DNA of 64,000 bases from Exophiala sp. HKRS030 (Eukaryota > Ascomycota > Eurotiomycetes > Chaetothyriales > Herpotrichiellaceae): positions 4,712,001-4,776,000 of the forward strand of contig JAHWDD010000002.1 of the NCBI GenBank assembly GCA_023897205.1. The letters are read 5' to 3'. The translations under genes were made by a program, and so were the position numbers. The notes under the pieces are model-generated. The model did not search any database, had not been told where the DNA came from, and saw only the letters and a list, made by a program, of their open reading frames with translations. Positions 1 through 64,000 of the stretch are shown here, piece after piece. Position 1 is the first letter of the stretch. Every line of letters starts with the position of its first letter.

Positions 1-1695
1 GGACTTTGAACGGCTTTCGTGGCCTTCAATTGTCTCCTGGAATGTTGCGACATCGGCAGCATGCTTGGAGGTTGCACTTTCGAGTTCGGCAATCTTCTGC
101 TCAGCGGCAGCCTTGGCTTGCTCAAGTGTCTCGATTGCTGCTTTGAATTGAACAACTTCATCCTCACCAGCTTTGGACTTTGCCGTGATCTCGTCGAACG
201 ACTTTTGGAGACTTTGATGAGTGCTTTCCAGAGCTGTGAAGTTGCTCGACAGCTTTTCGTGATTTTCCTTTGAGAGTGCATGACTTGATACTTCCGCGGC
301 CAGGTTCTCTTCCAACGATGTTGCACGACTGACGGCTTCTTGGTGATTATTCTCTAACTCTGCGATCTTGGCCTCAGCCGAGTGTAGAGATTCCTTGAGA
401 CTCGCGTTTGATTCCAGCTCTTGAGTCAATTCTGAAATTTTGGCCTTTGCGTTGTCCAAGTCTACTTGGGTGGCGGTAAGTTCTTCCAGCTTCAATGCCA
501 GTTCGGCGACTTTAGCCTCTGAGGCCTCTAGGGCTGGCTTCAAGGCATTGACACTTGCCAGCTCTTCGGTCAAATCCGAGATTTTGGTCTGGGATTGAGC
601 CAAAGCATCCTTGGTTTCTGTGTGATTCTCCAGCGAAGTGGTTAGTTCAGCAACCTTTGCACGAGATGAAGCAAGGTCATCCTCGAGCAATTTCCTGGCA
701 GAAAGTTCCGCTTCTTCTTTGGTGGTCGCTTCATGCAAGGACTCTTTGACTTTAAGAAGCTCGGCATTTTGGGTCTCGATTTGAGCCTGTAGTTCAGCCT
801 TGGCAGTGGTCAAAGATTGGTTCGCATCTTCGAGGGCTTTAGAGGATGATGACTGAAGGTCGAGATATTGCTTGACGTGGTCTTGGACTTTCGATTCCGC
901 CGCTCCAAGACCAGATTTGGCAACTGTGAGTTCCTGGGTAAGATCTTCAATCTGTGCTTCCAACTGGGACTTGAGACTTGCGGTGGCCTGTTCTGATTGT
1001 TGGAGTGCTTCTGTTGAGACCTGTTGGACATGTTTCAAGGTCTCAGTTGTATCAGCAATAGCAGCCTTTGCAGCATCGAGGTCGCTATTTTGTGAAGCGA
1101 TTTCAGCTCGTAAGGAGGAGATCTGAGATTCATGATCGGCTTTGAGAAGTTCATTTCCGGAGCGGGAGTCATGAAGTTCTTGAGTCAGTATGGCGACTCG
1201 TTTTTCGAATTTGTGATGAACAGCGTCGACGGCGGCTTGGTGATTTTGGGCAAGTTCTTGTCGAACAATGTCCCGTTCAGCCAGGCGAGCATCCTTGATC
1301 TGTTGAACGACAACGGTGACCATGTTTTCCTCCAGCTTGACCTTTCGTTGTCTTAGAGATTCTTCTTTGGCCTGGAATTCCTGTTCGCGCTGCTTCTGTT
1401 GCTCGTCGAGCAGAGACAATTCTTTGTCCTGGGACTCGAGCAGCACTCGAGCCTCGTCCAACTCTTTTCGACATTGTTGCAATTCCTTTTGAAGGCTTTC
1501 TTTCGTGGGCGTTGGAGGAGTGGGATCGACATGCGGTGGACTTGAAGGCTTTTTGGGGGAGGATGGCGATACCGAGGGCGCTTCGGGATGGAAGAAGTAA
1601 TTGTATGCTCGACGTAAGCTTGTTGATCGTTTGGGAGCCCCCGGAGGTCGTGGTTTGGTTTGAGATATCCGTCTCAACCTCTTTTCTGAAGCCAT
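1..1695 (-). CDS. Long coiled-coil protein, 5' part (runs off the left edge)
   Basis: The minus-strand frame is open for 565 codons from an ATG at 1695 (context CTACCATGGC) to the window edge, with no stop, so the C-terminus is missing. An in-frame TGA lies just upstream of the ATG, which supports this start. Residues 1-65 are basic and Pro/Ser-rich (start MASEKRLRRISQTKPRPPG). From about residue 66 to the edge the protein is almost uninterrupted Glu/Lys/Ala/Leu/Gln heptad sequence with recurring units such as AEAKIAEL and SELTQELES, i.e. an extended coiled coil. No motor, GTPase or membrane segment is seen. Coiled coils of this composition occur in spindle-pole, septal-pore, Golgi-tether and cytoskeletal proteins; composition alone cannot choose among them. 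No intron is needed. The coding call is secure, the function is not. Confidence 0.85.
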   Translation of the reverse strand, partial: MASEKRLRRISQTKPRPPGAPKRSTSLRRAYNYFFHPEAPSVSPSSPKKPSSPPHVDPTPPTPTKESLQKELQQCRKELDEARVLLESQDKELSLLDEQQKQREQEFQAKEESLRQRKVKLEENMVTVVVQQIKDARLAERDIVRQELAQNHQAAVDAVHHKFEKRVAILTQELHDSRSGNELLKADHESQISSLRAEIASQNSDLDAAKAAIADTTETLKHVQQVSTEALQQSEQATASLKSQLEAQIEDLTQELTVAKSGLGAAESKVQDHVKQYLDLQSSSSKALEDANQSLTTAKAELQAQIETQNAELLKVKESLHEATTKEEAELSARKLLEDDLASSRAKVAELTTSLENHTETKDALAQSQTKISDLTEELASVNALKPALEASEAKVAELALKLEELTATQVDLDNAKAKISELTQELESNASLKESLHSAEAKIAELENNHQEAVSRATSLEENLAAEVSSHALSKENHEKLSSNFTALESTHQSLQKSFDEITAKSKAGEDEVVQFKAAIETLEQAKAAAEQKIAELESATSKHAADVATFQETIEGHESRSKS

Positions 1696-2207
1696 GGTAG
1701 GATGAGGATATTGGGGAAAATCTGAGCAGTGAGTTCAAGAAGGTATGATGCGGTGTAGAAGGGAATAATGGACAAATTTGCGGTGACGCTGAGGCTGTTT
1801 CACGATTGTGGGGAAAGATTTTCTGGGTAAGCGAGGAGGAGCAGGATAGGAAAGTCGGTGACAGAGGAAATTACGGCGCTTTAACTGGCGGTGGAAGCAG
1901 AGGAGAAAGAGATGAGCAGAACGAAATATATTGTCAATTTGAACAAACCTAAGGTAGCAGGTGACTGGTGTTCATGTGAGCTGATGGCATCATGTCAGTC
2001 ATAATGCTTTGTTTGATTTTCATTGTTGGAAACTCAGTTGATCGGGCAGCAAAACAGAAGAAACATGCGACTTGCGGTAGTCTTGGGAGCATCAAAGACA
2101 CGTCGCGGAATATTAAAGGCTCGCCAAGGGTGTGTTGATTGGGATAGGACGCTTCATCCATAGACGGCGCATGACAAGTCATGTGGGGGTTGAGATAGAT
2201 TGGTTAG

Positions 2208-2450
2208 CTATTCGCCGATGAGATGTGAGTGGTTTACAAGACCGTTGGGAGTGAGGGTAAAGGGTTTGGGAGTCGAAGGTGGGATCCCACGGACCATGCA
2301 GGTACAAGAGATCTTCTTCCAATCAAGAGATTTGACGTTGAGAGCTCCAGGGTACGGCCCGATGCTGAAGTCTAAGAGCCTCGAGTCCAGGTTGACCAGA
2401 CTTTGGATAACAATGGTGACGAGGTGGTCCGTCGTCCACGTCGTCGCCAT
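2208..2450 (-). CDS. Doubtful small hypothetical protein, 80 aa
   Basis: An ATG-started minus ORF of 80 residues (start MATTWTTDHLVTIVIQSL) has a protein-like composition: an amphipathic N-terminal half and a Pro/Thr-rich tail. It sits alone in a long spacer, with no recognised domain and no paralogue in the window. It could be a short orphan gene, one exon of a larger gene or chance. The overlapping plus-strand ORF of similar length looks less protein-like. Confidence 0.2.
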   Translation of the reverse strand: MATTWTTDHLVTIVIQSLVNLDSRLLDFSIGPYPGALNVKSLDWKKISCTCMVRGIPPSTPKPFTLTPNGLVNHSHLIGE

Positions 2451-3232
2451 TATGCTATGGTAATATACATAAATCCGTCTCCCTGTCTGTCTACGTTCTG
2501 GGGATTATCTCTTCTCCAAGACCTTGCTGAAAGCAGAGGCAATGATGAAAAGGAACATGAAATCAGCCAAAAAATACCCTACCGACAGCACCGTAGCACT
2601 CTCGATTGTGATCTCAAACCGCGATGTGCAATGCAGTGTGACCTCAATAAGATTCACGATTTTTGATCTGCGAATCTTGCAGGAAGGTAAGTATGAAGAA
2701 GAAAAGAAAAGAAAGAGAAGAGGAGGAGAGGGAGAAGAGGGGCCTTATATAAGGACTTTGAGTGCGAGTGTCTTGAAGATGCCAAGCCTTTATTTTTTCG
2801 GAGTCTGCATAATAATGCGTGACTTCCTTCCCGTTCCATTACCTGCCCTCTTGCCTTATTCAGTGAGCAGTGACTATCAGGAATTAGGCAGCCATCTGAT
2901 TTTGGGAAAGAGCTTGTGAAGTCCCTTGTCCTCCGTGCTTGCCCAGGTAAGTGCCTACGTACCTAAGGAATCTAATGTCTTCTACAAACTTCCAACTTCA
3001 GACTTGGCAATACAGGCAACGACGGAGAACTTGTACAAGACGAATCTTTCCATCATCATTATTGGATCCTCTGATTCGACACACAATGAGTCAAGCATCA
3101 AAATCCATCAGGCTCCCGTGTCTTTGAATTCTTGCACTGATCACCACATCGCACACCCAAACCTATAGGTAAGTATATAAACGCCCAGTAGCCAACGCAA
3201 TCATCCTCCTTTCCTCTCTTTCCTTCCCCATC

Positions 3233-3360
3233 CAAGTGCAGGCGTGGAACATTGGCAGTGAGGATCCGTCCGAGCCATTATTCTTGCTGGTTTAAAACTA
3301 CCTACCTTTGACTGCTCCGAACTTGTCTAACGATGAGTCGGGAATCTTTGGAAATCTTGT
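3233..3360 (+). repeat. Decayed direct copy of the 3834-4158 unit, without its intron
   Basis: The block AGTGAGGATCCGTCCGAG here matches AGTGAGGATTCGTCCGAG near 3884. A TTCTTGCTGGTT block matches TTTTTGCTAGTT, and TTTGACTGCTCC plus GGGAATCTTTGGAAATC match TTTGACTGCTTC plus GGGAATATTTGGAAACC further on. The order and orientation are the same. The first part would encode SEDPSEPLFLLV followed by a stop, so this copy is broken. The 61-nt intron-like insert of the other copy is replaced here by about 7 nt. Confidence 0.6.
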
Positions 3361-3833
3361 GTTGAAACGCATTCTATTGTTCTTTGTCATTTCATTTGTG
3401 AGCATGCTCATGGTGAGGAGACGATTGATGTTCTTTCAGAATTGAGTCGAATGGTAGGTAGGTAGGTATTCAATGTACAGTAGTGTATTGGCCGTAGCCA
3501 TGAGTATGCCATCCAGTCTGGATAGATGATAACGTGACTGTATGGCAGCCTGTCAGGCAATGAGTTGAGCCTGTACGTGACTCCAATTCCAAGTCGCGTC
3601 TCGACTCTTTGAGCCTTTGTCAACGCGTGACCGCGACCGCGACCGTGACGGTTAGTAGGTTAGCATCTCACTGCATCTCCACGACAACGCGTCTCATCAA
3701 GGCAGGTCAGCCGAAGTCTTGGCACTTTTCCATCCTACATCAAATCTTCCATCTTCGCCGTTCCTCCTACCGATCTTTTTTCCTTCTCCATCTCAGTTCG
3801 TCTCCCCATCCACACCCTATACGTTTTCTCTCC

Positions 3834-4158
3834 ATGATCACTAACTCGTTCTTTTGCAGGTGCAAGGGCTTTACGTATATCAGTGAGGATTCGTCCGAGA
3901 TTACGTTTTTGCTAGTTGAAAACTTTTGTAAGTTTTGGACCGCTGTTCAACTTTTTTCTTGGGCTTGTTTTGCTAACTTCTTTTCTAGTTTTGACTGCTT
4001 CAATTGGTCTTCGGATCGGTTGGGAATATTTGGAAACCAATATGGGATCAATTCTCTCATTCTCATATGAGGAATCGATACACAAACCCTCTTTTTCATT
4101 ACAGACTCTGAGCTTGTCCTCGGATTGTAGAGAAGAAGTTGTCATGTCCGCCAGGTAG
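3834..4158 (+). CDS. Possible small two-exon gene (87 aa), member of a local duplication
   Basis: From ATG 3834 a frame runs to 3927, then GTAAGT (3928) opens a 61-nt intron with a GCTAAC branch and a TTCTAG acceptor (3988). Joining 3834-3927 to 3989-4158 gives 87 codons with no internal stop and phase preserved. The product contains the segments YISEDSSEITFLLVEN and ASIGLRIGWEYLETN and ends EEVVMSAR. No domain is recognised. A decayed copy lies at 3233-3360 and retains the sequence on both sides of the intron. The frame is also open upstream to about 3609, so the true 5' end is uncertain. It may be a real small gene, one exon of a larger one, or a relic. Confidence 0.35.
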
Positions 4159-4535
4159 ACTAGTTAGATTTTAAAACCCGGCGCCTTTGGGGCATGACCT
4201 AAGGCGGCCGCCGTGCCCCTGCGCGGTTGATGTCATCGATGTGCAGAAGGGATACAACACCATCTGCTCCTCGTATCAGAAGATATCCAACACCTAATCC
4301 AATCTACTCCGTATATTCATTGCCAGACAAACCCTCCCAAGATTGTTGTTAACTCAGTCACCTCTCCAAACCAGCAGAAGCTAGAGTCACGACACAACGA
4401 GCTGCAGGCCTCCAACTCCCACCCCAACCCCACCTCTCCCACCACCACCACCACCACCAACAACAACAACACCATCACCACCATCCGCCTCGCACCCTCT
4501 ATCCTCCCTGTCATCCCACAAAGTCCAGCCTCAAA
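4159..4535. other. 5' flank of the MAT2B/RmlD-like gene
   Basis: 377 nt. Contains a GC-rich patch (4180-4230), then a C/A-rich leader with CCA/CAA triplet runs (4430-4480) just before the next start codon. No gene is seen. Confidence 0.5.
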
Positions 4536-5897
4536 ATGCCACGAGCCCTGATAACCGGGGCGACAGGCCTGCTCGGACGAGCCATAACCACGGCCTTCAA
4601 CGACGCAGGCTACGAGACCACAGGCACCGGATTCAAGCGTGCCTCTGGCTCGATCCTGCGCCTCGACATCCAAGATGAAACTGCCGTGCAGAAAGTGTTT
4701 GAAGAAATCAAGTGAGTAAAGTAGCATGCATGTATGGCCACATCTACCATCGATCCTGAAAAACAATAATCTACAAAGTCCTCAATGGACGTCTCGGCTG
4801 TCTGCATGTAAACACCTATGAACCTACGTTTGTCCTTGTCCCTTGCTGCTATGATTCCTGCATTTTGCAGGACAAGTCAAGAGATGGATAGATAGACACA
4901 ATATACGTTACCGTCACCGTACCATGCAGGACAGAACACAGCTGACTTTCCCAACTCCCGCGAGGGAGGGAGTGACAACAGACCTCAAGTCGTGGTTCAC
5001 TGTACGTTTCCCTCCTGCCCATGCACAACACCACATCTACCTATCCACACAATCCCCACCCCAACCCGACGACCATGAATCACAGACCTCATCCCTAACC
5101 ACGTCCCTCTCTCTCCTCAAACAGCCGCCGCCGACCGCTCGCCCGACAGCTGCACACAGTCACCCGCCGCAGCACACCGGCTCAACGTAGCCGCCACCGC
5201 CACCATCGCACGGTTATGCGCCGAACACAACGCCATCCTCATCTACATCTCGACAGACTACGTATTCAGCGGCAAAAAGGGCGAAGCCCCCTACCTACCG
5301 ACATCCACACCGGGCCCGACCAACGTCTACGGACAGACGAAGCTCGACGGCGAACAAGCCGTGTTGAAGCAAGAGTATGGATCCAGACACGGACCCCAAG
5401 GCGGCAGTGCGAAGGGCATCGTGCTGCGCGTGCCCGTGCTGTACGGCGCGACGGAGCCGCGCGACAACAACGCCGAGAGCGCCGTGAATGTCCTGCTGGA
5501 TGCGCTGTGGAAGAGTCAGAAGACCGGCGAGAAAGTCAAGATGGATGATTGGGCCATACGCTACCCGACCAACGTCGCGGATGTCGCGAGGGTGGTGGTT
5601 GATATTGCGGCGGCTGCCACAGGCCCAGGTGGAGCGAATGTGCCCCAGATCCTCCAGTTTAGCAGTGAAGACCGTATGACCAAGTATGAGATTGTCAAGG
5701 TGTTGGCTGAGATTATGGATTTGCCAATAGACGGTGTCGTCCCGGATAGAGAGGGTGGGAAGCCCGGACCGGATGGCACCGTCAGGCCGTATGATTGCCA
5801 TTTGGACACGGGTGAGTTGAAGAAGTTGGGCATCAGCGTCGACACGGTGGATTTTGTCGCGTGGTGGAGAAGGTGGGTTGGTGCGTTTAGACATTGA
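4536..5897 (+). CDS. MAT2B/RmlD-like NAD(P)-binding protein, 322 aa, three exons with a 20-nt micro-exon
   Basis: Extended short-chain dehydrogenase fold of the RmlD family (Pfam RmlD_sub_bind), closest in layout to the regulatory beta subunit of methionine adenosyltransferase (human MAT2B, 334 aa). Exons: 4536-4711, 4982-5001 (only 20 nt) and 5125-5897; the total is 969 nt, in frame. Dinucleotide-binding GATGLLG is at residues 8-14, the hallmark STDYVF at 108-113 and the Y134-x3-K138 pair is present. The micro-exon supplies PQVVVH, which joins exon 3 to give VVVHSAADRSPD, the family's conserved HCAAERRPD region. Donors are GTGAGT and GTACGT, acceptors CAG. Either a MAT regulatory protein or a dTDP-rhamnose-type reductase is possible; a MAT2B-like role is my inference. 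Without the tiny exon the frame is lost, so automatic models probably miss it. Confidence 0.85.
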
Positions 5898-6227
5898 TTG
5901 CCGTTGCAGGATGACAGTGGTCTACTGTGAATTGAATAGGCTTTGTGCCCATGTGTGATTCAACGGGTATGGCTATGATCGAACGCCTGACCTTACGCTT
6001 GTCAATAGAAAGGCTCCATGGCTGGAGTCGAGATATTTTCAAGCCTGGAAGAATAAAAGTAATATGCATGAATACTAATGTCTTTGCTAGGGTACTGATC
6101 GTGTGATACTGTTCATCTCAACACGTGTGCTTCCTCTAAGACTCCAATAACATGTTTTTCCTTTGAGCCGACTAATAAGCAAGCGGAACAAGAGCGCTCT
6201 GATCCATCTATTGTAATCCAGCCAGTC
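5898..6227. other. Convergent 3' spacer
   Basis: 330 nt between two genes whose 3' ends face each other. AATAAA-like signals occur near 6052 (plus) and 6229-6234 (minus, TTAATAAAAGG context). Nothing else is seen. Confidence 0.5.
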
Positions 6228-8078
6228 TTAATAAAAGGCCCTCTTGATTGCTTGGTCCAACTGTCCACGACCTTCCTTCTCTGGCCTTTCGATTTGTAGA
6301 GACTGCCATTTCAGTTCACTCCAGGCTAGAGTCAGGTTGAAAGCTCTTTCACGGTCAGCCGGGTGAAGTAGCAATGTCAACTCTTTCTCCTTGGCCAACT
6401 CATTACCGTCTTCATCCACTGAAGCAATGAACTTGAATTGCATCGACTCGGCAGCCCTAGTTCTCAATTTGCGAACATTGTGAAGAGTCGATTCTGAAGC
6501 TTTAAGATCAAGTTTAAGGATTTCATCCAGTGTCCGAAATGGATGGTGGTAACATATATTTTCGTCTCTCGTGCTCTGAAAACTAAGCCCTTCACGATTG
6601 ATAATCAAAGTTCCGGAACCAAAGAGTTCGTGGTAGACTTTGAAGCGATATGTTTCTCCACCATGTTTCGTTTTTCCCTCATCCTCTCTCTCTTCGTACT
6701 CGAATTCCTTCAGATTAGCATCTCGAATCACTGCCTTCTCTTGTAAGTTTAAAATCGCCAATTCGGCATGTGTCGGAATATCCCAGAACATCCACCTCCA
6801 AGGACTCACCAACAGTCGATATTTTGGCAACCTTGTTGCGATGGGAAACGTGAAGAAGAATCCACTTCCTATTATCAGCCACACCAACTTGACGCAAAAT
6901 GCCATATCGGCGACCAAGGTTATAAGCAGACAACAAGTGAAGAAGAAGAGCGAAGCTAGGGACTTATCCGGTCGTTCATGGCGGTAGAAATTGATCAATA
7001 CTTCCATGAAGTTTGTCAAATCCCCCAATTGAAGTTGGATTAAAGGACCAAGCTCATCAAGTAATGGTTCAATCCAATCTTGTTTTCCATGACGTTGAAT
7101 CAATTCACCCCAAGCTTGGACTTTGGATTCTCGATCCGCGGCTCTTGTCACACTCGATCGAATAGTCTCCACGGAAGTTGGTCGGAACTTGTTGTGAAGG
7201 ACGTGGTAGATGATCCAGAAGTAGAAGAATCCGACGATATGTTCAGTGTACCAGAGAAATGAGAAGAGAACGAGCCATTTGGCTGTAGTCTTTGGGTCTT
7301 CCCAGGTATAGACTTGCCTGACTTTCATGATGAATGCTTGAAACGGAGCACTGATAATTGCCATTCGGTCAATGATTCGAGCAAGATCTTCGAGATCAAA
7401 TCTTGGAGAGTCGAAATGATCAATATAATGAGAAGTGAAACCGCGACTGTGATAGAGTGCCATCTTGCCAAGATATCGTTCCCATTCGAATCGATGTTTT
7501 TGAAAATCGGCCATCCGAGGTTGAGAGACTGGACGGACAACCTTGACTCGATTTACATGACGGCCAAGGATCCATGCAGTTTGAAGGCTTTCTCGTTGAG
7601 ATTCCACCTTGTCAATACGATTACAGGCGTCTTTGATATCGTCTTCACAAATTGAGGATCCACTACCACTACCGCCCGAAGCTGCATCCGCAAGATCTTC
7701 ATAAGCATCTAGAAGAGCTTCATCCCGTTTCAGCTTCTGAACAGGATGTCGAGCCTTGCCAATTTTGGAAGCTGTACTTCGAGTGACAGTACTTCGGATG
7801 ACCCTGCGTGGATGTAGGAGCAGATATTTGAAATCATCGAACCCGGCAGTCACTTGTTCACGTGGCGAAGTCTTGTCATTTGGTGATGTATTCAACGAGT
7901 TTTCTGGATCGAATGCAGGATCTTGGAAGATATAATCTCCAGATTCATCAGTGTCATCCTTGTGGAATAAAGCTCGAGTTTTGGCTTTTGCTTTGTCCTT
8001 GAGATTGGAGGCATTTTCGATCAAACTGCCAACGTGGCGTTCAGCTTCAGCACTGCTGTCCAGTTCATTTGTGGTCAT
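6228..8078 (-). CDS. DUF3292-like membrane-associated protein, 616 aa
   Basis: Single exon starting at ATG 8078. Residues 1-150 are polar and acidic/basic. One hydrophobic hairpin lies near residues 266-293 (WLVLFSFLWYTEHIVGFFYF) and a second, longer one near 371-415. The C-terminal region, about 470-575, contains an FGSGTLIINREGLSFQS-like strand pattern resembling a GRAM/PH-like membrane-binding module. The order (acidic N-terminus, two hydrophobic segments, GRAM-like end) and length fit the fungal DUF3292 proteins as I know them, whose function is not established. A role at an endomembrane, possibly in membrane shaping or lipid contact, is inference only. No frameshift or intron is needed. 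Confidence 0.75.
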   Translation of the reverse strand: MTTNELDSSAEAERHVGSLIENASNLKDKAKAKTRALFHKDDTDESGDYIFQDPAFDPENSLNTSPNDKTSPREQVTAGFDDFKYLLLHPRRVIRSTVTRSTASKIGKARHPVQKLKRDEALLDAYEDLADAASGGSGSGSSICEDDIKDACNRIDKVESQRESLQTAWILGRHVNRVKVVRPVSQPRMADFQKHRFEWERYLGKMALYHSRGFTSHYIDHFDSPRFDLEDLARIIDRMAIISAPFQAFIMKVRQVYTWEDPKTTAKWLVLFSFLWYTEHIVGFFYFWIIYHVLHNKFRPTSVETIRSSVTRAADRESKVQAWGELIQRHGKQDWIEPLLDELGPLIQLQLGDLTNFMEVLINFYRHERPDKSLASLFFFTCCLLITLVADMAFCVKLVWLIIGSGFFFTFPIATRLPKYRLLVSPWRWMFWDIPTHAELAILNLQEKAVIRDANLKEFEYEEREDEGKTKHGGETYRFKVYHELFGSGTLIINREGLSFQSTRDENICYHHPFRTLDEILKLDLKASESTLHNVRKLRTRAAESMQFKFIASVDEDGNELAKEKELTLLLHPADRERAFNLTLAWSELKWQSLQIERPEKEGRGQLDQAIKRAFY

Positions 8079-9205
8079 ATTTGAGGATAAATGGATGTGG
8101 AAAGTTAGAAGGGGTGCTTGGATTGTAATTTGTCGTTGGAATTTGGCACATTGTATGAGAGTGGTGGAGTGTATGAAGACGGTCGTTGTCTAAAATGAAG
8201 GAAATAATACTAATGATAGAAATCAAGTCAATGAGAGAGGACTCATGGACGAAACGATGTTTGATAAGTTGATCTTCGCCAACGAAGACATGATCTCGAT
8301 TATAGCCAGTATCAAGGAACCATCTAAGTTCGCACCTTCCCAAACATTTCAAGATCTTGGATGAGGAAGCCACCACATTTGGCAAGTCCACTAGTGACGA
8401 TCGGTATGGAAGGTACGAGTGACGAGACTTGAAGAGCTTGTCATGTTGGAGCTAATGGATCAAGAAATGTACCAAGAATTCAGCCCGCATGATCTGGGCC
8501 GAGATCCTTTTTGACAGGACGCTCGAAATATTCTTTGGAATACGTCACTGAGGCGATATGGAGGTGCGAGGACATCAAGCAGAATATCAAGTTGAAAGTG
8601 TGGCGGTGCGTCGGAACGCGAAAACAATGGCCCGATGACATTAGCTTTAGAGTCAATTCTGAAGTGTTTCTTGACTTCAGACACCGTCAATGCCACAACT
8701 GATCTACTCTGCAACCATTTGTCTAGTCGAAAACACTCTGTCAAGCTTGACTAACTCAGCCATAGAAGCAAGATGCTGCATGAACGAAGTTACCCATGGC
8801 CTATGGCCCTTCACTGTCATTCCGTGTCTTTCCCAAGGAAGAATGGTAGCCTGGAGCTCGACAGCATCTAGGCCGATTTTCATTTGTAAGTCCCATCTAG
8901 TAAAGATCATCTCAAGCCAAGGTAAGAGAAAAAGAGCAAAAGACGTTGAATATGTTGGTCTATTGGACGTTCAAGAGCTAGCATTGGTGAAAGTCAGCCT
9001 GCAATGAATTTTGCCTGCCATTAGGTGAAGTCAAGCCAATCCTCGCAGTCCTCAATGCTCAAGTATTGTTGTTGTCCAATTCACTCAATGTCAATTCACT
9101 TGCCCGAACCACTCTTATGTCTAGCATCTCATCTGTCATTATAATGGTCTCTGTTTTCTTTCATTTTCCCTTCGAATCAGGAACGCAGCACAACGATAGC
9201 TCGCC
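8079..9205. other. Divergent promoter region of the DUF3292-like and F-box-like genes
   Basis: 1.1 kb. A 94-codon minus ORF (8460-8744) and a 105-codon plus ORF overlap here without recognisable domains; I do not accept either. CT-rich tracts just before 9206 look like the F-box gene leader. Confidence 0.5.
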
Positions 9206-11470
9206 ATGGATTTGGATGATCAACCACCCCCACGAAAGAGATCTCGCTTCTTCGATAACGGCAAAAGCAAGATCGGCAGGATTTCTGACTCTCTGTCCAG
9301 CGGACCAATATCCTGCAATGACTCGGGCGAACTTCCCAGTCATTCTGGGGTCGACAGGTCCAGAATATCAACCAAGACAGCGAACCATACACGTCAAGAC
9401 TCAATCACGAAAAGTGAGCAAGACACAGACATCGAGGATGAATACGATGATGTTGAGAAGCATAGCCGGGGCGGAAAAGTTGATGATGACAAACGCGACC
9501 AAGAAAATGCACAGCTCGAAACCACTCTTCCACCTGCGCTCGACCAATTGTCGGTCAAAACCAAACGACCAAAAGCAATCTATGGTGGTCATGAACTTCT
9601 ACCTCCAAATGCGGCAACCCAAGATATTCAAACCACGATTTTCGGCAAAAGATCAACAGTGGAAGACCCAAGCAACAACAAGCCATTGATTGAGCAGAAT
9701 CTCGATACCGAATATCAGCAGTTCACTTTCCGTGCCAATCGACCTGTCGGGACATATATTCCAAACCAGCCTCAACAAGATCGCAGCCGTGGTCTCGCTG
9801 AATTTGCTCAACAGACTTATCATCATGACAATGGTCCTATATCAGGGTCTCAAGTTCGGCGAGGTTCTCTCCCCCGTGGGTCATTTCCAACAAACACTTT
9901 TCCGACCGGATATCCACCTGGAGTTACGGGATACGTCGATACAGATCGTGATGTCTATGGCCGACGCCTACCTACGAGCTACGACACTAGTCAGGATACG
10001 AACATTGCTGGTGGCCATCGACCTGTTAATTTCTCTAACACAGGCATCACTAGTCTACCATTCGCCAGATATGGTCCTTCCCTATCTCGTATCACCAACC
10101 CAGATGCCCTCGTCCCTGACAATATGTACCACGCACCCGGACGTATTCAACACGCACGATACTGCGCCAAAGTCTCACGCAAACGTAAACGTCCTGGCAC
10201 AATTCTTCCTCCTCCAGCATACATCTATCAGCGTACCGATAAACCAGACTTCAATATTCTCAACGCCTTTATGCTATATCCGGAACTCCTCTACACACTT
10301 GCGAGCCATCTCCCAGTAAAAGACCTAGAGAATCTATACAGCATCAGTAAAGATTTCCACACACTCATTGACGCACGCTTCACTACAGTCATTCTCAGCC
10401 AAGCAGTCCGAAAAGCACCTGAATCAGCACGCACATTTCAATTCCGCTGCTATAAGTGGCTGTGTCGCGATGATCCTGCCTCACGAATCCCACATCCAAA
10501 TATCAACCTCGCACAACGCTCTATCGCCCGCAAGATCCCATCTTTCAGATGGTTGAAAATGATCCTTCACCGAGAAAAAGTCGTCCATGAACTAATGACA
10601 ATCTTTGCCGAAGACGGTGTCCCATTACCCTTCCGGTGTCGACTAGCCTTGAAAAGAATGTGGTTCATCCTAGACATCCCCGACAACGCTCGGCGTATCG
10701 GCTTGATACACCAAAGTCACATCATCAGTGACCTGGATCTCTACTTCCTGGCATGTTTCTTTGTCAAGCTCGACATGCGGTTGAACGAGCCTACACGCGG
10801 CGAGAAATCCACGGGCCTGAGGAAACTCCTATTGACCCAACGCAGTCTGACCACAATGCTGCAATTCCTCAAACGCGAAATCTGGCCATCACGCTTCGAC
10901 ACGATGAAAGAATGGATTCGATGCCGACACACACCAGCTCCACATGAAGCAGGCATGTCACTCTTCGGCATCCCAGCCGACAAAATCGGAACAGGCAAGC
11001 TGGAATACTGGGGCATGAAAACCGCCGAACAAATCGGTCGACCACCCGCCGCGCTCTTGCGTCCAGACACATTAGTCGTGCGCGAAGCATGCCGTCGCAG
11101 ACTGCCATTCGACAAGCACTACGTACGGTTCCTGCTGTACGGGTACGTCCGGCCAGACACACTGGAGAACTACGAGCCGCGGACCTACGGACGGAGAATC
11201 GACGGGATCCAAGACGACGAATACGCAATTGACGATCTCGTCGGCGGCGTGGCGGCATTGGGCGTCGATGAAAAGGGATGCGATCCGCTTTTGGATCTAG
11301 GCAAGCCGCGCATCGGCAGTGTCTTCAGCATCGTGAAACAAGACATGTCCAAAGAAGAAAAAGAGTTGCGCAGCAAACAGGTGGCCATGGCAGAGCTGTG
11401 TGTGCAATGGTGGGAGCGTGAGCAAAGCTGCGCAGCAGCAGCAGCAGCAGCAGCAGAAGACGTATCTTGA
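9206..11470 (+). CDS. F-box-like protein with long disordered N-terminus, 754 aa
   Basis: Single exon with a strong start context (TCGCCATGGA). Residues 1-320 are polar and disordered, with a basic PPPRKRSRF patch at the N-terminus that could be a nuclear localisation signal. About residues 345-395 read as an F-box-like helix bundle (LNAFMLYPELLYTLASHLPV then DLENLYSISKDFHTLID). The remaining C-terminal region is helical and conserved-looking (residues 400-740), ending in an eight-alanine run encoded by GCA/CAG triplets at about 11438-11457, a length-variable site. F-box proteins link substrates to SCF ubiquitin ligases; the substrate is unknown. It resembles an F-box-domain family common in Pezizomycotina, but I cannot name an orthologue. 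Confidence 0.8.
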   Translation: MDLDDQPPPRKRSRFFDNGKSKIGRISDSLSSGPISCNDSGELPSHSGVDRSRISTKTANHTRQDSITKSEQDTDIEDEYDDVEKHSRGGKVDDDKRDQENAQLETTLPPALDQLSVKTKRPKAIYGGHELLPPNAATQDIQTTIFGKRSTVEDPSNNKPLIEQNLDTEYQQFTFRANRPVGTYIPNQPQQDRSRGLAEFAQQTYHHDNGPISGSQVRRGSLPRGSFPTNTFPTGYPPGVTGYVDTDRDVYGRRLPTSYDTSQDTNIAGGHRPVNFSNTGITSLPFARYGPSLSRITNPDALVPDNMYHAPGRIQHARYCAKVSRKRKRPGTILPPPAYIYQRTDKPDFNILNAFMLYPELLYTLASHLPVKDLENLYSISKDFHTLIDARFTTVILSQAVRKAPESARTFQFRCYKWLCRDDPASRIPHPNINLAQRSIARKIPSFRWLKMILHREKVVHELMTIFAEDGVPLPFRCRLALKRMWFILDIPDNARRIGLIHQSHIISDLDLYFLACFFVKLDMRLNEPTRGEKSTGLRKLLLTQRSLTTMLQFLKREIWPSRFDTMKEWIRCRHTPAPHEAGMSLFGIPADKIGTGKLEYWGMKTAEQIGRPPAALLRPDTLVVREACRRRLPFDKHYVRFLLYGYVRPDTLENYEPRTYGRRIDGIQDDEYAIDDLVGGVAALGVDEKGCDPLLDLGKPRIGSVFSIVKQDMSKEEKELRSKQVAMAELCVQWWEREQSCAAAAAAAAEDVS

Positions 11471-11520
11471 AAAAGCAACACTAAGAGTGCAGGTACCAAT
11501 GTCAGTGTCAGTACCAGGGT

Positions 11521-11550
11521 CAATGTCAATGTCAATGTCAATGTCAATGT
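11521..11550. repeat. Hexamer microsatellite (CAATGT)5
   Basis: Five exact copies of CAATGT, with degenerate copies just upstream (11498-11520). It lies about 50 nt after the F-box gene stop, probably in its 3' UTR. Confidence 0.85.
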
Positions 11551-12032
11551 CGAGAGCACTCCGGCTTTCACGATCGTAACCACCCAAGTTAATTTTTGCA
11601 ACATCACTTTCAAACAAGCGGTGCCGGAGTAGAAAAACAGAGCCAAATGCAAATCAGATATGATCTAGCACCAGCATTGCAGGTCAAACAGATCAGACTC
11701 GACTAAGGAGCTAAGTTCACGTCTAAGGAGTAGGACCTTGCCTGCACACAGTGCGTGCGCCTACGGTATACCCTTATTCTGTCCAAGGCTCCAACTAACC
11801 GGGACACGTACCGTAGTATACTGCACTGTACTGCACCTGAGTCTATACCTAAAATCGAAACCTTCAAACGCGTCAACCATGAGTCCATGGCTTAATCCGT
11901 GCCAAACATGAAGTCACGCGTTCTGTATATTCTATATTCTATATTCTACGACAAGAAAGATTCTCATCAATTGTACTTCCGTACAAGTAAATTGTAATAT
12001 TTACAGTAGGTGCTTCGGGACCGATATATGTT

Positions 12033-12072
12033 ACTAACTAACTAGTAGCTAGTAGCTAGTTGGTTAGTTAGT
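12033..12072. repeat. Imperfect palindrome built of CTAG/TTAGT words
   Basis: The left arm ACTAACTAACTAG (12033-12045) is the reverse complement of the right arm, which reads CTAGTT-GG-TTAGTTAGT (12056-12072) with a small insert. The loop is TAGCTAGTAG. A similar word set (GACTAACTAGCTAGTTAGTTAG) occurs at 23881-23903. Confidence 0.7.
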
Positions 12073-12113
12073 GCATCATCTCATACCATGCCTACCTAGT
12101 ACCTATGTACATG

Positions 12114-12149
12114 TCATGCTCATGCTCATGCTCATGCTCATGCTCATGC
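12114..12149. repeat. Hexamer microsatellite (TCATGC)6
   Basis: Six exact copies of TCATGC. Confidence 0.9.
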
Positions 12150-12211
12150 TTTCCTTATGCTACGCCTATATATGTATGTCTATATGTACTCAGCATGACA
12201 TGTCGTGACAT

Positions 12212-12299
12212 GTACACGATAGGTACACGATAGGTACACGATAGGTACACGATAGGTACACGATAGGTACACGATAGGTACACGATAGGTACACGATAG
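12212..12299. repeat. 11-bp tandem minisatellite, 8 exact copies
   Basis: GTACACGATAG is repeated eight times without a mismatch. There are no spacers, so it is not a CRISPR. The period of 11 would shift a reading frame with each copy. Exact identity suggests recent expansion. Confidence 0.95.
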
Positions 12300-12879
12300 G
12301 TAGGTACCTTAGTACGCATCCATCATCCAGATATGGAACTCGCTATAATCCATGGCACAGAGTGGTGAGGTAGCTGCCGCCAAACCAAACGCTGGGATGA
12401 ATTCGGATTTGACGTCAGATTGTAAGGTGGCAAGGCGAGAGGCGTGTCTGTATCGGATGTCTACGTCTGCGTCTGCGTCTCTATCTTTGTCTTTAGTCGT
12501 TGGATGTGTATCATGCACGTTGGTTACGAGTTCTCGAATGTCGATAGACTTGTATTCGAGATGACTATAGGATTTAGGAGCTTAAAAAGTTCGAGGTCCG
12601 CTAGAACGTCGCATCCCAATTTTTCTCCTTTGCCTTTGATATGTTTGTCACTTTGTGGAGAAGTTTGTGTTTCTTTTTCAGCCTTCTTTAGTCATGTCAA
12701 TATCCAGAAGATTACATCATGAATAAGTGGAAATCATTAATGCCGTCCTCGATATTCCGGAACACCAGTGCCTTTTATCAAGAATATGTAAACCCTAAAA
12801 CACAGTATTTCCCCGCTTGATGCCATAATTGATCCAACAAATGCAAATGGCGAGATATATCAAAGTCTTGCAATTAAGA

Positions 12880-13847
12880 TCAAGACCGTGTACTTCTCAC
12901 CGTTTCCTCAGGGCTCACCGGCGACAGTATGTCACTCGTGGTCCTCGCAGGAGTTTGCAGGCCAACATCGGAAATCGTCTTTTCACCCTCGGATCCTACC
13001 ACCGTTGTGGCTGGTTCACTCTGCACATTCAGACCAGGTGATCTGTGGTCTACTGCACTACCATCAAGTTCGCTCTGAATGGCGTCCCCCTCTAACTCTC
13101 GTTGCGGCCATTGATTGTCTCCTGGTGCTTCGACAGGGACCATTGCCTGGGGAGGAAGTTCAACTGGTGCTTTCTTTTGGTCGTTTGGTAGTTCCGAATA
13201 AGGTGGGGCAGCAGGTGATGAATCCGCTTCAACAACGGCATTCTCCATATCTTGCTTCTTGCGCCGATTGTTCCGGATGGCGAACCACACGATCAGAGCT
13301 ACCAGTCCAATACCACCGGCGGCAGCGCCAATTCCGATTCCTGCTTTTGCTCCGGTAGACAGACCTTCGTTGCTCGATGTACTTGTAACGGTAGATTCAC
13401 CTGTGAAAATTTGTGGAGTACTGGATATGGCGGTTGAGTAGTCTTGACAATCGACAGAGAATTGATTAACGGTGAGGTTGGTCATACACTCGGAGAAGGG
13501 GCGAGGGATAATTCAGATGAGCTGCAATATGGTGGATCGGCGCCATAAATGGTTACTATAGAAGGAGACACATGGGTTAGATTTCTTGAAGTATAGCAAC
13601 GATTGATTTGATTGTGGATGATCTTACCTGCGCAAGTTTGATCGAGACTGGTTACCCTGAAACTGCCAAACGTCAAGGAATTGGCGGAAAAGGGTGTACA
13701 TGTGCCGTCATCAGGACCATTTTTCTCACTGATGACATCTTGACATGAGGCGTCCGAGTAGAATGTAATGTTGGAAAGCGCGTGAACTTGTTCGAGGCAT
13801 GACAGCGTGATCCAGACTGCCAGAACGGCCAAAGTGAAAGATGTCAT
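12880..13847 (-). CDS. Single-pass membrane protein with Cys-rich ectodomain (sensor-like), apparent frameshift
   Basis: Start ATG 13847 opens a signal peptide (MTSFTLAVLAVWITLSC ... VHA). The ectodomain has paired cysteines, then Ser/Thr-rich STVTSTSSNEG, a transmembrane helix (GIGLVALIVWFAI), a basic stop-transfer NNRRKKQ and a Pro/Glu-rich cytoplasmic tail. This is the layout of fungal wall-sensor or Mid2/WSC-like proteins. Exon 1 is 13847-13628; a 72-nt intron follows (GTAAGA donor, TATAG acceptor) and exon 2 starts at 13555. The frame breaks at the G4 run 13498-13501: one extra base would read SELSLAPFSECMTNLTV, keep the Cys spacing and join the two halves. The alternative is an 89-nt intron with a weak GTGTAT donor and TTTTCACAG acceptor that removes SECMTNLTV. 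Ligand and pathway are unknown. Confidence 0.65.
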
Positions 13848-16077
13848 TGTCGGAATGGGTGACCAGCACAAACTCGAAGGGAAGGACTGAGCCGAGCGAG
13901 TGTGCTTTAGTTGGCCACAGAAGATTGCTTCGCAGACAGACTGCGAGAGTTCGCTATGGAAGATGGACAAGAAGCAATGAAGAGGAATTGCAAACGCCAA
14001 ACGGTACAACAACGATAATGAGGGTCGGCCAGCGAGGCGAGGGTAAAGCAGGGAGACAGGGATAAGGAAAGAAAAGTCCGTCAAGGAACTTAGATGGTAC
14101 AAACGATGGAGATAGCAATAGTACACTTGCTGATCATCGTAGGACAAGGAAGAAGAAATCAGTACTGTGACCGCTTACTGTGAAACGTCAGCGAGAGGCA
14201 TTATTAGAGAGATATTTTGAAGGAACGAGAGGCCGCAAATGTCGCTTGTAGATGGCTCTGGTGCCTTGGGAGGCGGAGAAGATGTCTATTGAAGTGGTCT
14301 GGTTAGTCAGATCGAGACGGGGTCCCATGTTGAATGAGGAAAGTGCATTCAATGGCAACTGGTCTGCAGCTTGTGGCTAATGAGTTGTTAGCACTTAGGC
14401 AGGGAGATTGTGTCCTGTAGGATTCAATGATCGGCTCTAGCCAAAATCCATTGGGAGTGAGAATTAAGCGAGGCTGTCGTTTGGGTAGAAGGCACTGGAT
14501 CAAAGGCTTGCAGCATGACTCGGGGATTTTTGGGGGCTGAGTTCAGAGAAGAAGACCAGGCCGGTAGGGAATTGTCTCCAAGGGTAAGAAAGGTGAATGA
14601 GATTGAGGATAAGATTCACAGCCTCTGGATTCTGGTACAGGATTGGTTGACCATGACTCGCGAGTTGTGGGCAATAGTGGTTCGCCAGACAGTAAGCACA
14701 CTAGGGGGCTCTCAAAAGGCTGTAGGCAGGACGGATACGCCGTAGACAGTAGGTGATAGGCATGGATATGCAGGTAAACAAGAGAACCCAAGAGCCTGGG
14801 CAAATCTGAAGGATGACGGGACTAATATCGCGTGGGAAAAGAGGAGGATGATTGGCAGGCTATGGAGGAGGACGATTCGGGAGGCAAGACTCAGGACCGG
14901 CGTAGGATTCGTGCTTGTGTCCACTTCGACGGAAGCTAACCAGGGATCAGGTATCATGTATCAGGAACCAGGGCGCAGGGGCTTGAGGAGGAGGGGCAGG
15001 CGAGCATGTCGTGAAACCTCGAAAGAAAGGAAAAAGGATGTGTTCAGTGATGATAAAGAGCCTCTAGATTCTAGAACAGTAGTAGTATTCGACGGTAGTA
15101 GTGTAATGTGCTCTGTAGAGTAGAGTGAACAAGTGTCGTAGGAATGCAGATGAATCAATCGTCAAAGCCCAAGCTGAAGTTTAGAAGGCGAGAATGTTTT
15201 GAAAGGCGTCGATTATTGTGGGTTGATTGGAAGGAAGGAGCTCAGCCAAGCAATTCAACCTGCCACTGCCAGTCGTGCCTGCCCACAATTCCGGGAGGCT
15301 CACGCGGGCTTTTCCAAAAGTTCATCTGCGAAGATCCCCGGTAATTTCGTTAAGATAGAAAGGCATCTGCATAGGTACAGTTGAAAAGGAAAAGATCTGT
15401 TCAAGGTTCTTACATAGGAAGTCCGTGAATCCGTAGTACCTGTGATCCTCAAGGGTCAAGGACCCAGGCGGCCCATGGATGACGGTCCATAAGCGATATG
15501 CCTTATCCTCACAAGGCATACTATCGAATATCAACACTTTCGTGACTCCGTACCGGTGGCCGCATGTTATTCGTTATGCCACCAACACCCTGCAAGTTCC
15601 ACTCCGTTAAGCCCCAGGCACGGACTCTTCCGGACCGTTACGAATAGGGCTGAAAAAGACGAGGCCCTGGCTAGGCTCACGAGTCACGCCGCCGTGTGTG
15701 GTTGAGATTTCAATCGCAATGTGACACAAAGAGATAGATGGACAGAAAACCACGGCTCACACCAGCGACCCAATATATGATAAGTTAGCATGGTTGGTAC
15801 ACCAGATTCTATTTCTTGAAACGAGCAAAGTCCGCTGCTTCAGTCGTTATCTCATTATGCAGCATCGTCAGCATCACTTCTCCATCTTCTGCTGCACCCA
15901 CCTATACATGCTCTTGTGAATGTCTTTGGCTCTGAATCAAAGTCTGGCCTTTCGAATAATTCTGTCGTGTCTTGACCTGTCGAGGCGCCACTAAAAACAT
16001 TATTCGTCATACTCGCAACAGAAACATCTGCCACTACCGGTGAATGTCCTCTCGACCGAACCACTTTCCAGCCTGTA
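13848..16077. other. 2.2-kb spacer, no supported gene
   Basis: The many short ORFs on both strands have no domain-like sequence or conserved spacing. The first 300 nt probably hold the promoter and leader of the sensor-like gene. I see no RNA gene or mobile element. Confidence 0.45.
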
Positions 16078-17448
16078 TTACAAAAACCAACGCGAAATTT
16101 TGGTCCTCGCAACCTGGTTTTTGATATAGAGCATCAAATATCTGCTTAGCTTTCTGCCCGCAACGGTCCTGAGATCATCTGAGGGTACACCATCAAACAG
16201 TTCGATGTAGACATCACGAAACAAAGGTACCGGGATCTTGAGGTTCAAAACCAACTTCTCCGACCGCTTACGCAATACCTTGAATATCTTATGCCACCCT
16301 GGAATTTTCCAGTGAGGACGTCCTGTGCGTGCATCGACTGGCTCACAACAAAGCAGGGACAAAGTCTGCAAGCTATGACAATAACGTATAAGCCGACAAA
16401 GATCATCAGCCATGAATCGGATTCCGAAAAATTCGATCTTTTGGATACATGGAAAGCTTGCTTCGACTGCATGCGGAAATGAACGAAGTCGAAGAGGATG
16501 CCCTAAAAGCTCATTGCCCTGCTCCTTCACGCAAAGAGTTTTGAGCTTGCGCTGATGGTTTGCAATCAGAGAGTCTATCTCAATTGGGGTTCCGTTTGAG
16601 TTTGTCGAGCGAACCAACGAGCAGGACAGAGACTCCAAGCAATCTGATGGCAATTCAAACCAGCTTTCGCGCACCTGGAAGCTTTCGAACCGAATGTATG
16701 TTCCCTGTGCGATATTGAGCGTTTTGATAGGAAGTCGAGCCATTTCCAGAACCTGTGCCACTATGTGCAATAGATTATCGCCACACGTGTAGAAGGTAGG
16801 CATCCTCGGAGTGTCCACTACAGACCGTACCAAAGGCTGAATTAACACGCCCAGGGCATACTTGAGATCGGTGTTGGGTGCAACGTAGATTTGATCCACT
16901 CCCCGCATGAGGTTGAGCACAGCAGTCCATGCAGCTTGCAGAGACCCATCATTAGCCACAGCGTAATGAGCTTCTGCGAGATCATGGTAGATATTGTAGC
17001 TTGCTGAAATGGCCGCATGACGTCCCTTCCTTAAGCTGTGGTGTGAACCCTGTTGTATGACCATCTTCTGGAAGGCCTTATGCGTGAGCTCTAATTCATA
17101 CTGCGAAGGGTGAAATGCAATCTCTTTCACAAAAGGTGTCAAGGAGCTGAAGTTTGCATCTTGCAAGCGTGCGAGGTTCTCCGTGGTTGCTCGTAGATGC
17201 ACCGTGCGGAATAAGGTACAGTTGATGTTGTGGAAGTTGGAAAACATCTTTGATGTCTCGCGGAGGGATCGAAGTGTTGCACGCGCCTCATCGCCGGCTG
17301 TAATGGTCGGATCATGGATTGTGATGTTCCCATCAGGAGCCTCATGGATCTCTCGAAGTCGTTGTTCTCCTTTGACCACGTCTTCGATGAATTGACCGGC
17401 GATGAGATAGTAGACCTCTTCGGTCAAGCTGGAGTTGTGAGTCGGCAT
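16078..17448 (-). CDS. F-box/LRR-like fungal protein, 456 aa
   Basis: Single exon, ATG at 17448. The N-terminus (LTEEVYYLIAGQFIEDV) resembles the first helix of an F-box, and the FSNFHNINCTLFRTVHLRAT segment matches the usual transition to the outer strand. Later stretches (LESLSCSLVRS, LKTLCVKEQG, CIQKIEFFGIRFMADDLCRL, LQTLSLLCC) are leucine-rich and repeat-like, as in the large fungal family of F-box/LRR proteins. A role as a substrate adaptor of an SCF ligase is inferred from that layout. The F-box is degenerate, so a non-ubiquitin role cannot be excluded. No paralogue lies close by; the 9206 gene is of a different type. Confidence 0.65.
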   Translation of the reverse strand: MPTHNSSLTEEVYYLIAGQFIEDVVKGEQRLREIHEAPDGNITIHDPTITAGDEARATLRSLRETSKMFSNFHNINCTLFRTVHLRATTENLARLQDANFSSLTPFVKEIAFHPSQYELELTHKAFQKMVIQQGSHHSLRKGRHAAISASYNIYHDLAEAHYAVANDGSLQAAWTAVLNLMRGVDQIYVAPNTDLKYALGVLIQPLVRSVVDTPRMPTFYTCGDNLLHIVAQVLEMARLPIKTLNIAQGTYIRFESFQVRESWFELPSDCLESLSCSLVRSTNSNGTPIEIDSLIANHQRKLKTLCVKEQGNELLGHPLRLRSFPHAVEASFPCIQKIEFFGIRFMADDLCRLIRYCHSLQTLSLLCCEPVDARTGRPHWKIPGWHKIFKVLRKRSEKLVLNLKIPVPLFRDVYIELFDGVPSDDLRTVAGRKLSRYLMLYIKNQVARTKISRWFL

Positions 17449-17938
17449 GTCTCTTGACCGTCCAAGTGGGAGGGAAGAAGTGTAGACATGTAGATGACTT
17501 TGTTGAAAGTGGCGAGAGTTCTGTCTGCATGAAACGCTGAAAATTTGGTGCAGCCATGCATTCCGTCACTCGATCTTTTTAGATCCCCTGGAAGTGAATG
17601 TCTGATCATTGATTTCAAGATAATCGGCGCTTTCCCTTCACCTCCCTGAGCTCAGACATGTGACCCCAGGAAAATGATGGTACCACAACCTCGCTGATGA
17701 CGGCCAGTCTGATGACCCTGACCCAGTTGCCTTCATAAAGTACTTAGTGCCGTCCATAAAATCACAAAGTTATCCACCCCTTCACTGTTCAGATGCCGTG
17801 TTCTCGACGATTCCCATCCATCGGACGCCATTTCTGATTGTTGCTGGGTATCATTGTTCTTGGAACTCATTGCCTTGCTGACCCACAAAGCCGGTACATG
17901 ATCATGCTTCATGAATATACAGGTTTAGTGCGAGACCC
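17449..17938. other. Spacer between the F-box-like gene (5') and TAF6 (3')
   Basis: 490 nt; no ORF with protein-like features. Confidence 0.45.
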
Positions 17939-19408
17939 TCAAAAGCCTGCCAGATCGCCTTCAAGCACGACTTTGGCGAGCTGAGAGTGACCGGAATCTG
18001 CAATATGTCCTCCGATGACCTCTCCGATCTTCTCCACCAACTTCGCACGTTTCTCTGCTGCGGACTCTTCAGAATGTCCGTTCATCATAGGTAGATCTTC
18101 ATCCACCAAAGTACCCAGGGCATTGATGATTGCGTTAAGCACCTTTTCTACTTCATCCTTCTTGGTGGGATCTTGTAGTCCTTCCTGCAGTAATTCATCG
18201 AAGGCTTTTAAATTGGGAAGGATTAATTGTCGCACAACTTCTGCTCCACCAACTGCTTTGAGACCAAGAATTGCTCCGTAGTGGCTCCCGAAGGGCTTCT
18301 TGGGATCTAAGAATGTTTTCAGACATGATCGTGCCACTCTCGGTTTGAGGTTATGAGAATATTTGGAATATTTGTTGCATAGGTGACCCAAAAGTGAAGC
18401 TGCAAGATCGCGAAGAGAGAAATGTTCCAATCCCCCAGGTCCAAGGTTTCTACCCGTTAGACACGTGAGGACAGGAGGGATCATCGAAGCAACCTGTGAA
18501 CTTTTATCAGTACTGGTCTGAACAAATCTGGAGGCGCACACACATATGGAGTGAGATTCAATTTCGAATTTCTTGTCAATGCCTCAGTGACCAGCATCAT
18601 CTGAGTGAGAACAAACAAATCACTCAGATTATGTGTAACTTTCTCTGCCACAAACTGCACGAAATATGGGACCAATTGATGTAGACCTGGATCTTCTTTC
18701 AAACTAGCCAGACCAGCTGTCCGATACTCTGGTTGAGACTCGTCAAGCACTGATGCGCAGACCTTCTCAAAATATAACTGTAACTCCTTGCTAAGGATAT
18801 GCTTGACTTGAGGTTTTGTGGTTGTGTTGTCTGCACCATTCATGGCCGCAAGAGCCGGATTGGCATTTGACCCCTTCGGCAGTAATTCGAGATTCCGCGC
18901 TTCGTTCGACGTAGGGTTCTGAGGAATAGATGGCTGAACACCTTCGACCGCAAGCCAATGTGCTGAGAAAACCGTTAGCATGTCACGTTCTTCTCCCCGG
19001 CCCTATTGTCCATCGTCCACAAGACTGTCAAGACTCACCAGTAAAAGAAACCTCCCTGGGCACCTTCGGCAGCGGGGCATTAATCAACTTCTCAAAATCC
19101 ATCTCTTCATCCTCGACATAGAACAACGGCTGCCCCGGGCCTAGCGATGCCTCGCCATATTTCAAGGGTCTTGTTGATTCGTAGCCATAGAGCGGTTCAA
19201 TGTCCAATAATCTCAACGCCTGCGAAATATCTTGCGACCAGAGAATCGTGCGACGCGCGTGTTTCATGAGTTTGAGCGCTTCTTGGAGAACTTGTGAGAT
19301 GCGGTATTCGACATCTCGGCATAGTGCTTGGTTGACGTCTTTGTTGAGGTTGAGGATGCCCACGGATTCCGCGACGTCTTTGACTGTGTCCTGGCCCCAG
19401 AGCGTCAT
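17939..19408 (-). CDS. taf6: TFIID/SAGA subunit TAF6, 447 aa, three exons
   Basis: TAF6 is the H4-like histone-fold subunit of TFIID (and of SAGA in yeasts) that pairs with TAF9; it acts in the nucleus at core promoters. Exons (minus): 19408-19039, 18962-18544 and 18493-17939; introns of 76 and 50 nt have GTGAGT/GTGTGT donors and CAG acceptors, phases fit and the total is 1,344 nt. The histone fold is residues 1-67 ([15 protein letters not shown], then [17 protein letters not shown]). The junction of exons 1 and 2 gives [17 protein letters not shown], a TAF6 hallmark. The HEAT-repeat TAF6C domain spans about 190-430 ([37 protein letters not shown]). Its length is close to fission-yeast TAF6. 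Identification is secure. Confidence 0.95.
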
Positions 19409-19746
19409 GGTTGCAAGAGTTGAGGAAGACGAGAGAGGAGAGAGAGAGTTGCAAGGGTAGATTGTCTGTGAATATGCACGTAAAGATGTAGATGCGGTTG
19501 ACAGTGGAATGTGATCTGGAAATCGCGATCATGACTCAATAAGCCATGTATGCCAAGACTTTATGAATCGCTGAAGATCTGGGGAAATCTAAACACGTGA
19601 TTGTCTCAAATTAGCCCTATTCGAGCTTGAGATAGAGGATGAAGAAAACAGACGGGGTGAGTTGAAATGCTATTATATTGTATGGATTTTTTTTGCTATA
19701 ATTGATCAAATCATAGGTCATTAATCATCACCTTGATGTCAAGCTA
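19409..19746. other. Spacer upstream of TAF6
   Basis: 338 nt: the TAF6 5' flank, rich in GA tracts (19428-19450), and the 3' end region of the next minus-strand gene with an A/T-rich patch at 19670-19700. Confidence 0.45.
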
Positions 19747-20841
19747 CTACTCAGCAACTCGCCAAACCAATCTTGCACCACTGACCTCTTTGTTCCTCAA
19801 TTTGGACAAAGCAGTCTCTGCCCTCTGCAGCAGGGTTTCACCCTCTACCAAGACCTGATCATTTGGCTCAATTACGCCTTGCTCCAACAGCGATGGCATG
19901 ATTTCAGGCTGCAGTTTTTCCGCTAGAAATGTATTGTCCAGGTAGAAATGAGTACGTACGCCTTCCGCTTCGACTCCGTCAGCCCAGTCGACGTCTTTCC
20001 GCACATCCATTTCGTACTCTGGCTTGACACCGGGAGCCGCGTCCTTGACGATGACGGGGAGTAGGACTGCCACTTTGGAACCTGCTTCTGCGATCTTGGC
20101 TACTCGTTTGATACTGCCGCTCTGACTCCCAATGCAATCTAAAATAAACGCAATGCTTGGCTGGGTGGAAGTTTGTCCCTTGACAAATTCGAGGATTTGC
20201 TCTTCGACACCAGAATCTCTGTAGTCGAAAGACTGTTTTGCGCCATACTGCTGCAATTTTTGATGATGTGCTTTACTCGCCGTTGTGATCACGTTAGTAT
20301 ATCCATACCATTTCAGCACCTGCAACGCAAATTGTCCAACACTGGAACTGCCGCCCCAGATAAGAATCCATTGATCTTTCTCTTTAGGCACATATCCTTC
20401 TGGTTTAGGCCAAGGAAGTTCGAAGTGGAAGTGCTTGGTGAAAGTATGCCAGACCGTGACAAAATTATTGGGAAGTGTCACCGCCTGTTGCAATGTGTGA
20501 CGTGGTGGTAGCTTGCCTGCTAGGTTCTCATTGATTACCACATATTCCTGGTGAGCCTTTTCAATCTGGCTTCGCCAGCCGAATCCAAAAACAACGTCGC
20601 CGACTTTCAGATGAGATACGTCTGGACCAACTTCTACCACAGGCCCACCAAAACCATCACCTAGGATTTGCGGATGTTTTACGAGCAGCCCACCGTCCCC
20701 TTGATGTAAATCGAGAGGAGTCGATGCTGTCCATTGATTTTTGACTCGAACTTGGTTGCCGATTGGTGTAGGGGTGGGGACTTCCAGGATCTCTAGAGGT
20801 TGTCCGGGAGCGACAGTAACCACAGCTTTGTGAGTAGCCAT
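19747..20841 (-). CDS. Zinc-independent MDR oxidoreductase (enoyl-reductase/ToxD-like), 364 aa
   Basis: Medium-chain dehydrogenase/reductase. The GroES-like half covers residues 1-130 (VPTPTPIGNQVRVKN, ILGDGFGGPVVEVGPDV, LKVGDVVFGF). The Rossmann half contains GGSSSVGQ at 163-170 followed by LKWYGYTNVITTAS, the NADP(H)-binding motif. No cysteine occurs in the first 150 residues, so the catalytic and structural zinc ligands of alcohol dehydrogenases are absent; this places it with the quinone-oxidoreductase, trans-enoyl-reductase and ToxD-like branch common in fungi. Start chosen at 20841 (context GAAAATGGCT). The substrate is unknown. A Zn2Cys6 regulator lies 0.7 kb upstream on the same strand; there is no other biosynthetic enzyme nearby, so a secondary-metabolite role is not supported. 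Confidence 0.85.
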   Translation of the reverse strand: MATHKAVVTVAPGQPLEILEVPTPTPIGNQVRVKNQWTASTPLDLHQGDGGLLVKHPQILGDGFGGPVVEVGPDVSHLKVGDVVFGFGWRSQIEKAHQEYVVINENLAGKLPPRHTLQQAVTLPNNFVTVWHTFTKHFHFELPWPKPEGYVPKEKDQWILIWGGSSSVGQFALQVLKWYGYTNVITTASKAHHQKLQQYGAKQSFDYRDSGVEEQILEFVKGQTSTQPSIAFILDCIGSQSGSIKRVAKIAEAGSKVAVLLPVIVKDAAPGVKPEYEMDVRKDVDWADGVEAEGVRTHFYLDNTFLAEKLQPEIMPSLLEQGVIEPNDQVLVEGETLLQRAETALSKLRNKEVSGARLVWRVAE

Positions 20842-21543
20842 TTTCTCAAACAAGAGCTTTTGCGTTTGTGAAGATTCTACTATCCGAATTGAACATTACC
20901 TTGAATGCAGACAGTACAAATAGCCACTCGAGGGCTATTTCGCGTTCCCGACTGTTAATATCCCTTCCAGATGCTGACAAATTGAAATACCTTGAGTGTT
21001 ATCCTCTGGGCTCCGTCTCGTGGTCGAATCCGGTGCGGATCCAGTACACATCAAGCCTGGTGATTTCTAGAAATGTCCTCTGCGAACTCTTGACGACGCG
21101 TAAGGTGACCTGAGATGCTTTGGTGCCAGTGGGTGCCCACTTCAGGCCGATCCAGGATTGTATTAGTCAGCTCTCAATGAATCGGTTGTGTCTGACAGAA
21201 AGGATTTTAGTATGGCAGCCGCGGCAGCTCAATTACCGAGCCGTAATAGGCATAAATCCTTGATTCCTTGACGACTCGCGCGAGCAAATCTTAAAGATCG
21301 TAGCCGATTCTGGGATCCTGTCATTTGAATGACGACACATTTAATTCGCCAGCATTTCTTGGAATTGAATCTTCGAGAATCCTCCTAATCCCAAGGAAAT
21401 CTTCCTGGATGCCCCAAATCCCACTCGCTTGCTCAGATGATTGGATTGTTCGGCAAATCAAGCATTGACAAGTCTCTAGTGAAGTGATGTCATGCCACAA
21501 TGGAGCTATCACAACTGTAAAAGAAGCGAGTTCGGTTCGTGCC
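20842..21543. other. Spacer between the MDR gene and the Zn2Cys6 regulator
   Basis: 702 nt; contains CGG/CCG triplets but no clear palindromic regulator site, and no supported ORF. Confidence 0.45.
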
Positions 21544-23439
21544 TCAACTCGATGGTTTGAAGTAGTTTGCCTTGTAGTGTTGTTCCTCCATCAGCTTTGT
21601 TTCAAATGTCGACGTTTGAGCAACCTTTTGCATGCTCGTACCGGTATCAAACCCAGGAATGTCCGCGGCCATCCTCATACGTGTGGTTCCAATCTCGTAC
21701 AGTTTATTAATGACCCAGGTTCTCTCGTGGCCAGGGTCGAAGATCAGAAGACACAATCTCAGAGCGAACGTGATGAAGAACGGCCCGAGAAAGGAAGACT
21801 TCAGCATAAACGGTGTGGCGCGACAGATCTCCTGTGCAATATCTCGGTTTTCCATAGTGTACAAGCCTGTGTTCTCGGGAATGAAGTGATGTTCGGTTTC
21901 TTTCAAGATCATGTTCAAGAGGATCAGGATGGTCCAGTAGCCAGTGTTGGTCGAGGCAATGAAAACGTTGTGGTAGTTGTATTGTTGAGGGAAGACGCGA
22001 TCTTCAGTTGGCTGGCTCGATGGTTCTAGACCTGTTCGTCTCAATGCATCGCGGAAACGTACATGGATCGATTTGATTTGATAGCGATGGCGTCGAGTTC
22101 GTTCCAGGATTTCCTCCATGTGCTTAATGTACTCGCTAGTGGTCATCCTTGTCGACGAAATTGGTAGGTGCCGCGCATCTCGAAGTGTTCTGGGGATACC
22201 GGTGTATTCCATGTAGAAAGCCTCAGCCAAGTCAAAGATTTCTAGCCTCTCGGCAGAAACACCTTGTCGTCGTAAATCTTCGTAGACGTTCTTGGCCATT
22301 TCTAGCCACTCGGGTTCGCCGAGAAAACATTCCTCGTCTCGCTGGAACGCATCTATGATGATGGTATGACGATACGCAAGATAGACGTCCCGATCAAGTC
22401 CTGTGCGATGCCTGGCGGGCCCACGCAATCGCATTAACAGCCCAGCACCTCCTGCATGACGCACCCAGGCCGAGTTCGATTCTGATGCAAACATTTCATA
22501 AAATGACAAGAGGACAGTAGCGGACAAAGTCTCGGTAGCCATCCCGCGTCCTTGGTCAGCCAAGGATGAATTCAATTGTCGAAGCGCTCTCCCATAGTAC
22601 TGTCTGGATTCTTGCACAAACTGTTCGGAATTCGCTTTCCTGGCCATGTATATCATTGTCACCGCCTTGACTGCTGAATCCAATAACTTGGTCCCAAAGT
22701 AGTCTGGCAGTTGTGATAGCCAGCGAGAATGGTTCTGCATAGCCGGAGGCAAGACCAAGGTTCCTGGTCGAGATATATCAGAGCAGAAAGTGTTGAGTAA
22801 TTGCTCTTGAATACTGTACGGTGACAAGAGACCATGATCCACTGTCAAAGCAAGAGATTTGTCGAAATCGATCGATCTACCCGCGAGTAGAGCATCCTCA
22901 GTCATGATGGGGACTATCGGCCGAGGTAATGCGGCATCAGGACTGAACTCATCTTGGAAAAGACTTAGAATACTAGATGACGAGGCCATCGACCAATCCG
23001 CGTCGGATGCCATGTAAGGTTGCCATTCCGACGTCGTGTTTTGCGAGACAACGTCCAATACTTCGTCCGGTGGAGAATCGGTGGACCTGGTGTTGGAACT
23101 GGTTGAGGTTATGGGAGACGCGGCGTCAGAATCTATCTTGAACAGTGATTCATCATGCTGGCCGAATCGTTTCCGTAATTTAGAGCCCTCATCATGAATT
23201 CTAAGGTCTGAGTCGTAACCTGGACATGGACGATTTCCCTTTGTGCAGTTTTTGCCTATGAACGATGGTATTGAGTCACGATGCACGGTTGGCACTTTGG
23301 CACATTACTTACATATAGGTCGAGTCAAGTCGCACTGGTTATCATTAGCAAGTCATAATATAATTGACGAGGCATATTTTACCTTGACGCGTCGCTGGAC
23401 ACATAGCCTACATCCCTTGCTCCTTGGAATGCCAACCAT
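21544..23439 (-). CDS. Zn2Cys6 transcription factor, 596 aa, three exons with a 22-nt exon
   Basis: Nuclear DNA-binding regulator. Exons (minus): 23439-23383, 23334-23313 (22 nt) and 23255-21544; introns of 48 and 57 nt (donors GTAAAA and GTAAGT, acceptors CCAG and ATAG). Joined, the N-terminus carries a perfect C-x2-C-x6-C-x6-C-x2-C-x6-C zinc cluster with Cys10, 13, 20, 27, 30 and 37; the second intron splits the Cys27 codon. A Ser-rich acidic linker follows (about 45-150), then the helical fungal-specific regulatory domain, with HAGGAGLLMRLRGP typical of the Fungal_trans_2 (PF11951) type. Reading only the large exon would drop half of the zinc cluster. Targets are unknown; the nearest candidate is the MDR gene downstream on the same strand. 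Confidence 0.9.
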
Positions 23440-24484
23440 ACCTGTCTCTTCTTTAACAAGGCATCTGGATGATCCTCCAGAGATGTAGCCGATTATCCTC
23501 AATAGGCACAGATATGAACAATAGAGACGAAGAGATGTTGCGCAGTAATTTTGAGACTAGCAGCACCCTCGGTTTTAAGACATTTATCGACGTTAGATAT
23601 GTAGATCGCACAGCGTAGAACCATCAATTCTGTTGCTGCCTGAGAAGGTCGAGATGGGTTTTAGATCCAGGTCCAATGATGATCGTCGTAGCCCCTGCAC
23701 AATAACGGAGCAATCTATAGGTAGTTGGGTTAGGGTGGCACTGGCACGCACTGGGTGCTGGGAACAGCTGTCGACTGGTAGCACAAAAGAACCGGACAAA
23801 TCCGAGTACGAAATCCTTCCATCCCCAAGCCCCAGGCGCAGTCTCAGCCCTAATCAGAATATTGGTAAACGAGTCCAATTGACTAACTAGCTAGTTAGTT
23901 AGTTCTTGGTGAGTTGTGCCTTGTGGGTCGTGGTGCGTGGCCATGGTCAATGTCGTCGCCAAGTGGTCGTTGGAATTAATGACGATGCCTGGAGCTTAGG
24001 CTTTAGCACAAACCGACCAAAGCGTCATGGGCGCCTTAGATTTCTTCTATTGGTCGAAAGGGAACCGTCCTTGTTATTCCCAAGGTAGATGGGAAATCTG
24101 TGGACATACTGGCCTCATCCAAGTCAGGAATTGACCTGCGGGCACAAGATTCTCCAGCAGATTCGTCATGGGAGATTGCAAGTGATATTCCATCCTCAAA
24201 AGAATACACGTCTTCGTCAACGATGAGCTTCAGGGTAGTTCTACGCGGTCAGGGGACAAGGCCATACCATCTAGCAAGTCCTCTGCCGATGAAGGTTATT
24301 TATCACACCAATTATAAGATGACGATAATACAACATGCCTCATCTGTCCTCGATGGAAGGTCTTCGTTCTTAGGTAGTGACAATGTTCTGGTCGCCTGTA
24401 ATATTATCAACCGGAAGCCGGGAATCTGCAACCAGACTTGGTATTTTGGAATGAATTGACCATCATTCACTTCATTCTGCCCCC
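23440..24484. other. 1-kb spacer
   Basis: The regulator's 5' flank and the HAT2-type gene's 3' flank. Contains a CTAG/TTAG palindrome at 23881-23903. No supported gene. Confidence 0.45.
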
Positions 24485-25896
<1,412 letters not shown>

Positions 25897-26420
25897 TTTG
25901 TGAGTGCTCTGGATTGTAGTCAATCGCTAGTGCTCAAAGTGTTCGTAGGGGAAATGTTTTGGAGAGTGATGAATTGTGACAATTATTGTGAGAATGCTAT
26001 ACTCATCAGGTGAGTAGTGATGGTTGATTGACCAAAATCTCTGTCGTGGTCAACCTAGAAGCACCTCATCGTCAAATACTACTAGTGCTTTAAGATCCAG
26101 TCCAACGCGCAGATGAAAGACGCGGTGGGGAGACGCGAACGATGACCTCAAGCTAAACCCAAAACGGGATAGCCTTAAGTGGTTTCTTGGCGCTTGAATG
26201 CCACTTCGGCCTTACAGGTCGTCACGACTCATCGATTTACGGTCCCAGATATATTCTGCAAAGAAATCGTAGATATTTATTCTTTATCGATAATATCTTT
26301 AAAGGAAAAGGCGCATCTGTTCGCACTGCATGTGATTGTCAGTTTGCCAAATCTCTTTATCATTCTTTCTCTTTTCCGACATTTGAGACCTATACCTTAA
26401 GGCCTACGCCCACCGCCACC
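25897..26420. promoter_or_regulatory. Divergent promoter of the HAT2-type and XRN1 genes
   Basis: 524 nt between two head-to-head housekeeping genes. The XRN1 side is open in frame with its CDS from 26187 but lacks an ATG there; the start used has a perfect CCGCCACCATGGG context. No regulator site is assigned. Confidence 0.5.
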
Positions 26421-29400
26421 ATGGGTGTTCCCAAATTCTTCAGATGGCTCTCAGAGCGCTATCCTGCTATATCGCAATTGATTGCAGAGAATCGCATTCC
26501 CGAGTTCGACTGTCTGTATCTTGACATGAATGGTATCATTCACAATTGTACTCATAAAGATTCTGATTCGCCATCGTTCAGAATGACCGAAGACAAGATG
26601 TTCATCGCCATTTTCAACTACATAGAACATTTGTTCGGCAAAATCAAGCCCAAGAAATTGTTTTTTATGGCTATTGATGGAGTTGCGCCAAGGGCCAAAA
26701 TGAACCAACAGCGCGCTCGTCGATTCCGAACCGCCCTTGACGCCGAAAAGGCTCGCGAAAAGGCCATCAAAGAGGGTCTCGAATTGCCCAAGGAAGAACC
26801 ATTTGACTCAAATTGCATTACCCCAGGCACGGAATTCATGGCGAAACTCACTAGACAGCTGAAATATTTCATCAGCAAGAAAGTGTCTGAAGACGTCGAC
26901 TGGCAAGGCGTTGAGGTTGTTTTGTCTGGTCACGAGGTTCCTGGAGAAGGAGAACACAAGATCATGGAATACATCCGCCAAGCCAAAGCGCAACCCGGCT
27001 ACGACCCCAACATTCGTCATTGTTTATATGGACTTGATGCAGATCTCATCATGTTGGGTCTCCTGAGTCACGATCCTCATTTCTGCTTATTGCGAGAGGA
27101 GGTTACCTTTGGAAGGCAGACAAGCAAGAAATCGAAAGAGCTGGAACATCAAAACTTTTTCCTCATGCATTTATGTATTGTCAGGGAGTATCTCGAGTTG
27201 GAATTCCAAGATCTACAACAAGAAGGGGCACTTGATTTTCCTTACGATATGGAACGAATTATCGACGACTTCATTCTGATGGCATTTTTCGTGGGAAATG
27301 ATTTCTTACCCAATTTACCAAATCTACACATTAATGAAGGTGCCTTGGCGCTGATGTTTCAGAAATACAAGCACGTTCTTCCCAAGCTAGGAGGTTACAT
27401 CAACGAACATGGAGTGATCAACCTTCAGAGACTCGGTGCTCTACTGGACGAGTTGTCTGAAGTCGAGCACCGATTCTTTCAAGCAGAATACTCGGATGCT
27501 AAATGGATCAACGCAAAGCGTGGGGATGCTGTTGACGAGCAACAAACAAAACCCAATCGTGGTCCGGTCAGGATCTCTCCAGAACAAAAGAAGCTTCTGA
27601 AAGATGTCAAAAGGTACTTCATCGCCCCTGCCAACAAGGATCCCGCCACCCGGCAGCCATTGAATCTTCCAACTACACTTCCTGCACGAGATCGGGCTTT
27701 CGTCCAACAACTCGCCACTGACCTCAATTTACAATGGTCCACACAGGAGGATGCGGAAGGAAATCGGTTTATTCAGCTACGATTCCCTGATACCAATGGG
27801 GATGACGAGTCTGAAGATGAAGAATCTCAACTTGCGATCACTCGAATCCTCAAAAGATACGAAAATGCCAAAGTTGAAGAAGCTACCGATGAACAAGCTC
27901 AACAAGACCTCAAGAAGAAATACGACGAGAAATTCATTCAATGGAAGGATAAATACTACCAGGAAAAGTTTGGGTGGGGCACCGAGAATGAGGCAGGGAT
28001 ACAAGCATTGACAGAGAATTACGTTCAAGGTCTTCAATGGGTGCTCTACTACTACTATCGTGGAGTGGCATCGTGGCCTTGGTATTATGCTTCACATTAC
28101 TCACCTATGATTTCGGACGTTAAAAAGGGTCTGGGGGCTGATATGAATTTCCAACTGGGTCAGCCCTTCCGACCATTCCAGCAATTGATGGGCGTCCTTC
28201 CAGATCGAAGCAAAACGATTGTGCCTCAGATTTACCATGAACTCATGACCTCGAAAGATTCCCCTATCATTGACTTTTATCCTCGGGATTTCGTACTTGA
28301 CATGAATGGGAAGAAGATGGATTGGGAGGCGGTGGTCAAGATTCCGTTTATCGATGAGAAGCGACTCCTCGCTGCCATGGCACCCAAAGACAAGCAACTT
28401 ACGGAAGATGAAAAACGCCGAAATGATTTTGGCGTGAGTCTGAAGTTCACTTATTCATCCGAGCTTGACTTTACTTACCCTTCTTCCCTTGTCGGTATCT
28501 TTCCAGACCTTCCTCACTGTCACTGTGTTCAAAACGAGTTTGAGCTGCCAACTATGGACGGTCTTGAACCATACGTGGGTCTTGTGGAAGGTGTCAAGAT
28601 TGGTGCAGCAGCATTGGCCGGTTTTCCGAGTCTCAAGTTCCTACCATTCACCGGATCACTGGGATTTCACGGAGTCAATGTTTTCCAACAAGACAGTCGC
28701 AATGAAAGTATGGTGATTACGTTATCCGAAACGGAGAAGAGAACAAAGATTGAGTACGCCAAGCTTCACCTCAACCAGCGGGTCTTTGTTGGCTATCCCT
28801 TTCTGCAAGAAGCAAAGATTGTCAAAGTATCCGACGAACTATTTGATTACACGTTACCAGAGTCAGGACCTCGTCAGGTTCAAGCAACAGAACATTCAGG
28901 GACAGAGATCGATCAGTTTCATAAGAAAGCAGATCGCATTGAGAAATATTACAGTAAGAGATTGGGAACTTTGATAGGCGAGGTCGAATCCTTGGTCCAA
29001 GTGGAGATGTTAAAAGGTCTCAAAAAGCTAGACGACGGATCAACAATCAAAGAATTTGCCGAAATGCCTGGACTGGAGACCATTCATGCGACGCAACTGG
29101 TTGTCGACAACGTGATTAGCGAAGACGTTCGGTTCATTGAGCAAGCTGCACTTCCTATCGAAGAAGAATTCCCAGATGGAACCAATGCCTTCTTCCTTGG
29201 CGAATATGCTTACGGTAGCCCTGTCAGTGTTGTCGGCCACGAAAAGGGAAAGGCAAAATGCCTTATTGCGCTTTCGAAAGGACGTCAAGTCGAATTTGGT
29301 CGCGAGATTGCTCGACAGGCTGAAAGGTTATCGCCATATACACCTTCCTACCAAGTTGCCCGCAGTTTGAATTTGAACTCATTGGCACTAGCAAAGATAA

Positions 29401-30644
29401 CATCTTCGTTTTCTGTGCGAGTCGATGATGCTCGGGTCAATCTGGGCCTCAATCTCAAATTTGAAGCAAAGAAACTCAAGGTTCTCGGCTACTCCAGAAA
29501 GGGTGAGAGTGGTTGGGAATTCAGTCGGGCTGCAGTTGAATTGATCCAACAATACATGATCAAATTTCCACAATTCATCGCGGGTATTCATAACAATCCT
29601 CAAGGGGACATGCTGCCTGCTACAGCATACTTCCCAGGGGATGAGGCTGAAGCCAAGGCTAAGATCAAGGAGATTCAAGCTTGGCTTAAGGAAATTGAAT
29701 CGAAGAATTTTGAGAAAGTTCCCCTTGAAGCCGAACAACTAGATTCGGAGATTGTCAAACTCATTGAACAAGCTGCGGACGAGGCTTTGCGGACAGAGCC
29801 CGGATCGGAAAATAAAACAATTGGAGGTGTACCTAGGAACGGATTATTGAAACCGTCTGATGCTCAATGGCGCTTGGGAAGTCAGAAGTTTGTTCTTGGG
29901 GATCGAGTGATATACGTTGCCGATTCGGGCAAGGTCCCAATTGCATCAAAGGGTACAGTCGTTGGTCTCACACAAACTAGTCGAGATACTTGGCTCGATG
30001 TGGTTTTCGATGTTTCTTTCATGAGTGGAACCTCACTCGGAGATCGTTGCTCCCCATTCCGAGGATCAACTGTCCCTACATGGTGTGTTTTGAATCTCAG
30101 CAACAAACAAGTTCTAGCATCATCAAAGGCAAGTGCAAATCGACAGACCAATGGGTCTGGGGCGACACCTCTTACTGTGTCTGGATATGGTCAACCTGGT
30201 ATCGATGGAAGAGGTCAACTCCTTCCAGCCAGTGCACCTCCAGCTCTTCGAGGATCGTGGCGTGGAGCTGTTTCTGGGCAAATCAATGGTCGAGGTCATC
30301 AGAATGGTAACGGCGGACAAGCTCATAATCTACCCATCCGCAACTATTCCAATTCCCCTGCAAATGGCAATCGTGGAAACGCAGCGAACGGTCAAGCAGC
30401 ATCAAATCGAGGTGGTCGAGGCATGGCAACCCATACGTCTCGAGGTGGCTATGCCTCGGTTGATCGTGGGGATGCAACAACAGGAGTGATTCAAAACAAT
30501 CCCAACTTTCGACCACGACCACAACATAATGTACCTCCACCAGCAAACTTGAACAGCACTCCCAATGGATCTCGGGGACGTGGTAGGGGACGTGGAGGCT
30601 CCAGAGGTGGACGCGGTACACCAGGTGCGGGTAGAGGAGCTTGA
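26421..30644 (+). CDS. xrn1: 5'-3' exoribonuclease 1 (XRN1/Kem1), 1407 aa
   Basis: Cytoplasmic nuclease that degrades decapped mRNA from 5' monophosphate ends. Single exon. The N-terminus MGVPKFFRWLSERYP is the family signature. Acidic catalytic residues are in place: D35 (YLDMNG), the VPGEGEHK loop near 173-180, D206-A-D208 (YGLDADLIMLG) and GNDFLP near 294. The 5'-phosphate pocket patch appears as KMNQQRARRFR. The D1-D4 and SH3-like regions follow (for example QPFRPFQQLMGVLP and YSRKGESGWEFS), and the last about 150 residues are Gly/Arg/Asn-rich, ending in RGRGRGRGGSRGGRGTPGAGRGA-like RGG repeats. The length fits ascomycete Xrn1 (1.4-1.5 thousand residues). Identification is secure. Confidence 0.97.
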   Translation: MGVPKFFRWLSERYPAISQLIAENRIPEFDCLYLDMNGIIHNCTHKDSDSPSFRMTEDKMFIAIFNYIEHLFGKIKPKKLFFMAIDGVAPRAKMNQQRARRFRTALDAEKAREKAIKEGLELPKEEPFDSNCITPGTEFMAKLTRQLKYFISKKVSEDVDWQGVEVVLSGHEVPGEGEHKIMEYIRQAKAQPGYDPNIRHCLYGLDADLIMLGLLSHDPHFCLLREEVTFGRQTSKKSKELEHQNFFLMHLCIVREYLELEFQDLQQEGALDFPYDMERIIDDFILMAFFVGNDFLPNLPNLHINEGALALMFQKYKHVLPKLGGYINEHGVINLQRLGALLDELSEVEHRFFQAEYSDAKWINAKRGDAVDEQQTKPNRGPVRISPEQKKLLKDVKRYFIAPANKDPATRQPLNLPTTLPARDRAFVQQLATDLNLQWSTQEDAEGNRFIQLRFPDTNGDDESEDEESQLAITRILKRYENAKVEEATDEQAQQDLKKKYDEKFIQWKDKYYQEKFGWGTENEAGIQALTENYVQGLQWVLYYYYRGVASWPWYYASHYSPMISDVKKGLGADMNFQLGQPFRPFQQLMGVLPDRSKTIVPQIYHELMTSKDSPIIDFYPRDFVLDMNGKKMDWEAVVKIPFIDEKRLLAAMAPKDKQLTEDEKRRNDFGVSLKFTYSSELDFTYPSSLVGIFPDLPHCHCVQNEFELPTMDGLEPYVGLVEGVKIGAAALAGFPSLKFLPFTGSLGFHGVNVFQQDSRNESMVITLSETEKRTKIEYAKLHLNQRVFVGYPFLQEAKIVKVSDELFDYTLPESGPRQVQATEHSGTEIDQFHKKADRIEKYYSKRLGTLIGEVESLVQVEMLKGLKKLDDGSTIKEFAEMPGLETIHATQLVVDNVISEDVRFIEQAALPIEEEFPDGTNAFFLGEYAYGSPVSVVGHEKGKAKCLIALSKGRQVEFGREIARQAERLSPYTPSYQVARSLNLNSLALAKITSSFSVRVDDARVNLGLNLKFEAKKLKVLGYSRKGESGWEFSRAAVELIQQYMIKFPQFIAGIHNNPQGDMLPATAYFPGDEAEAKAKIKEIQAWLKEIESKNFEKVPLEAEQLDSEIVKLIEQAADEALRTEPGSENKTIGGVPRNGLLKPSDAQWRLGSQKFVLGDRVIYVADSGKVPIASKGTVVGLTQTSRDTWLDVVFDVSFMSGTSLGDRCSPFRGSTVPTWCVLNLSNKQVLASSKASANRQTNGSGATPLTVSGYGQPGIDGRGQLLPASAPPALRGSWRGAVSGQINGRGHQNGNGGQAHNLPIRNYSNSPANGNRGNAANGQAASNRGGRGMATHTSRGGYASVDRGDATTGVIQNNPNFRPRPQHNVPPPANLNSTPNGSRGRGRGRGGSRGGRGTPGAGRGA

Positions 30645-31141
30645 TTCTCAAACCAATCAATGGTGTCGAACCAATCAGCGGCGAGTGTGAATGTCTGGAG
30701 TACAATGTATTGCTTGACGGTGCAGTCGAGGGCAGAATACTTATGAGTCAAGCAAGTCAGTCACACTTGAACGCCGAGGCGAGTGTTATCGCATCAGTTG
30801 TGGGGAGGCTGATAAAGGAGAGCGGATCAGCATCTCTGATTGGCCAGATGCTCTTCTTTCAATCTTGCGACGATGCCCCGCACTCGACATCGATTATCGC
30901 GATGCTCCACCAACGGCATTTGGCTTTGGGCTTGGATGATTATTGCACATGCCTAGCGAGTACGACAAACGTGGACAGAGATCAAGGATGCCGACTACAC
31001 TGGATATCAAAGGGGACCGTCTGGTACTAGGTTTTGCACCAGAGAGCTGGACCCGACAAGATTGGGTACGAAATGAATGGAGCAAGTGAGGGGTATTTAT
31101 TATTGTCCCGAGGATAATACGAGGGATGCTCGGCCACAGAT

Positions 31142-31182
31142 GAAAATGAGAATGAGAATGAGAATGAAGATGAAGATGAAGT
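31142..31182. repeat. GAATGA/GAAGAT hexamer array
   Basis: Imperfect array of about seven hexamers, GAGAAT passing into GAAGAT. Confidence 0.8.
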
Positions 31183-31204
31183 TGACCATGGTGATCGACG
31201 ACAA

Positions 31205-31246
31205 GGTGACAGGGTGACAGGGTGACAGGGTGTCAGGGTAACAGGG
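31205..31246. repeat. Octamer array (GGTGACAG)n
   Basis: About five copies of an 8-bp unit, the last two with single changes (GGTGTCAG, GGTAACAG). Confidence 0.8.
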
Positions 31247-33024
31247 ATCTGGAAGAGTCCCTCGACCCTCGTCCGTATGCATGTCATTTGGTTCTGCACG
31301 AGGTCAAGTGAGCATTCCTGTAGGTGACTAGCTGATTAGTCCTGCATCTCAACGCCATTCCATCCTCGTATAAGTCGTCAAAGGGTGTGTGTCCTACATC
31401 TGTCTGGCCAGTCAATTCCATCAACCGTTAGTCTCCGTTCATCTTATCCGCACCCACTCTACCACATCTTCCTATCATTGTAGCCAAATTGCCAAATCCC
31501 CGTCAATACCCGCTCACGCCTCCCCCTCCACGATCACAATGTCTTGGTTTTGTCTTGTTTCTCCATTCGTGGTAAACTTGTACCTGGACACGTTCCTGAT
31601 TCTCGTCTCACACTGCTCACACATGCTGATGCTGCGGGTTTTCTCCCTTCCCAGTGCCATCCCACTCCGCCTTTTCTTCATCCCCCACGCTAGCCATGGC
31701 AGTTTTTTCGAATTCTCGAACATTGGTTCACTTCTCAGTCCACCACTTCCTTTGTTCTGTGTGCAGTAATACCAATCAAAGCACTGTACTCGGTATACAA
31801 TCAAAACAAAGCCACCAACCATGTGATCCAATGCCTTTCGACGGTCCTTCGATTCAACCGAGAATCCAAACCCCGCCCGACCGAGATCCTCTGATAGGCA
31901 TTCTGATACACTGGTTCTAACTCCCTAGTCAAGTTTCCCGCCGTTTGCCCTTTCGGCGAATGAACTTGGAACTTGCCGCGCGAAGGTCCGTCCCAGCGTC
32001 ATTTTCGGTCTTCATCGTTTGTCCTGTCGACCGTTTTACTTCTTTGTCTCTCGACCGACCCATGACCAGACCTGAATCTTGAAAGCCCGTCTCAAATCGT
32101 ATGACGTCGAGTCGACGACAAAGTCCGTGTGTCAAGCTAGAACAGCACGACAACCAGTCTCACCTCAAGGAAAGCATGATCATGCTCCTCTGATCCCATA
32201 TCCACCCTTCTGGTGTATCAATCAGAATTTTGGGACCCGTTCCGAATCTTCCCCTATCTGGCATGCTTTAGAGCGCTTTTTGGATTTTTGGCCTACCCTT
32301 CGGACCATCGAGCTATACTTTTTCCAAGACAAGACGCCAATTCGTCGTTCAGTGTTTCGTGGGTGCGGTCCGATCCATACCTACAGTACCACCAAACAAA
32401 GAAGACACACACGCGCACAATCGCACGCCCGGTTCACTTCTTCTTTCGTAGTCGCCGTATTTCTACCGAAAACGGGGTTTACCTTTGTCTGGCTGGCCTG
32501 TTTTGTTCACCTGACCTGCCATCGTCACATTTCAGTTTCATTGCATCACATTTCACTTACTACTCGGTAACCTGTTTTCTGGGGTGATCGTTACTGAATT
32601 CCATACTTTGTTTGCTTATTGTCTTACTGCTCGTGTTGTACCGGACGGGATGACAGTCATGTTGTTGGTGTCAAAATTCTTCCATCTGTCCACGCTGTAA
32701 GTGGCACATCATCATCACCACCACCACCATCGTCATCGTGGTCCTGCTGCGTGGGATTTTTGTGGTTGTCTGTTGGTGCATCTTTCTCCACCATCTACCA
32801 TCGACGGATTAGATCGCACGATCAACACATAAAAGTTGAGCTGAGTAGGCCATATTTCTGCGGCACGGTCATCTGGTTTCGACTTGTCCGACTGCTTGAC
32901 TAGTTCCTAGCCAAAATTATAATTGCGAGCGAAGAACAACGCTTCAGCTCCACAGCAAAGAGGAATTCGCCCGTTGCTGTTGCTCGCCCTGAGCACGACG
33001 TGGCGTCGCCACTATAACCAGACC

Positions 33025-34738
33025 ATGGCAGACTCGATGAATCTGATATCAGCACAGATAGCATTCCTGGTAAGTCTATTCATTTGCACGACCTTCACTG
33101 TTGTCGCCAGCCTGGCGTGATCCTTGATCATTTCGGTAAAAGCATTGCCCGAAGCATTCCACCCCCGACTCATGGTACTCGGAGGCTTCAAAATCACATG
33201 AGCACAGGAGCATCATGACTATGTCACCGATACCGGGAGATAGAAACCCTCACTAACATCATCCACCTCGATACTAGGACTCTCATCTCGCACTAATACA
33301 CATACCGATAGAACTATACACGTTTTGCGTCCAACCAATCCTACGACTGCTCTTCGGCGAGGACCACGACGAAGATGCCGCCAAGATCTCATGGACAAAC
33401 CGACACGAATTCCTCAACGTTTCAATAACGCCGATCGAATGCTCCATCATCTGTTCTCGCTATCTCGCCGAGCGGTTCATCCGCCCTGTTGCCGACGCGG
33501 TCAACAGAGTCTTCGGCAGCACCATCACCTCCTCATCCAACATCACCACCACCACCACCAACAACACGACAGCCGCCAAACCCAACAAATCCCGCAACGA
33601 AATCCAAGTCAGCGACGAAGACTACATCGTGATCCAAGTCGACGGGCAAGGCCTGGACGCGGGCCAACGCGTTCTCGAACTAACCTCTCCACTCGCCATG
33701 GCAGGTATCAGTATATTCTTCATCACGACGTATTTCTCCGACTACATCCTCGTCCCGTCGAAAGCACGACGGACGGTAACAAAAGCCTTGCAACAGCGAG
33801 GCTTCATCTTCTCACAGAGCGCCGATGCATTTGTCTCGCAGCTCTCGCCGGCATCGCCGGCCTTGTCACAATATCAAAATGGGAAATACATGTCCTCATC
33901 ATCCTCACCTTTCTACGACAACACATATACGACATCGACGCCGACAACGCCGCCAGCAAAAGACATCCCCGAACTGCAACTCCGCACATTCACCAAACTC
34001 AAACGCAACCACATCACGCCGCAAGTCGACCGCGCCATCTCACTGCTCAGCTGCGCTGGATTCCGCGAACCCGACCCGCTGCGCGACGAACAATTGAAAA
34101 ACGACCTCTTGCAAGTCCTCCTGTCAACCTCGCATCTCCCAGCGCCGCCGTCTTCTCCCAAGAAATCCCAGAATGGAATCCTCCCGTCAAACACAACACC
34201 CGATATGGACGTTGACGAGGCAGAAACACCCGACCTCGCTGCATCATCTTCAGCGAAATTCCTCTCCCTGACAATAACGACGAACGAACCGATCTCGATC
34301 CTGCTCGAATCGCGCCTGCTGCCACGCCTGGGCGAGTCCTTACTCGGTGCGAAATCCGACGAGGACGCCCTCGTGCCGATCATCCTGGACCTGCGTGATC
34401 TGCCGCTCGATGCGACGGGCATCGTCTGTGGTGTAGCTGGGAGGTTGGCACAGGGTGCTGTTGGAGATCGCGAGTTTGAGTATGAGAATGGCTATCAGGA
34501 TGGCTATGGGTATGCGAATGGACATGCGAATGGAGATGGACATGCGAATGGGAATGGGAATGGGAATGGGAATGGGAATGGGAATGGGAATGGGGTGGAA
34601 CAGGTAGCGGAGACGATTGATATCTCGTTCCTCAGCACCGCGCGTGCAGGCACCGTGATTGTGCGTGCGAGTCAGGTCGAGAGTGCGGTGGCCGCGCTGG
34701 AGGTCGGGATGAGGAAGATTGCGGATGTTAGTGACTAG
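33025..34738 (+). CDS. CASTOR/GATSL-like ACT-domain protein, 501 aa
   Basis: Exons 33025-33069 (15 codons) and 33278-34738, with a 208-nt intron (GTAAGT donor, CACTAAC branch, ACTAG acceptor), in phase. The joined N-terminus reads [21 protein letters not shown], and the centre has [26 protein letters not shown] (about 147-172), which matches the ACT-pair core of metazoan CASTOR/GATSL arginine sensors (serial ACT_7-type domains). Downstream the second ACT-like region is interrupted by a long Asn-Gly repeat (residues about 430-455), coded by a GAATGG hexamer array. In animals CASTOR binds GATOR2 to tune TORC1; whether the fungal protein senses an amino acid is inference. Another large ORF (33325-34215) lies in a different frame and is a shadow. 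Confidence 0.75.
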
Positions 34739-35152
34739 GTAGGTTGCCAGACGTGCAATCCGGGGTTCGGAAAGGGGGATGGGGGAGGGGGGCAGAGACG
34801 GGTTGGCAAAAGGGGTTTTGGATGGCTGTGACGATGCTGGGAGATGAGGCTGGGTTGCATATTGCCTGCATATGTCTGTGTCCAAGATGCCGAGGGAGGT
34901 CGACTGGTAGGTAGGTCGACGACCCCGGTAGACAGGCTCGCGGGCATACAGGTTTGGAGTAGGGTCTTCATGGGCACGCATGCATGGCATGGATAACGGT
35001 ACCTCTTTGGTAATGAAAACATTCGGGATCAACAGGAAAGAAATAGGGTTGGATTCAAAAACAAAATTCTCCGCGGTTCACAGCATATGTCACAGATTAG
35101 GATTCTTGGAAAAGGATAACCATTGTTATTATTCTCCTGATCATTGTTCATA
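34739..35152. other. Convergent 3' spacer
   Basis: 414 nt between two gene ends; G-rich near 34770-34800, no gene. Confidence 0.5.
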
Positions 35153-36178
35153 TCATTGCTCGGCATAGATCTTGACGATTCCCTCTGCTCCGCCTGCAGC
35201 CCACAGGCCGCGTCTGGATTGAGCCTGGCTGCCCTCGCGCCACTTGACGACGCTGACGACTTTGCCTGTCGTGTTGACTTCGACTGTACCAACGGTCTTG
35301 GCGGAGAGAATGTCCCATGCGCGTACATTGCCGTCGGCTTCACTGCCGCTCAGGATTAATTTTTCGCTTGCGCCGAGACAGCTGCGTAGGCGGAGACTTT
35401 CGTTTCGATAGCCATGGTCATACTGGTCTTCGGCAGGAAATGCTCTGAGACAAGAGCCGTCAGCGCGGTCCATGACTCTGACCTTTCCGTCAAGACAGCC
35501 GACGACCATCATCTTTGCGTCGGCGCTGAGATCGAGGCTTGTGACAGGGCCAGGCTGCACGTCGATGGTGACTTTACCCATGCGGACGTCGTAGCAGCGA
35601 ACTCTCCCGTCGATGCTGCCCGCGACAATCTCAACTCCATTGCGTGCGACTGCGAGACATGAGATGCCATCTTTGGCCTCTTCCATGACCATCAGAGGTT
35701 TAGCGTCGCGGCTCTTGACATCCCACAGTCGGACAGATCGGTCATCGCTACCACTGACGAGTACACTGTCGTCTTCACCCGCGAAGCTGACGCATGTGAT
35801 CCGGCTTGTATGTGCTGTGCTCGCATTACCACTGCCGAAGCGCCGTGATGTACCAGTTGCATTCTGCACATCCCAGAGAAACACTGCGCGGTCTCCACCA
35901 ACACTCGCAAAGGTCTGGTTGTCTGACGAGACTGCGATGTCCAGCACCGCGTATCCATGCGCGGAGTATTTCTGGATTGGTAAAGAAGGAGTTTCGGGGG
36001 ACGTTTTAGTATTCGTAGTAGATGGTTCGCTACGCGAGAGGTGGATTTGCCGATCCGATGAGCCGGTCAGGATATATGTGCCGCCGAGAGAGGAGAAGGT
36101 TATGGCGTTGACGGGCGCGGTATGAGAGGACAGTTTGGTTACTAGTGTCGTTGACAGGGCTGGTGCTCGGGAACCCAT
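35153..36178 (-). CDS. wdr83: WDR83/MORG1-like WD40 scaffold protein, 341 aa
   Basis: Single exon from ATG 36178. Seven WD-type blades can be traced: AVNAITFSS-like start, SSDRQIHL, then VLDIAVSSDNQTFASVGGDRAVFLWDV, SGSDDRSVRLWDVKS, EEAKDGISCLAV, AGSIDGRVRCYDVRMGKV, CLDGKVRVMDR and LILSGSEADGNVRAWDI. The GGDRAVFLWDV and GSIDGRVRCYDVRMG segments match mammalian WDR83 (MORG1), a MAP-kinase scaffold also found in spliceosomal C complexes. The length is close to the human protein (315 aa). In fungi the role is little known; a splicing or scaffold function is carried over from the family. There is an acidic PAEDQYDHGYRNESLRL stretch in blade six. Confidence 0.85.
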   Translation of the reverse strand: MGSRAPALSTTLVTKLSSHTAPVNAITFSSLGGTYILTGSSDRQIHLSRSEPSTTNTKTSPETPSLPIQKYSAHGYAVLDIAVSSDNQTFASVGGDRAVFLWDVQNATGTSRRFGSGNASTAHTSRITCVSFAGEDDSVLVSGSDDRSVRLWDVKSRDAKPLMVMEEAKDGISCLAVARNGVEIVAGSIDGRVRCYDVRMGKVTIDVQPGPVTSLDLSADAKMMVVGCLDGKVRVMDRADGSCLRAFPAEDQYDHGYRNESLRLRSCLGASEKLILSGSEADGNVRAWDILSAKTVGTVEVNTTGKVVSVVKWREGSQAQSRRGLWAAGGAEGIVKIYAEQ

Positions 36179-36731
36179 TCCGACGTCCGTACTGGTGGAA
36201 GTGACAGTGCTGTAGGCGCTGTGTGCTGGAGGATGGAATATAGGTCATATGTGGACTTACATGGCTTTGTGGCCGGACGAAAGCAAGATGAGCTGGAAGG
36301 TATGGACTTACCGTCAGGTGAGCATCATGATAATTTATTTCAGGAGTCAGAGGGACATCCCTGTTGGTGGGCTTTGGTATGTTGTTTATGTGGATTGAGT
36401 TGGATTTCTATCATGGAAACAAATGCAATCAGACATGGAGGAATAAGTTGATATATTAATCACGGGACCTGAGGCTGCTTTAGACATTCTTGGCACATAT
36501 ATCTTGCTGCTTTGACACCATTCCTATGATTGACTGTCATTCACACCTATGCCCTTTGTCGATTCTTCACACATAGAGCGGGCAATTCATCTTCCGACTA
36601 GGTCATTGATACTCCGATATATACTGGGCGGTGACAATAAAGGAATTGCAAAATCAGCGTGAGGTTCTGCATTTTCAGCAATGATCGTCATCGAACTTGA
36701 CAAAATTAGCCGCAATTTTCAAATCAACACT
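36179..36731. other. Spacer
   Basis: 553 nt: the WDR83-like 5' flank and the 3' flank of the DUF7580-type gene. No gene. Confidence 0.45.
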
Positions 36732-38630
36732 TTATGTAAAGCCTGTTATCAAAGGTTGTACAACAGTTTCCAGCAATGTCTTCTGTAAGTCGGGGTCCTT
36801 CCACAACCTTACTGGTTGAAGCTTGGAAGAAGCAATATCCAGACAGGAAGCTGTTGCTCCTCGGTATTTCGGAAGCATCTCTGGCTCTAGATCCAAGAGC
36901 CATTCACCGGCCACAAGGCACCTGGCAGCTACAGTCCCGCTGAGATTAGATCCGGCTTCTTGAGCTCGAGATTCGATGCTGCGGCCGTCGAAGATTTCGA
37001 GGAGGAGAATACCAAGCTCGAGGATACTGTCCTTGGCATTCTGATTTGCCAACGACGATCTCGAAGCGTTACCGTGCAGATTCTGGACTAGAAAGGGATG
37101 TGTTGCTTCGAATCCGTCAGTTACACCACCTGTCTTCGGGTTGATTTTATTGCAAGTGTGGAAAAATACATTGTGACGAGACCACGATTGAGCTAGCCAT
37201 GGTGTGCTGCAGAGTTGCAAGATTGACGAAGCCAAAGTAGCTGCAAGATACATGCGTTGGCCAGTATTCCAAAACTGAGCTCGTTTGTTCCCTTTCATTG
37301 TCGAGAATTGTCCCAGTATCTGATCTAGCGTGATCAAGGGATGTGCCATGGAAGTTGTGTCGAAAGGACTGCCACATCGATCTTGGATGCAACAGCGAAG
37401 AATGAGAGGTTCGGACAAGTACAACTGCAGTGACTTTCCACTTGTCTGAGCTTGTTTCAGTTGATCACAAAGATCTTTGACCTCAACATGCGTTTGGCTA
37501 GGTCTGAGTGTCTGGGCCTGTTTGACACCGGTAAACTTCACCTTCGAACCGGCTCCCTTGAGAAATACAAAATCAGTTATACAATGCTTTTGTTGCTTGC
37601 ACTCGGGTAAAGGAATCTTACAATGTTCTGCGGTGCAACTTCAAGCCAATGAATGTCAATCAACTCTTCCAGAAGTGGCATCTCTTTGCCACTAGCTGCG
37701 TGTGTTGCACGAAAGGCGACCTGGAAATGGTATTTTGTGGTTTTCTCCAAGTTCTTTGCTGGACCAGGTAGGTACAGGTTTGCAGAGTGACCTAAGTGGC
37801 ACCCTTGAATCCAGCTTTGACAAAGTGCTGAATACATTGATTCTGCATGCCTACGCATATTCTCTAGGACGAGCAACATTCGCTTCTGGGCCTTGTTACT
37901 CACAGACTGAGTTTCATCCACAGCCTGGCCAGAAATCCGCAGGCGCGACATCATGCTTGTGGATTCGTCGAGTTCTTTGAGTCTACCTTGAAGATCGTCG
38001 ACATCAAGACTGACACGCAAGCTTTTCCCGAATTCGAATTTGCCATTACTTTGTTTGGTTTTCTTCGCATGATCGGCCAAGTCCTCGAGGGTGAAATCCT
38101 GAGAGTTGGGGTTAGGCAATGCATAGTAAGAGGAATTGCGATGAGAGAGCCTAGAGATCATGGGCTCGGAGGACGATGAATTGGGCAAGAAACTTAAACT
38201 TGTGCCAACCAAAAAAACGGGATCTGCGGGAGCATAAACTCACTTCAGACGCCATCAATCCTTTCAATCTTCTGGCGATTTCCAAAACAGCTATTTCGCA
38301 TCTTCTGATAGCCCGAATATATGGATCATAACTTCGACCTAGTACGGTTTCAAGACCAGCTGCAACGTCTGGCCGTTCCAGTAAAGGCTGATATTGGGTC
38401 CAGCTGATATTCTCGGCATCTTCTCCAAAGCCAGCAAGTCTGAGTACATGATCAAGCTCGTTTTCGATAAGTACCCGCTGCTCATCCAGAGCTTCGATCA
38501 CACGTTTGATGTATTCCTTCTTCTTAAGGAATCTGCTGATAGCTCGACGACTGTCGTTGTAATGTTCGAACGCTGAGATTAGCAGAGGTATGACTGCAAG
38601 AACTACGCCAACTGCCTCCACGCCTGACAT
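36732..38630 (-). CDS. DUF7580-type protein with HeLo-like N-terminus, 562 aa
   Basis: Exons (minus): 38630-38244, 38098-37622 and 37556-36732. Introns of 145 nt (GTGAGT donor, CCTAACC branch, CTCAG acceptor) and 65 nt (GTAAGA, TCAAG) keep phase throughout (1,689 nt). Residues 1-40 (MSGVEAVGVVLAVIPLLIS then AFEHYNDSRRAISRF) are the hydrophobic first helix typical of fungal N-terminal HeLo/SesA-like domains. The C-terminal 270 residues (RMYLAATLASSILQLCSTPWL, LELGILLLEIFDG) form the DUF7580 region, which looks like a degenerate kinase fold without catalytic residues. Such proteins are common near NLR and heterokaryon-incompatibility genes; a cell-death or immunity role is inferred, not shown. 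It is head-to-head with the C2H2/TPR gene. Confidence 0.8.
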
Positions 38631-38960
38631 TCTGAGATATCATCAGGCCACGGTTGGCACATGAATAAGGGAAACCTCGGTGAGAATGAATAACGGAGAA
38701 GATTCATGGGGTGACAATTCATCAGGCTGGACTTCAGCCCCCACACAGATGATCTCGACATATCTACCCCGCCACGCCCGCCTACCATCTGCACTTCGTC
38801 TATTGGCCAAGCGCCATGACCTAGATTGCACGAAATCAAAGAAAGGCTTCTCCATTTGATGGAGAAGAGCCTTGAGCATCAATCTCTTTTTCTCAATAAT
38901 GAGAAAGAATTGCGGCATCTGTGTTATCAAGATACCATACTCTCTATACTACCGGTCTGA
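38631..38960. promoter_or_regulatory. Shared 330-nt promoter of the divergent DUF7580 and C2H2/TPR genes
   Basis: Short head-to-head spacer. An A/T-rich patch near 38930-38950 could serve the plus gene. The compact arrangement suggests co-regulation (inference). Confidence 0.5.
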
Positions 38961-41900
38961 ATGGCCTTGCCTGTAGGAGATGGAGAAATATCTGAACTTG
39001 TTCTACGCATCAAACGAAATTTTGAAGGCGCTGCTAGGAATTTCCAGCCTCATCTAAGTCAACCCGAGCCAAGCACTCTCGCCGCGAATCTCGATAATGA
39101 GATTCAACGCTTCGATCTATGGTGTCGCAACCTTGGAGCCTTTCAAGCTGGTCATGCATCACTGGAATACAGACTTCGAGATGCACCAAAGGTTTATGAT
39201 TATGCTGCTCGGTTATTGAAAGACCTCGATGAGAGCATTGTTTCAGGTCCGTCACATTTGTCCTCCATGTCACAAGTCCAATAGCTCCTCAGTACCGTTC
39301 AAACTGTGCTGAAAAAACACTTGTAAATACTAACTGACAATTTGGAAGTCTTCCAAGAATTGTCAAAAGACAATGACAGCAAGCCGTCGGACCATGACTT
39401 GGACTTGGAGCGTGTTGACGACGAATTCCTCGACGACGAATCTGACGATGATGAGTTTCTTGAATCATATGATTCAAAGTCCCTGTTAGAAATTCTTCTG
39501 GAGAGCATCAGTTCTGCAATCGATCGCCTTTACCGCCTATCGTTCAAGATTAGGAACCCCGCGACTAGGTTCAACCTATCCAAGGTTCTGAACTACCAAG
39601 ATATTGATGATGAAACGAAAACAGACATATTATCCTATTATGTCGATTTCGATCGGAGTCATGTCAGAGAAGTGGTGCGTGACCTTCGAGCATCTAACCT
39701 CGCAAGCACTGGACTATCATTTCTCAAGGCGGAAGAACCAATCAAAGTCTGTGCCGAAAGTGCTGATAGTTTGGTGGCCGAGGAAAAAAACGATCAAGGT
39801 ACCCCAAAAGCAGACTATTCCGAACTGGATTCAGACTTCCTCGTTCGTCGTTTGGCACACGCCAACAATATCAGACGACGACAATTTCGTTACTGGCAAT
39901 CGCACCAAAGAAAACTCGCGGCTGCGACTCCGGCGATACCGACCTCAATAGCTCACACGGAAAGTCCTTTGCTCCCTCTCCCAAGGCAGGAGATTGTTTC
40001 AATTCAGCCACCAGTCTCTTTGCCGACGACTGTAGCCACGAAGTTGAAAGAACTGGACGTTGATCTTGAAGATACTAGGTCGAGAGTCTCTAGCGCGACA
40101 TACGCTCTGATGCAGAAGGAATATAATGAGAACGACATGATTATACCACCGTTTCCGAAGTGGTTGGAAGGCAAAAAGGAATTTCAATGTCCATACTGTC
40201 ATATCATGTGTCCAGCTAGCATGGGTAAGAAATCTGCATGGGAAACTCATGTACTTCGTGATCTGCGGCCGTACGTTTGTACGTTCAGGGACTGTGACCA
40301 TGCTGATCAGCTCTTCGACACTTTCCAGAGCTGGTGTCTGCACGAGAGCCAAGTACACATCCCTGAGGACGCTGCGGGGTCACATGGAGCCGAACACGAC
40401 GTCTCGATACCAGGAAACACCAGCAGACCAACAGTGTTGACGGTTAAACGAGAGCACTTTGCGGAATATGCGCGTGAGACGCACAAGTGTCCAATCTGTT
40501 TGAAACCAGCTGTTTCTGCCGCTCATATAGGTGCTCATCTGCAGCGTATAGCTGTCTTTGCGCTCCCCAACATTCAATCATCTGCTGAAACGCCCGATGA
40601 AGAGTCAAATCAAGCCGTAAGAGCCGCAGAACTTGAAACCGACAGCGATTCGACCAGTTCAAAGCAACATTCTCTTCCTCCACCGGACAGTCTCTCGACC
40701 AAAAATCATGACACCAGCACAACATCGCCCTGGAGACTTTCAGACCTGAAGACACAAGACGAACTTGCCAAAACAGATGTGGTAGCACAGTATCTGTCTA
40801 AAGCAGATCATCTTGAGGGCGAGCCACATTCTGCGCTCATTGATGAGGTACCCGATAGGGAAAGACTTCGTAACGAGATAGTTGGGTTGAAAGCGGAGTT
40901 CCAAAGAGAATGGCGCCCACGTTGCTTGGAGCTCATCGAAAAGCCCCCTCCTGATCGAGCAAACCGAACAAAAGAGAGGAAGGGGCTGGAAGATGCCATT
41001 CGCCGAGCCATCTTATTGCCCCTTGAGGACTGTGAGGTCTGGGCTTATTCAGATCTCCGAAAATTACGTACGAAACTGCTTATCGAAATCACCGACTTTC
41101 TAAGGTCTCTCCACATAGCTCTAGAAGACAGTGATCCAGAATCCGAGCCACAGCTGGCACCAACGACAACTTGGATATCGTCCGAACAAGGAGTCCGCGC
41201 AGCATCTAATGATGAAGACGATGATTCCGAGCGGAATGCTAAGATTTTGCACGGAGAGCATTCCGGGTTGCACGACAGCTTGCCATTTACCCATCAACAT
41301 CAAAGAGTTCTCGACGACAGGATTGCTGATCTGCTAGATATTATTCATACGCTGGAGAAGAACTCCAACTCCACACCAGACAACGAAGTCGAATGGCTGC
41401 ACCATATGAAACTTCTGGCTGATGCTTACCTGGAAGATCATCACTCTACGGCTGCGATAGAGGTTCTGGAAAAGATATTGAGTATCCAATTTCTTCATTC
41501 GAAGTCCGAATCTGAGTTGCGTGCTTATCTGGAGACCCTCAAAATCTTGGGACAAGAATATCTGAAGGCCGGAAGACAGAAAGAATTTATCAACCTTTAC
41601 GAAGATTTCATCAAAACAAGCAAAGAAGATCTGGGAGAGTTCGATGAGGATCGACTTGCTTGTATGGCATTCCTTGGCATGCAATATTGTAGCTTCGGGC
41701 TTCTGGAGAAGGGAATCTCTCTGCTCGAATTTGTGCTAAACAGTAGAGATCACCTGAAAGAACACAAGCTCGGATTTTCCCTGGCGAGTGAACTAGCTCA
41801 AGCTTACGGAAGACTGAACCAGCACCAGAAGTGCATTACGATTCTCGAGAAAGAAGTGGAGTTACGAAAGCATACTGCTAAATCCAATGATCCGACCAGG

Positions 41901-43130
41901 TTGAGAGACCTGGAAGAGCTTGCACGGGCATACCAAGCTGGCAACAGACTGGATGACGCAACACGAATATTCAGGGAAGTGATTGAGTACAGAACACAGG
42001 TTTCAGGAGTGGCTGATGCCGAGCGATTGTATTCAATGCTGGAACTGGCCCATGTTCTCAGCCTCCGTGACGAACACGAAGAGATGATAAGATTGCTGGA
42101 ACCTGTCAGTTCTATTAGAGAACAGCTCTCAGAAAGTGCTTTCGATATGCGACTGCGATGCATGAATGTCCTAGCCAAGGTGTGCAGAACAGAAGGACTG
42201 ACAGACAAACTGGTTGGGATGTGGGAGAGAGTATTTTTCTTTGAAACGGATTGCAATAGACCTCCGAAAGACCTACTCAGAATTCGCCAGGAGTTGGCAG
42301 ATGTATATCACCACAACGGAAATTTCGAAAACGAGATCCACCAACGAGAAAAAATTCTCCAGTTTGTCAGGTTCTACTATGGCCAGATATCCTCCAGCTT
42401 TGTGGATGTCATATTAGACTTAGCTCGAGCATACAGAGCTGGAGATCAGCATGGTGATGCAATCACTCTGCTGGAGGAAGCGGTAGAGATCGGGAGACGT
42501 GACAGACGTGTTGACATTCTCGAAGAGCTAGCCGAGGCATTTGAGTGTTCTGGGCAGACCATCCAGGCGATTAAGATCTGGGAAGAAGTTGCTGACCTGA
42601 GGAAGGAAAGCTGGGATGGAATCTCACCTGTTCCAGAAATCATACTGCCAACCCTTTCACGTCTCGTTCATGGATACCAGGCTATCGGGGACGCAGAAAA
42701 GGCGGCTACGGTACAAGAAGAAATTAGGAAGTTAAGCGAAGCCTTGGAAACAGGCCATCTTGATGACTCCGAAAGCCCGTCCAGCGTCTCAGGGCGCGGC
42801 GAAAAGTCTAGTGCAATCATGCATGCCGGTGAGCCGCTAGAATCCTCGGAGACTACCTTGAAGGGCATCGACTCAGCGAAGTCAAAGAGCAAAGACAAAG
42901 TGATCACCTCAGCTAGAGAGCCACAGGATGACGACTCAAAGCCGTCAAAGACAGCGGCCGAGACCAGACGTCAAGCGAGAATCGAGCTCGAAGAAGCTCA
43001 ACTGGAGCACGACGAGTCTGGATTGAATGTACAACCGAGCAGAGACAAGATCAACTCAGAACGACGTGAAGGTGCAAGTCTCATCGACCAACTCAAAGGA
43101 ACGAGTCAATGGCGTTTACATTCAAGATGA
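38961..43130 (+). CDS. C2H2 zinc-finger and TPR repeat protein, 1355 aa (NLR-accessory type)
   Basis: Exon 1 is 38961-39246 and exon 2 is 39349-43130. The 102-nt intron has an unusual GTCCGT donor but a consensus TACTAAC branch and AAG acceptor, and the phase fits (4,068 nt). The N-terminal domain (FDLWCRNLGAFQAGHASLEYRLRD, then VYDYAARLLKDLDESI) is one found at the start of many fungal STAND, patatin and TPR proteins. Next come acidic linkers and, at about 370-480, C2H2-like fingers (FQCPYCHIMCP, PYVCTFRDCD, HKCPICLKPAVSAAHIGAHL). A long TPR superhelix spans about 755-1235, with repeats such as LGQEYLKAGRQKEFINLYEDF and LARAYQAGNRLDDATRIFREV. There is no NACHT/NB-ARC P-loop, so it is not itself an NTPase switch. 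The tail is charged. Its function is unknown. Confidence 0.8.
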
Positions 43131-44089
43131 ATTCGACAACTCTACTGGCAAGTCTAATCGGACCAAGGTCGCCGAGGATGATGACGACGACGATGATGTT
43201 CTACAGGAAGAGGAACGTCCTTGACGATTTAGTGCGCTGGAGCGTAGGTACGATACCAAGCCTTACCCCTGATCCATGCGGGACACATCATGTCCTGAGA
43301 TATACAGATCACAAGGAGACCCATTGGGGCAAGATTTCGACCTGATTCCAGACGCATCAGAGTTCATCGGAGCAAATAACGTTGAGCCGGGATTTGCTGG
43401 ACCCTACATGCTTACCGCTCGACCTTCGCAGTCCTACTCCTGAGGCGGCTGGCATTCCAGAGGCGTGCATGATGGCTGGCTGGCTGGCTGGCTGGACATA
43501 TAGATAGATGTGAAACTCCCAAAACACCGGGCCGACAGCGAATGACATGGTACCTAGTATTTCCCTATGGTTGTGATTCCACGGCACGAACGATCTGGTC
43601 TGCTTGTGTTGGCTATGCGCGAGCCTAGATACTACAGATCTAGCTGGGATTTTCTACTCTCCTGAATAACTTACTACTTAATCTGCGGAGGTATTTATCT
43701 ACTATGGGACCGGGAGCGGTGTGGAGGATGTAAGGAATTAACGTTAGTCAGAGTGAGGTAGAGTACGATAGAAGGTATTTTTTCCCCCAGAGAACAAGGT
43801 GGATTCTGGATGAAGTGGTCTTTTTCAATTAGGTATGACTAGTTTATCGATATGTTGATTTGCATATTAGATACATAGATACCTCTGCTTCGTTCCATTC
43901 ATCTGGATCTCACTGACGAGGCAGGTTATCTTCGGGGAGAGCAGTTGGATGCATTAAGTGTCAACGGCCTTTATGCCATAACCTTCAAGGAATGCCACAA
44001 CCTGCCTAGATGCATTGCCTGGAGGATTGATGCCCGAGTCTGCAATCCAATACACATACTGCTCTCGAAACATCTTTCAACTCGTCATG
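43131..44089. other. Spacer with a TGGC microsatellite
   Basis: 959 nt. A (TGGC)n run of about five copies at 43472-43493 is followed by a short ATAGATAG repeat. No gene supported. Confidence 0.5.
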
Positions 44090-45365
44090 TCATCTCGGTG
44101 GCTTCCCCTTCCCTTTGCTCTTCGCTTTCGCTTCAGCGTCACTACTGATTCCACTGGCAGTGCCACTATCGGTACCTGGAGCTTTCTTCTTCGGCCGCAA
44201 CGTTTGCCCTTGACCTTGGAACCGTGGCTTCGTCTCATTTGGCGCGATTGGTTCTCCGTTCTCGTCGCGTTTTGGCACTGGTTTCACCTCATAGCCAAAG
44301 AAGAGCTTTCCTGGTGGTAAGCGCAGTGGTTGTGGACCATTGGTCTTGCGTAGAGGGGGCCGTGCTGGTGCGTTTGTCGAGGTGCCCGCGACTGGTGTAG
44401 ATGGGTTTGGTGTTGGTGCTTTGGATCCTTTTTTGGAACTAAGTTTGTGGCCACCGGAGAGGAAGTTGGATGAGACGTTTTTGGCGCCGGTCGCGGCTGC
44501 GGCTGAATTTGGTGCGATACTCTCGTAGTTTATTGACTGGGCCATGGTGCCTTGATAGTGGACGGGTCCGCCGTGGGGTTTGCCGAGAGTGCTACGTGGT
44601 GTACTTGTGCCGCTTGTGCGTTCTGGAGGCACGTAGCCGACTGGAGTTGCGAAATCGACGGACAGATCTGTCTCCATGGTCACAATGGCATGTGAGTCGG
44701 TCTCAGGTTTGATCTCCAGCACGGCAATATCGTACGTTTGATCATTGTATTCGAAGGTGAAGATGTCGCCTTTGGTCAGGCACGAGAAGTTGCGGAATGC
44801 ATTTTCGAGGACGGCTCGAGGATCTGAGATATCGAGAAAGGCTGGGGATTGAGGTTGTAGTTTGATGAATTTGCCAGGTGGGAGGTCCGTCGATTTGACT
44901 TGTAGTAGATCACCAGGGTCAAGGTCCAGCGTTTTCATCAGCTGCAGGTATATCAGTTAGACAGTCTTCTGACGTCTCTAGCCCAGAATTGAGGCTCACC
45001 CATTGTGGCAAATATATCCTTCCCTCTTCCGCAATGAATTCCAACACACCAGCGTGCGTCTGCTTGCCCGCGTTTCCATTGATGAGTTGGAACAGCATAG
45101 GGTATGCGATGTGTAACCGTGTCAATTTGTCTAGGCTGAGGGAGGTAGGAAGACTTTGCCACCATAATTAACACTTGTTCTTTCAGGTCCGTTCATCATT
45201 ACGACTGGGTAACACCGGTAATATTCGTCGAATTTTCTAGTAGACATGCCGACAGGAGGGGCGCCTCGGAGGAAAGATGGGTAGCCCATCATGTCGCCTT
45301 GATAGTACGCCTGATGGGGGTGTTAGTAACAAGTAGAGCAATCCGTAGATGACAGGTCAGACCAT
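44090..45365 (-). CDS. ufd1: UFD1, substrate-recruiting cofactor of Cdc48 (about 388 aa), apparent 1-nt frameshift
   Basis: Ufd1 pairs with Npl4 to bring polyubiquitinated clients to Cdc48/p97. The double-psi barrel is clear: FDEYYRCYPVVMMNGPER, VNYGGKVFLPPSA, then LTRLHIAYPMLFQLING, THAGVLEFIAEEGRIYLPQW and LMKTLDLDPGDLLQVKSTDL. Exons (minus): the ATG alone (45365-45363), 45310-45000 and 44941-44090; introns of 52 and 58 nt (TTACTAAC branch; GTGAGC donor, TGCAG acceptor). Inside exon 2 the frame hits TAG after PPSA; one extra base in the GG at 45134-45135 restores the conserved PPSALDKLTRL. Because Ufd1 is normally essential, I read this as a base-call error. The one-codon first exon depends on a weak GTCTGA donor; translation might instead begin at the MM of exon 2. 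Confidence 0.85.
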
Positions 45366-46165
45366 GATGGCGGCAGGGATTTCTGGTGAGATTCCAGTCC
45401 TGAGAAAGGGATCCTGAGAGGTTCCTTAGCTTAGGCGGGAACAGGAACAGGGTTGACGTTTTGTTAGGTCAGGTCGAGGTATCAATGTCACTCCTTGCTC
45501 TCTTGTTCTGGGTGGGTTGATAGGAGCAGGCGGATGTCAGAGGTCGCAAGTGAAAAGGACAGTCAATAAATCAGCGCTGAGATTCTGTGATAGGGTTGAG
45601 AGGTGTGTTGGACGGTTGGAAGGAGGAAGAGTTCTCAGTGACACACAAAAGAAACAGTTTGGGTAACTTGCGATCCCGCAAGCGCATGTGGCGGCAGCCT
45701 TGTCGTGGCGTCACTGGTGCAGCCTGGTGCAGCCTGATACTATCCGTACAGTGATATCACACAAGGCTGAGATTCTCACGTGATCAAGATATTTTGAACA
45801 TTGACCAAGATCTAACGACCAGCTACGAATTATTCGATGTCATGAGAAAGTACTATGCAGACCAACTTTGACCCCCATGCCATGCTGCGAAAATCTATCT
45901 ATGTTGAGATTCCACATTTACCCCACTCGGAGACTTCTTGTCGTTTTTCAAACAAAACCGTGATTTCATGATGATTTCCAACGACTCCCATGAAAATTTT
46001 AGCGGAAAAGTACTTTCCAAATTTGAGCTTGCAGCTTCTTGTCCCTCGATAATTTCCAGCGCGTTGATATCAGTATCTGATGGGACCGAACCCATCATCT
46101 TCTGAAAGATCAGCGACCGTAAGTGCTTGCGCGCTGATCAACGCGCGATGCGTCTGGACTACATT
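45366..46165. other. Spacer
   Basis: 800 nt: the UFD1 promoter side and the transporter 3' side. A 67-codon minus ORF at 45895-46098 is not accepted. Confidence 0.45.
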
Positions 46166-48039
46166 CTAGTCCTTATGACTGACTTGCACGGTTTCATGAC
46201 CTTTCTCCGTGCTCTGAGCCCCGGGTCTGTCGGTTGTAGCCTCGAGGGCGAAAGATCCCTGTCGTTCTCCCATGCTTGGCTTCCAGTGCAACAAGACCTT
46301 CTCGCCGGTGAAGAGTCGATCGACTTGTTCGAGAGAAAGGTTGCGAGTTTCGGGGTAGAAGAAATAGATTAGGGGAACGAAGGCCATGTTGAACACGGCG
46401 AAGTAGATATAAGTGCGCCATGCAATGCTCTTGATCGAGATCTATACAAGTATTAGTGCGGGGCGTTGGAATTGTTCTTGTCAGAAGACTTACCGGAGTA
46501 ATCTCAACAACCAAGAAGGTAAAGATCCAGTTTGAAGCCGTTGCCAGAGCAGCAGACTTGGTTCGGATCGCCAGAGGTGCATACTCGGCAGGCAGGAGCC
46601 AAGGAATAGCAAGAAGACCAACAGCGAAGAAGAAGTTGAACAAGAACAGCATAACGATAGCCGCCAGGCCAGCAGGCTTGCTACCATTTGACACGGTTCC
46701 AGCGAGACATGCCATACAGGCGGCCTGACCAACACAAGCAAAGATCATCAACTTGCGGCGACCGAGTCTGTCCAGACACCAGATAGGAATCAATGACGAG
46801 AGGAGATAGGCGATACCGTTGAATCCTGCAAGCAACATGGCCGTTTTGTGTGGGATGCCGACAGATATCTCAAAAATGACAGGTGCATAGTACGTGATCA
46901 GATTGATACCGGAGAGCTGTTGCATGAATTGACCGCCAATTCCAAGAAGCGTTCGTCGGCGGAATCGTTGAGGGCTTTTCTTGAACAAAGCCAAGAAGGT
47001 TGCATCGCCAGCAGCAGCACGTTCTTCCTCGAGAGCGGTTTGAATTTCACCCAATTCAGAAGAAATGACATGATGATCGAGCGAGATTGCCTTTGCATTC
47101 TTTTGCAGTCTCCAGAGGATGGTTCGGGCTTCATCGGCGCGGTCATGAGCAAGGAGCTGGAGAGATGTTAGGTAAATAGAAGCGCAAAGATAGAATTGCA
47201 ACTTACCCATCTAGGAGACTCGGGAAGGACAAAGACTAGGACCATGGTGACGATTGCAAAGGCGATCTGCAATGCAATAGGAAAGCGGAATTGAGACTCG
47301 TTGTGTACGTAACTCATGCCATAATCTTGTGAGTGATATTAGCATTCAGTCCCACAGTGATATGATGCACATTACCTGTCCAGTATGAGATTGTAACTCC
47401 CAAAATGGTAATGGCGAGTTCGATTGAGAGACCTTTGCCACGATCGGTGGGCTTCATCAACTCCGAATGCCACACAGCTGCATTTTTGTTAGCTTGGAAG
47501 TTCTTCCTCGAGGGAAATTTCCGACTTACGAATAGTCGCAGTATTAAGTCCATTTCCCAAGCCAGCAACAATGCGACCGGCGATGAGTTGAGGAACACCA
47601 TACGCCACAGTCTGAATAACAGCTCCAATAGAGAGGATTATGCAGCCGTAGATTATACTCCATCTTCTTCCCAATCTTTCACCAAAAAGGAATGCCAAAA
47701 TGGCACCAAAGAAACAGCCAATCTCGTAGATCTGTATAGTCTTCGTCAGTCCAATGCACTTTGTTGATAATGACGATAATGATATTCTTACAGCAACCAC
47801 AGTGCCTTGCAGCGAAGCACTCCCCGTCCCTCCTTCAGAAGTGTCAATCTCAGGAAACTGCTTGGTAAATGCGGCACCAGTCAAAAGGCCTGACATCACT
47901 CCTTGGTCTATACACAATCATCAGTACAGGTGGACGCGTCCCTAGATCATGGAAGCCTACCGTAACCAAAGAGCAAGAAGCCAGATCCTGCTGCAATGGT
48001 GATTGCCCAGTCAAGGGCCTTGCCGGTAAGGAAAGACAT
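46166..48039 (-). CDS. MFS sugar transporter, 518 aa, seven exons
   Basis: Twelve-helix proton symporter or facilitator of the sugar-porter family in the plasma membrane. Exons (minus): 48039-47961, 47907-47792, 47731-47530, 47477-47376, 47325-47207, 47156-46494 and 46441-46166; six introns of 50-60 nt with GTRRGN or GTAAT donors; the total of 1,557 nt is in frame. Signatures are complete: GYDQGVMSGLL in helix 1, GERLGRRW in loop 2-3, AGRIVAGLGNG, VLPESPRW after helix 6, QQLSGINLITYYAPVIFE in helix 7, DRLGRRK in loop 8-9 and FYPETRNLSLEQVD after helix 12. The substrate is not predictable; the neighbouring divergent SDR suggests a sugar or polyol. Both ends are cytoplasmic. Confidence 0.92.
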
Positions 48040-48683
48040 GGTTCTTTTTCTCAAAAATTGATTAAGCTTGATTGGGTTATGATCAGTTGTTTGGAAGCAT
48101 TCGCAAAAAGAGATGCGGAGGTGAGCTCTCTTATAGTTTGCTTTCTCGTTGTCGTTTTCGAATTTGATGACCCTGGAGTCTGAGAACCCGAAGCGCCTTG
48201 AGTAACTTAGCCCCAAACTTGGAAAAGTATAGAAACCATATACACTGTCAGAAAAGAGCGGGTAAGTCCAGTCGTGGGAGATAACCCGGGGAAAGGTCGA
48301 GTGGGTCTGGAGAATCCCAACCTGGCGCTACAAATTGCCAGATTGGGTAAACAAGGAGTGTAAGCTTTGGGAATTAGCGGTCCCATTCCCGTGCTCAAAC
48401 TTTGCTCGAGCGCCTTAAAGTCCTGTTTTTGGTGTCTGTCATCTGACCATAAGTCCAATTGCTTGTTTCTACCGGTCAAAAGCCGATGCTTCCTTTGACG
48501 GAAGAGTTTCTCAATTCAGGTTCTCGTTGGTCCTGTCGTGGTGGTAGTCTTATTCGCCGGGTAGCACGGTCAGATATTCAAGATAATCAACAGGTCCCCC
48601 GGTTTGGCTGCAGACAAGTTCTACTGTGCGATTCAGAAGGACACCGTAAGAATTTACAATCACGCTGAAAAGAGTATCGCACA
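48040..48683. promoter_or_regulatory. Divergent promoter of the transporter and SDR genes
   Basis: 644 nt. One CCGGGG (48286-48291) fits the CreA-type SYGGRG consensus; a single site is weak evidence. Its shared position suggests joint control of uptake and oxidation. Confidence 0.4.
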
Positions 48684-49623
48684 ATGGCAATTTCAGTGTC
48701 ACAACCAGCCGCTGACAGTGTTTTGCCTCTCCATACAAGAGAGTCAGAACTGTCCCCGGCCACGCAGCCCACTCCGAAACTCTTCTCTCTAGAAGACCGG
48801 ACAGTTGTGGTTACTGGAGCTGGACGAGGTCTCGGTATCACCCTTGCAACAGCAGTGCTTGAGGCTGGAGGTGATGTTGTTTGTCTCGACATCTTGTCAG
48901 AACCAAGCAAAGAAGAATGGGCCAACATTGCCCGAATTGAGAAGGCATCGAATTTATCTGCAACATATCATAACTGCAACGTTACCGATGAGGCCTCTGT
49001 TGAAACGACTCTAGCAGAAGCAGCCAAGGGCGCGAAGGCTCGAGGAAAGCCGATCAGAGGCCTGATTCATTGTGCAGGAATTCAGCAGATGATCGACGCC
49101 ATTGATTATCCCTTGGATGGCTTCAGAAGGATTCTCGATGTCAATGTGGCAGGAAGCTTTCTACTTGCGAAGCACACAGCTCGTATTTTGCGAGAGGAGG
49201 GCAACACAGGCAGCCTTGTGATGATCGCATCAATGTCTGGCCAGATAGCTAACAGGGTGAGTCTGAAGATTTCACAACGTTTGTCTATAGGCACTGATAT
49301 GTATCTAGGGAATCCACTGTTCTGCTTACAATACTTCGAAAGCCGCTGTGCAACAAATGTGCCGGTCATTAGCAACTGAATTCGGCGCTTATGGTATCAG
49401 AGTAAACAGTCTTTCGCCGGGTTATATACGGACAGCAATGACGGATCAGCTTCTTGCTGAAAAGCCCGAGATCGAGAAACTATGGATGATGGGTGCTTTA
49501 CTGGGTCGACTTGGAGCTCCAGAGGATTTCAAGGCACCTTCGATATTCCTGTTGGCTGATGGAAGTTCCTTCATGACCGGAGCCGATCTTCGAGTGGACG
49601 GAGGGCACTGTGCATCTGCTTGA
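48684..49623 (+). CDS. Short-chain dehydrogenase/reductase (polyol/sugar type), 295 aa
   Basis: Classical SDR. Exons 48684-49256 and 49309-49623; the 52-nt intron (GTGAGT, CTAG) falls at phase 0 between active-site elements. The cofactor motif TGAGRGLG is at 44-51, D69 after the second strand (VVCLDIL), CAG at 130-132 in place of NAG, catalytic S185 and Y198-x3-K202 (SAYNTSKAA), and the substrate-loop start SPGYIRTAMT. The C-terminus DGGHCASA is typical of the mannitol/sorbose/gluconate-5-reductase group. FSLEDRTVVVTGAGRGLG resembles fungal sorbose-reductase-like SDRs. Divergent from a sugar transporter, it likely oxidises or reduces the imported sugar or polyol (inference). Cytosolic; no targeting signal seen. 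Confidence 0.9.
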
Positions 49624-49759
49624 GAAGCAGTGTTGGAATGACGTTTAGTCATGTTGTCACTTAATTCAACCGCCGGGCTTTTTTGCACTCGGAAGTTAGA
49701 TACACGGAGCGCAGGCCTACCCAGGTTGGTAATTACTGACTCCACAGTTGGCTAGAATT
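49624..49759. other. SDR 3' flank up to the retroelement insertion
   Basis: Ends in the 5-bp word GAATT (49755-49759) that also follows the right-hand LTR fragment at 50504-50508, a probable target-site duplication. Confidence 0.5.
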
Positions 49760-50019
49760 TGTGTCAGCTTTGTGAGCGTCGACGAAATGACTGTCAACAC
49801 GCACAAATAGATTAAATTAATGTCTGTCTGGTCTATAGAATGATGAGGATTCCTCTTCTCTATATAAATGAGTATAAATAAGAGAAAATCTCTCCTAATA
49901 CGCAAGAAAATTAATAATTAAGTACACTAGGTAAGTACTTATTAATATATCGAATATACGCACTAGCTAGTCGATAGTTCGGTTAATAATTAGTTAATTA
50001 GTAAGCATAAGCTAACACA
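49760..50019 (-). repeat. LTR, about 260 bp, RIP-mutated copy
   Basis: Read on the minus strand it begins TGTGTTAGC and ends GCTGACACA, near-perfect short inverted ends with the TG...CA rule. The inner part is very A/T-rich. In the 120 bp shared with the right-hand copy, all six substitutions are CpA-to-TpA (or the complement) in this copy. Confidence 0.75.
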
Positions 50020-50278
50020 CCCCCTAGGGAAGCCTATAATAATAGGGTTGCCTATAAAGCTTTTCTCGTTAGTATAAAGTTAGTTTATATAGACTTTTCA
50101 TAGTGTTTTAGTTCTAAAAGAGCGTAATTTGCTATTAAAGTATTTTCCTTGCCTCTAGTATCCTTTTCTATCGATCTTATTATAGCGTTATCGTTATAAT
50201 TTATTAGAGGTTTAACTACTTTATAAACCTATTATAAGGTTACTCTCCTAGTAGTTTAGTAAGTCCGTTAGCGCTTAT
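50020..50278 (-). pseudogene. Mutated 3' end of a Copia-type polyprotein, with polypurine tract
   Basis: The minus strand reads toward the LTR and ends in a TAGGGGG polypurine tract (50020-50026). Next to the gap it translates ANGLTKLLGE, the A-D/N-G-L-T-K motif at the C-terminal end of Copia (Ty1) pol, then stops in all frames. Sequence is strongly A/T-shifted, as expected after RIP. Only the last part of the gene is left in this contig. Confidence 0.5.
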
Positions 50279-50378
50279 NNNNNNNNNNNNNNNNNNNNNN
50301 NNNNNNNNNNNNNNNNNNNNNNNNNNNNNNNNNNNNNNNNNNNNNNNNNNNNNNNNNNNNNNNNNNNNNNNNNNNNNN
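50279..50378. other. Assembly gap (100 N)
   Basis: Exactly 100 N, a conventional placeholder, so the true length is unknown and could include a whole retroelement. Confidence 0.99.
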
Positions 50379-50503
50379 TCTCTTGTTCACACTCATTTAT
50401 ATAGAGAAGAGGAATCCTCATCATTCTATAGACCAGACAGACATCAATTCAATCCATTTGTGCGTGTTGACAGTCATTTCGTCGACGCTCACAAAGCTGA
50501 CAA
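50379..50503 (+). repeat. Inverted, unmutated fragment of the same LTR
   Basis: Reverse complement of 49760-49884 with six transitions and a 2-nt end difference. It keeps the ancestral G/C bases where the left copy has A/T. Confidence 0.85.
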
Positions 50504-50854
50504 GAATTGATTCGCCTTTGCCTTCGGCGTTGTGATCTCTGCTCACGGGCCAGTACGAAATGTTGACCTCAAGTAAACACCGACCTTACAACCACAGTCT
50601 TGCATTTAATGCGCGTTTCTGGGTGTATCTTGGTACACACAGTTCCCGACCTGCTTCGAGTTTCCCTCCTCCAGTCTAGAAGACACTTTCAAACGAAACA
50701 ACGGGCTGAGAGAATTTAGCCTGAGGACTGCAAATATAGCTCCCATCACCTCCCAACAGTCGAGGCAGGCACTAGGACTCGAAAACTTGCAAGCGGCCAG
50801 ACCCAATTCACTGCCCCAGTGCGCACTTACGTACCTTACCCGTTTGACCGCTTG

Positions 50855-51169
50855 TCAGCATCGCGGTTGAGCCTGTCCTGGTAGTCGTAGTAATCGAGCC
50901 ACCCCCCTTTCCCAGTCAGCATCTCCCATTAACGGAACGCTGACATCCCCTGTTTCCAGAGCAGCAGACAAACTCCTCGCATTGTCAAGTGAGCCAATTC
51001 TCGGGCACGTGTAACTCGTTGAGTAGTCCTTGTAATGTAGCACGAGCGTCCGTGAGCCGCAGGGCACTAGATCACCCGCGTTGATGAAATCAAGATTGAT
51101 CGCACTGGTCGAAAGGGATGTCGGCACATCAGCATATTTTTGATTTCCGTTGACACCCCAGTCTTTCAA
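50855..51169 (-). CDS. Possible gene fragment, 104 aa
   Basis: The minus ORF opens with a non-ATG codon and reads LKDWGVNGNQKYADVPTSL, then LDFINAGDLVPCGSRTLVLHY, ending at a stop. Composition is protein-like, with three Cys and ordered hydrophobic spacing, but no domain is recognised and the frame is closed 13 codons upstream. It could be the last exon of a decayed gene next to the transposon, or chance. Confidence 0.2.
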   Translation of the reverse strand: MKDWGVNGNQKYADVPTSLSTSAINLDFINAGDLVPCGSRTLVLHYKDYSTSYTCPRIGSLDNARSLSAALETGDVSVPLMGDADWERGVARLLRLPGQAQPRC

Positions 51170-52326
51170 AGATGAAGGGGAAGCATCGACCGAACGGCAT
51201 CAGCCATGGGTTTATTGAGAAAAGAGGCCTTGAATGTGGCGGAGCCGACTGAAACTTAAGCGAACCGATTGCGCTGACGTTGGAACTAATTGTGATTTGC
51301 ACGCGACTTAATTTGGATGGCGATAACTACTCAGCTCAAATAAAATGCAACAATGGCTGTACTTTAATGTATTACACATAAGTGCGTCGTTCGTGGTGCT
51401 GAAAATGACAAAACATATGCACCGCGCTATGTCTCTACTTTGTGGCCAGCATATTCGGCCTGTATTGTATTCGTTAAGGATTCCGCTATTGAAAGGCGAC
51501 CCCGTCACAGACAAGGTGCATGACTGCAACTCGTAGAGTCAGGATATGACCAGAATTGAAAACACTATTTAATCTGTTTAGTCAATGGAGTGGGGTGGAA
51601 CCTCACAACAAGAATGAAAGAATACCCAAATCTTGAGGTCACAATTCAGGAAACCCCCAGTATGATATCAGGTTCGTGCCTTCAAGGCCATAGTTATCAG
51701 ACCTTGGCATTGAATTAATGACAGCACGCTGCATAGCAACAATGGATGGTATAGGACTTCCACTCATCACCAACCAGGGACAGCTGACTTACTTTCGCGA
51801 CACTACTTTCACTTTAGTATATGCGGCACGTAATCAGCTTGTCTAACTATGTTCACTGTAACACGATTCGCGTGCCAGTGGCATATCATCGCCTCAAAAT
51901 ATTGATTACTACCTACACTGAGTCCTCGTATTCTTGCAGAGAGGATCTGTTGCATTCAAGTCCCTCTCCGGCTTGGCGAGCAAGGCTGGATTTTAAGGGG
52001 GTGTTAGGGATAGTCTCGTGACCTTGCCCCGACACTTTGAACAAACGATGCATGGGAACTTTATGCCGTTTGGATGAACCTGGCCCAAATGGACATGTTT
52101 GTAGCTTGGGTTTGTATTCGCGGTATTCCAGCATAAAGTTGAGTGAACATGACTCATGCCGTCTCAAGGTGACAGTTCTTTGGTGTGGGCTTCTCTCGTC
52201 GGTCGCTGCCGCTCGACGTTTGTCCAAGTCAACAACTATTCCTGCGTTGACATATCAGCAAACCAGCAATTGAGAGTCATGTTGGCACACTCAGTCATCC
52301 GCCATAGTCGCCATGGACTCGGAAAC

Positions 52327-52333
52327 TATATAT
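52327..52333 (+). promoter_or_regulatory. TATA box of array gene 1
   Basis: TATATAT, about 125 nt before the ATG at 52458. Confidence 0.5.
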
Positions 52334-52457
52334 TTCGCCTGTCCAAAGCGTGTAGTCTGGCCTCAAGTATTTCAACACTTGATCGACGTACAGCCCTATC
52401 ACACAGAAGATCTCTAGCTCCATATACTAAATCAATATCTCTCAACAAATCGTAAGT

Positions 52458-53048
52458 ATGTCACGTTCTTCCAAGAGAGAACACTACAAGGAAGGATTCG
52501 ATGTCGACTACGAGCCTAAACGCTACTATGATGACGGCGATGACAACGACAGCGGTGCTGCCTCTGGAAGCGCAGCGAGAGGTCAATCGCGTAGAGAATC
52601 TCAACGCACCACTAGCCACGGAAAACAAGGCACTAGACGCGGCGATGATAGTGACTCTCAAAGTGAGCGCCGGCACAAAACTTCCAAGAAAGATAATCCC
52701 GAATGGATCGGAAGACTTCACGAAAGTCATAGTACTAAGGCCATGCAACAACGTCTGGCTTTTACAGGCCTCTGGCCTCGAAAAGGCGCAAGTGATGCAG
52801 AACATCTTGAAGCACAGATCACTCGAAAAGATGCGTCATCTAAGGGCGATGACGATTCGGACGATGGAACCCAGCGGTACAACACGACGATGGAGAACTA
52901 CAGGAATATGAATTCCCTCAGAGAGCACGGAATCTCTGTCAAACAATTTACCGGCGATCCAGAAAGGCCATATGAGACGAGGTACAAGAATCCAGGTCGT
53001 CCCGACAAGCTTGACCGGAATGCTGTCAACAAGTGGTCTAAGCCTTGA
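52458..53048 (+). CDS. Array gene 1: diverged member of the novel HLT/DFAY family, 196 aa
   Basis: Intronless, with a TATA box upstream. The N-terminal half is disordered and charged (Ser/Arg/Asp-rich: SRRESQRTTSHGKQ). The C-terminal half keeps a diverged version of the family module: LHESHSTKAMQ in place of LHLTSSTEAMR, and, after one 3-residue length change, EN-x16-F followed by a Pro/Arg-rich FTGDPERPYETRY in place of DN-x16-FAYP...DSR. No catalytic motif, membrane segment or signal peptide. Function unknown; an intrinsically disordered binding protein seems likely from composition. It is the first of four same-strand genes in 4.4 kb. Confidence 0.75.
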   Translation: MSRSSKREHYKEGFDVDYEPKRYYDDGDDNDSGAASGSAARGQSRRESQRTTSHGKQGTRRGDDSDSQSERRHKTSKKDNPEWIGRLHESHSTKAMQQRLAFTGLWPRKGASDAEHLEAQITRKDASSKGDDDSDDGTQRYNTTMENYRNMNSLREHGISVKQFTGDPERPYETRYKNPGRPDKLDRNAVNKWSKP

Positions 53049-53554
53049 AGTGTACACACAAAGGTTGGTTCCTTTTCTCCATGCTGATCCTGTCTTTTTG
53101 TTGGTAATTTTCGACTATGGGAAAACTAGATGAGGGAACCAGCTTGTTCCACTCGTGTGGTAGTACTGGTTAGTCTGTAGAGACAATTCAGATTGCCAGA
53201 CTGGACCCTCACAGGTAGTTTATCAGGCCGATTTGGCTAGCTCACCCTCTTGCCTTGCTGTTATCTCAACCATGTCGTAGCCTATATTCACATGTGGTCA
53301 CCGCAGGCATGAGTTCAATCTCCAATGTCCTAAGTTGGACTTACCGATTACTCTGGATCCGACTCACGCCCGTGGATCAAGCTAAATGAGGTGAATCATG
53401 CATAGAGAACTCGTGTCTTAATTCTGTGAATGTTGTTGAGGGGATAATATTATCTCCTTACAAACGCATACTGATCGAGTCAGCTCTTGCAAACCAATCA
53501 TCTCAACTGAGAGTCATAGCATGGTCTGGGGTGAGGACTGGGCCTGAAAAGTGA
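53049..53554. other. Spacer between array genes 1 and 2
   Basis: About 0.5 kb, no ORF of interest; it leads into the TATA box of gene 2. Confidence 0.5.
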
Positions 53555-53561
53555 TATAAAA
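53555..53561 (+). promoter_or_regulatory. TATA box of array gene 2
   Basis: TATAAAA in GTGATATAAAACCC, 115 nt before the ATG at 53670. Confidence 0.65.
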
Positions 53562-53669
53562 CCCATTCAAAGTCTTTTAGCCCGCCAGATTCAATTGCTC
53601 TGTTAGATTCAATTACACAAGAGTCGTATCCAGCTTTTACTGACAATTCGTAGAGGAACTCATTTCATA

Positions 53670-54251
53670 ATGGCAAATAAACGCAGTTCCCTTGAGGAGG
53701 CTAGGAAACAGCCTGCAAGAGGGCAAGCCGGACCATCAAGACCACAGCCCTCTCTTGCGCAAGTAATGGAAGGGCTCAGAATCCAACGTGAGGGTCGAGG
53801 ACATGCAACAGGCTCCAGGGGACCCAGGCATGGCCAAGAAGAAGAGGATGACGATGGCGAGAATGACTCTAGTGATTTCTACATCACTTCAAGTTCTGAA
53901 GATGACAAATTGAAAGCCAGAAGAGACGCGATCCAAAGACTCAAGGAACAGGGTTACGAAACCCTTCATCTAACATCGTCTACCGAAGCAATGAGAATGA
54001 AGAAGCCTTATGCCTTCCCAGAACCGGGCGATTCTGCGCGAGTAATTGCCAACAAAGAGAGGAATCGGTCCTTTTATTCTGATAGGGATAGAAGAGAGAG
54101 GGATAAAGCCAAAGCTGCCGCCGTGACTTTGGACAATGCTGAGGCTACCATCAACCGTCGAGCACATGGTGTTGTGGAAAGGGATTTTGCCTATCCTGCA
54201 GCACATGACCTTCATGGTGACTCTAGACGTAAGAAGGACCGGCCTCGATGA
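53670..54251 (+). CDS. Array gene 2: novel HLT/DFAY family protein, 193 aa
   Basis: Intronless; ATG in context TCATAATGGC. Residues 29-41 (SLAQVMEGLRIQR) are shared with array gene 4 (SLAATMEKLNIQR). Residues 57-82 are an acidic, Ser-rich disordered stretch. The family module covers 100-186: HLTSSTEAM at 100-108, an Arg/Lys-rich middle with FYSDRDRRERDK, DK at 145-146, DN at 155-156 and ERDFAYPAAHDLHGDSR at 170-186, followed by a basic tail. Spacing is identical, without a gap, to genes 3 and 4. No similarity to a family I know, no signal peptide and no membrane helix. Nuclear or cytosolic location is likely from the basic tail; function unknown. Confidence 0.85.
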   Translation: MANKRSSLEEARKQPARGQAGPSRPQPSLAQVMEGLRIQREGRGHATGSRGPRHGQEEEDDDGENDSSDFYITSSSEDDKLKARRDAIQRLKEQGYETLHLTSSTEAMRMKKPYAFPEPGDSARVIANKERNRSFYSDRDRRERDKAKAAAVTLDNAEATINRRAHGVVERDFAYPAAHDLHGDSRRKKDRPR

Positions 54252-54985
54252 TGGCCAAGACTCAAGCACTGGACTGTAGGAATTTGCAGGAGACTAGGCA
54301 GCTGTGTTTCTGGAGTCTAAATTGTTGTGATCTTACAATTGTGAGAGCAAGACCGTCATGTCGTGTGTGAGAAAATGTGATACCTGAATCAAATCAACAC
54401 CTCCAGGCTAGAATATTCTAAGTGGCTAACTCGACCACGTTAATGACCTTTCTTCAAGCACTCGATCAGCTGTCTGCAAAGGAAACAGAGACTTTGAGGT
54501 CTCGGTATAGTATTGGTAAAGACCACAAACGGCTGTTAGAATAAATTCCCAATGTTGACGTTATAGGAGGCCCATCCACGGGCAATTGGACTTCGATCTT
54601 GTAGAGCCGGCAAAGGAAACCCCTGAAGACCAGGACGCTGTTGTCCAGGCTACCTAAAAAGATCCTGCCCAATGACCAGCACTATGAAGAGTCAACTCTG
54701 GAGGCTACAAAGACACACTGAGGGTGAAAATGATGTGTGGTACAGCGTCGTACCCACCGTCAGCCAACAACAGCCAGACCCTCGGAAACTTGTGCTACTT
54801 CGAATTCTCACTGCTCAGTCTCAAGGTCAGGGTGAGATGCCGCAGAGCCTGGCTAGCGATCTTTGAAGTCACTAGGCTCGTGATAGCACGTCTGGTGAGC
54901 GCAGCCTATCTTGCGGTCGTGTGAATACTGTGAGTCTGCTGTCATGACTGGGGATATAATGTCAGTCAGTGTTCTTCTTCCGTGG
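54252..54985. other. Spacer between array genes 2 and 3
   Basis: 0.7 kb. Short ORFs near 54672-54924 do not carry the family motifs and are not accepted. Confidence 0.5.
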
Positions 54986-54992
54986 TATAAAA
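54986..54992 (+). promoter_or_regulatory. TATA box of array gene 3; decides the start
   Basis: TATAAAA in GGTATAAAACCG. It lies only 8 nt before an in-frame ATG at 55000, too close for transcription to include it, so the ATG at 55096 is the likely start. Nearly the same 10-mer as at gene 2. Confidence 0.65.
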
Positions 54993-55095
54993 CCGAGAAA
55001 TGATTATAACCTCAATAACCCGGCCACAAGACCTCCATAAACCAATAACCGACTCAAAAGCGCGGAAAGCTCTAGACACAACAAATTTGATAACC

Positions 55096-55662
55096 ATGCC
55101 GCGGAATTTATTCTCTCTCAAGAAGCTCGGAAAACGCTCAAGCAAGAGTGGCAAAATCGCTTCGCAAGAACAAGCAGAATCGTCTTCGAGTACTCTGAGA
55201 ACTCCTAAACGCCGGCTCGATAAGAAACGACTTACGGCCCAGAACGACGAAGACGCAGATGATGCCGACGCCGAAGTCTCGGAGGACAACGACGGGGAGG
55301 ACGAAACCGAAGACGAAGCGACCGAAGCTAGACTAGACGCAGAAGAGCGAAGTAGAGAAGCAAGGTATGACAGTCTGCATCTGACCGAGTCCACTGAAGC
55401 ATTGAAAAGACGATATCCTACTGTCTATCCTGCCCAAAAAGACACGGAGGAGGACCTTGCTAGGAAGGAAAGAATTCGGAGTTTTGCTTCTGACGAGCAT
55501 CGGAGAGAAGGAGACAAACTAGACAGAGCGACGATTACCAAAGACAACGCCTGGGCAGCTGACGCGCGAAAGAAGAGTACCATTGATGAAAAGGACTTTG
55601 CGTACCCACCGGGTCACCCACTTCATAAAGACTCGAGGCTTGGCAAGGGGAAAGGTAGATGA
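55096..55662 (+). CDS. Array gene 3: novel HLT/DFAY family protein, 188 aa
   Basis: Intronless; the start at 55096 is chosen because the TATA box at 54986 excludes the earlier ATG. The N-terminal 50 residues are basic (FSLKKLGKRSSKSGK, TPKRRLDKKRL), residues 51-85 strongly acidic (Asp/Glu-rich), then the family module: HLTESTEAL at 95-103, a charged middle, DK at 140-141, DN at 150-151 and DEKDFAYPPGHPLHKDSR at 164-181, with a GKGKGR tail. The 87-residue module aligns to genes 2 and 4 without gaps. The SLA..ME.L.IQR N-terminal motif is absent here. Function unknown. Confidence 0.85.
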   Translation: MPRNLFSLKKLGKRSSKSGKIASQEQAESSSSTLRTPKRRLDKKRLTAQNDEDADDADAEVSEDNDGEDETEDEATEARLDAEERSREARYDSLHLTESTEALKRRYPTVYPAQKDTEEDLARKERIRSFASDEHRREGDKLDRATITKDNAWAADARKKSTIDEKDFAYPPGHPLHKDSRLGKGKGR

Positions 55663-56048
55663 AACACCGAGCCTTCCAGGATGGGAGGTCAATATGTATT
55701 TCTCATAATATAAAACTTGTCCCGGGAGCGATATAGATTGGATAGCCACAGTAATGAGCTCCAGCTCGTAGGGTTTAGGTTCTAGTCCAGATGCAGATCA
55801 ATATGCCATAGATCGAGTCTGCGCACGACTTTTTGACGACCGTGGTTGCAACCTGAAGCAGAGCGCTTGGACACGATCTGAGGAGACGCGCTATCGAAAA
55901 TCTCATTATGGTAGCGTATGACAGCGTATGCGGGGAAATCAGTGCGAAGGAGAGCCATTCGTACAGGTAACTCCTGATGCTGCTATGTTCGGCGTGTCAT
56001 AGTGCGCTTGACTGTCTGAGGATGACTGTGGCTGGACTTAGTTTTAGC
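55663..56048. other. Spacer between array genes 3 and 4
   Basis: About 0.4 kb, no gene. Confidence 0.5.
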
Positions 56049-56054
56049 TATAAA
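56049..56054 (+). promoter_or_regulatory. TATA box of array gene 4
   Basis: TATAAA in TAGCTATAAATC, about 170 nt before ATG 56223. Confidence 0.55.
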
Positions 56055-56222
56055 TCTGTCGGTGGAAAGGAGGCCTCTATCTTCTGAGAAATTGATCTGA
56101 AGAAGATATCCAACAAGAAAATTGATGCCTTTCGCAGAAAGAAACGCGGTAACTGCCCCGTTCCAACGCCAAGCGACCAGACGGTACATCCAAAGCCTTC
56201 AATCTATCACCTCTCGAAAGTT

Positions 56223-56836
56223 ATGCCTGCGGAGACGGGGAGCAAGTCCCAAAGTCCGCTTTGAAGCGGCCGGCCCAAGGGCCTCACATACCCACAAAGG
56301 CAGAAGCGTCGTTGGCAGCGACCATGGAGAAGTTGAATATACAACGTAAAAGCCCCAGCCCTAGCTCTAGCGCGGGCCCTAGTCGGCGTGGGAGCCCGAA
56401 GAAGGTGAGGTTCGCTCGTATTGAAGAAGACCAAAGGATTGCCGAACTAGAAGAACAAGATCTCGGAGATCTCGGCAGCGAGGAAGCCAATATCAGCGAG
56501 ATGAGAGAGCGAGAATGGGACCGAATCGAGAGGTTGACTGAGACCGTCCATCTAACGGCTACCACCGAGGCCATGAGAGTAAAGTATCCAGGATTATTTG
56601 ACACACCAGACGAGAACCCTGTCAGTAGACGCGCAAAGCAGCACACGCGAAAGGGTATGTACAACACACAGAACGTGAACCAAGATAAAGCCGATAGAAT
56701 GAATTGCAGTACAGACAATTCTTGGGCAGCTCAGGACCGCAGGGAGAACAAGGTCTTGGAAAGGGACTTTGCGTATGCAGCCAGCGATCCGCTCCACAAG
56801 GATTCGAGATGGTCAAGCGAGGAACTAGATCTGTAA
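56223..56836 (+). CDS. Array gene 4: novel HLT/DFAY family protein (about 204 aa), start region frameshifted
   Basis: The body frame is open from 56153 to 56836 but has no ATG before 56324, inside the SLAATMEKLNIQR motif shared with gene 2. The ATG at 56223 (ATGCCTGCGGAG, like ATGCCGCGGAA of gene 3) is one base out of frame; a fifth G in the G4 run 56237-56240 would connect it and give a family-sized product. The family module is intact: VHLTATTEAM, DK, DN-SWAA, ERDFAYAASDPLHKDSR, in the same spacing as genes 2 and 3. The N-terminal part is Ser/Pro/Arg-rich, the middle acidic. Either a base-call error or a real start at 56324; function unknown. Confidence 0.75.
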
Positions 56837-57181
56837 TGCAAGCGTTAGACGACGACATTAGCCAAATGGTACGCAGTTCGTAATTCCTCCGTGCAATGAC
56901 AGTCAAGGTTCAAACACTGCTAAGAATTCCTCAAACGATTTGTATCGTGCTTCCCGAGGTTCTACCCGCCAAGACTTCTGTGAGGCTGAACTCGCCAAAC
57001 CTTCCCTGTTCAAAATGTTGCGCCGCAAGGCTCAAAAAAAAGTTGGTTGCGGTTTTCGAATTTCTCGAGGAATGATCCCATAGTTGATTGTCATTCTGTG
57101 TTTTGTTTCTGAAACCATTCTTTGTCTCCCAGAATTCTTTCAACAACTCACTATTACGACGCTCTCTAGCCCCCACCAGCT
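56837..57181. other. Spacer and SSZ1 promoter
   Basis: 345 nt; TC-rich leader before the SSZ1 start codon. No gene. Confidence 0.5.
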
Positions 57182-58912
57182 ATGAGTGACGAATCTAATG
57201 GGGCGCCCACGCCAGGCTCGCCCGAGCAATACGCCATCGGAGTATCTTTTGGCAATTCCTACAGTTCGATCGCCCATATCTCTGGAGAGGGCAAGGTCGA
57301 AGTTATTGCCAACGAGGAGGGTGACCGGCAGATTCCCTCGATCCTTTCATACATCGACGGCGAAGAATTTCATGGTACACAAGCTAAATCACAATTGATT
57401 CGTAACAGCAAGAATACTATTGCCTATTTCCGGGACTATATTGGCAAAGACTACAAGTCGATAGATCCCACCCCTTGTCACGCCTCAGCACACCCCATCG
57501 AAAGTGAGGGTGCGATTGCTTTCTCTGTCCAGGATACAGAGGACGAAACCCCAAATAAAGTCACAGTTCCGGAGGTTGCGATACGACATCTTAGGCGGCT
57601 CAAGAATTCGGCATCTGATTACGTTGGAAAAACAGTCACATCTGCTGTAGTTGCAATCCCGACGGACACGACCGAGGAACAGAAGGCTGCCATAACCAAA
57701 GCTGCCGAATCTCTCCAGCTCAGCATTCTTCAGTTCATTCCAGAACCCATTGCTGCGCTATTGGCCTACGACTCGCGATCATCTGATGCTCCTTCAGACA
57801 AGACTGTCCTAGTCGCCGATTTGGGGGGCAACCGATCCGATGCCGCGATTATTGCGTCAAGAGGGGGATTATATACCATTCTAGCCACCGCACACGACTA
57901 CGAATTAGGAGGTGCGCTACTGGACCAAGTCCTGGTCGACCACTTCGCAAAAGAATTCGAGAAAAAGAACAAGTCTGATCCCCGCAAAAACGAGAGAGCC
58001 CTTGCCAAATTGAAATTGGAGGCCGAAGCCGTAAAGAAGACGCTCAGCCAGAGCAGCACTGCAACATTCAGTGTGGAAAGTCTTGCAGATGGCATCGATT
58101 TCCGCTCGACCATCAATCGAAGCCGCTACGAGATTCTAGCCCTGAAAACGTTTGGCAAATTTAGCCAACTTATCAACGAAGTTATTAAGAAGGCGGGACT
58201 TGATGTTCTCGACATCGATGAAGTTATTCTATCCGGAGGCACATCTCACACGCCCAAGATCGCCAACAACATCGCAGCAATCTTCCCGGAGGACTCGACA
58301 CCTGTCCTCGCACCCGCAACCTCTACAACAGCTCTGAATCCCTCGGAATTGTCCGCCAGAGGTGCAGCACTACAAGCCTCTCTGATCGAAGAATTTGAAA
58401 AGGAAGATATAGAACAGTCAACACACGAGATGGTCACGGTAACTCCCCACCTAACCAACGCCATCGGCTACCAAGTAAGCGGCAAATCCTCAGACTCGTT
58501 CACCATCATCGTTCCCACCGACACAGCAGTTCCAGCTCGGAGGACCAAAGTCATCTCTGGACTCGAAGGTGACGTGCTAGTACGCATTAGCGAAGGCGAG
58601 CGGAGCATCAAAGTAACAAAACCTGAGCCCAAAGCCAAACCTGCAACAAACGGTGACAAAGGCAGCGATGACGATGACTCTGAAGATGACTCGGATGACG
58701 AACCACAGGAGATCCGCGAGAAGGTGTGGGAGCCCAAACAAGCGCTTGCCGAGTTCGTCTTCAGAGGCCTGAAAAAGAATTCCAAACTCGAGGTCACAGT
58801 GAACGTCGATGCCGAATTGGCTCTGAACATATCGGCGCGCCAGGTTGGTGGTAAAGGCGGCGTTCGAGGTGAGATCAAGGCCTCCGAAACGACACAAAAT
58901 GGAAGCGTATAG
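57182..58912 (+). CDS. ssz1: Ribosome-associated Hsp70 SSZ1, 576 aa
   Basis: Ssz1 is the atypical Hsp70 that forms the ribosome-associated complex (RAC) with the J-protein zuotin and stimulates Ssb at the ribosome exit. Single exon. The nucleotide-binding domain has AIGVSFGNSYSSIAHIS in place of the usual GIDLGTT loop, FIPEPIAALLAYD, the altered phosphate loop VLVADLGGNRSD, and EVILSGGTSHTPKIANNI. The substrate-binding domain is short, interrupted by an acidic insert (about 495-525) and lacks the helical lid and EEVD, all as in Ssz1. Length is close to yeast Ssz1 (538 aa). Identification is secure; it directly follows the novel four-gene array. Confidence 0.95.
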   Translation: MSDESNGAPTPGSPEQYAIGVSFGNSYSSIAHISGEGKVEVIANEEGDRQIPSILSYIDGEEFHGTQAKSQLIRNSKNTIAYFRDYIGKDYKSIDPTPCHASAHPIESEGAIAFSVQDTEDETPNKVTVPEVAIRHLRRLKNSASDYVGKTVTSAVVAIPTDTTEEQKAAITKAAESLQLSILQFIPEPIAALLAYDSRSSDAPSDKTVLVADLGGNRSDAAIIASRGGLYTILATAHDYELGGALLDQVLVDHFAKEFEKKNKSDPRKNERALAKLKLEAEAVKKTLSQSSTATFSVESLADGIDFRSTINRSRYEILALKTFGKFSQLINEVIKKAGLDVLDIDEVILSGGTSHTPKIANNIAAIFPEDSTPVLAPATSTTALNPSELSARGAALQASLIEEFEKEDIEQSTHEMVTVTPHLTNAIGYQVSGKSSDSFTIIVPTDTAVPARRTKVISGLEGDVLVRISEGERSIKVTKPEPKAKPATNGDKGSDDDDSEDDSDDEPQEIREKVWEPKQALAEFVFRGLKKNSKLEVTVNVDAELALNISARQVGGKGGVRGEIKASETTQNGSV

Positions 58913-60784
58913 AATGAAGATTTTCCGCAGGATTGGGTAGAATGATGAAGGCAGGAACGGATCAGGTGCATGACGAGTGTACAATCCGTGTACGCCACCT
59001 CATGGCCTATCAGGTTAGATAGCGAGCTCCTTTTCTCCCATAAAAGAGTATCCAACCCCCAACGAGCATTTCCAAGGCGCTATTGTGGATTTTGCGCCAG
59101 AGTTCTTGCCTCTCCAGACGTTCATAGAAATGCAATGAAGCAACGAAGTGGTTCTAGAAAAGGAAAAGAAGAAATTTACAGTATCTCCCATTGTTCTCTA
59201 AAATGATCCTAGTCCCCAGAAAAGTCGATAGAGTAGACGAGGACGTTACTGAAACGGACAGCAGGGAGCACAACCTCGAAGACCAGGCTTGGCTTGACGT
59301 CGGTATGTTCGAAACTCACATACCACCTTCCTCACCACGAGCCTCGACGATGTGGATGAATGATTGTCTACCTACCTATTTGCCTGCTTTCCTCCCTCGC
59401 CATTCGACCCTGTCTTGACATGGAAACAAACAGACCGCCGTCACGCTCCACCATGGAAGCTATCGCTTGGAAAGCTAAAACCTCAGTTGAAAGCATGGGA
59501 CAAGGTGCTGCAATATCGTAGTTTCACCTGGCAGCCATGCTACTGAGCCAGGTCGACTCCAACCGTGCCGGCACATAAGCCATTCAGTGTTCAACTTCCG
59601 ACGATGTTCTATGCGGAGGTCTTTCACAGCGCGTATAGTAGTGGCTGAACTTGTATCGTATAAGGGGTGATAATGAAGGGCCGTGCCACCTGTACGTGCT
59701 TGCCGGAGGTGACTTACCTTCAGACAGCACATCAGGGCCAATGCTGTGACAACGGAGCTCAGATTACGGAGTCAGGGGACAGAGACAGATCTCGCTGTTT
59801 TTAAGGATTATTCCCCTTCGTCTTGAGTTTCTGGTGTCTTCTTTGACAACGGGGTGCAGGACTTTGATTCGCTTACCGTTCTGAGGGCGAGGTTGCCTTG
59901 CTTACGAGGAAGAACATGATGTGACACCATGCTTTCTTTCATGCTCGGTCATGTTGGGCCGATGGCTCGGTGATAAGTCTTTAGGTGAGCAGGTAGCATG
60001 CGACTGGATGACGACGACCAACGTGCTTGGAGCGGGAAAATGTTACATGACATGCAGAAGGTCGGTTGGCACGAGGTGAGGATTGGTGAGAATTTGCCAT
60101 TGTGAAGACCGTCGGGCCGGGAAGCTGTTTGCGGTGCTTGTGGGCGAGGAGCGAGGAGCGAAGAGCGAGATCACGTGCGAAACGTGTAAATGTATCGCCA
60201 CTAAGTTTTTTCTTGCATGTGGATATATAGCAAGAGTGGATGGATTATTCTGAACGACTGGTGGTAATGTTGAAGAGATAATTGAGCGAATGAGCAGAGG
60301 TATAATTGATATTATCAAGACTTCATTCTCACCGACAACGAGCACGAAAGCCAGTGTGCATCCAGTTGGCCAATCAAGTCGCTTGGAATTGCGCTTGCAC
60401 AAAATTGTGTCTTTGAGCATCCGCTGCGGAGCGCGTGGGAGGGTTACGCAGGCCCCAAAACTCTGACAGGCTGACCATTGCACGCGAGTTGATTGGTCAG
60501 ATTCACACGATATCCCAAGTCACCGTGTCAAAGACAAGTCAAGTACATATAAACCAATCTCAACCTCGTGACGGTGTCGGTGAAGAGTTATTCATAAGGC
60601 CGATCGCCCGTGGGCATTTAAGAGCTGGTTTTCAACTTCGAAGAACTGCTGTAATTGAAAAGGGAAAAGACGATCAAAAATTGCAACCAGTTTTGCTCAA
60701 CCGCGGAGATTTGTGGTTGGTAGCCTATCTTAAGTTGCGGAAGGCAAAGCGGCCAGCATACTTGCTCGATCAGCATTTGTCGTT
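58913..60784. other. 1.9-kb spacer and iron-transporter promoter
   Basis: No supported gene. Features seen: a CBC:HapX-like site (60370-60389), a TATAAA at 60548-60553, a CACGTG-like AGATCACGTGCG at 60168-60179. A 117-codon ORF (60435-60788) overlaps the next start and is taken as leader sequence. Confidence 0.5.
60370..60389 (+). promoter_or_regulatory. Candidate CBC:HapX binding site upstream of the CCC1-like gene
   Basis: CCAAT, 12 bases, then AAT: fits the bipartite CSAAT-N12-RWT pattern that the CCAAT-binding complex and the iron regulator HapX recognise in Aspergillus, including at the vacuolar iron transporter gene. It lies about 400 nt before the start codon. A single match could be chance. 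Confidence 0.45.
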
Positions 60785-61758
60785 ATGATATCCGCTGAGA
60801 AAATCGAGTCACAAGTCACCATGGACCAAAACCTTCCACGGTCGCATAGAGAAACCAACCCAACAGCACCAGACATTGAAGCCTGTCAGCCGCTTTTGTC
60901 ACGAACCTCAACACTGCGGGGGTCAACCGCAAGCAGTGATATACCAGTCTTCTCCTCTGATAAAGGCCCGAGACGAAGAGCGTTTTGGTCCAGTTGGTCA
61001 TTTCGACTCGATGCGAGAATTGTTTCAGACGCGATCCTGGGATTGTCGGATGGACTCACTGTTCCCTTTGCCCTCACAGCTGGCTTGACGGCGCTTGGTG
61101 ATACGAGAGTGGTCATTCTTGGGGGCTTGCGGAACTCATCGCTGGAGCGATTTCCATGGGCTTAGGTGGATATGTCGGTGCCAAAAGTGAAGTGTTAGTC
61201 CCTCCAACTCCAAACTGACCATGGTTCATTCACAGCTAACCCGTTCGCAGTGATTCATACGAAGCCACAGATCGCAAATGTAACAAGATGATTTTGCATC
61301 AGGCAGACGAGGCGACGGACTGTGTTCAGGAATACTTCTCTCAATTCGGCCTATCGTCTGAGGAGACGAAGAGAGTGGCTGATCACATCAAGGCGTCCAC
61401 GCCAATGTTCAAGGAATTCCTCCTGCAAAATCACTTCCAAGCAACGAAACCTGACACCGGTCGACCTTACCTTTCTGCCATCACATTGGGACTTGCTTAC
61501 TTTATTGGTGGCTTCATTCCTTTGATTCCGTACTTCCTCGTCCCTCGGGATGCAGTGGTCGTCGGACTGTGGTGGAGCATTGGATTGATGGGCATTATCT
61601 TGTTAGTGTTCGGATATGTGAAAACCGGGGTAATTCGTGGTTGGTCAGGAAAAGAGAACTATCAAGCTTGCACAGGTGGCGCTTTACAAATGTTGGTGGT
61701 TGGGATTATTGCAGCGGGAGCAGCGGTTCTGTTAGTACGCCTGATAAACCAGAGCTGA
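60785..61758 (+). CDS. cccA: CCC1/VIT1-family vacuolar iron transporter (about 305 aa), apparent 1-nt frameshift
   Basis: Vacuolar-membrane Fe2+/Mn2+ importer that detoxifies iron. Exon 1 is 60785-61193 and exon 2 is 61251-61758 (57-nt intron, GTTAGT donor, CGCAG acceptor). The first helix ILGLSDGLTVPFALTAGLTAL is the family signature, followed by an expected GGLAELIAGAISMGLGG. The frame breaks at the G5 run 61121-61125: with six G it reads ILGGLAELIAG and stays in phase to the donor; as given, it stops 20 codons on. Exon 2 has the cytoplasmic metal-binding helices (YFSQFGLSSEETKRV) and the last three membrane helices (ITLGLAYFIGGFIPLIPYFL onward). ATG 60821 (CACCATGGAC) is an alternative start. 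I treat the break as a probable base-call error. Confidence 0.85.
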
Positions 61759-62261
61759 GGCGTTGGGACGAGTTGATGATAGGCGCGGCGGACTGAGCCC
61801 TTCCATACTGTACGAATAAAGCTAAGGATTGCATACCACAAGGATTTTGAAGTTTCTTTCTGGAATGCTCTGTATGAAAAGAATATGAAGGCGTAATTCC
61901 TGGACCGACTACTGGTGAAGCTTCCGTTGGTGTAGAAAGGTTTCGACACAGTTTGAATGTTGGGCTAGTACGAGGAAAAGATGCAGCCAGGCTCGTGCAC
62001 GGTAGTAGCACTGACTCGTACTCAATGTTCGAGACCGGTGCTTCAAGTGTGTGCTCGATGTTGACCCAGACCAGATACTGGCATATTCATTCATACGTTC
62101 TCCCACAATCTTTTGTGGAAAGAAGGGACGGAGATGACCCGTTATGGGAAAGACGGACCGAAGCAAGAACCATGAGAGAAGGGTTTCGTGGCAAGTGCGC
62201 ACTGGCCATAGGAGAAACCAGAAGGTCGGGTGCTCCTTCCCACGCAATGACGTGCTTGCCC

Positions 62262-62480
62262 ACCTAGGCACCTACGAGGTACTGTACACTACCTAGGTGA
62301 GTTAGTAGGCACACCTCGTACGCCATAGAGGTGCCGTAGGTACTTAGGTACCAGAGATGTATCGCCTTTAGGTGCAATCGTAGAGCCACTGCAGCCAAAG
62401 AACGCGGCAAAACTCAACACTTGACGGAGGAAGAGCAAAGTACCTGGTAGGTAGGTGCCTGGGTACCTTAGGTACATCCT
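62262..62480. repeat. Cluster of GGTACC/CCTAGG-type palindromic words
   Basis: About a dozen CCTAGG, TAGGTAC, GTACC and AGGTGCC words on both strands within 220 bp, allowing several hairpins. The same words edge the minisatellite at 12295-12315. No coding frame is kept. Confidence 0.5.
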
Positions 62481-63255
62481 TAGTAGTGGCGCAAGAGTTA
62501 GAACTTCCAAGGAGTGGATCATGGGGCCGACGTCGGACGACAGTCGGGAAGTCGAGTTCCTGCCTGTTTGGTGCTGGCGGAACTCCGTAACCCTTCGTCG
62601 TACCTTCTGAGTTTTGTGAACTTTGAGAATTTAGGCAGGAACCCACGGTTAATGGTTTTGGTTAGCGTGATCTCATATTCCACGCCGCACGTGCAAATGC
62701 CTAGAATCACCACGTTTTTCCTCAACAAAGGCAAACACCTCGCTCGAACAACTTGCTCGCCATCACTCTAGCCGGAATACGATTGCAGCAGACTGAGAAA
62801 TCTCTGACTCCCACCTGCCTGCCTCTGTGTGCGGCTCCTACCGATTAGGCCTGGTCACGACAAATCATGAGGGCCACAGAACTCGTCCGACACCTCCCAC
62901 CACGGAGTTCGCTTGCTCATGCTAGACAACTCTTTCGTCCCGGAGTGACACTCACAGGCTCAATTTTACCCGAGCCTGCATGTCTGTCCTAGTCGAAGGC
63001 ATTCTGTGGTAAGATAACCGACGCCAACACATTTGGCACGATCATTGCTCGCCTGCTGCTTGATCACTTGTTGGATGGTAGGTCATGCCTCTCTCTTTTG
63101 TGTGGCATGATAAAAGATACACCTACCCATTATCTTAGCCAAGCGCGGGACTATCTACCGACCGACTCGGGGACTACCGCTAACCCATTATCGAGCAGCC
63201 GTGACCAACCGCTACTTCTCTCACCACCACGACCAACCACTACGCTGGAAGAAGT

Positions 63256-63600
63256 ATGTCCAGAGTATATGTCCTAATAGTGTGGGTCACCTTGTTGCGC
63301 TCGGTTCCGGCCTTTGGTGTGCCAGACTATCTTGTCCGATGTGAATGGATGCTTGCGAACATTATGCAAATGCTCCCCGGCTTCCTTGGTCTGTCGCAGT
63401 CAGCGTCCCTTGCTGTGCCTGTCTTCCCGATATTGCACAATTTCAAGCGCGCGCAGAGCACACGAACACTGGATTTCCCAGAACTGTACGTTCTTTCGTT
63501 TCCACAACCTAGGCATTACTCTTCTTCCAGATACAATCCATCTCCATCGGCTCCAAGAACCACGTTTGTCAAGCTCGCTCATGTTGGACCAGCCAGCTAG
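63256..63600 (+). CDS. Doubtful small secreted-type ORF, 114 aa
   Basis: ATG-started ORF with a hydrophobic N-terminus (VYVLIVWVTLL ... VPAFG) that could be a signal peptide, then no recognisable domain. It could be an effector-like orphan or chance; another frame over the same stretch is also open. Confidence 0.2.
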   Translation: MSRVYVLIVWVTLLRSVPAFGVPDYLVRCEWMLANIMQMLPGFLGLSQSASLAVPVFPILHNFKRAQSTRTLDFPELYVLSFPQPRHYSSSRYNPSPSAPRTTFVKLAHVGPAS

Positions 63601-63650
63601 GATTGTCCTTGCTGTCTAGCCTCTGATGGTCTGTCCCTGAGTTTGATGGT

Positions 63651-63720
63651 ATTGACACTATCGATTGCGGTTACCTCTGCTGCATATTGACACTATCGAT
63701 TGCGGTTACCTCTACTGCAC
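63651..63720. repeat. 35-bp tandem duplication
   Basis: Two copies of a 35-bp unit starting ATTGACACTATCGATTGCGG, differing at two positions, with the first bases of a third copy. Confidence 0.9.
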
Positions 63721-64000
63721 ATTGTTCATGCTATCTCTGATCTATCCAAGCCTGTACTTGAAATCACCGTACCCATCACAGATCTCTAAGTTCTGACTAT
63801 TCAAATGGATCTCGAACCCTAGAACTGTACTTGGGATGACCGCAAGGTAAGGGAACATGCTTCTGACCACCAAGTACCGAGGGTGAACACGAATGCTAAT
63901 CCCGAAGCATGTAACCGATGACTGCGAAGTAGTCGGTATCAAAGACCAGATGGGCCTGTGCAACCTACCATGTACTGCCCATGAATACCACAATCAAAGG

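Follow-up and report, generated by a model that had tools for sequence, protein, structure and literature searches.

The window, a stretch of 64,000 nucleotides from Exophiala sp. HKRS030 (contig JAHWDD010000002.1, positions 4,712,001 to 4,776,000), carries four small genes of a protein family that is new, has no name and is of an ordinary type, being tandemly duplicated, lineage-restricted as far as seen, and probably part disordered. It is new in the sense that no name, domain model or function was found for it, and it is made more interesting by the order of its two gene types (A before B) and by a shared promoter feature. The family has 11 members in three parts of the 59.8-Mb genome (50 contigs), four in the window and seven elsewhere (Table 1); this count is a lower bound, because the members come from single-protein searches and from the reading of ORF lists. 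Genome searches with C5b, C5a, C30b and C30e gave no further convincing member.

Gene Types and the Conserved Module

Genes 1–4 are arranged in tandem ahead of the SSZ1 gene (57182-58909), with intergenic gaps of 621, 844 and 490 nt, the last being counted to the start of the gene 4 open frame. The first-pass annotation of this DNA had described a cluster of four intronless genes that is real and was mostly well described, except that the slowly evolving representatives of the family lie outside the window, at C5:348-350 kb. The absence of introns holds for genes 1–3 and is not supported for gene 4, whose proposed start at 56223 is an ATG in another frame that meets a stop after 13 codons.

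Table 1. Family members, modules and TATA boxes (window positions unless prefixed)
Feature	Position	Strand	Basis
Gene 1, type A, 196 aa, uninterrupted ORF	52458..53048	+	ORF + translation
Gene 2, type B, 193 aa, uninterrupted ORF	53670..54251	+	ORF + translation
Gene 3, type B, 188 aa, uninterrupted ORF	55096..55662	+	ORF + translation
Gene 4, type B, open frame; first in-frame ATG 56324 (170 aa)	56153..56836	+	
Type A module of gene 1	52689..53045	+	family alignment
87-residue module of gene 2	53967..54227	+	spacing; coordinates from family alignment
87-residue module of gene 3	55378..55638	+	spacing; coordinates from family alignment
87-residue module of gene 4	56549..56809	+	spacing; coordinates from family alignment
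TATA box of gene 1 (TATATAT), 131 nt before ATG	52327..52333	+	
TATA box of gene 2, 115 nt before ATG	53555..53561	+	
TATA box of gene 3, 110 nt before ATG	54986..54992	+	
TATA box of gene 4, 76 nt before out-of-frame ATG 56125, 275 nt before in-frame ATG 56324	56049..56055	+	
C30a	C30:135428-135799	+	
C30b	C30:136343-136822	+	
C30c	C30:138095-138634	+	
C30d	C30:139303-140097	+	
C30e	C30:159967-160629	+	
C5a	C5:348190-348777	-	
C5b	C5:349522-350202	-	seen in ORF list

The members fall into two types, A (gene 1-like) and B (like genes 2–4), with profile matches of 95% for A against A and 90% for B against B, versus 6% and 4% for the cross pairs. In all three tandem groups type A precedes type B on one strand, the arrays being A B on C5, A A B B on C30 and A B B B in the window. 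Gene 1, which is 49% and 43% identical to C30a and C30b in protein searches, had been taken merely for an older member of the cluster; it belongs instead to a sister subfamily, type A, which stands before type B in each of these groups. A type A and a type B gene stand side by side as a pair in each of three species, and this genome has mixed arrays, A first and then B, at two other loci; the A and B proteins may act jointly. A stricter two-component system, in which A and B would depend on each other obligately, each module folding on the other or both on a common target, within an inducible stress or developmental programme, is considered improbable.

The residue spacing of the 87-residue module is identical in genes 2–4, exactly as first described. 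In the family alignment three columns, T, R and N, are invariant in all 11 members of this genome; when the outside relatives are added, T and N are still unchanged in all 12 rows, R not being aligned in each of them, and the conserved pattern reads T ... R ... N ... G-x4-[DQH]F/W. The notion that the similarity is only a composition artefact of charged, low-complexity sequence is already refuted for genes 2–4 and deserves hardly any credence.

Domain, Fold and Literature Searches

The claim that the family is undescribed and has no known domain agrees with the Pfam searches. For the four window proteins there was one weak match, in which gene 2 scored 14.2 bits with DUF6204 (E 0.055), the curated cut-off being 27.5, and for the 11 modules the best match had an E value of 0.03, each weakly matching family being seen in only one of the 11. 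Searches of the PDB gave one match by sequence (E 3.8) and two by fold from the predicted models (best E 3.3), none of the latter usable, and plasmid records gave no match. None of the papers searched names the three locus tags tried, and the portions of the literature on orphans and on stress-induced hypothetical proteins that were covered gave no lead to the family.

Relatives in Other Species

When gene 3 alone was used as query, none of 392 candidates scored at E<=0.001. With the 11-member alignment as query, nine proteins were obtained at E<=10 among 535 candidates: gene 1 itself; P0124, P0125 and P0127, which on comparison by eye are the same as C30b, C5b and C5a; P0126, a relative of gene 1 from another assembly (53%); and two pairs with consecutive locus numbers, all named hypothetical protein, from Rhinocladiella similis (RBB50_003121 / RBB50_003120) and Exophiala spinifera (PV08_01501 / PV08_01502). 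Homologues in other genomes, which the first-pass annotation had proposed to look for, are thus present in both species, and the family is not a de novo orphan.

The R. similis and E. spinifera relatives are 83% and 75% identical to C5a and 81% and 67% identical to C5b, and SSZ1, taken as a benchmark in the same two species, is 77% and 78% identical; therefore, the C5 pair is slowly evolving, and the cluster in the window represents a divergent expansion. The copies in the window and on C30 are far more diverged than the C5 pair. The outside pairs resemble the C5 pair in belonging to the family, in comprising an A and a B type and in their consecutive locus numbers, but they are kin of the C5 pair and not of the window genes in particular, and only two such proteins were found per species. 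The alignment search found no relative nearer to genes 2–4 than these. In Exophiala mesophila no family match was obtained, within the reach of protein searches that recover only relatives sharing 5-residue words and may miss small unannotated genes, so that absence is not implied. Conservation of the C5 pair between species is close to that of an Hsp70-type protein (SSZ1), yet no name was found for the family.

Predicted Structure and Hydrophilicity

Two AlphaFold models, built from 12-row alignments, are poor (mean pLDDT 62.0 and 58.5; pTM 0.29 and 0.35). The modelled modules are helical, with a pLDDT of about 65-87 over most of their length, and the tails are mostly below 50; the N-terminal tails are probably disordered, as far as models of low confidence from shallow alignments can indicate.

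Poorly folded models are also what would be expected of generic desiccation or osmotic protectants, hydrophilin- or LEA-like, which shield molecules without a specific partner. LEA proteins are charged, helix-prone and hydrophilic, and the proteins of this family are so too; they differ in that no LEA domain model was among the Pfam matches of the four window proteins and 11 modules (Pfam being the sole model set), no repeat of at least 24 nt was found within a gene, and there is no excess of helical moment. The last result concerns an amphipathic-helix shield, which was rejected, the helical moment equalling that of shuffled sequences in all four window modules. Hydrophilins, among them yeast Sip18 and Stf2, are small and very hydrophilic, as the family proteins are, and are defined by more than 6% glycine together with a hydrophilicity index above 1 (PMC11277543, in excerpt). 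With hydrophilicity taken as minus GRAVY, 10 proteins were scored, C30a being excluded because it has no recognisable start. Nine of the ten pass the hydrophilicity threshold, and only genes 1 and 2 satisfy the full rule; the glycine threshold fails in seven, and the full rule fails in eight, seven of them on glycine alone. Moreover, the family has a position-specific module, and a shield would presumably have no need for conserved residues to be strictly spaced. Their fixed spacing and the low score on the hydrophilin rule (2/10) speak for a specific module; since nine of ten proteins are hydrophilic enough, a generic protectant keeps an appreciable probability, although it is rather unlikely.

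Promoters

TATAWA occurs upstream of nine of the 11 members, when the out-of-frame upstream ATG is the reference for gene 4 and C30c, versus none of 38 controls, which are first-ATG ORFs of at least 200 codons from the same stretches and not verified genes (Fisher 2.7e-8). With a strict count, from the first in-frame ATG and between -200 and -30, the site is found in seven of 11 members versus none of 38 (Fisher 3.8e-6). All nine sites fit TATAWAW and three of them TATAWAWR; in C30e the site is absent, and in C30a the start is not recognisable. It has been reported that yeast TATA promoters go with regulated, stress-responsive genes, and that TATA boxes are also enriched in duplicated new genes (PMC3553024, in excerpt). 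The upstream TATA boxes suggest that the genes are regulated, which would fit induced genes and so also protectants; given the enrichment among yeast duplicates, they need not mean stress and may follow from duplication itself. Among named regulatory motifs there was no lead, a TGACTCA-like site being present in three of nine promoters, uncorrected for the motifs and words tried.

Gene Starts and Constraint on the Copies

The SLAxxM motif is common to gene 2, gene 4 and C30c, and in gene 4 it begins upstream of the in-frame ATG at 56324. Gene 4 (56125-56324) and C30c (C30:137961-138143) have a common TATAAATC box, after which comes an out-of-frame ATG; in both, the in-frame ATG lies only inside the SLAxxM motif. 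This layout could reflect decay of the frame, a start codon other than ATG, an intron of unusual type or an upstream ORF. For gene 4 and C30c alike, a simple intron was rejected, none of the 14 splice candidates listed having a branch-site match. The tails of gene 4 (56393-56413) and C30c (C30:138176-138202) carry SPKKVRF and SPRKHVVRF, respectively, the former of which we take to fit the phosphatase-1 docking pattern.

These starts bear on whether the C5 pair alone is functional, the window and C30 copies being dispensable, fast-decaying relics heading for loss. Gene 4 and C30c have no upstream in-frame start, C30a has none before its module, and paralogues in the compared pairs are only 32-49% identical, all of which would suit decay. 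On the other side, the frames are open in all modules, TATA sites lie upstream of all four window genes, gene 1 has its relative P0126 in another assembly, and pN is lower than pS in all nine pairs compared, well below a saturated pS. The selection on the duplicated module that had been suggested from sequence is thereby borne out as purifying, and decay is regarded as unlikely.

Proposed Mechanism

The best reading, offered tentatively, is that these small fungal proteins are inducible adaptors, each made of a variable N-terminal tail and a conserved, helix-rich C-terminal docking module, and that the family expanded as an ancestral tandem pair, in which a type A gene preceded a type B gene, was duplicated. 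The genes would be switched on from their TATA-box promoters under a stress or developmental cue, and the proteins, probably cytosolic or nuclear, would dock through the module on one conserved partner and fold on it, while the tail diversifies the output. With modest confidence, an inducible adaptor is favoured over a generic protectant; that the module binds a partner is inferred from the sequence. A C-terminal hydrophobic stretch in C30e possibly marks a tail-anchored form.

A slow pair beside fast tandem copies, in the same order and mostly with TATA boxes, offers a clean case in which to study how duplicated disordered proteins acquire new roles. Black yeasts are known to tolerate harsh conditions, and if the genes prove to be stress-induced, they would become candidates for this tolerance.

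Genomic Neighbourhood

The SSZ1 gene beside the cluster has its best named match in E. mesophila (86%), which places the host in the Chaetothyriales, and a second copy at C2:1275687-1277408. A DnaJ-type gene is likewise present twice (C5:345321-346661 and C30:160861-162152), as is a dehydrogenase-like gene (C30:133525-134463 and C8:349866-350807), the second copies of these three unrelated genes having 76-79% protein identity; the labels DnaJ/SCJ1-like, SnoaL-like and dehydrogenase are presumptive, from a reading of the sequence by eye. The E. mesophila genome has 30.43 Mb (PMC6509517) versus 59.8 Mb here, and this difference, together with the paired copies of the three genes examined, hints at an old genome-wide duplication or a hybrid.

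The genes around the second SSZ1 do not keep their order, and a copy of the cluster beside it was rejected, since the 50 kb there gave, SSZ1 apart, two weak matches (E 6e-5 and 9.5e-5), neither to the cluster. A single duplicated block taking in the dehydrogenase-like gene that lies upstream of both the window and the C30 cluster was also rejected: the closest relative of the C30 copy is on C8 (79%), and among the 129 matches the window gene (E 1.6e-13 and 4.5e-9) ranks far down.

About 2 kb before gene 1 lies an inverted repeat (49756-49885 / 50379-50508) of 130 nt, 94% complementary, with its arms 493 nt apart. Bases 7-523 of this stretch occur at 12 places in the genome, counting their own, at 92-100% identity, and the arms occur at many more, by which features it is classed as a multi-copy terminal-inverted-repeat element.
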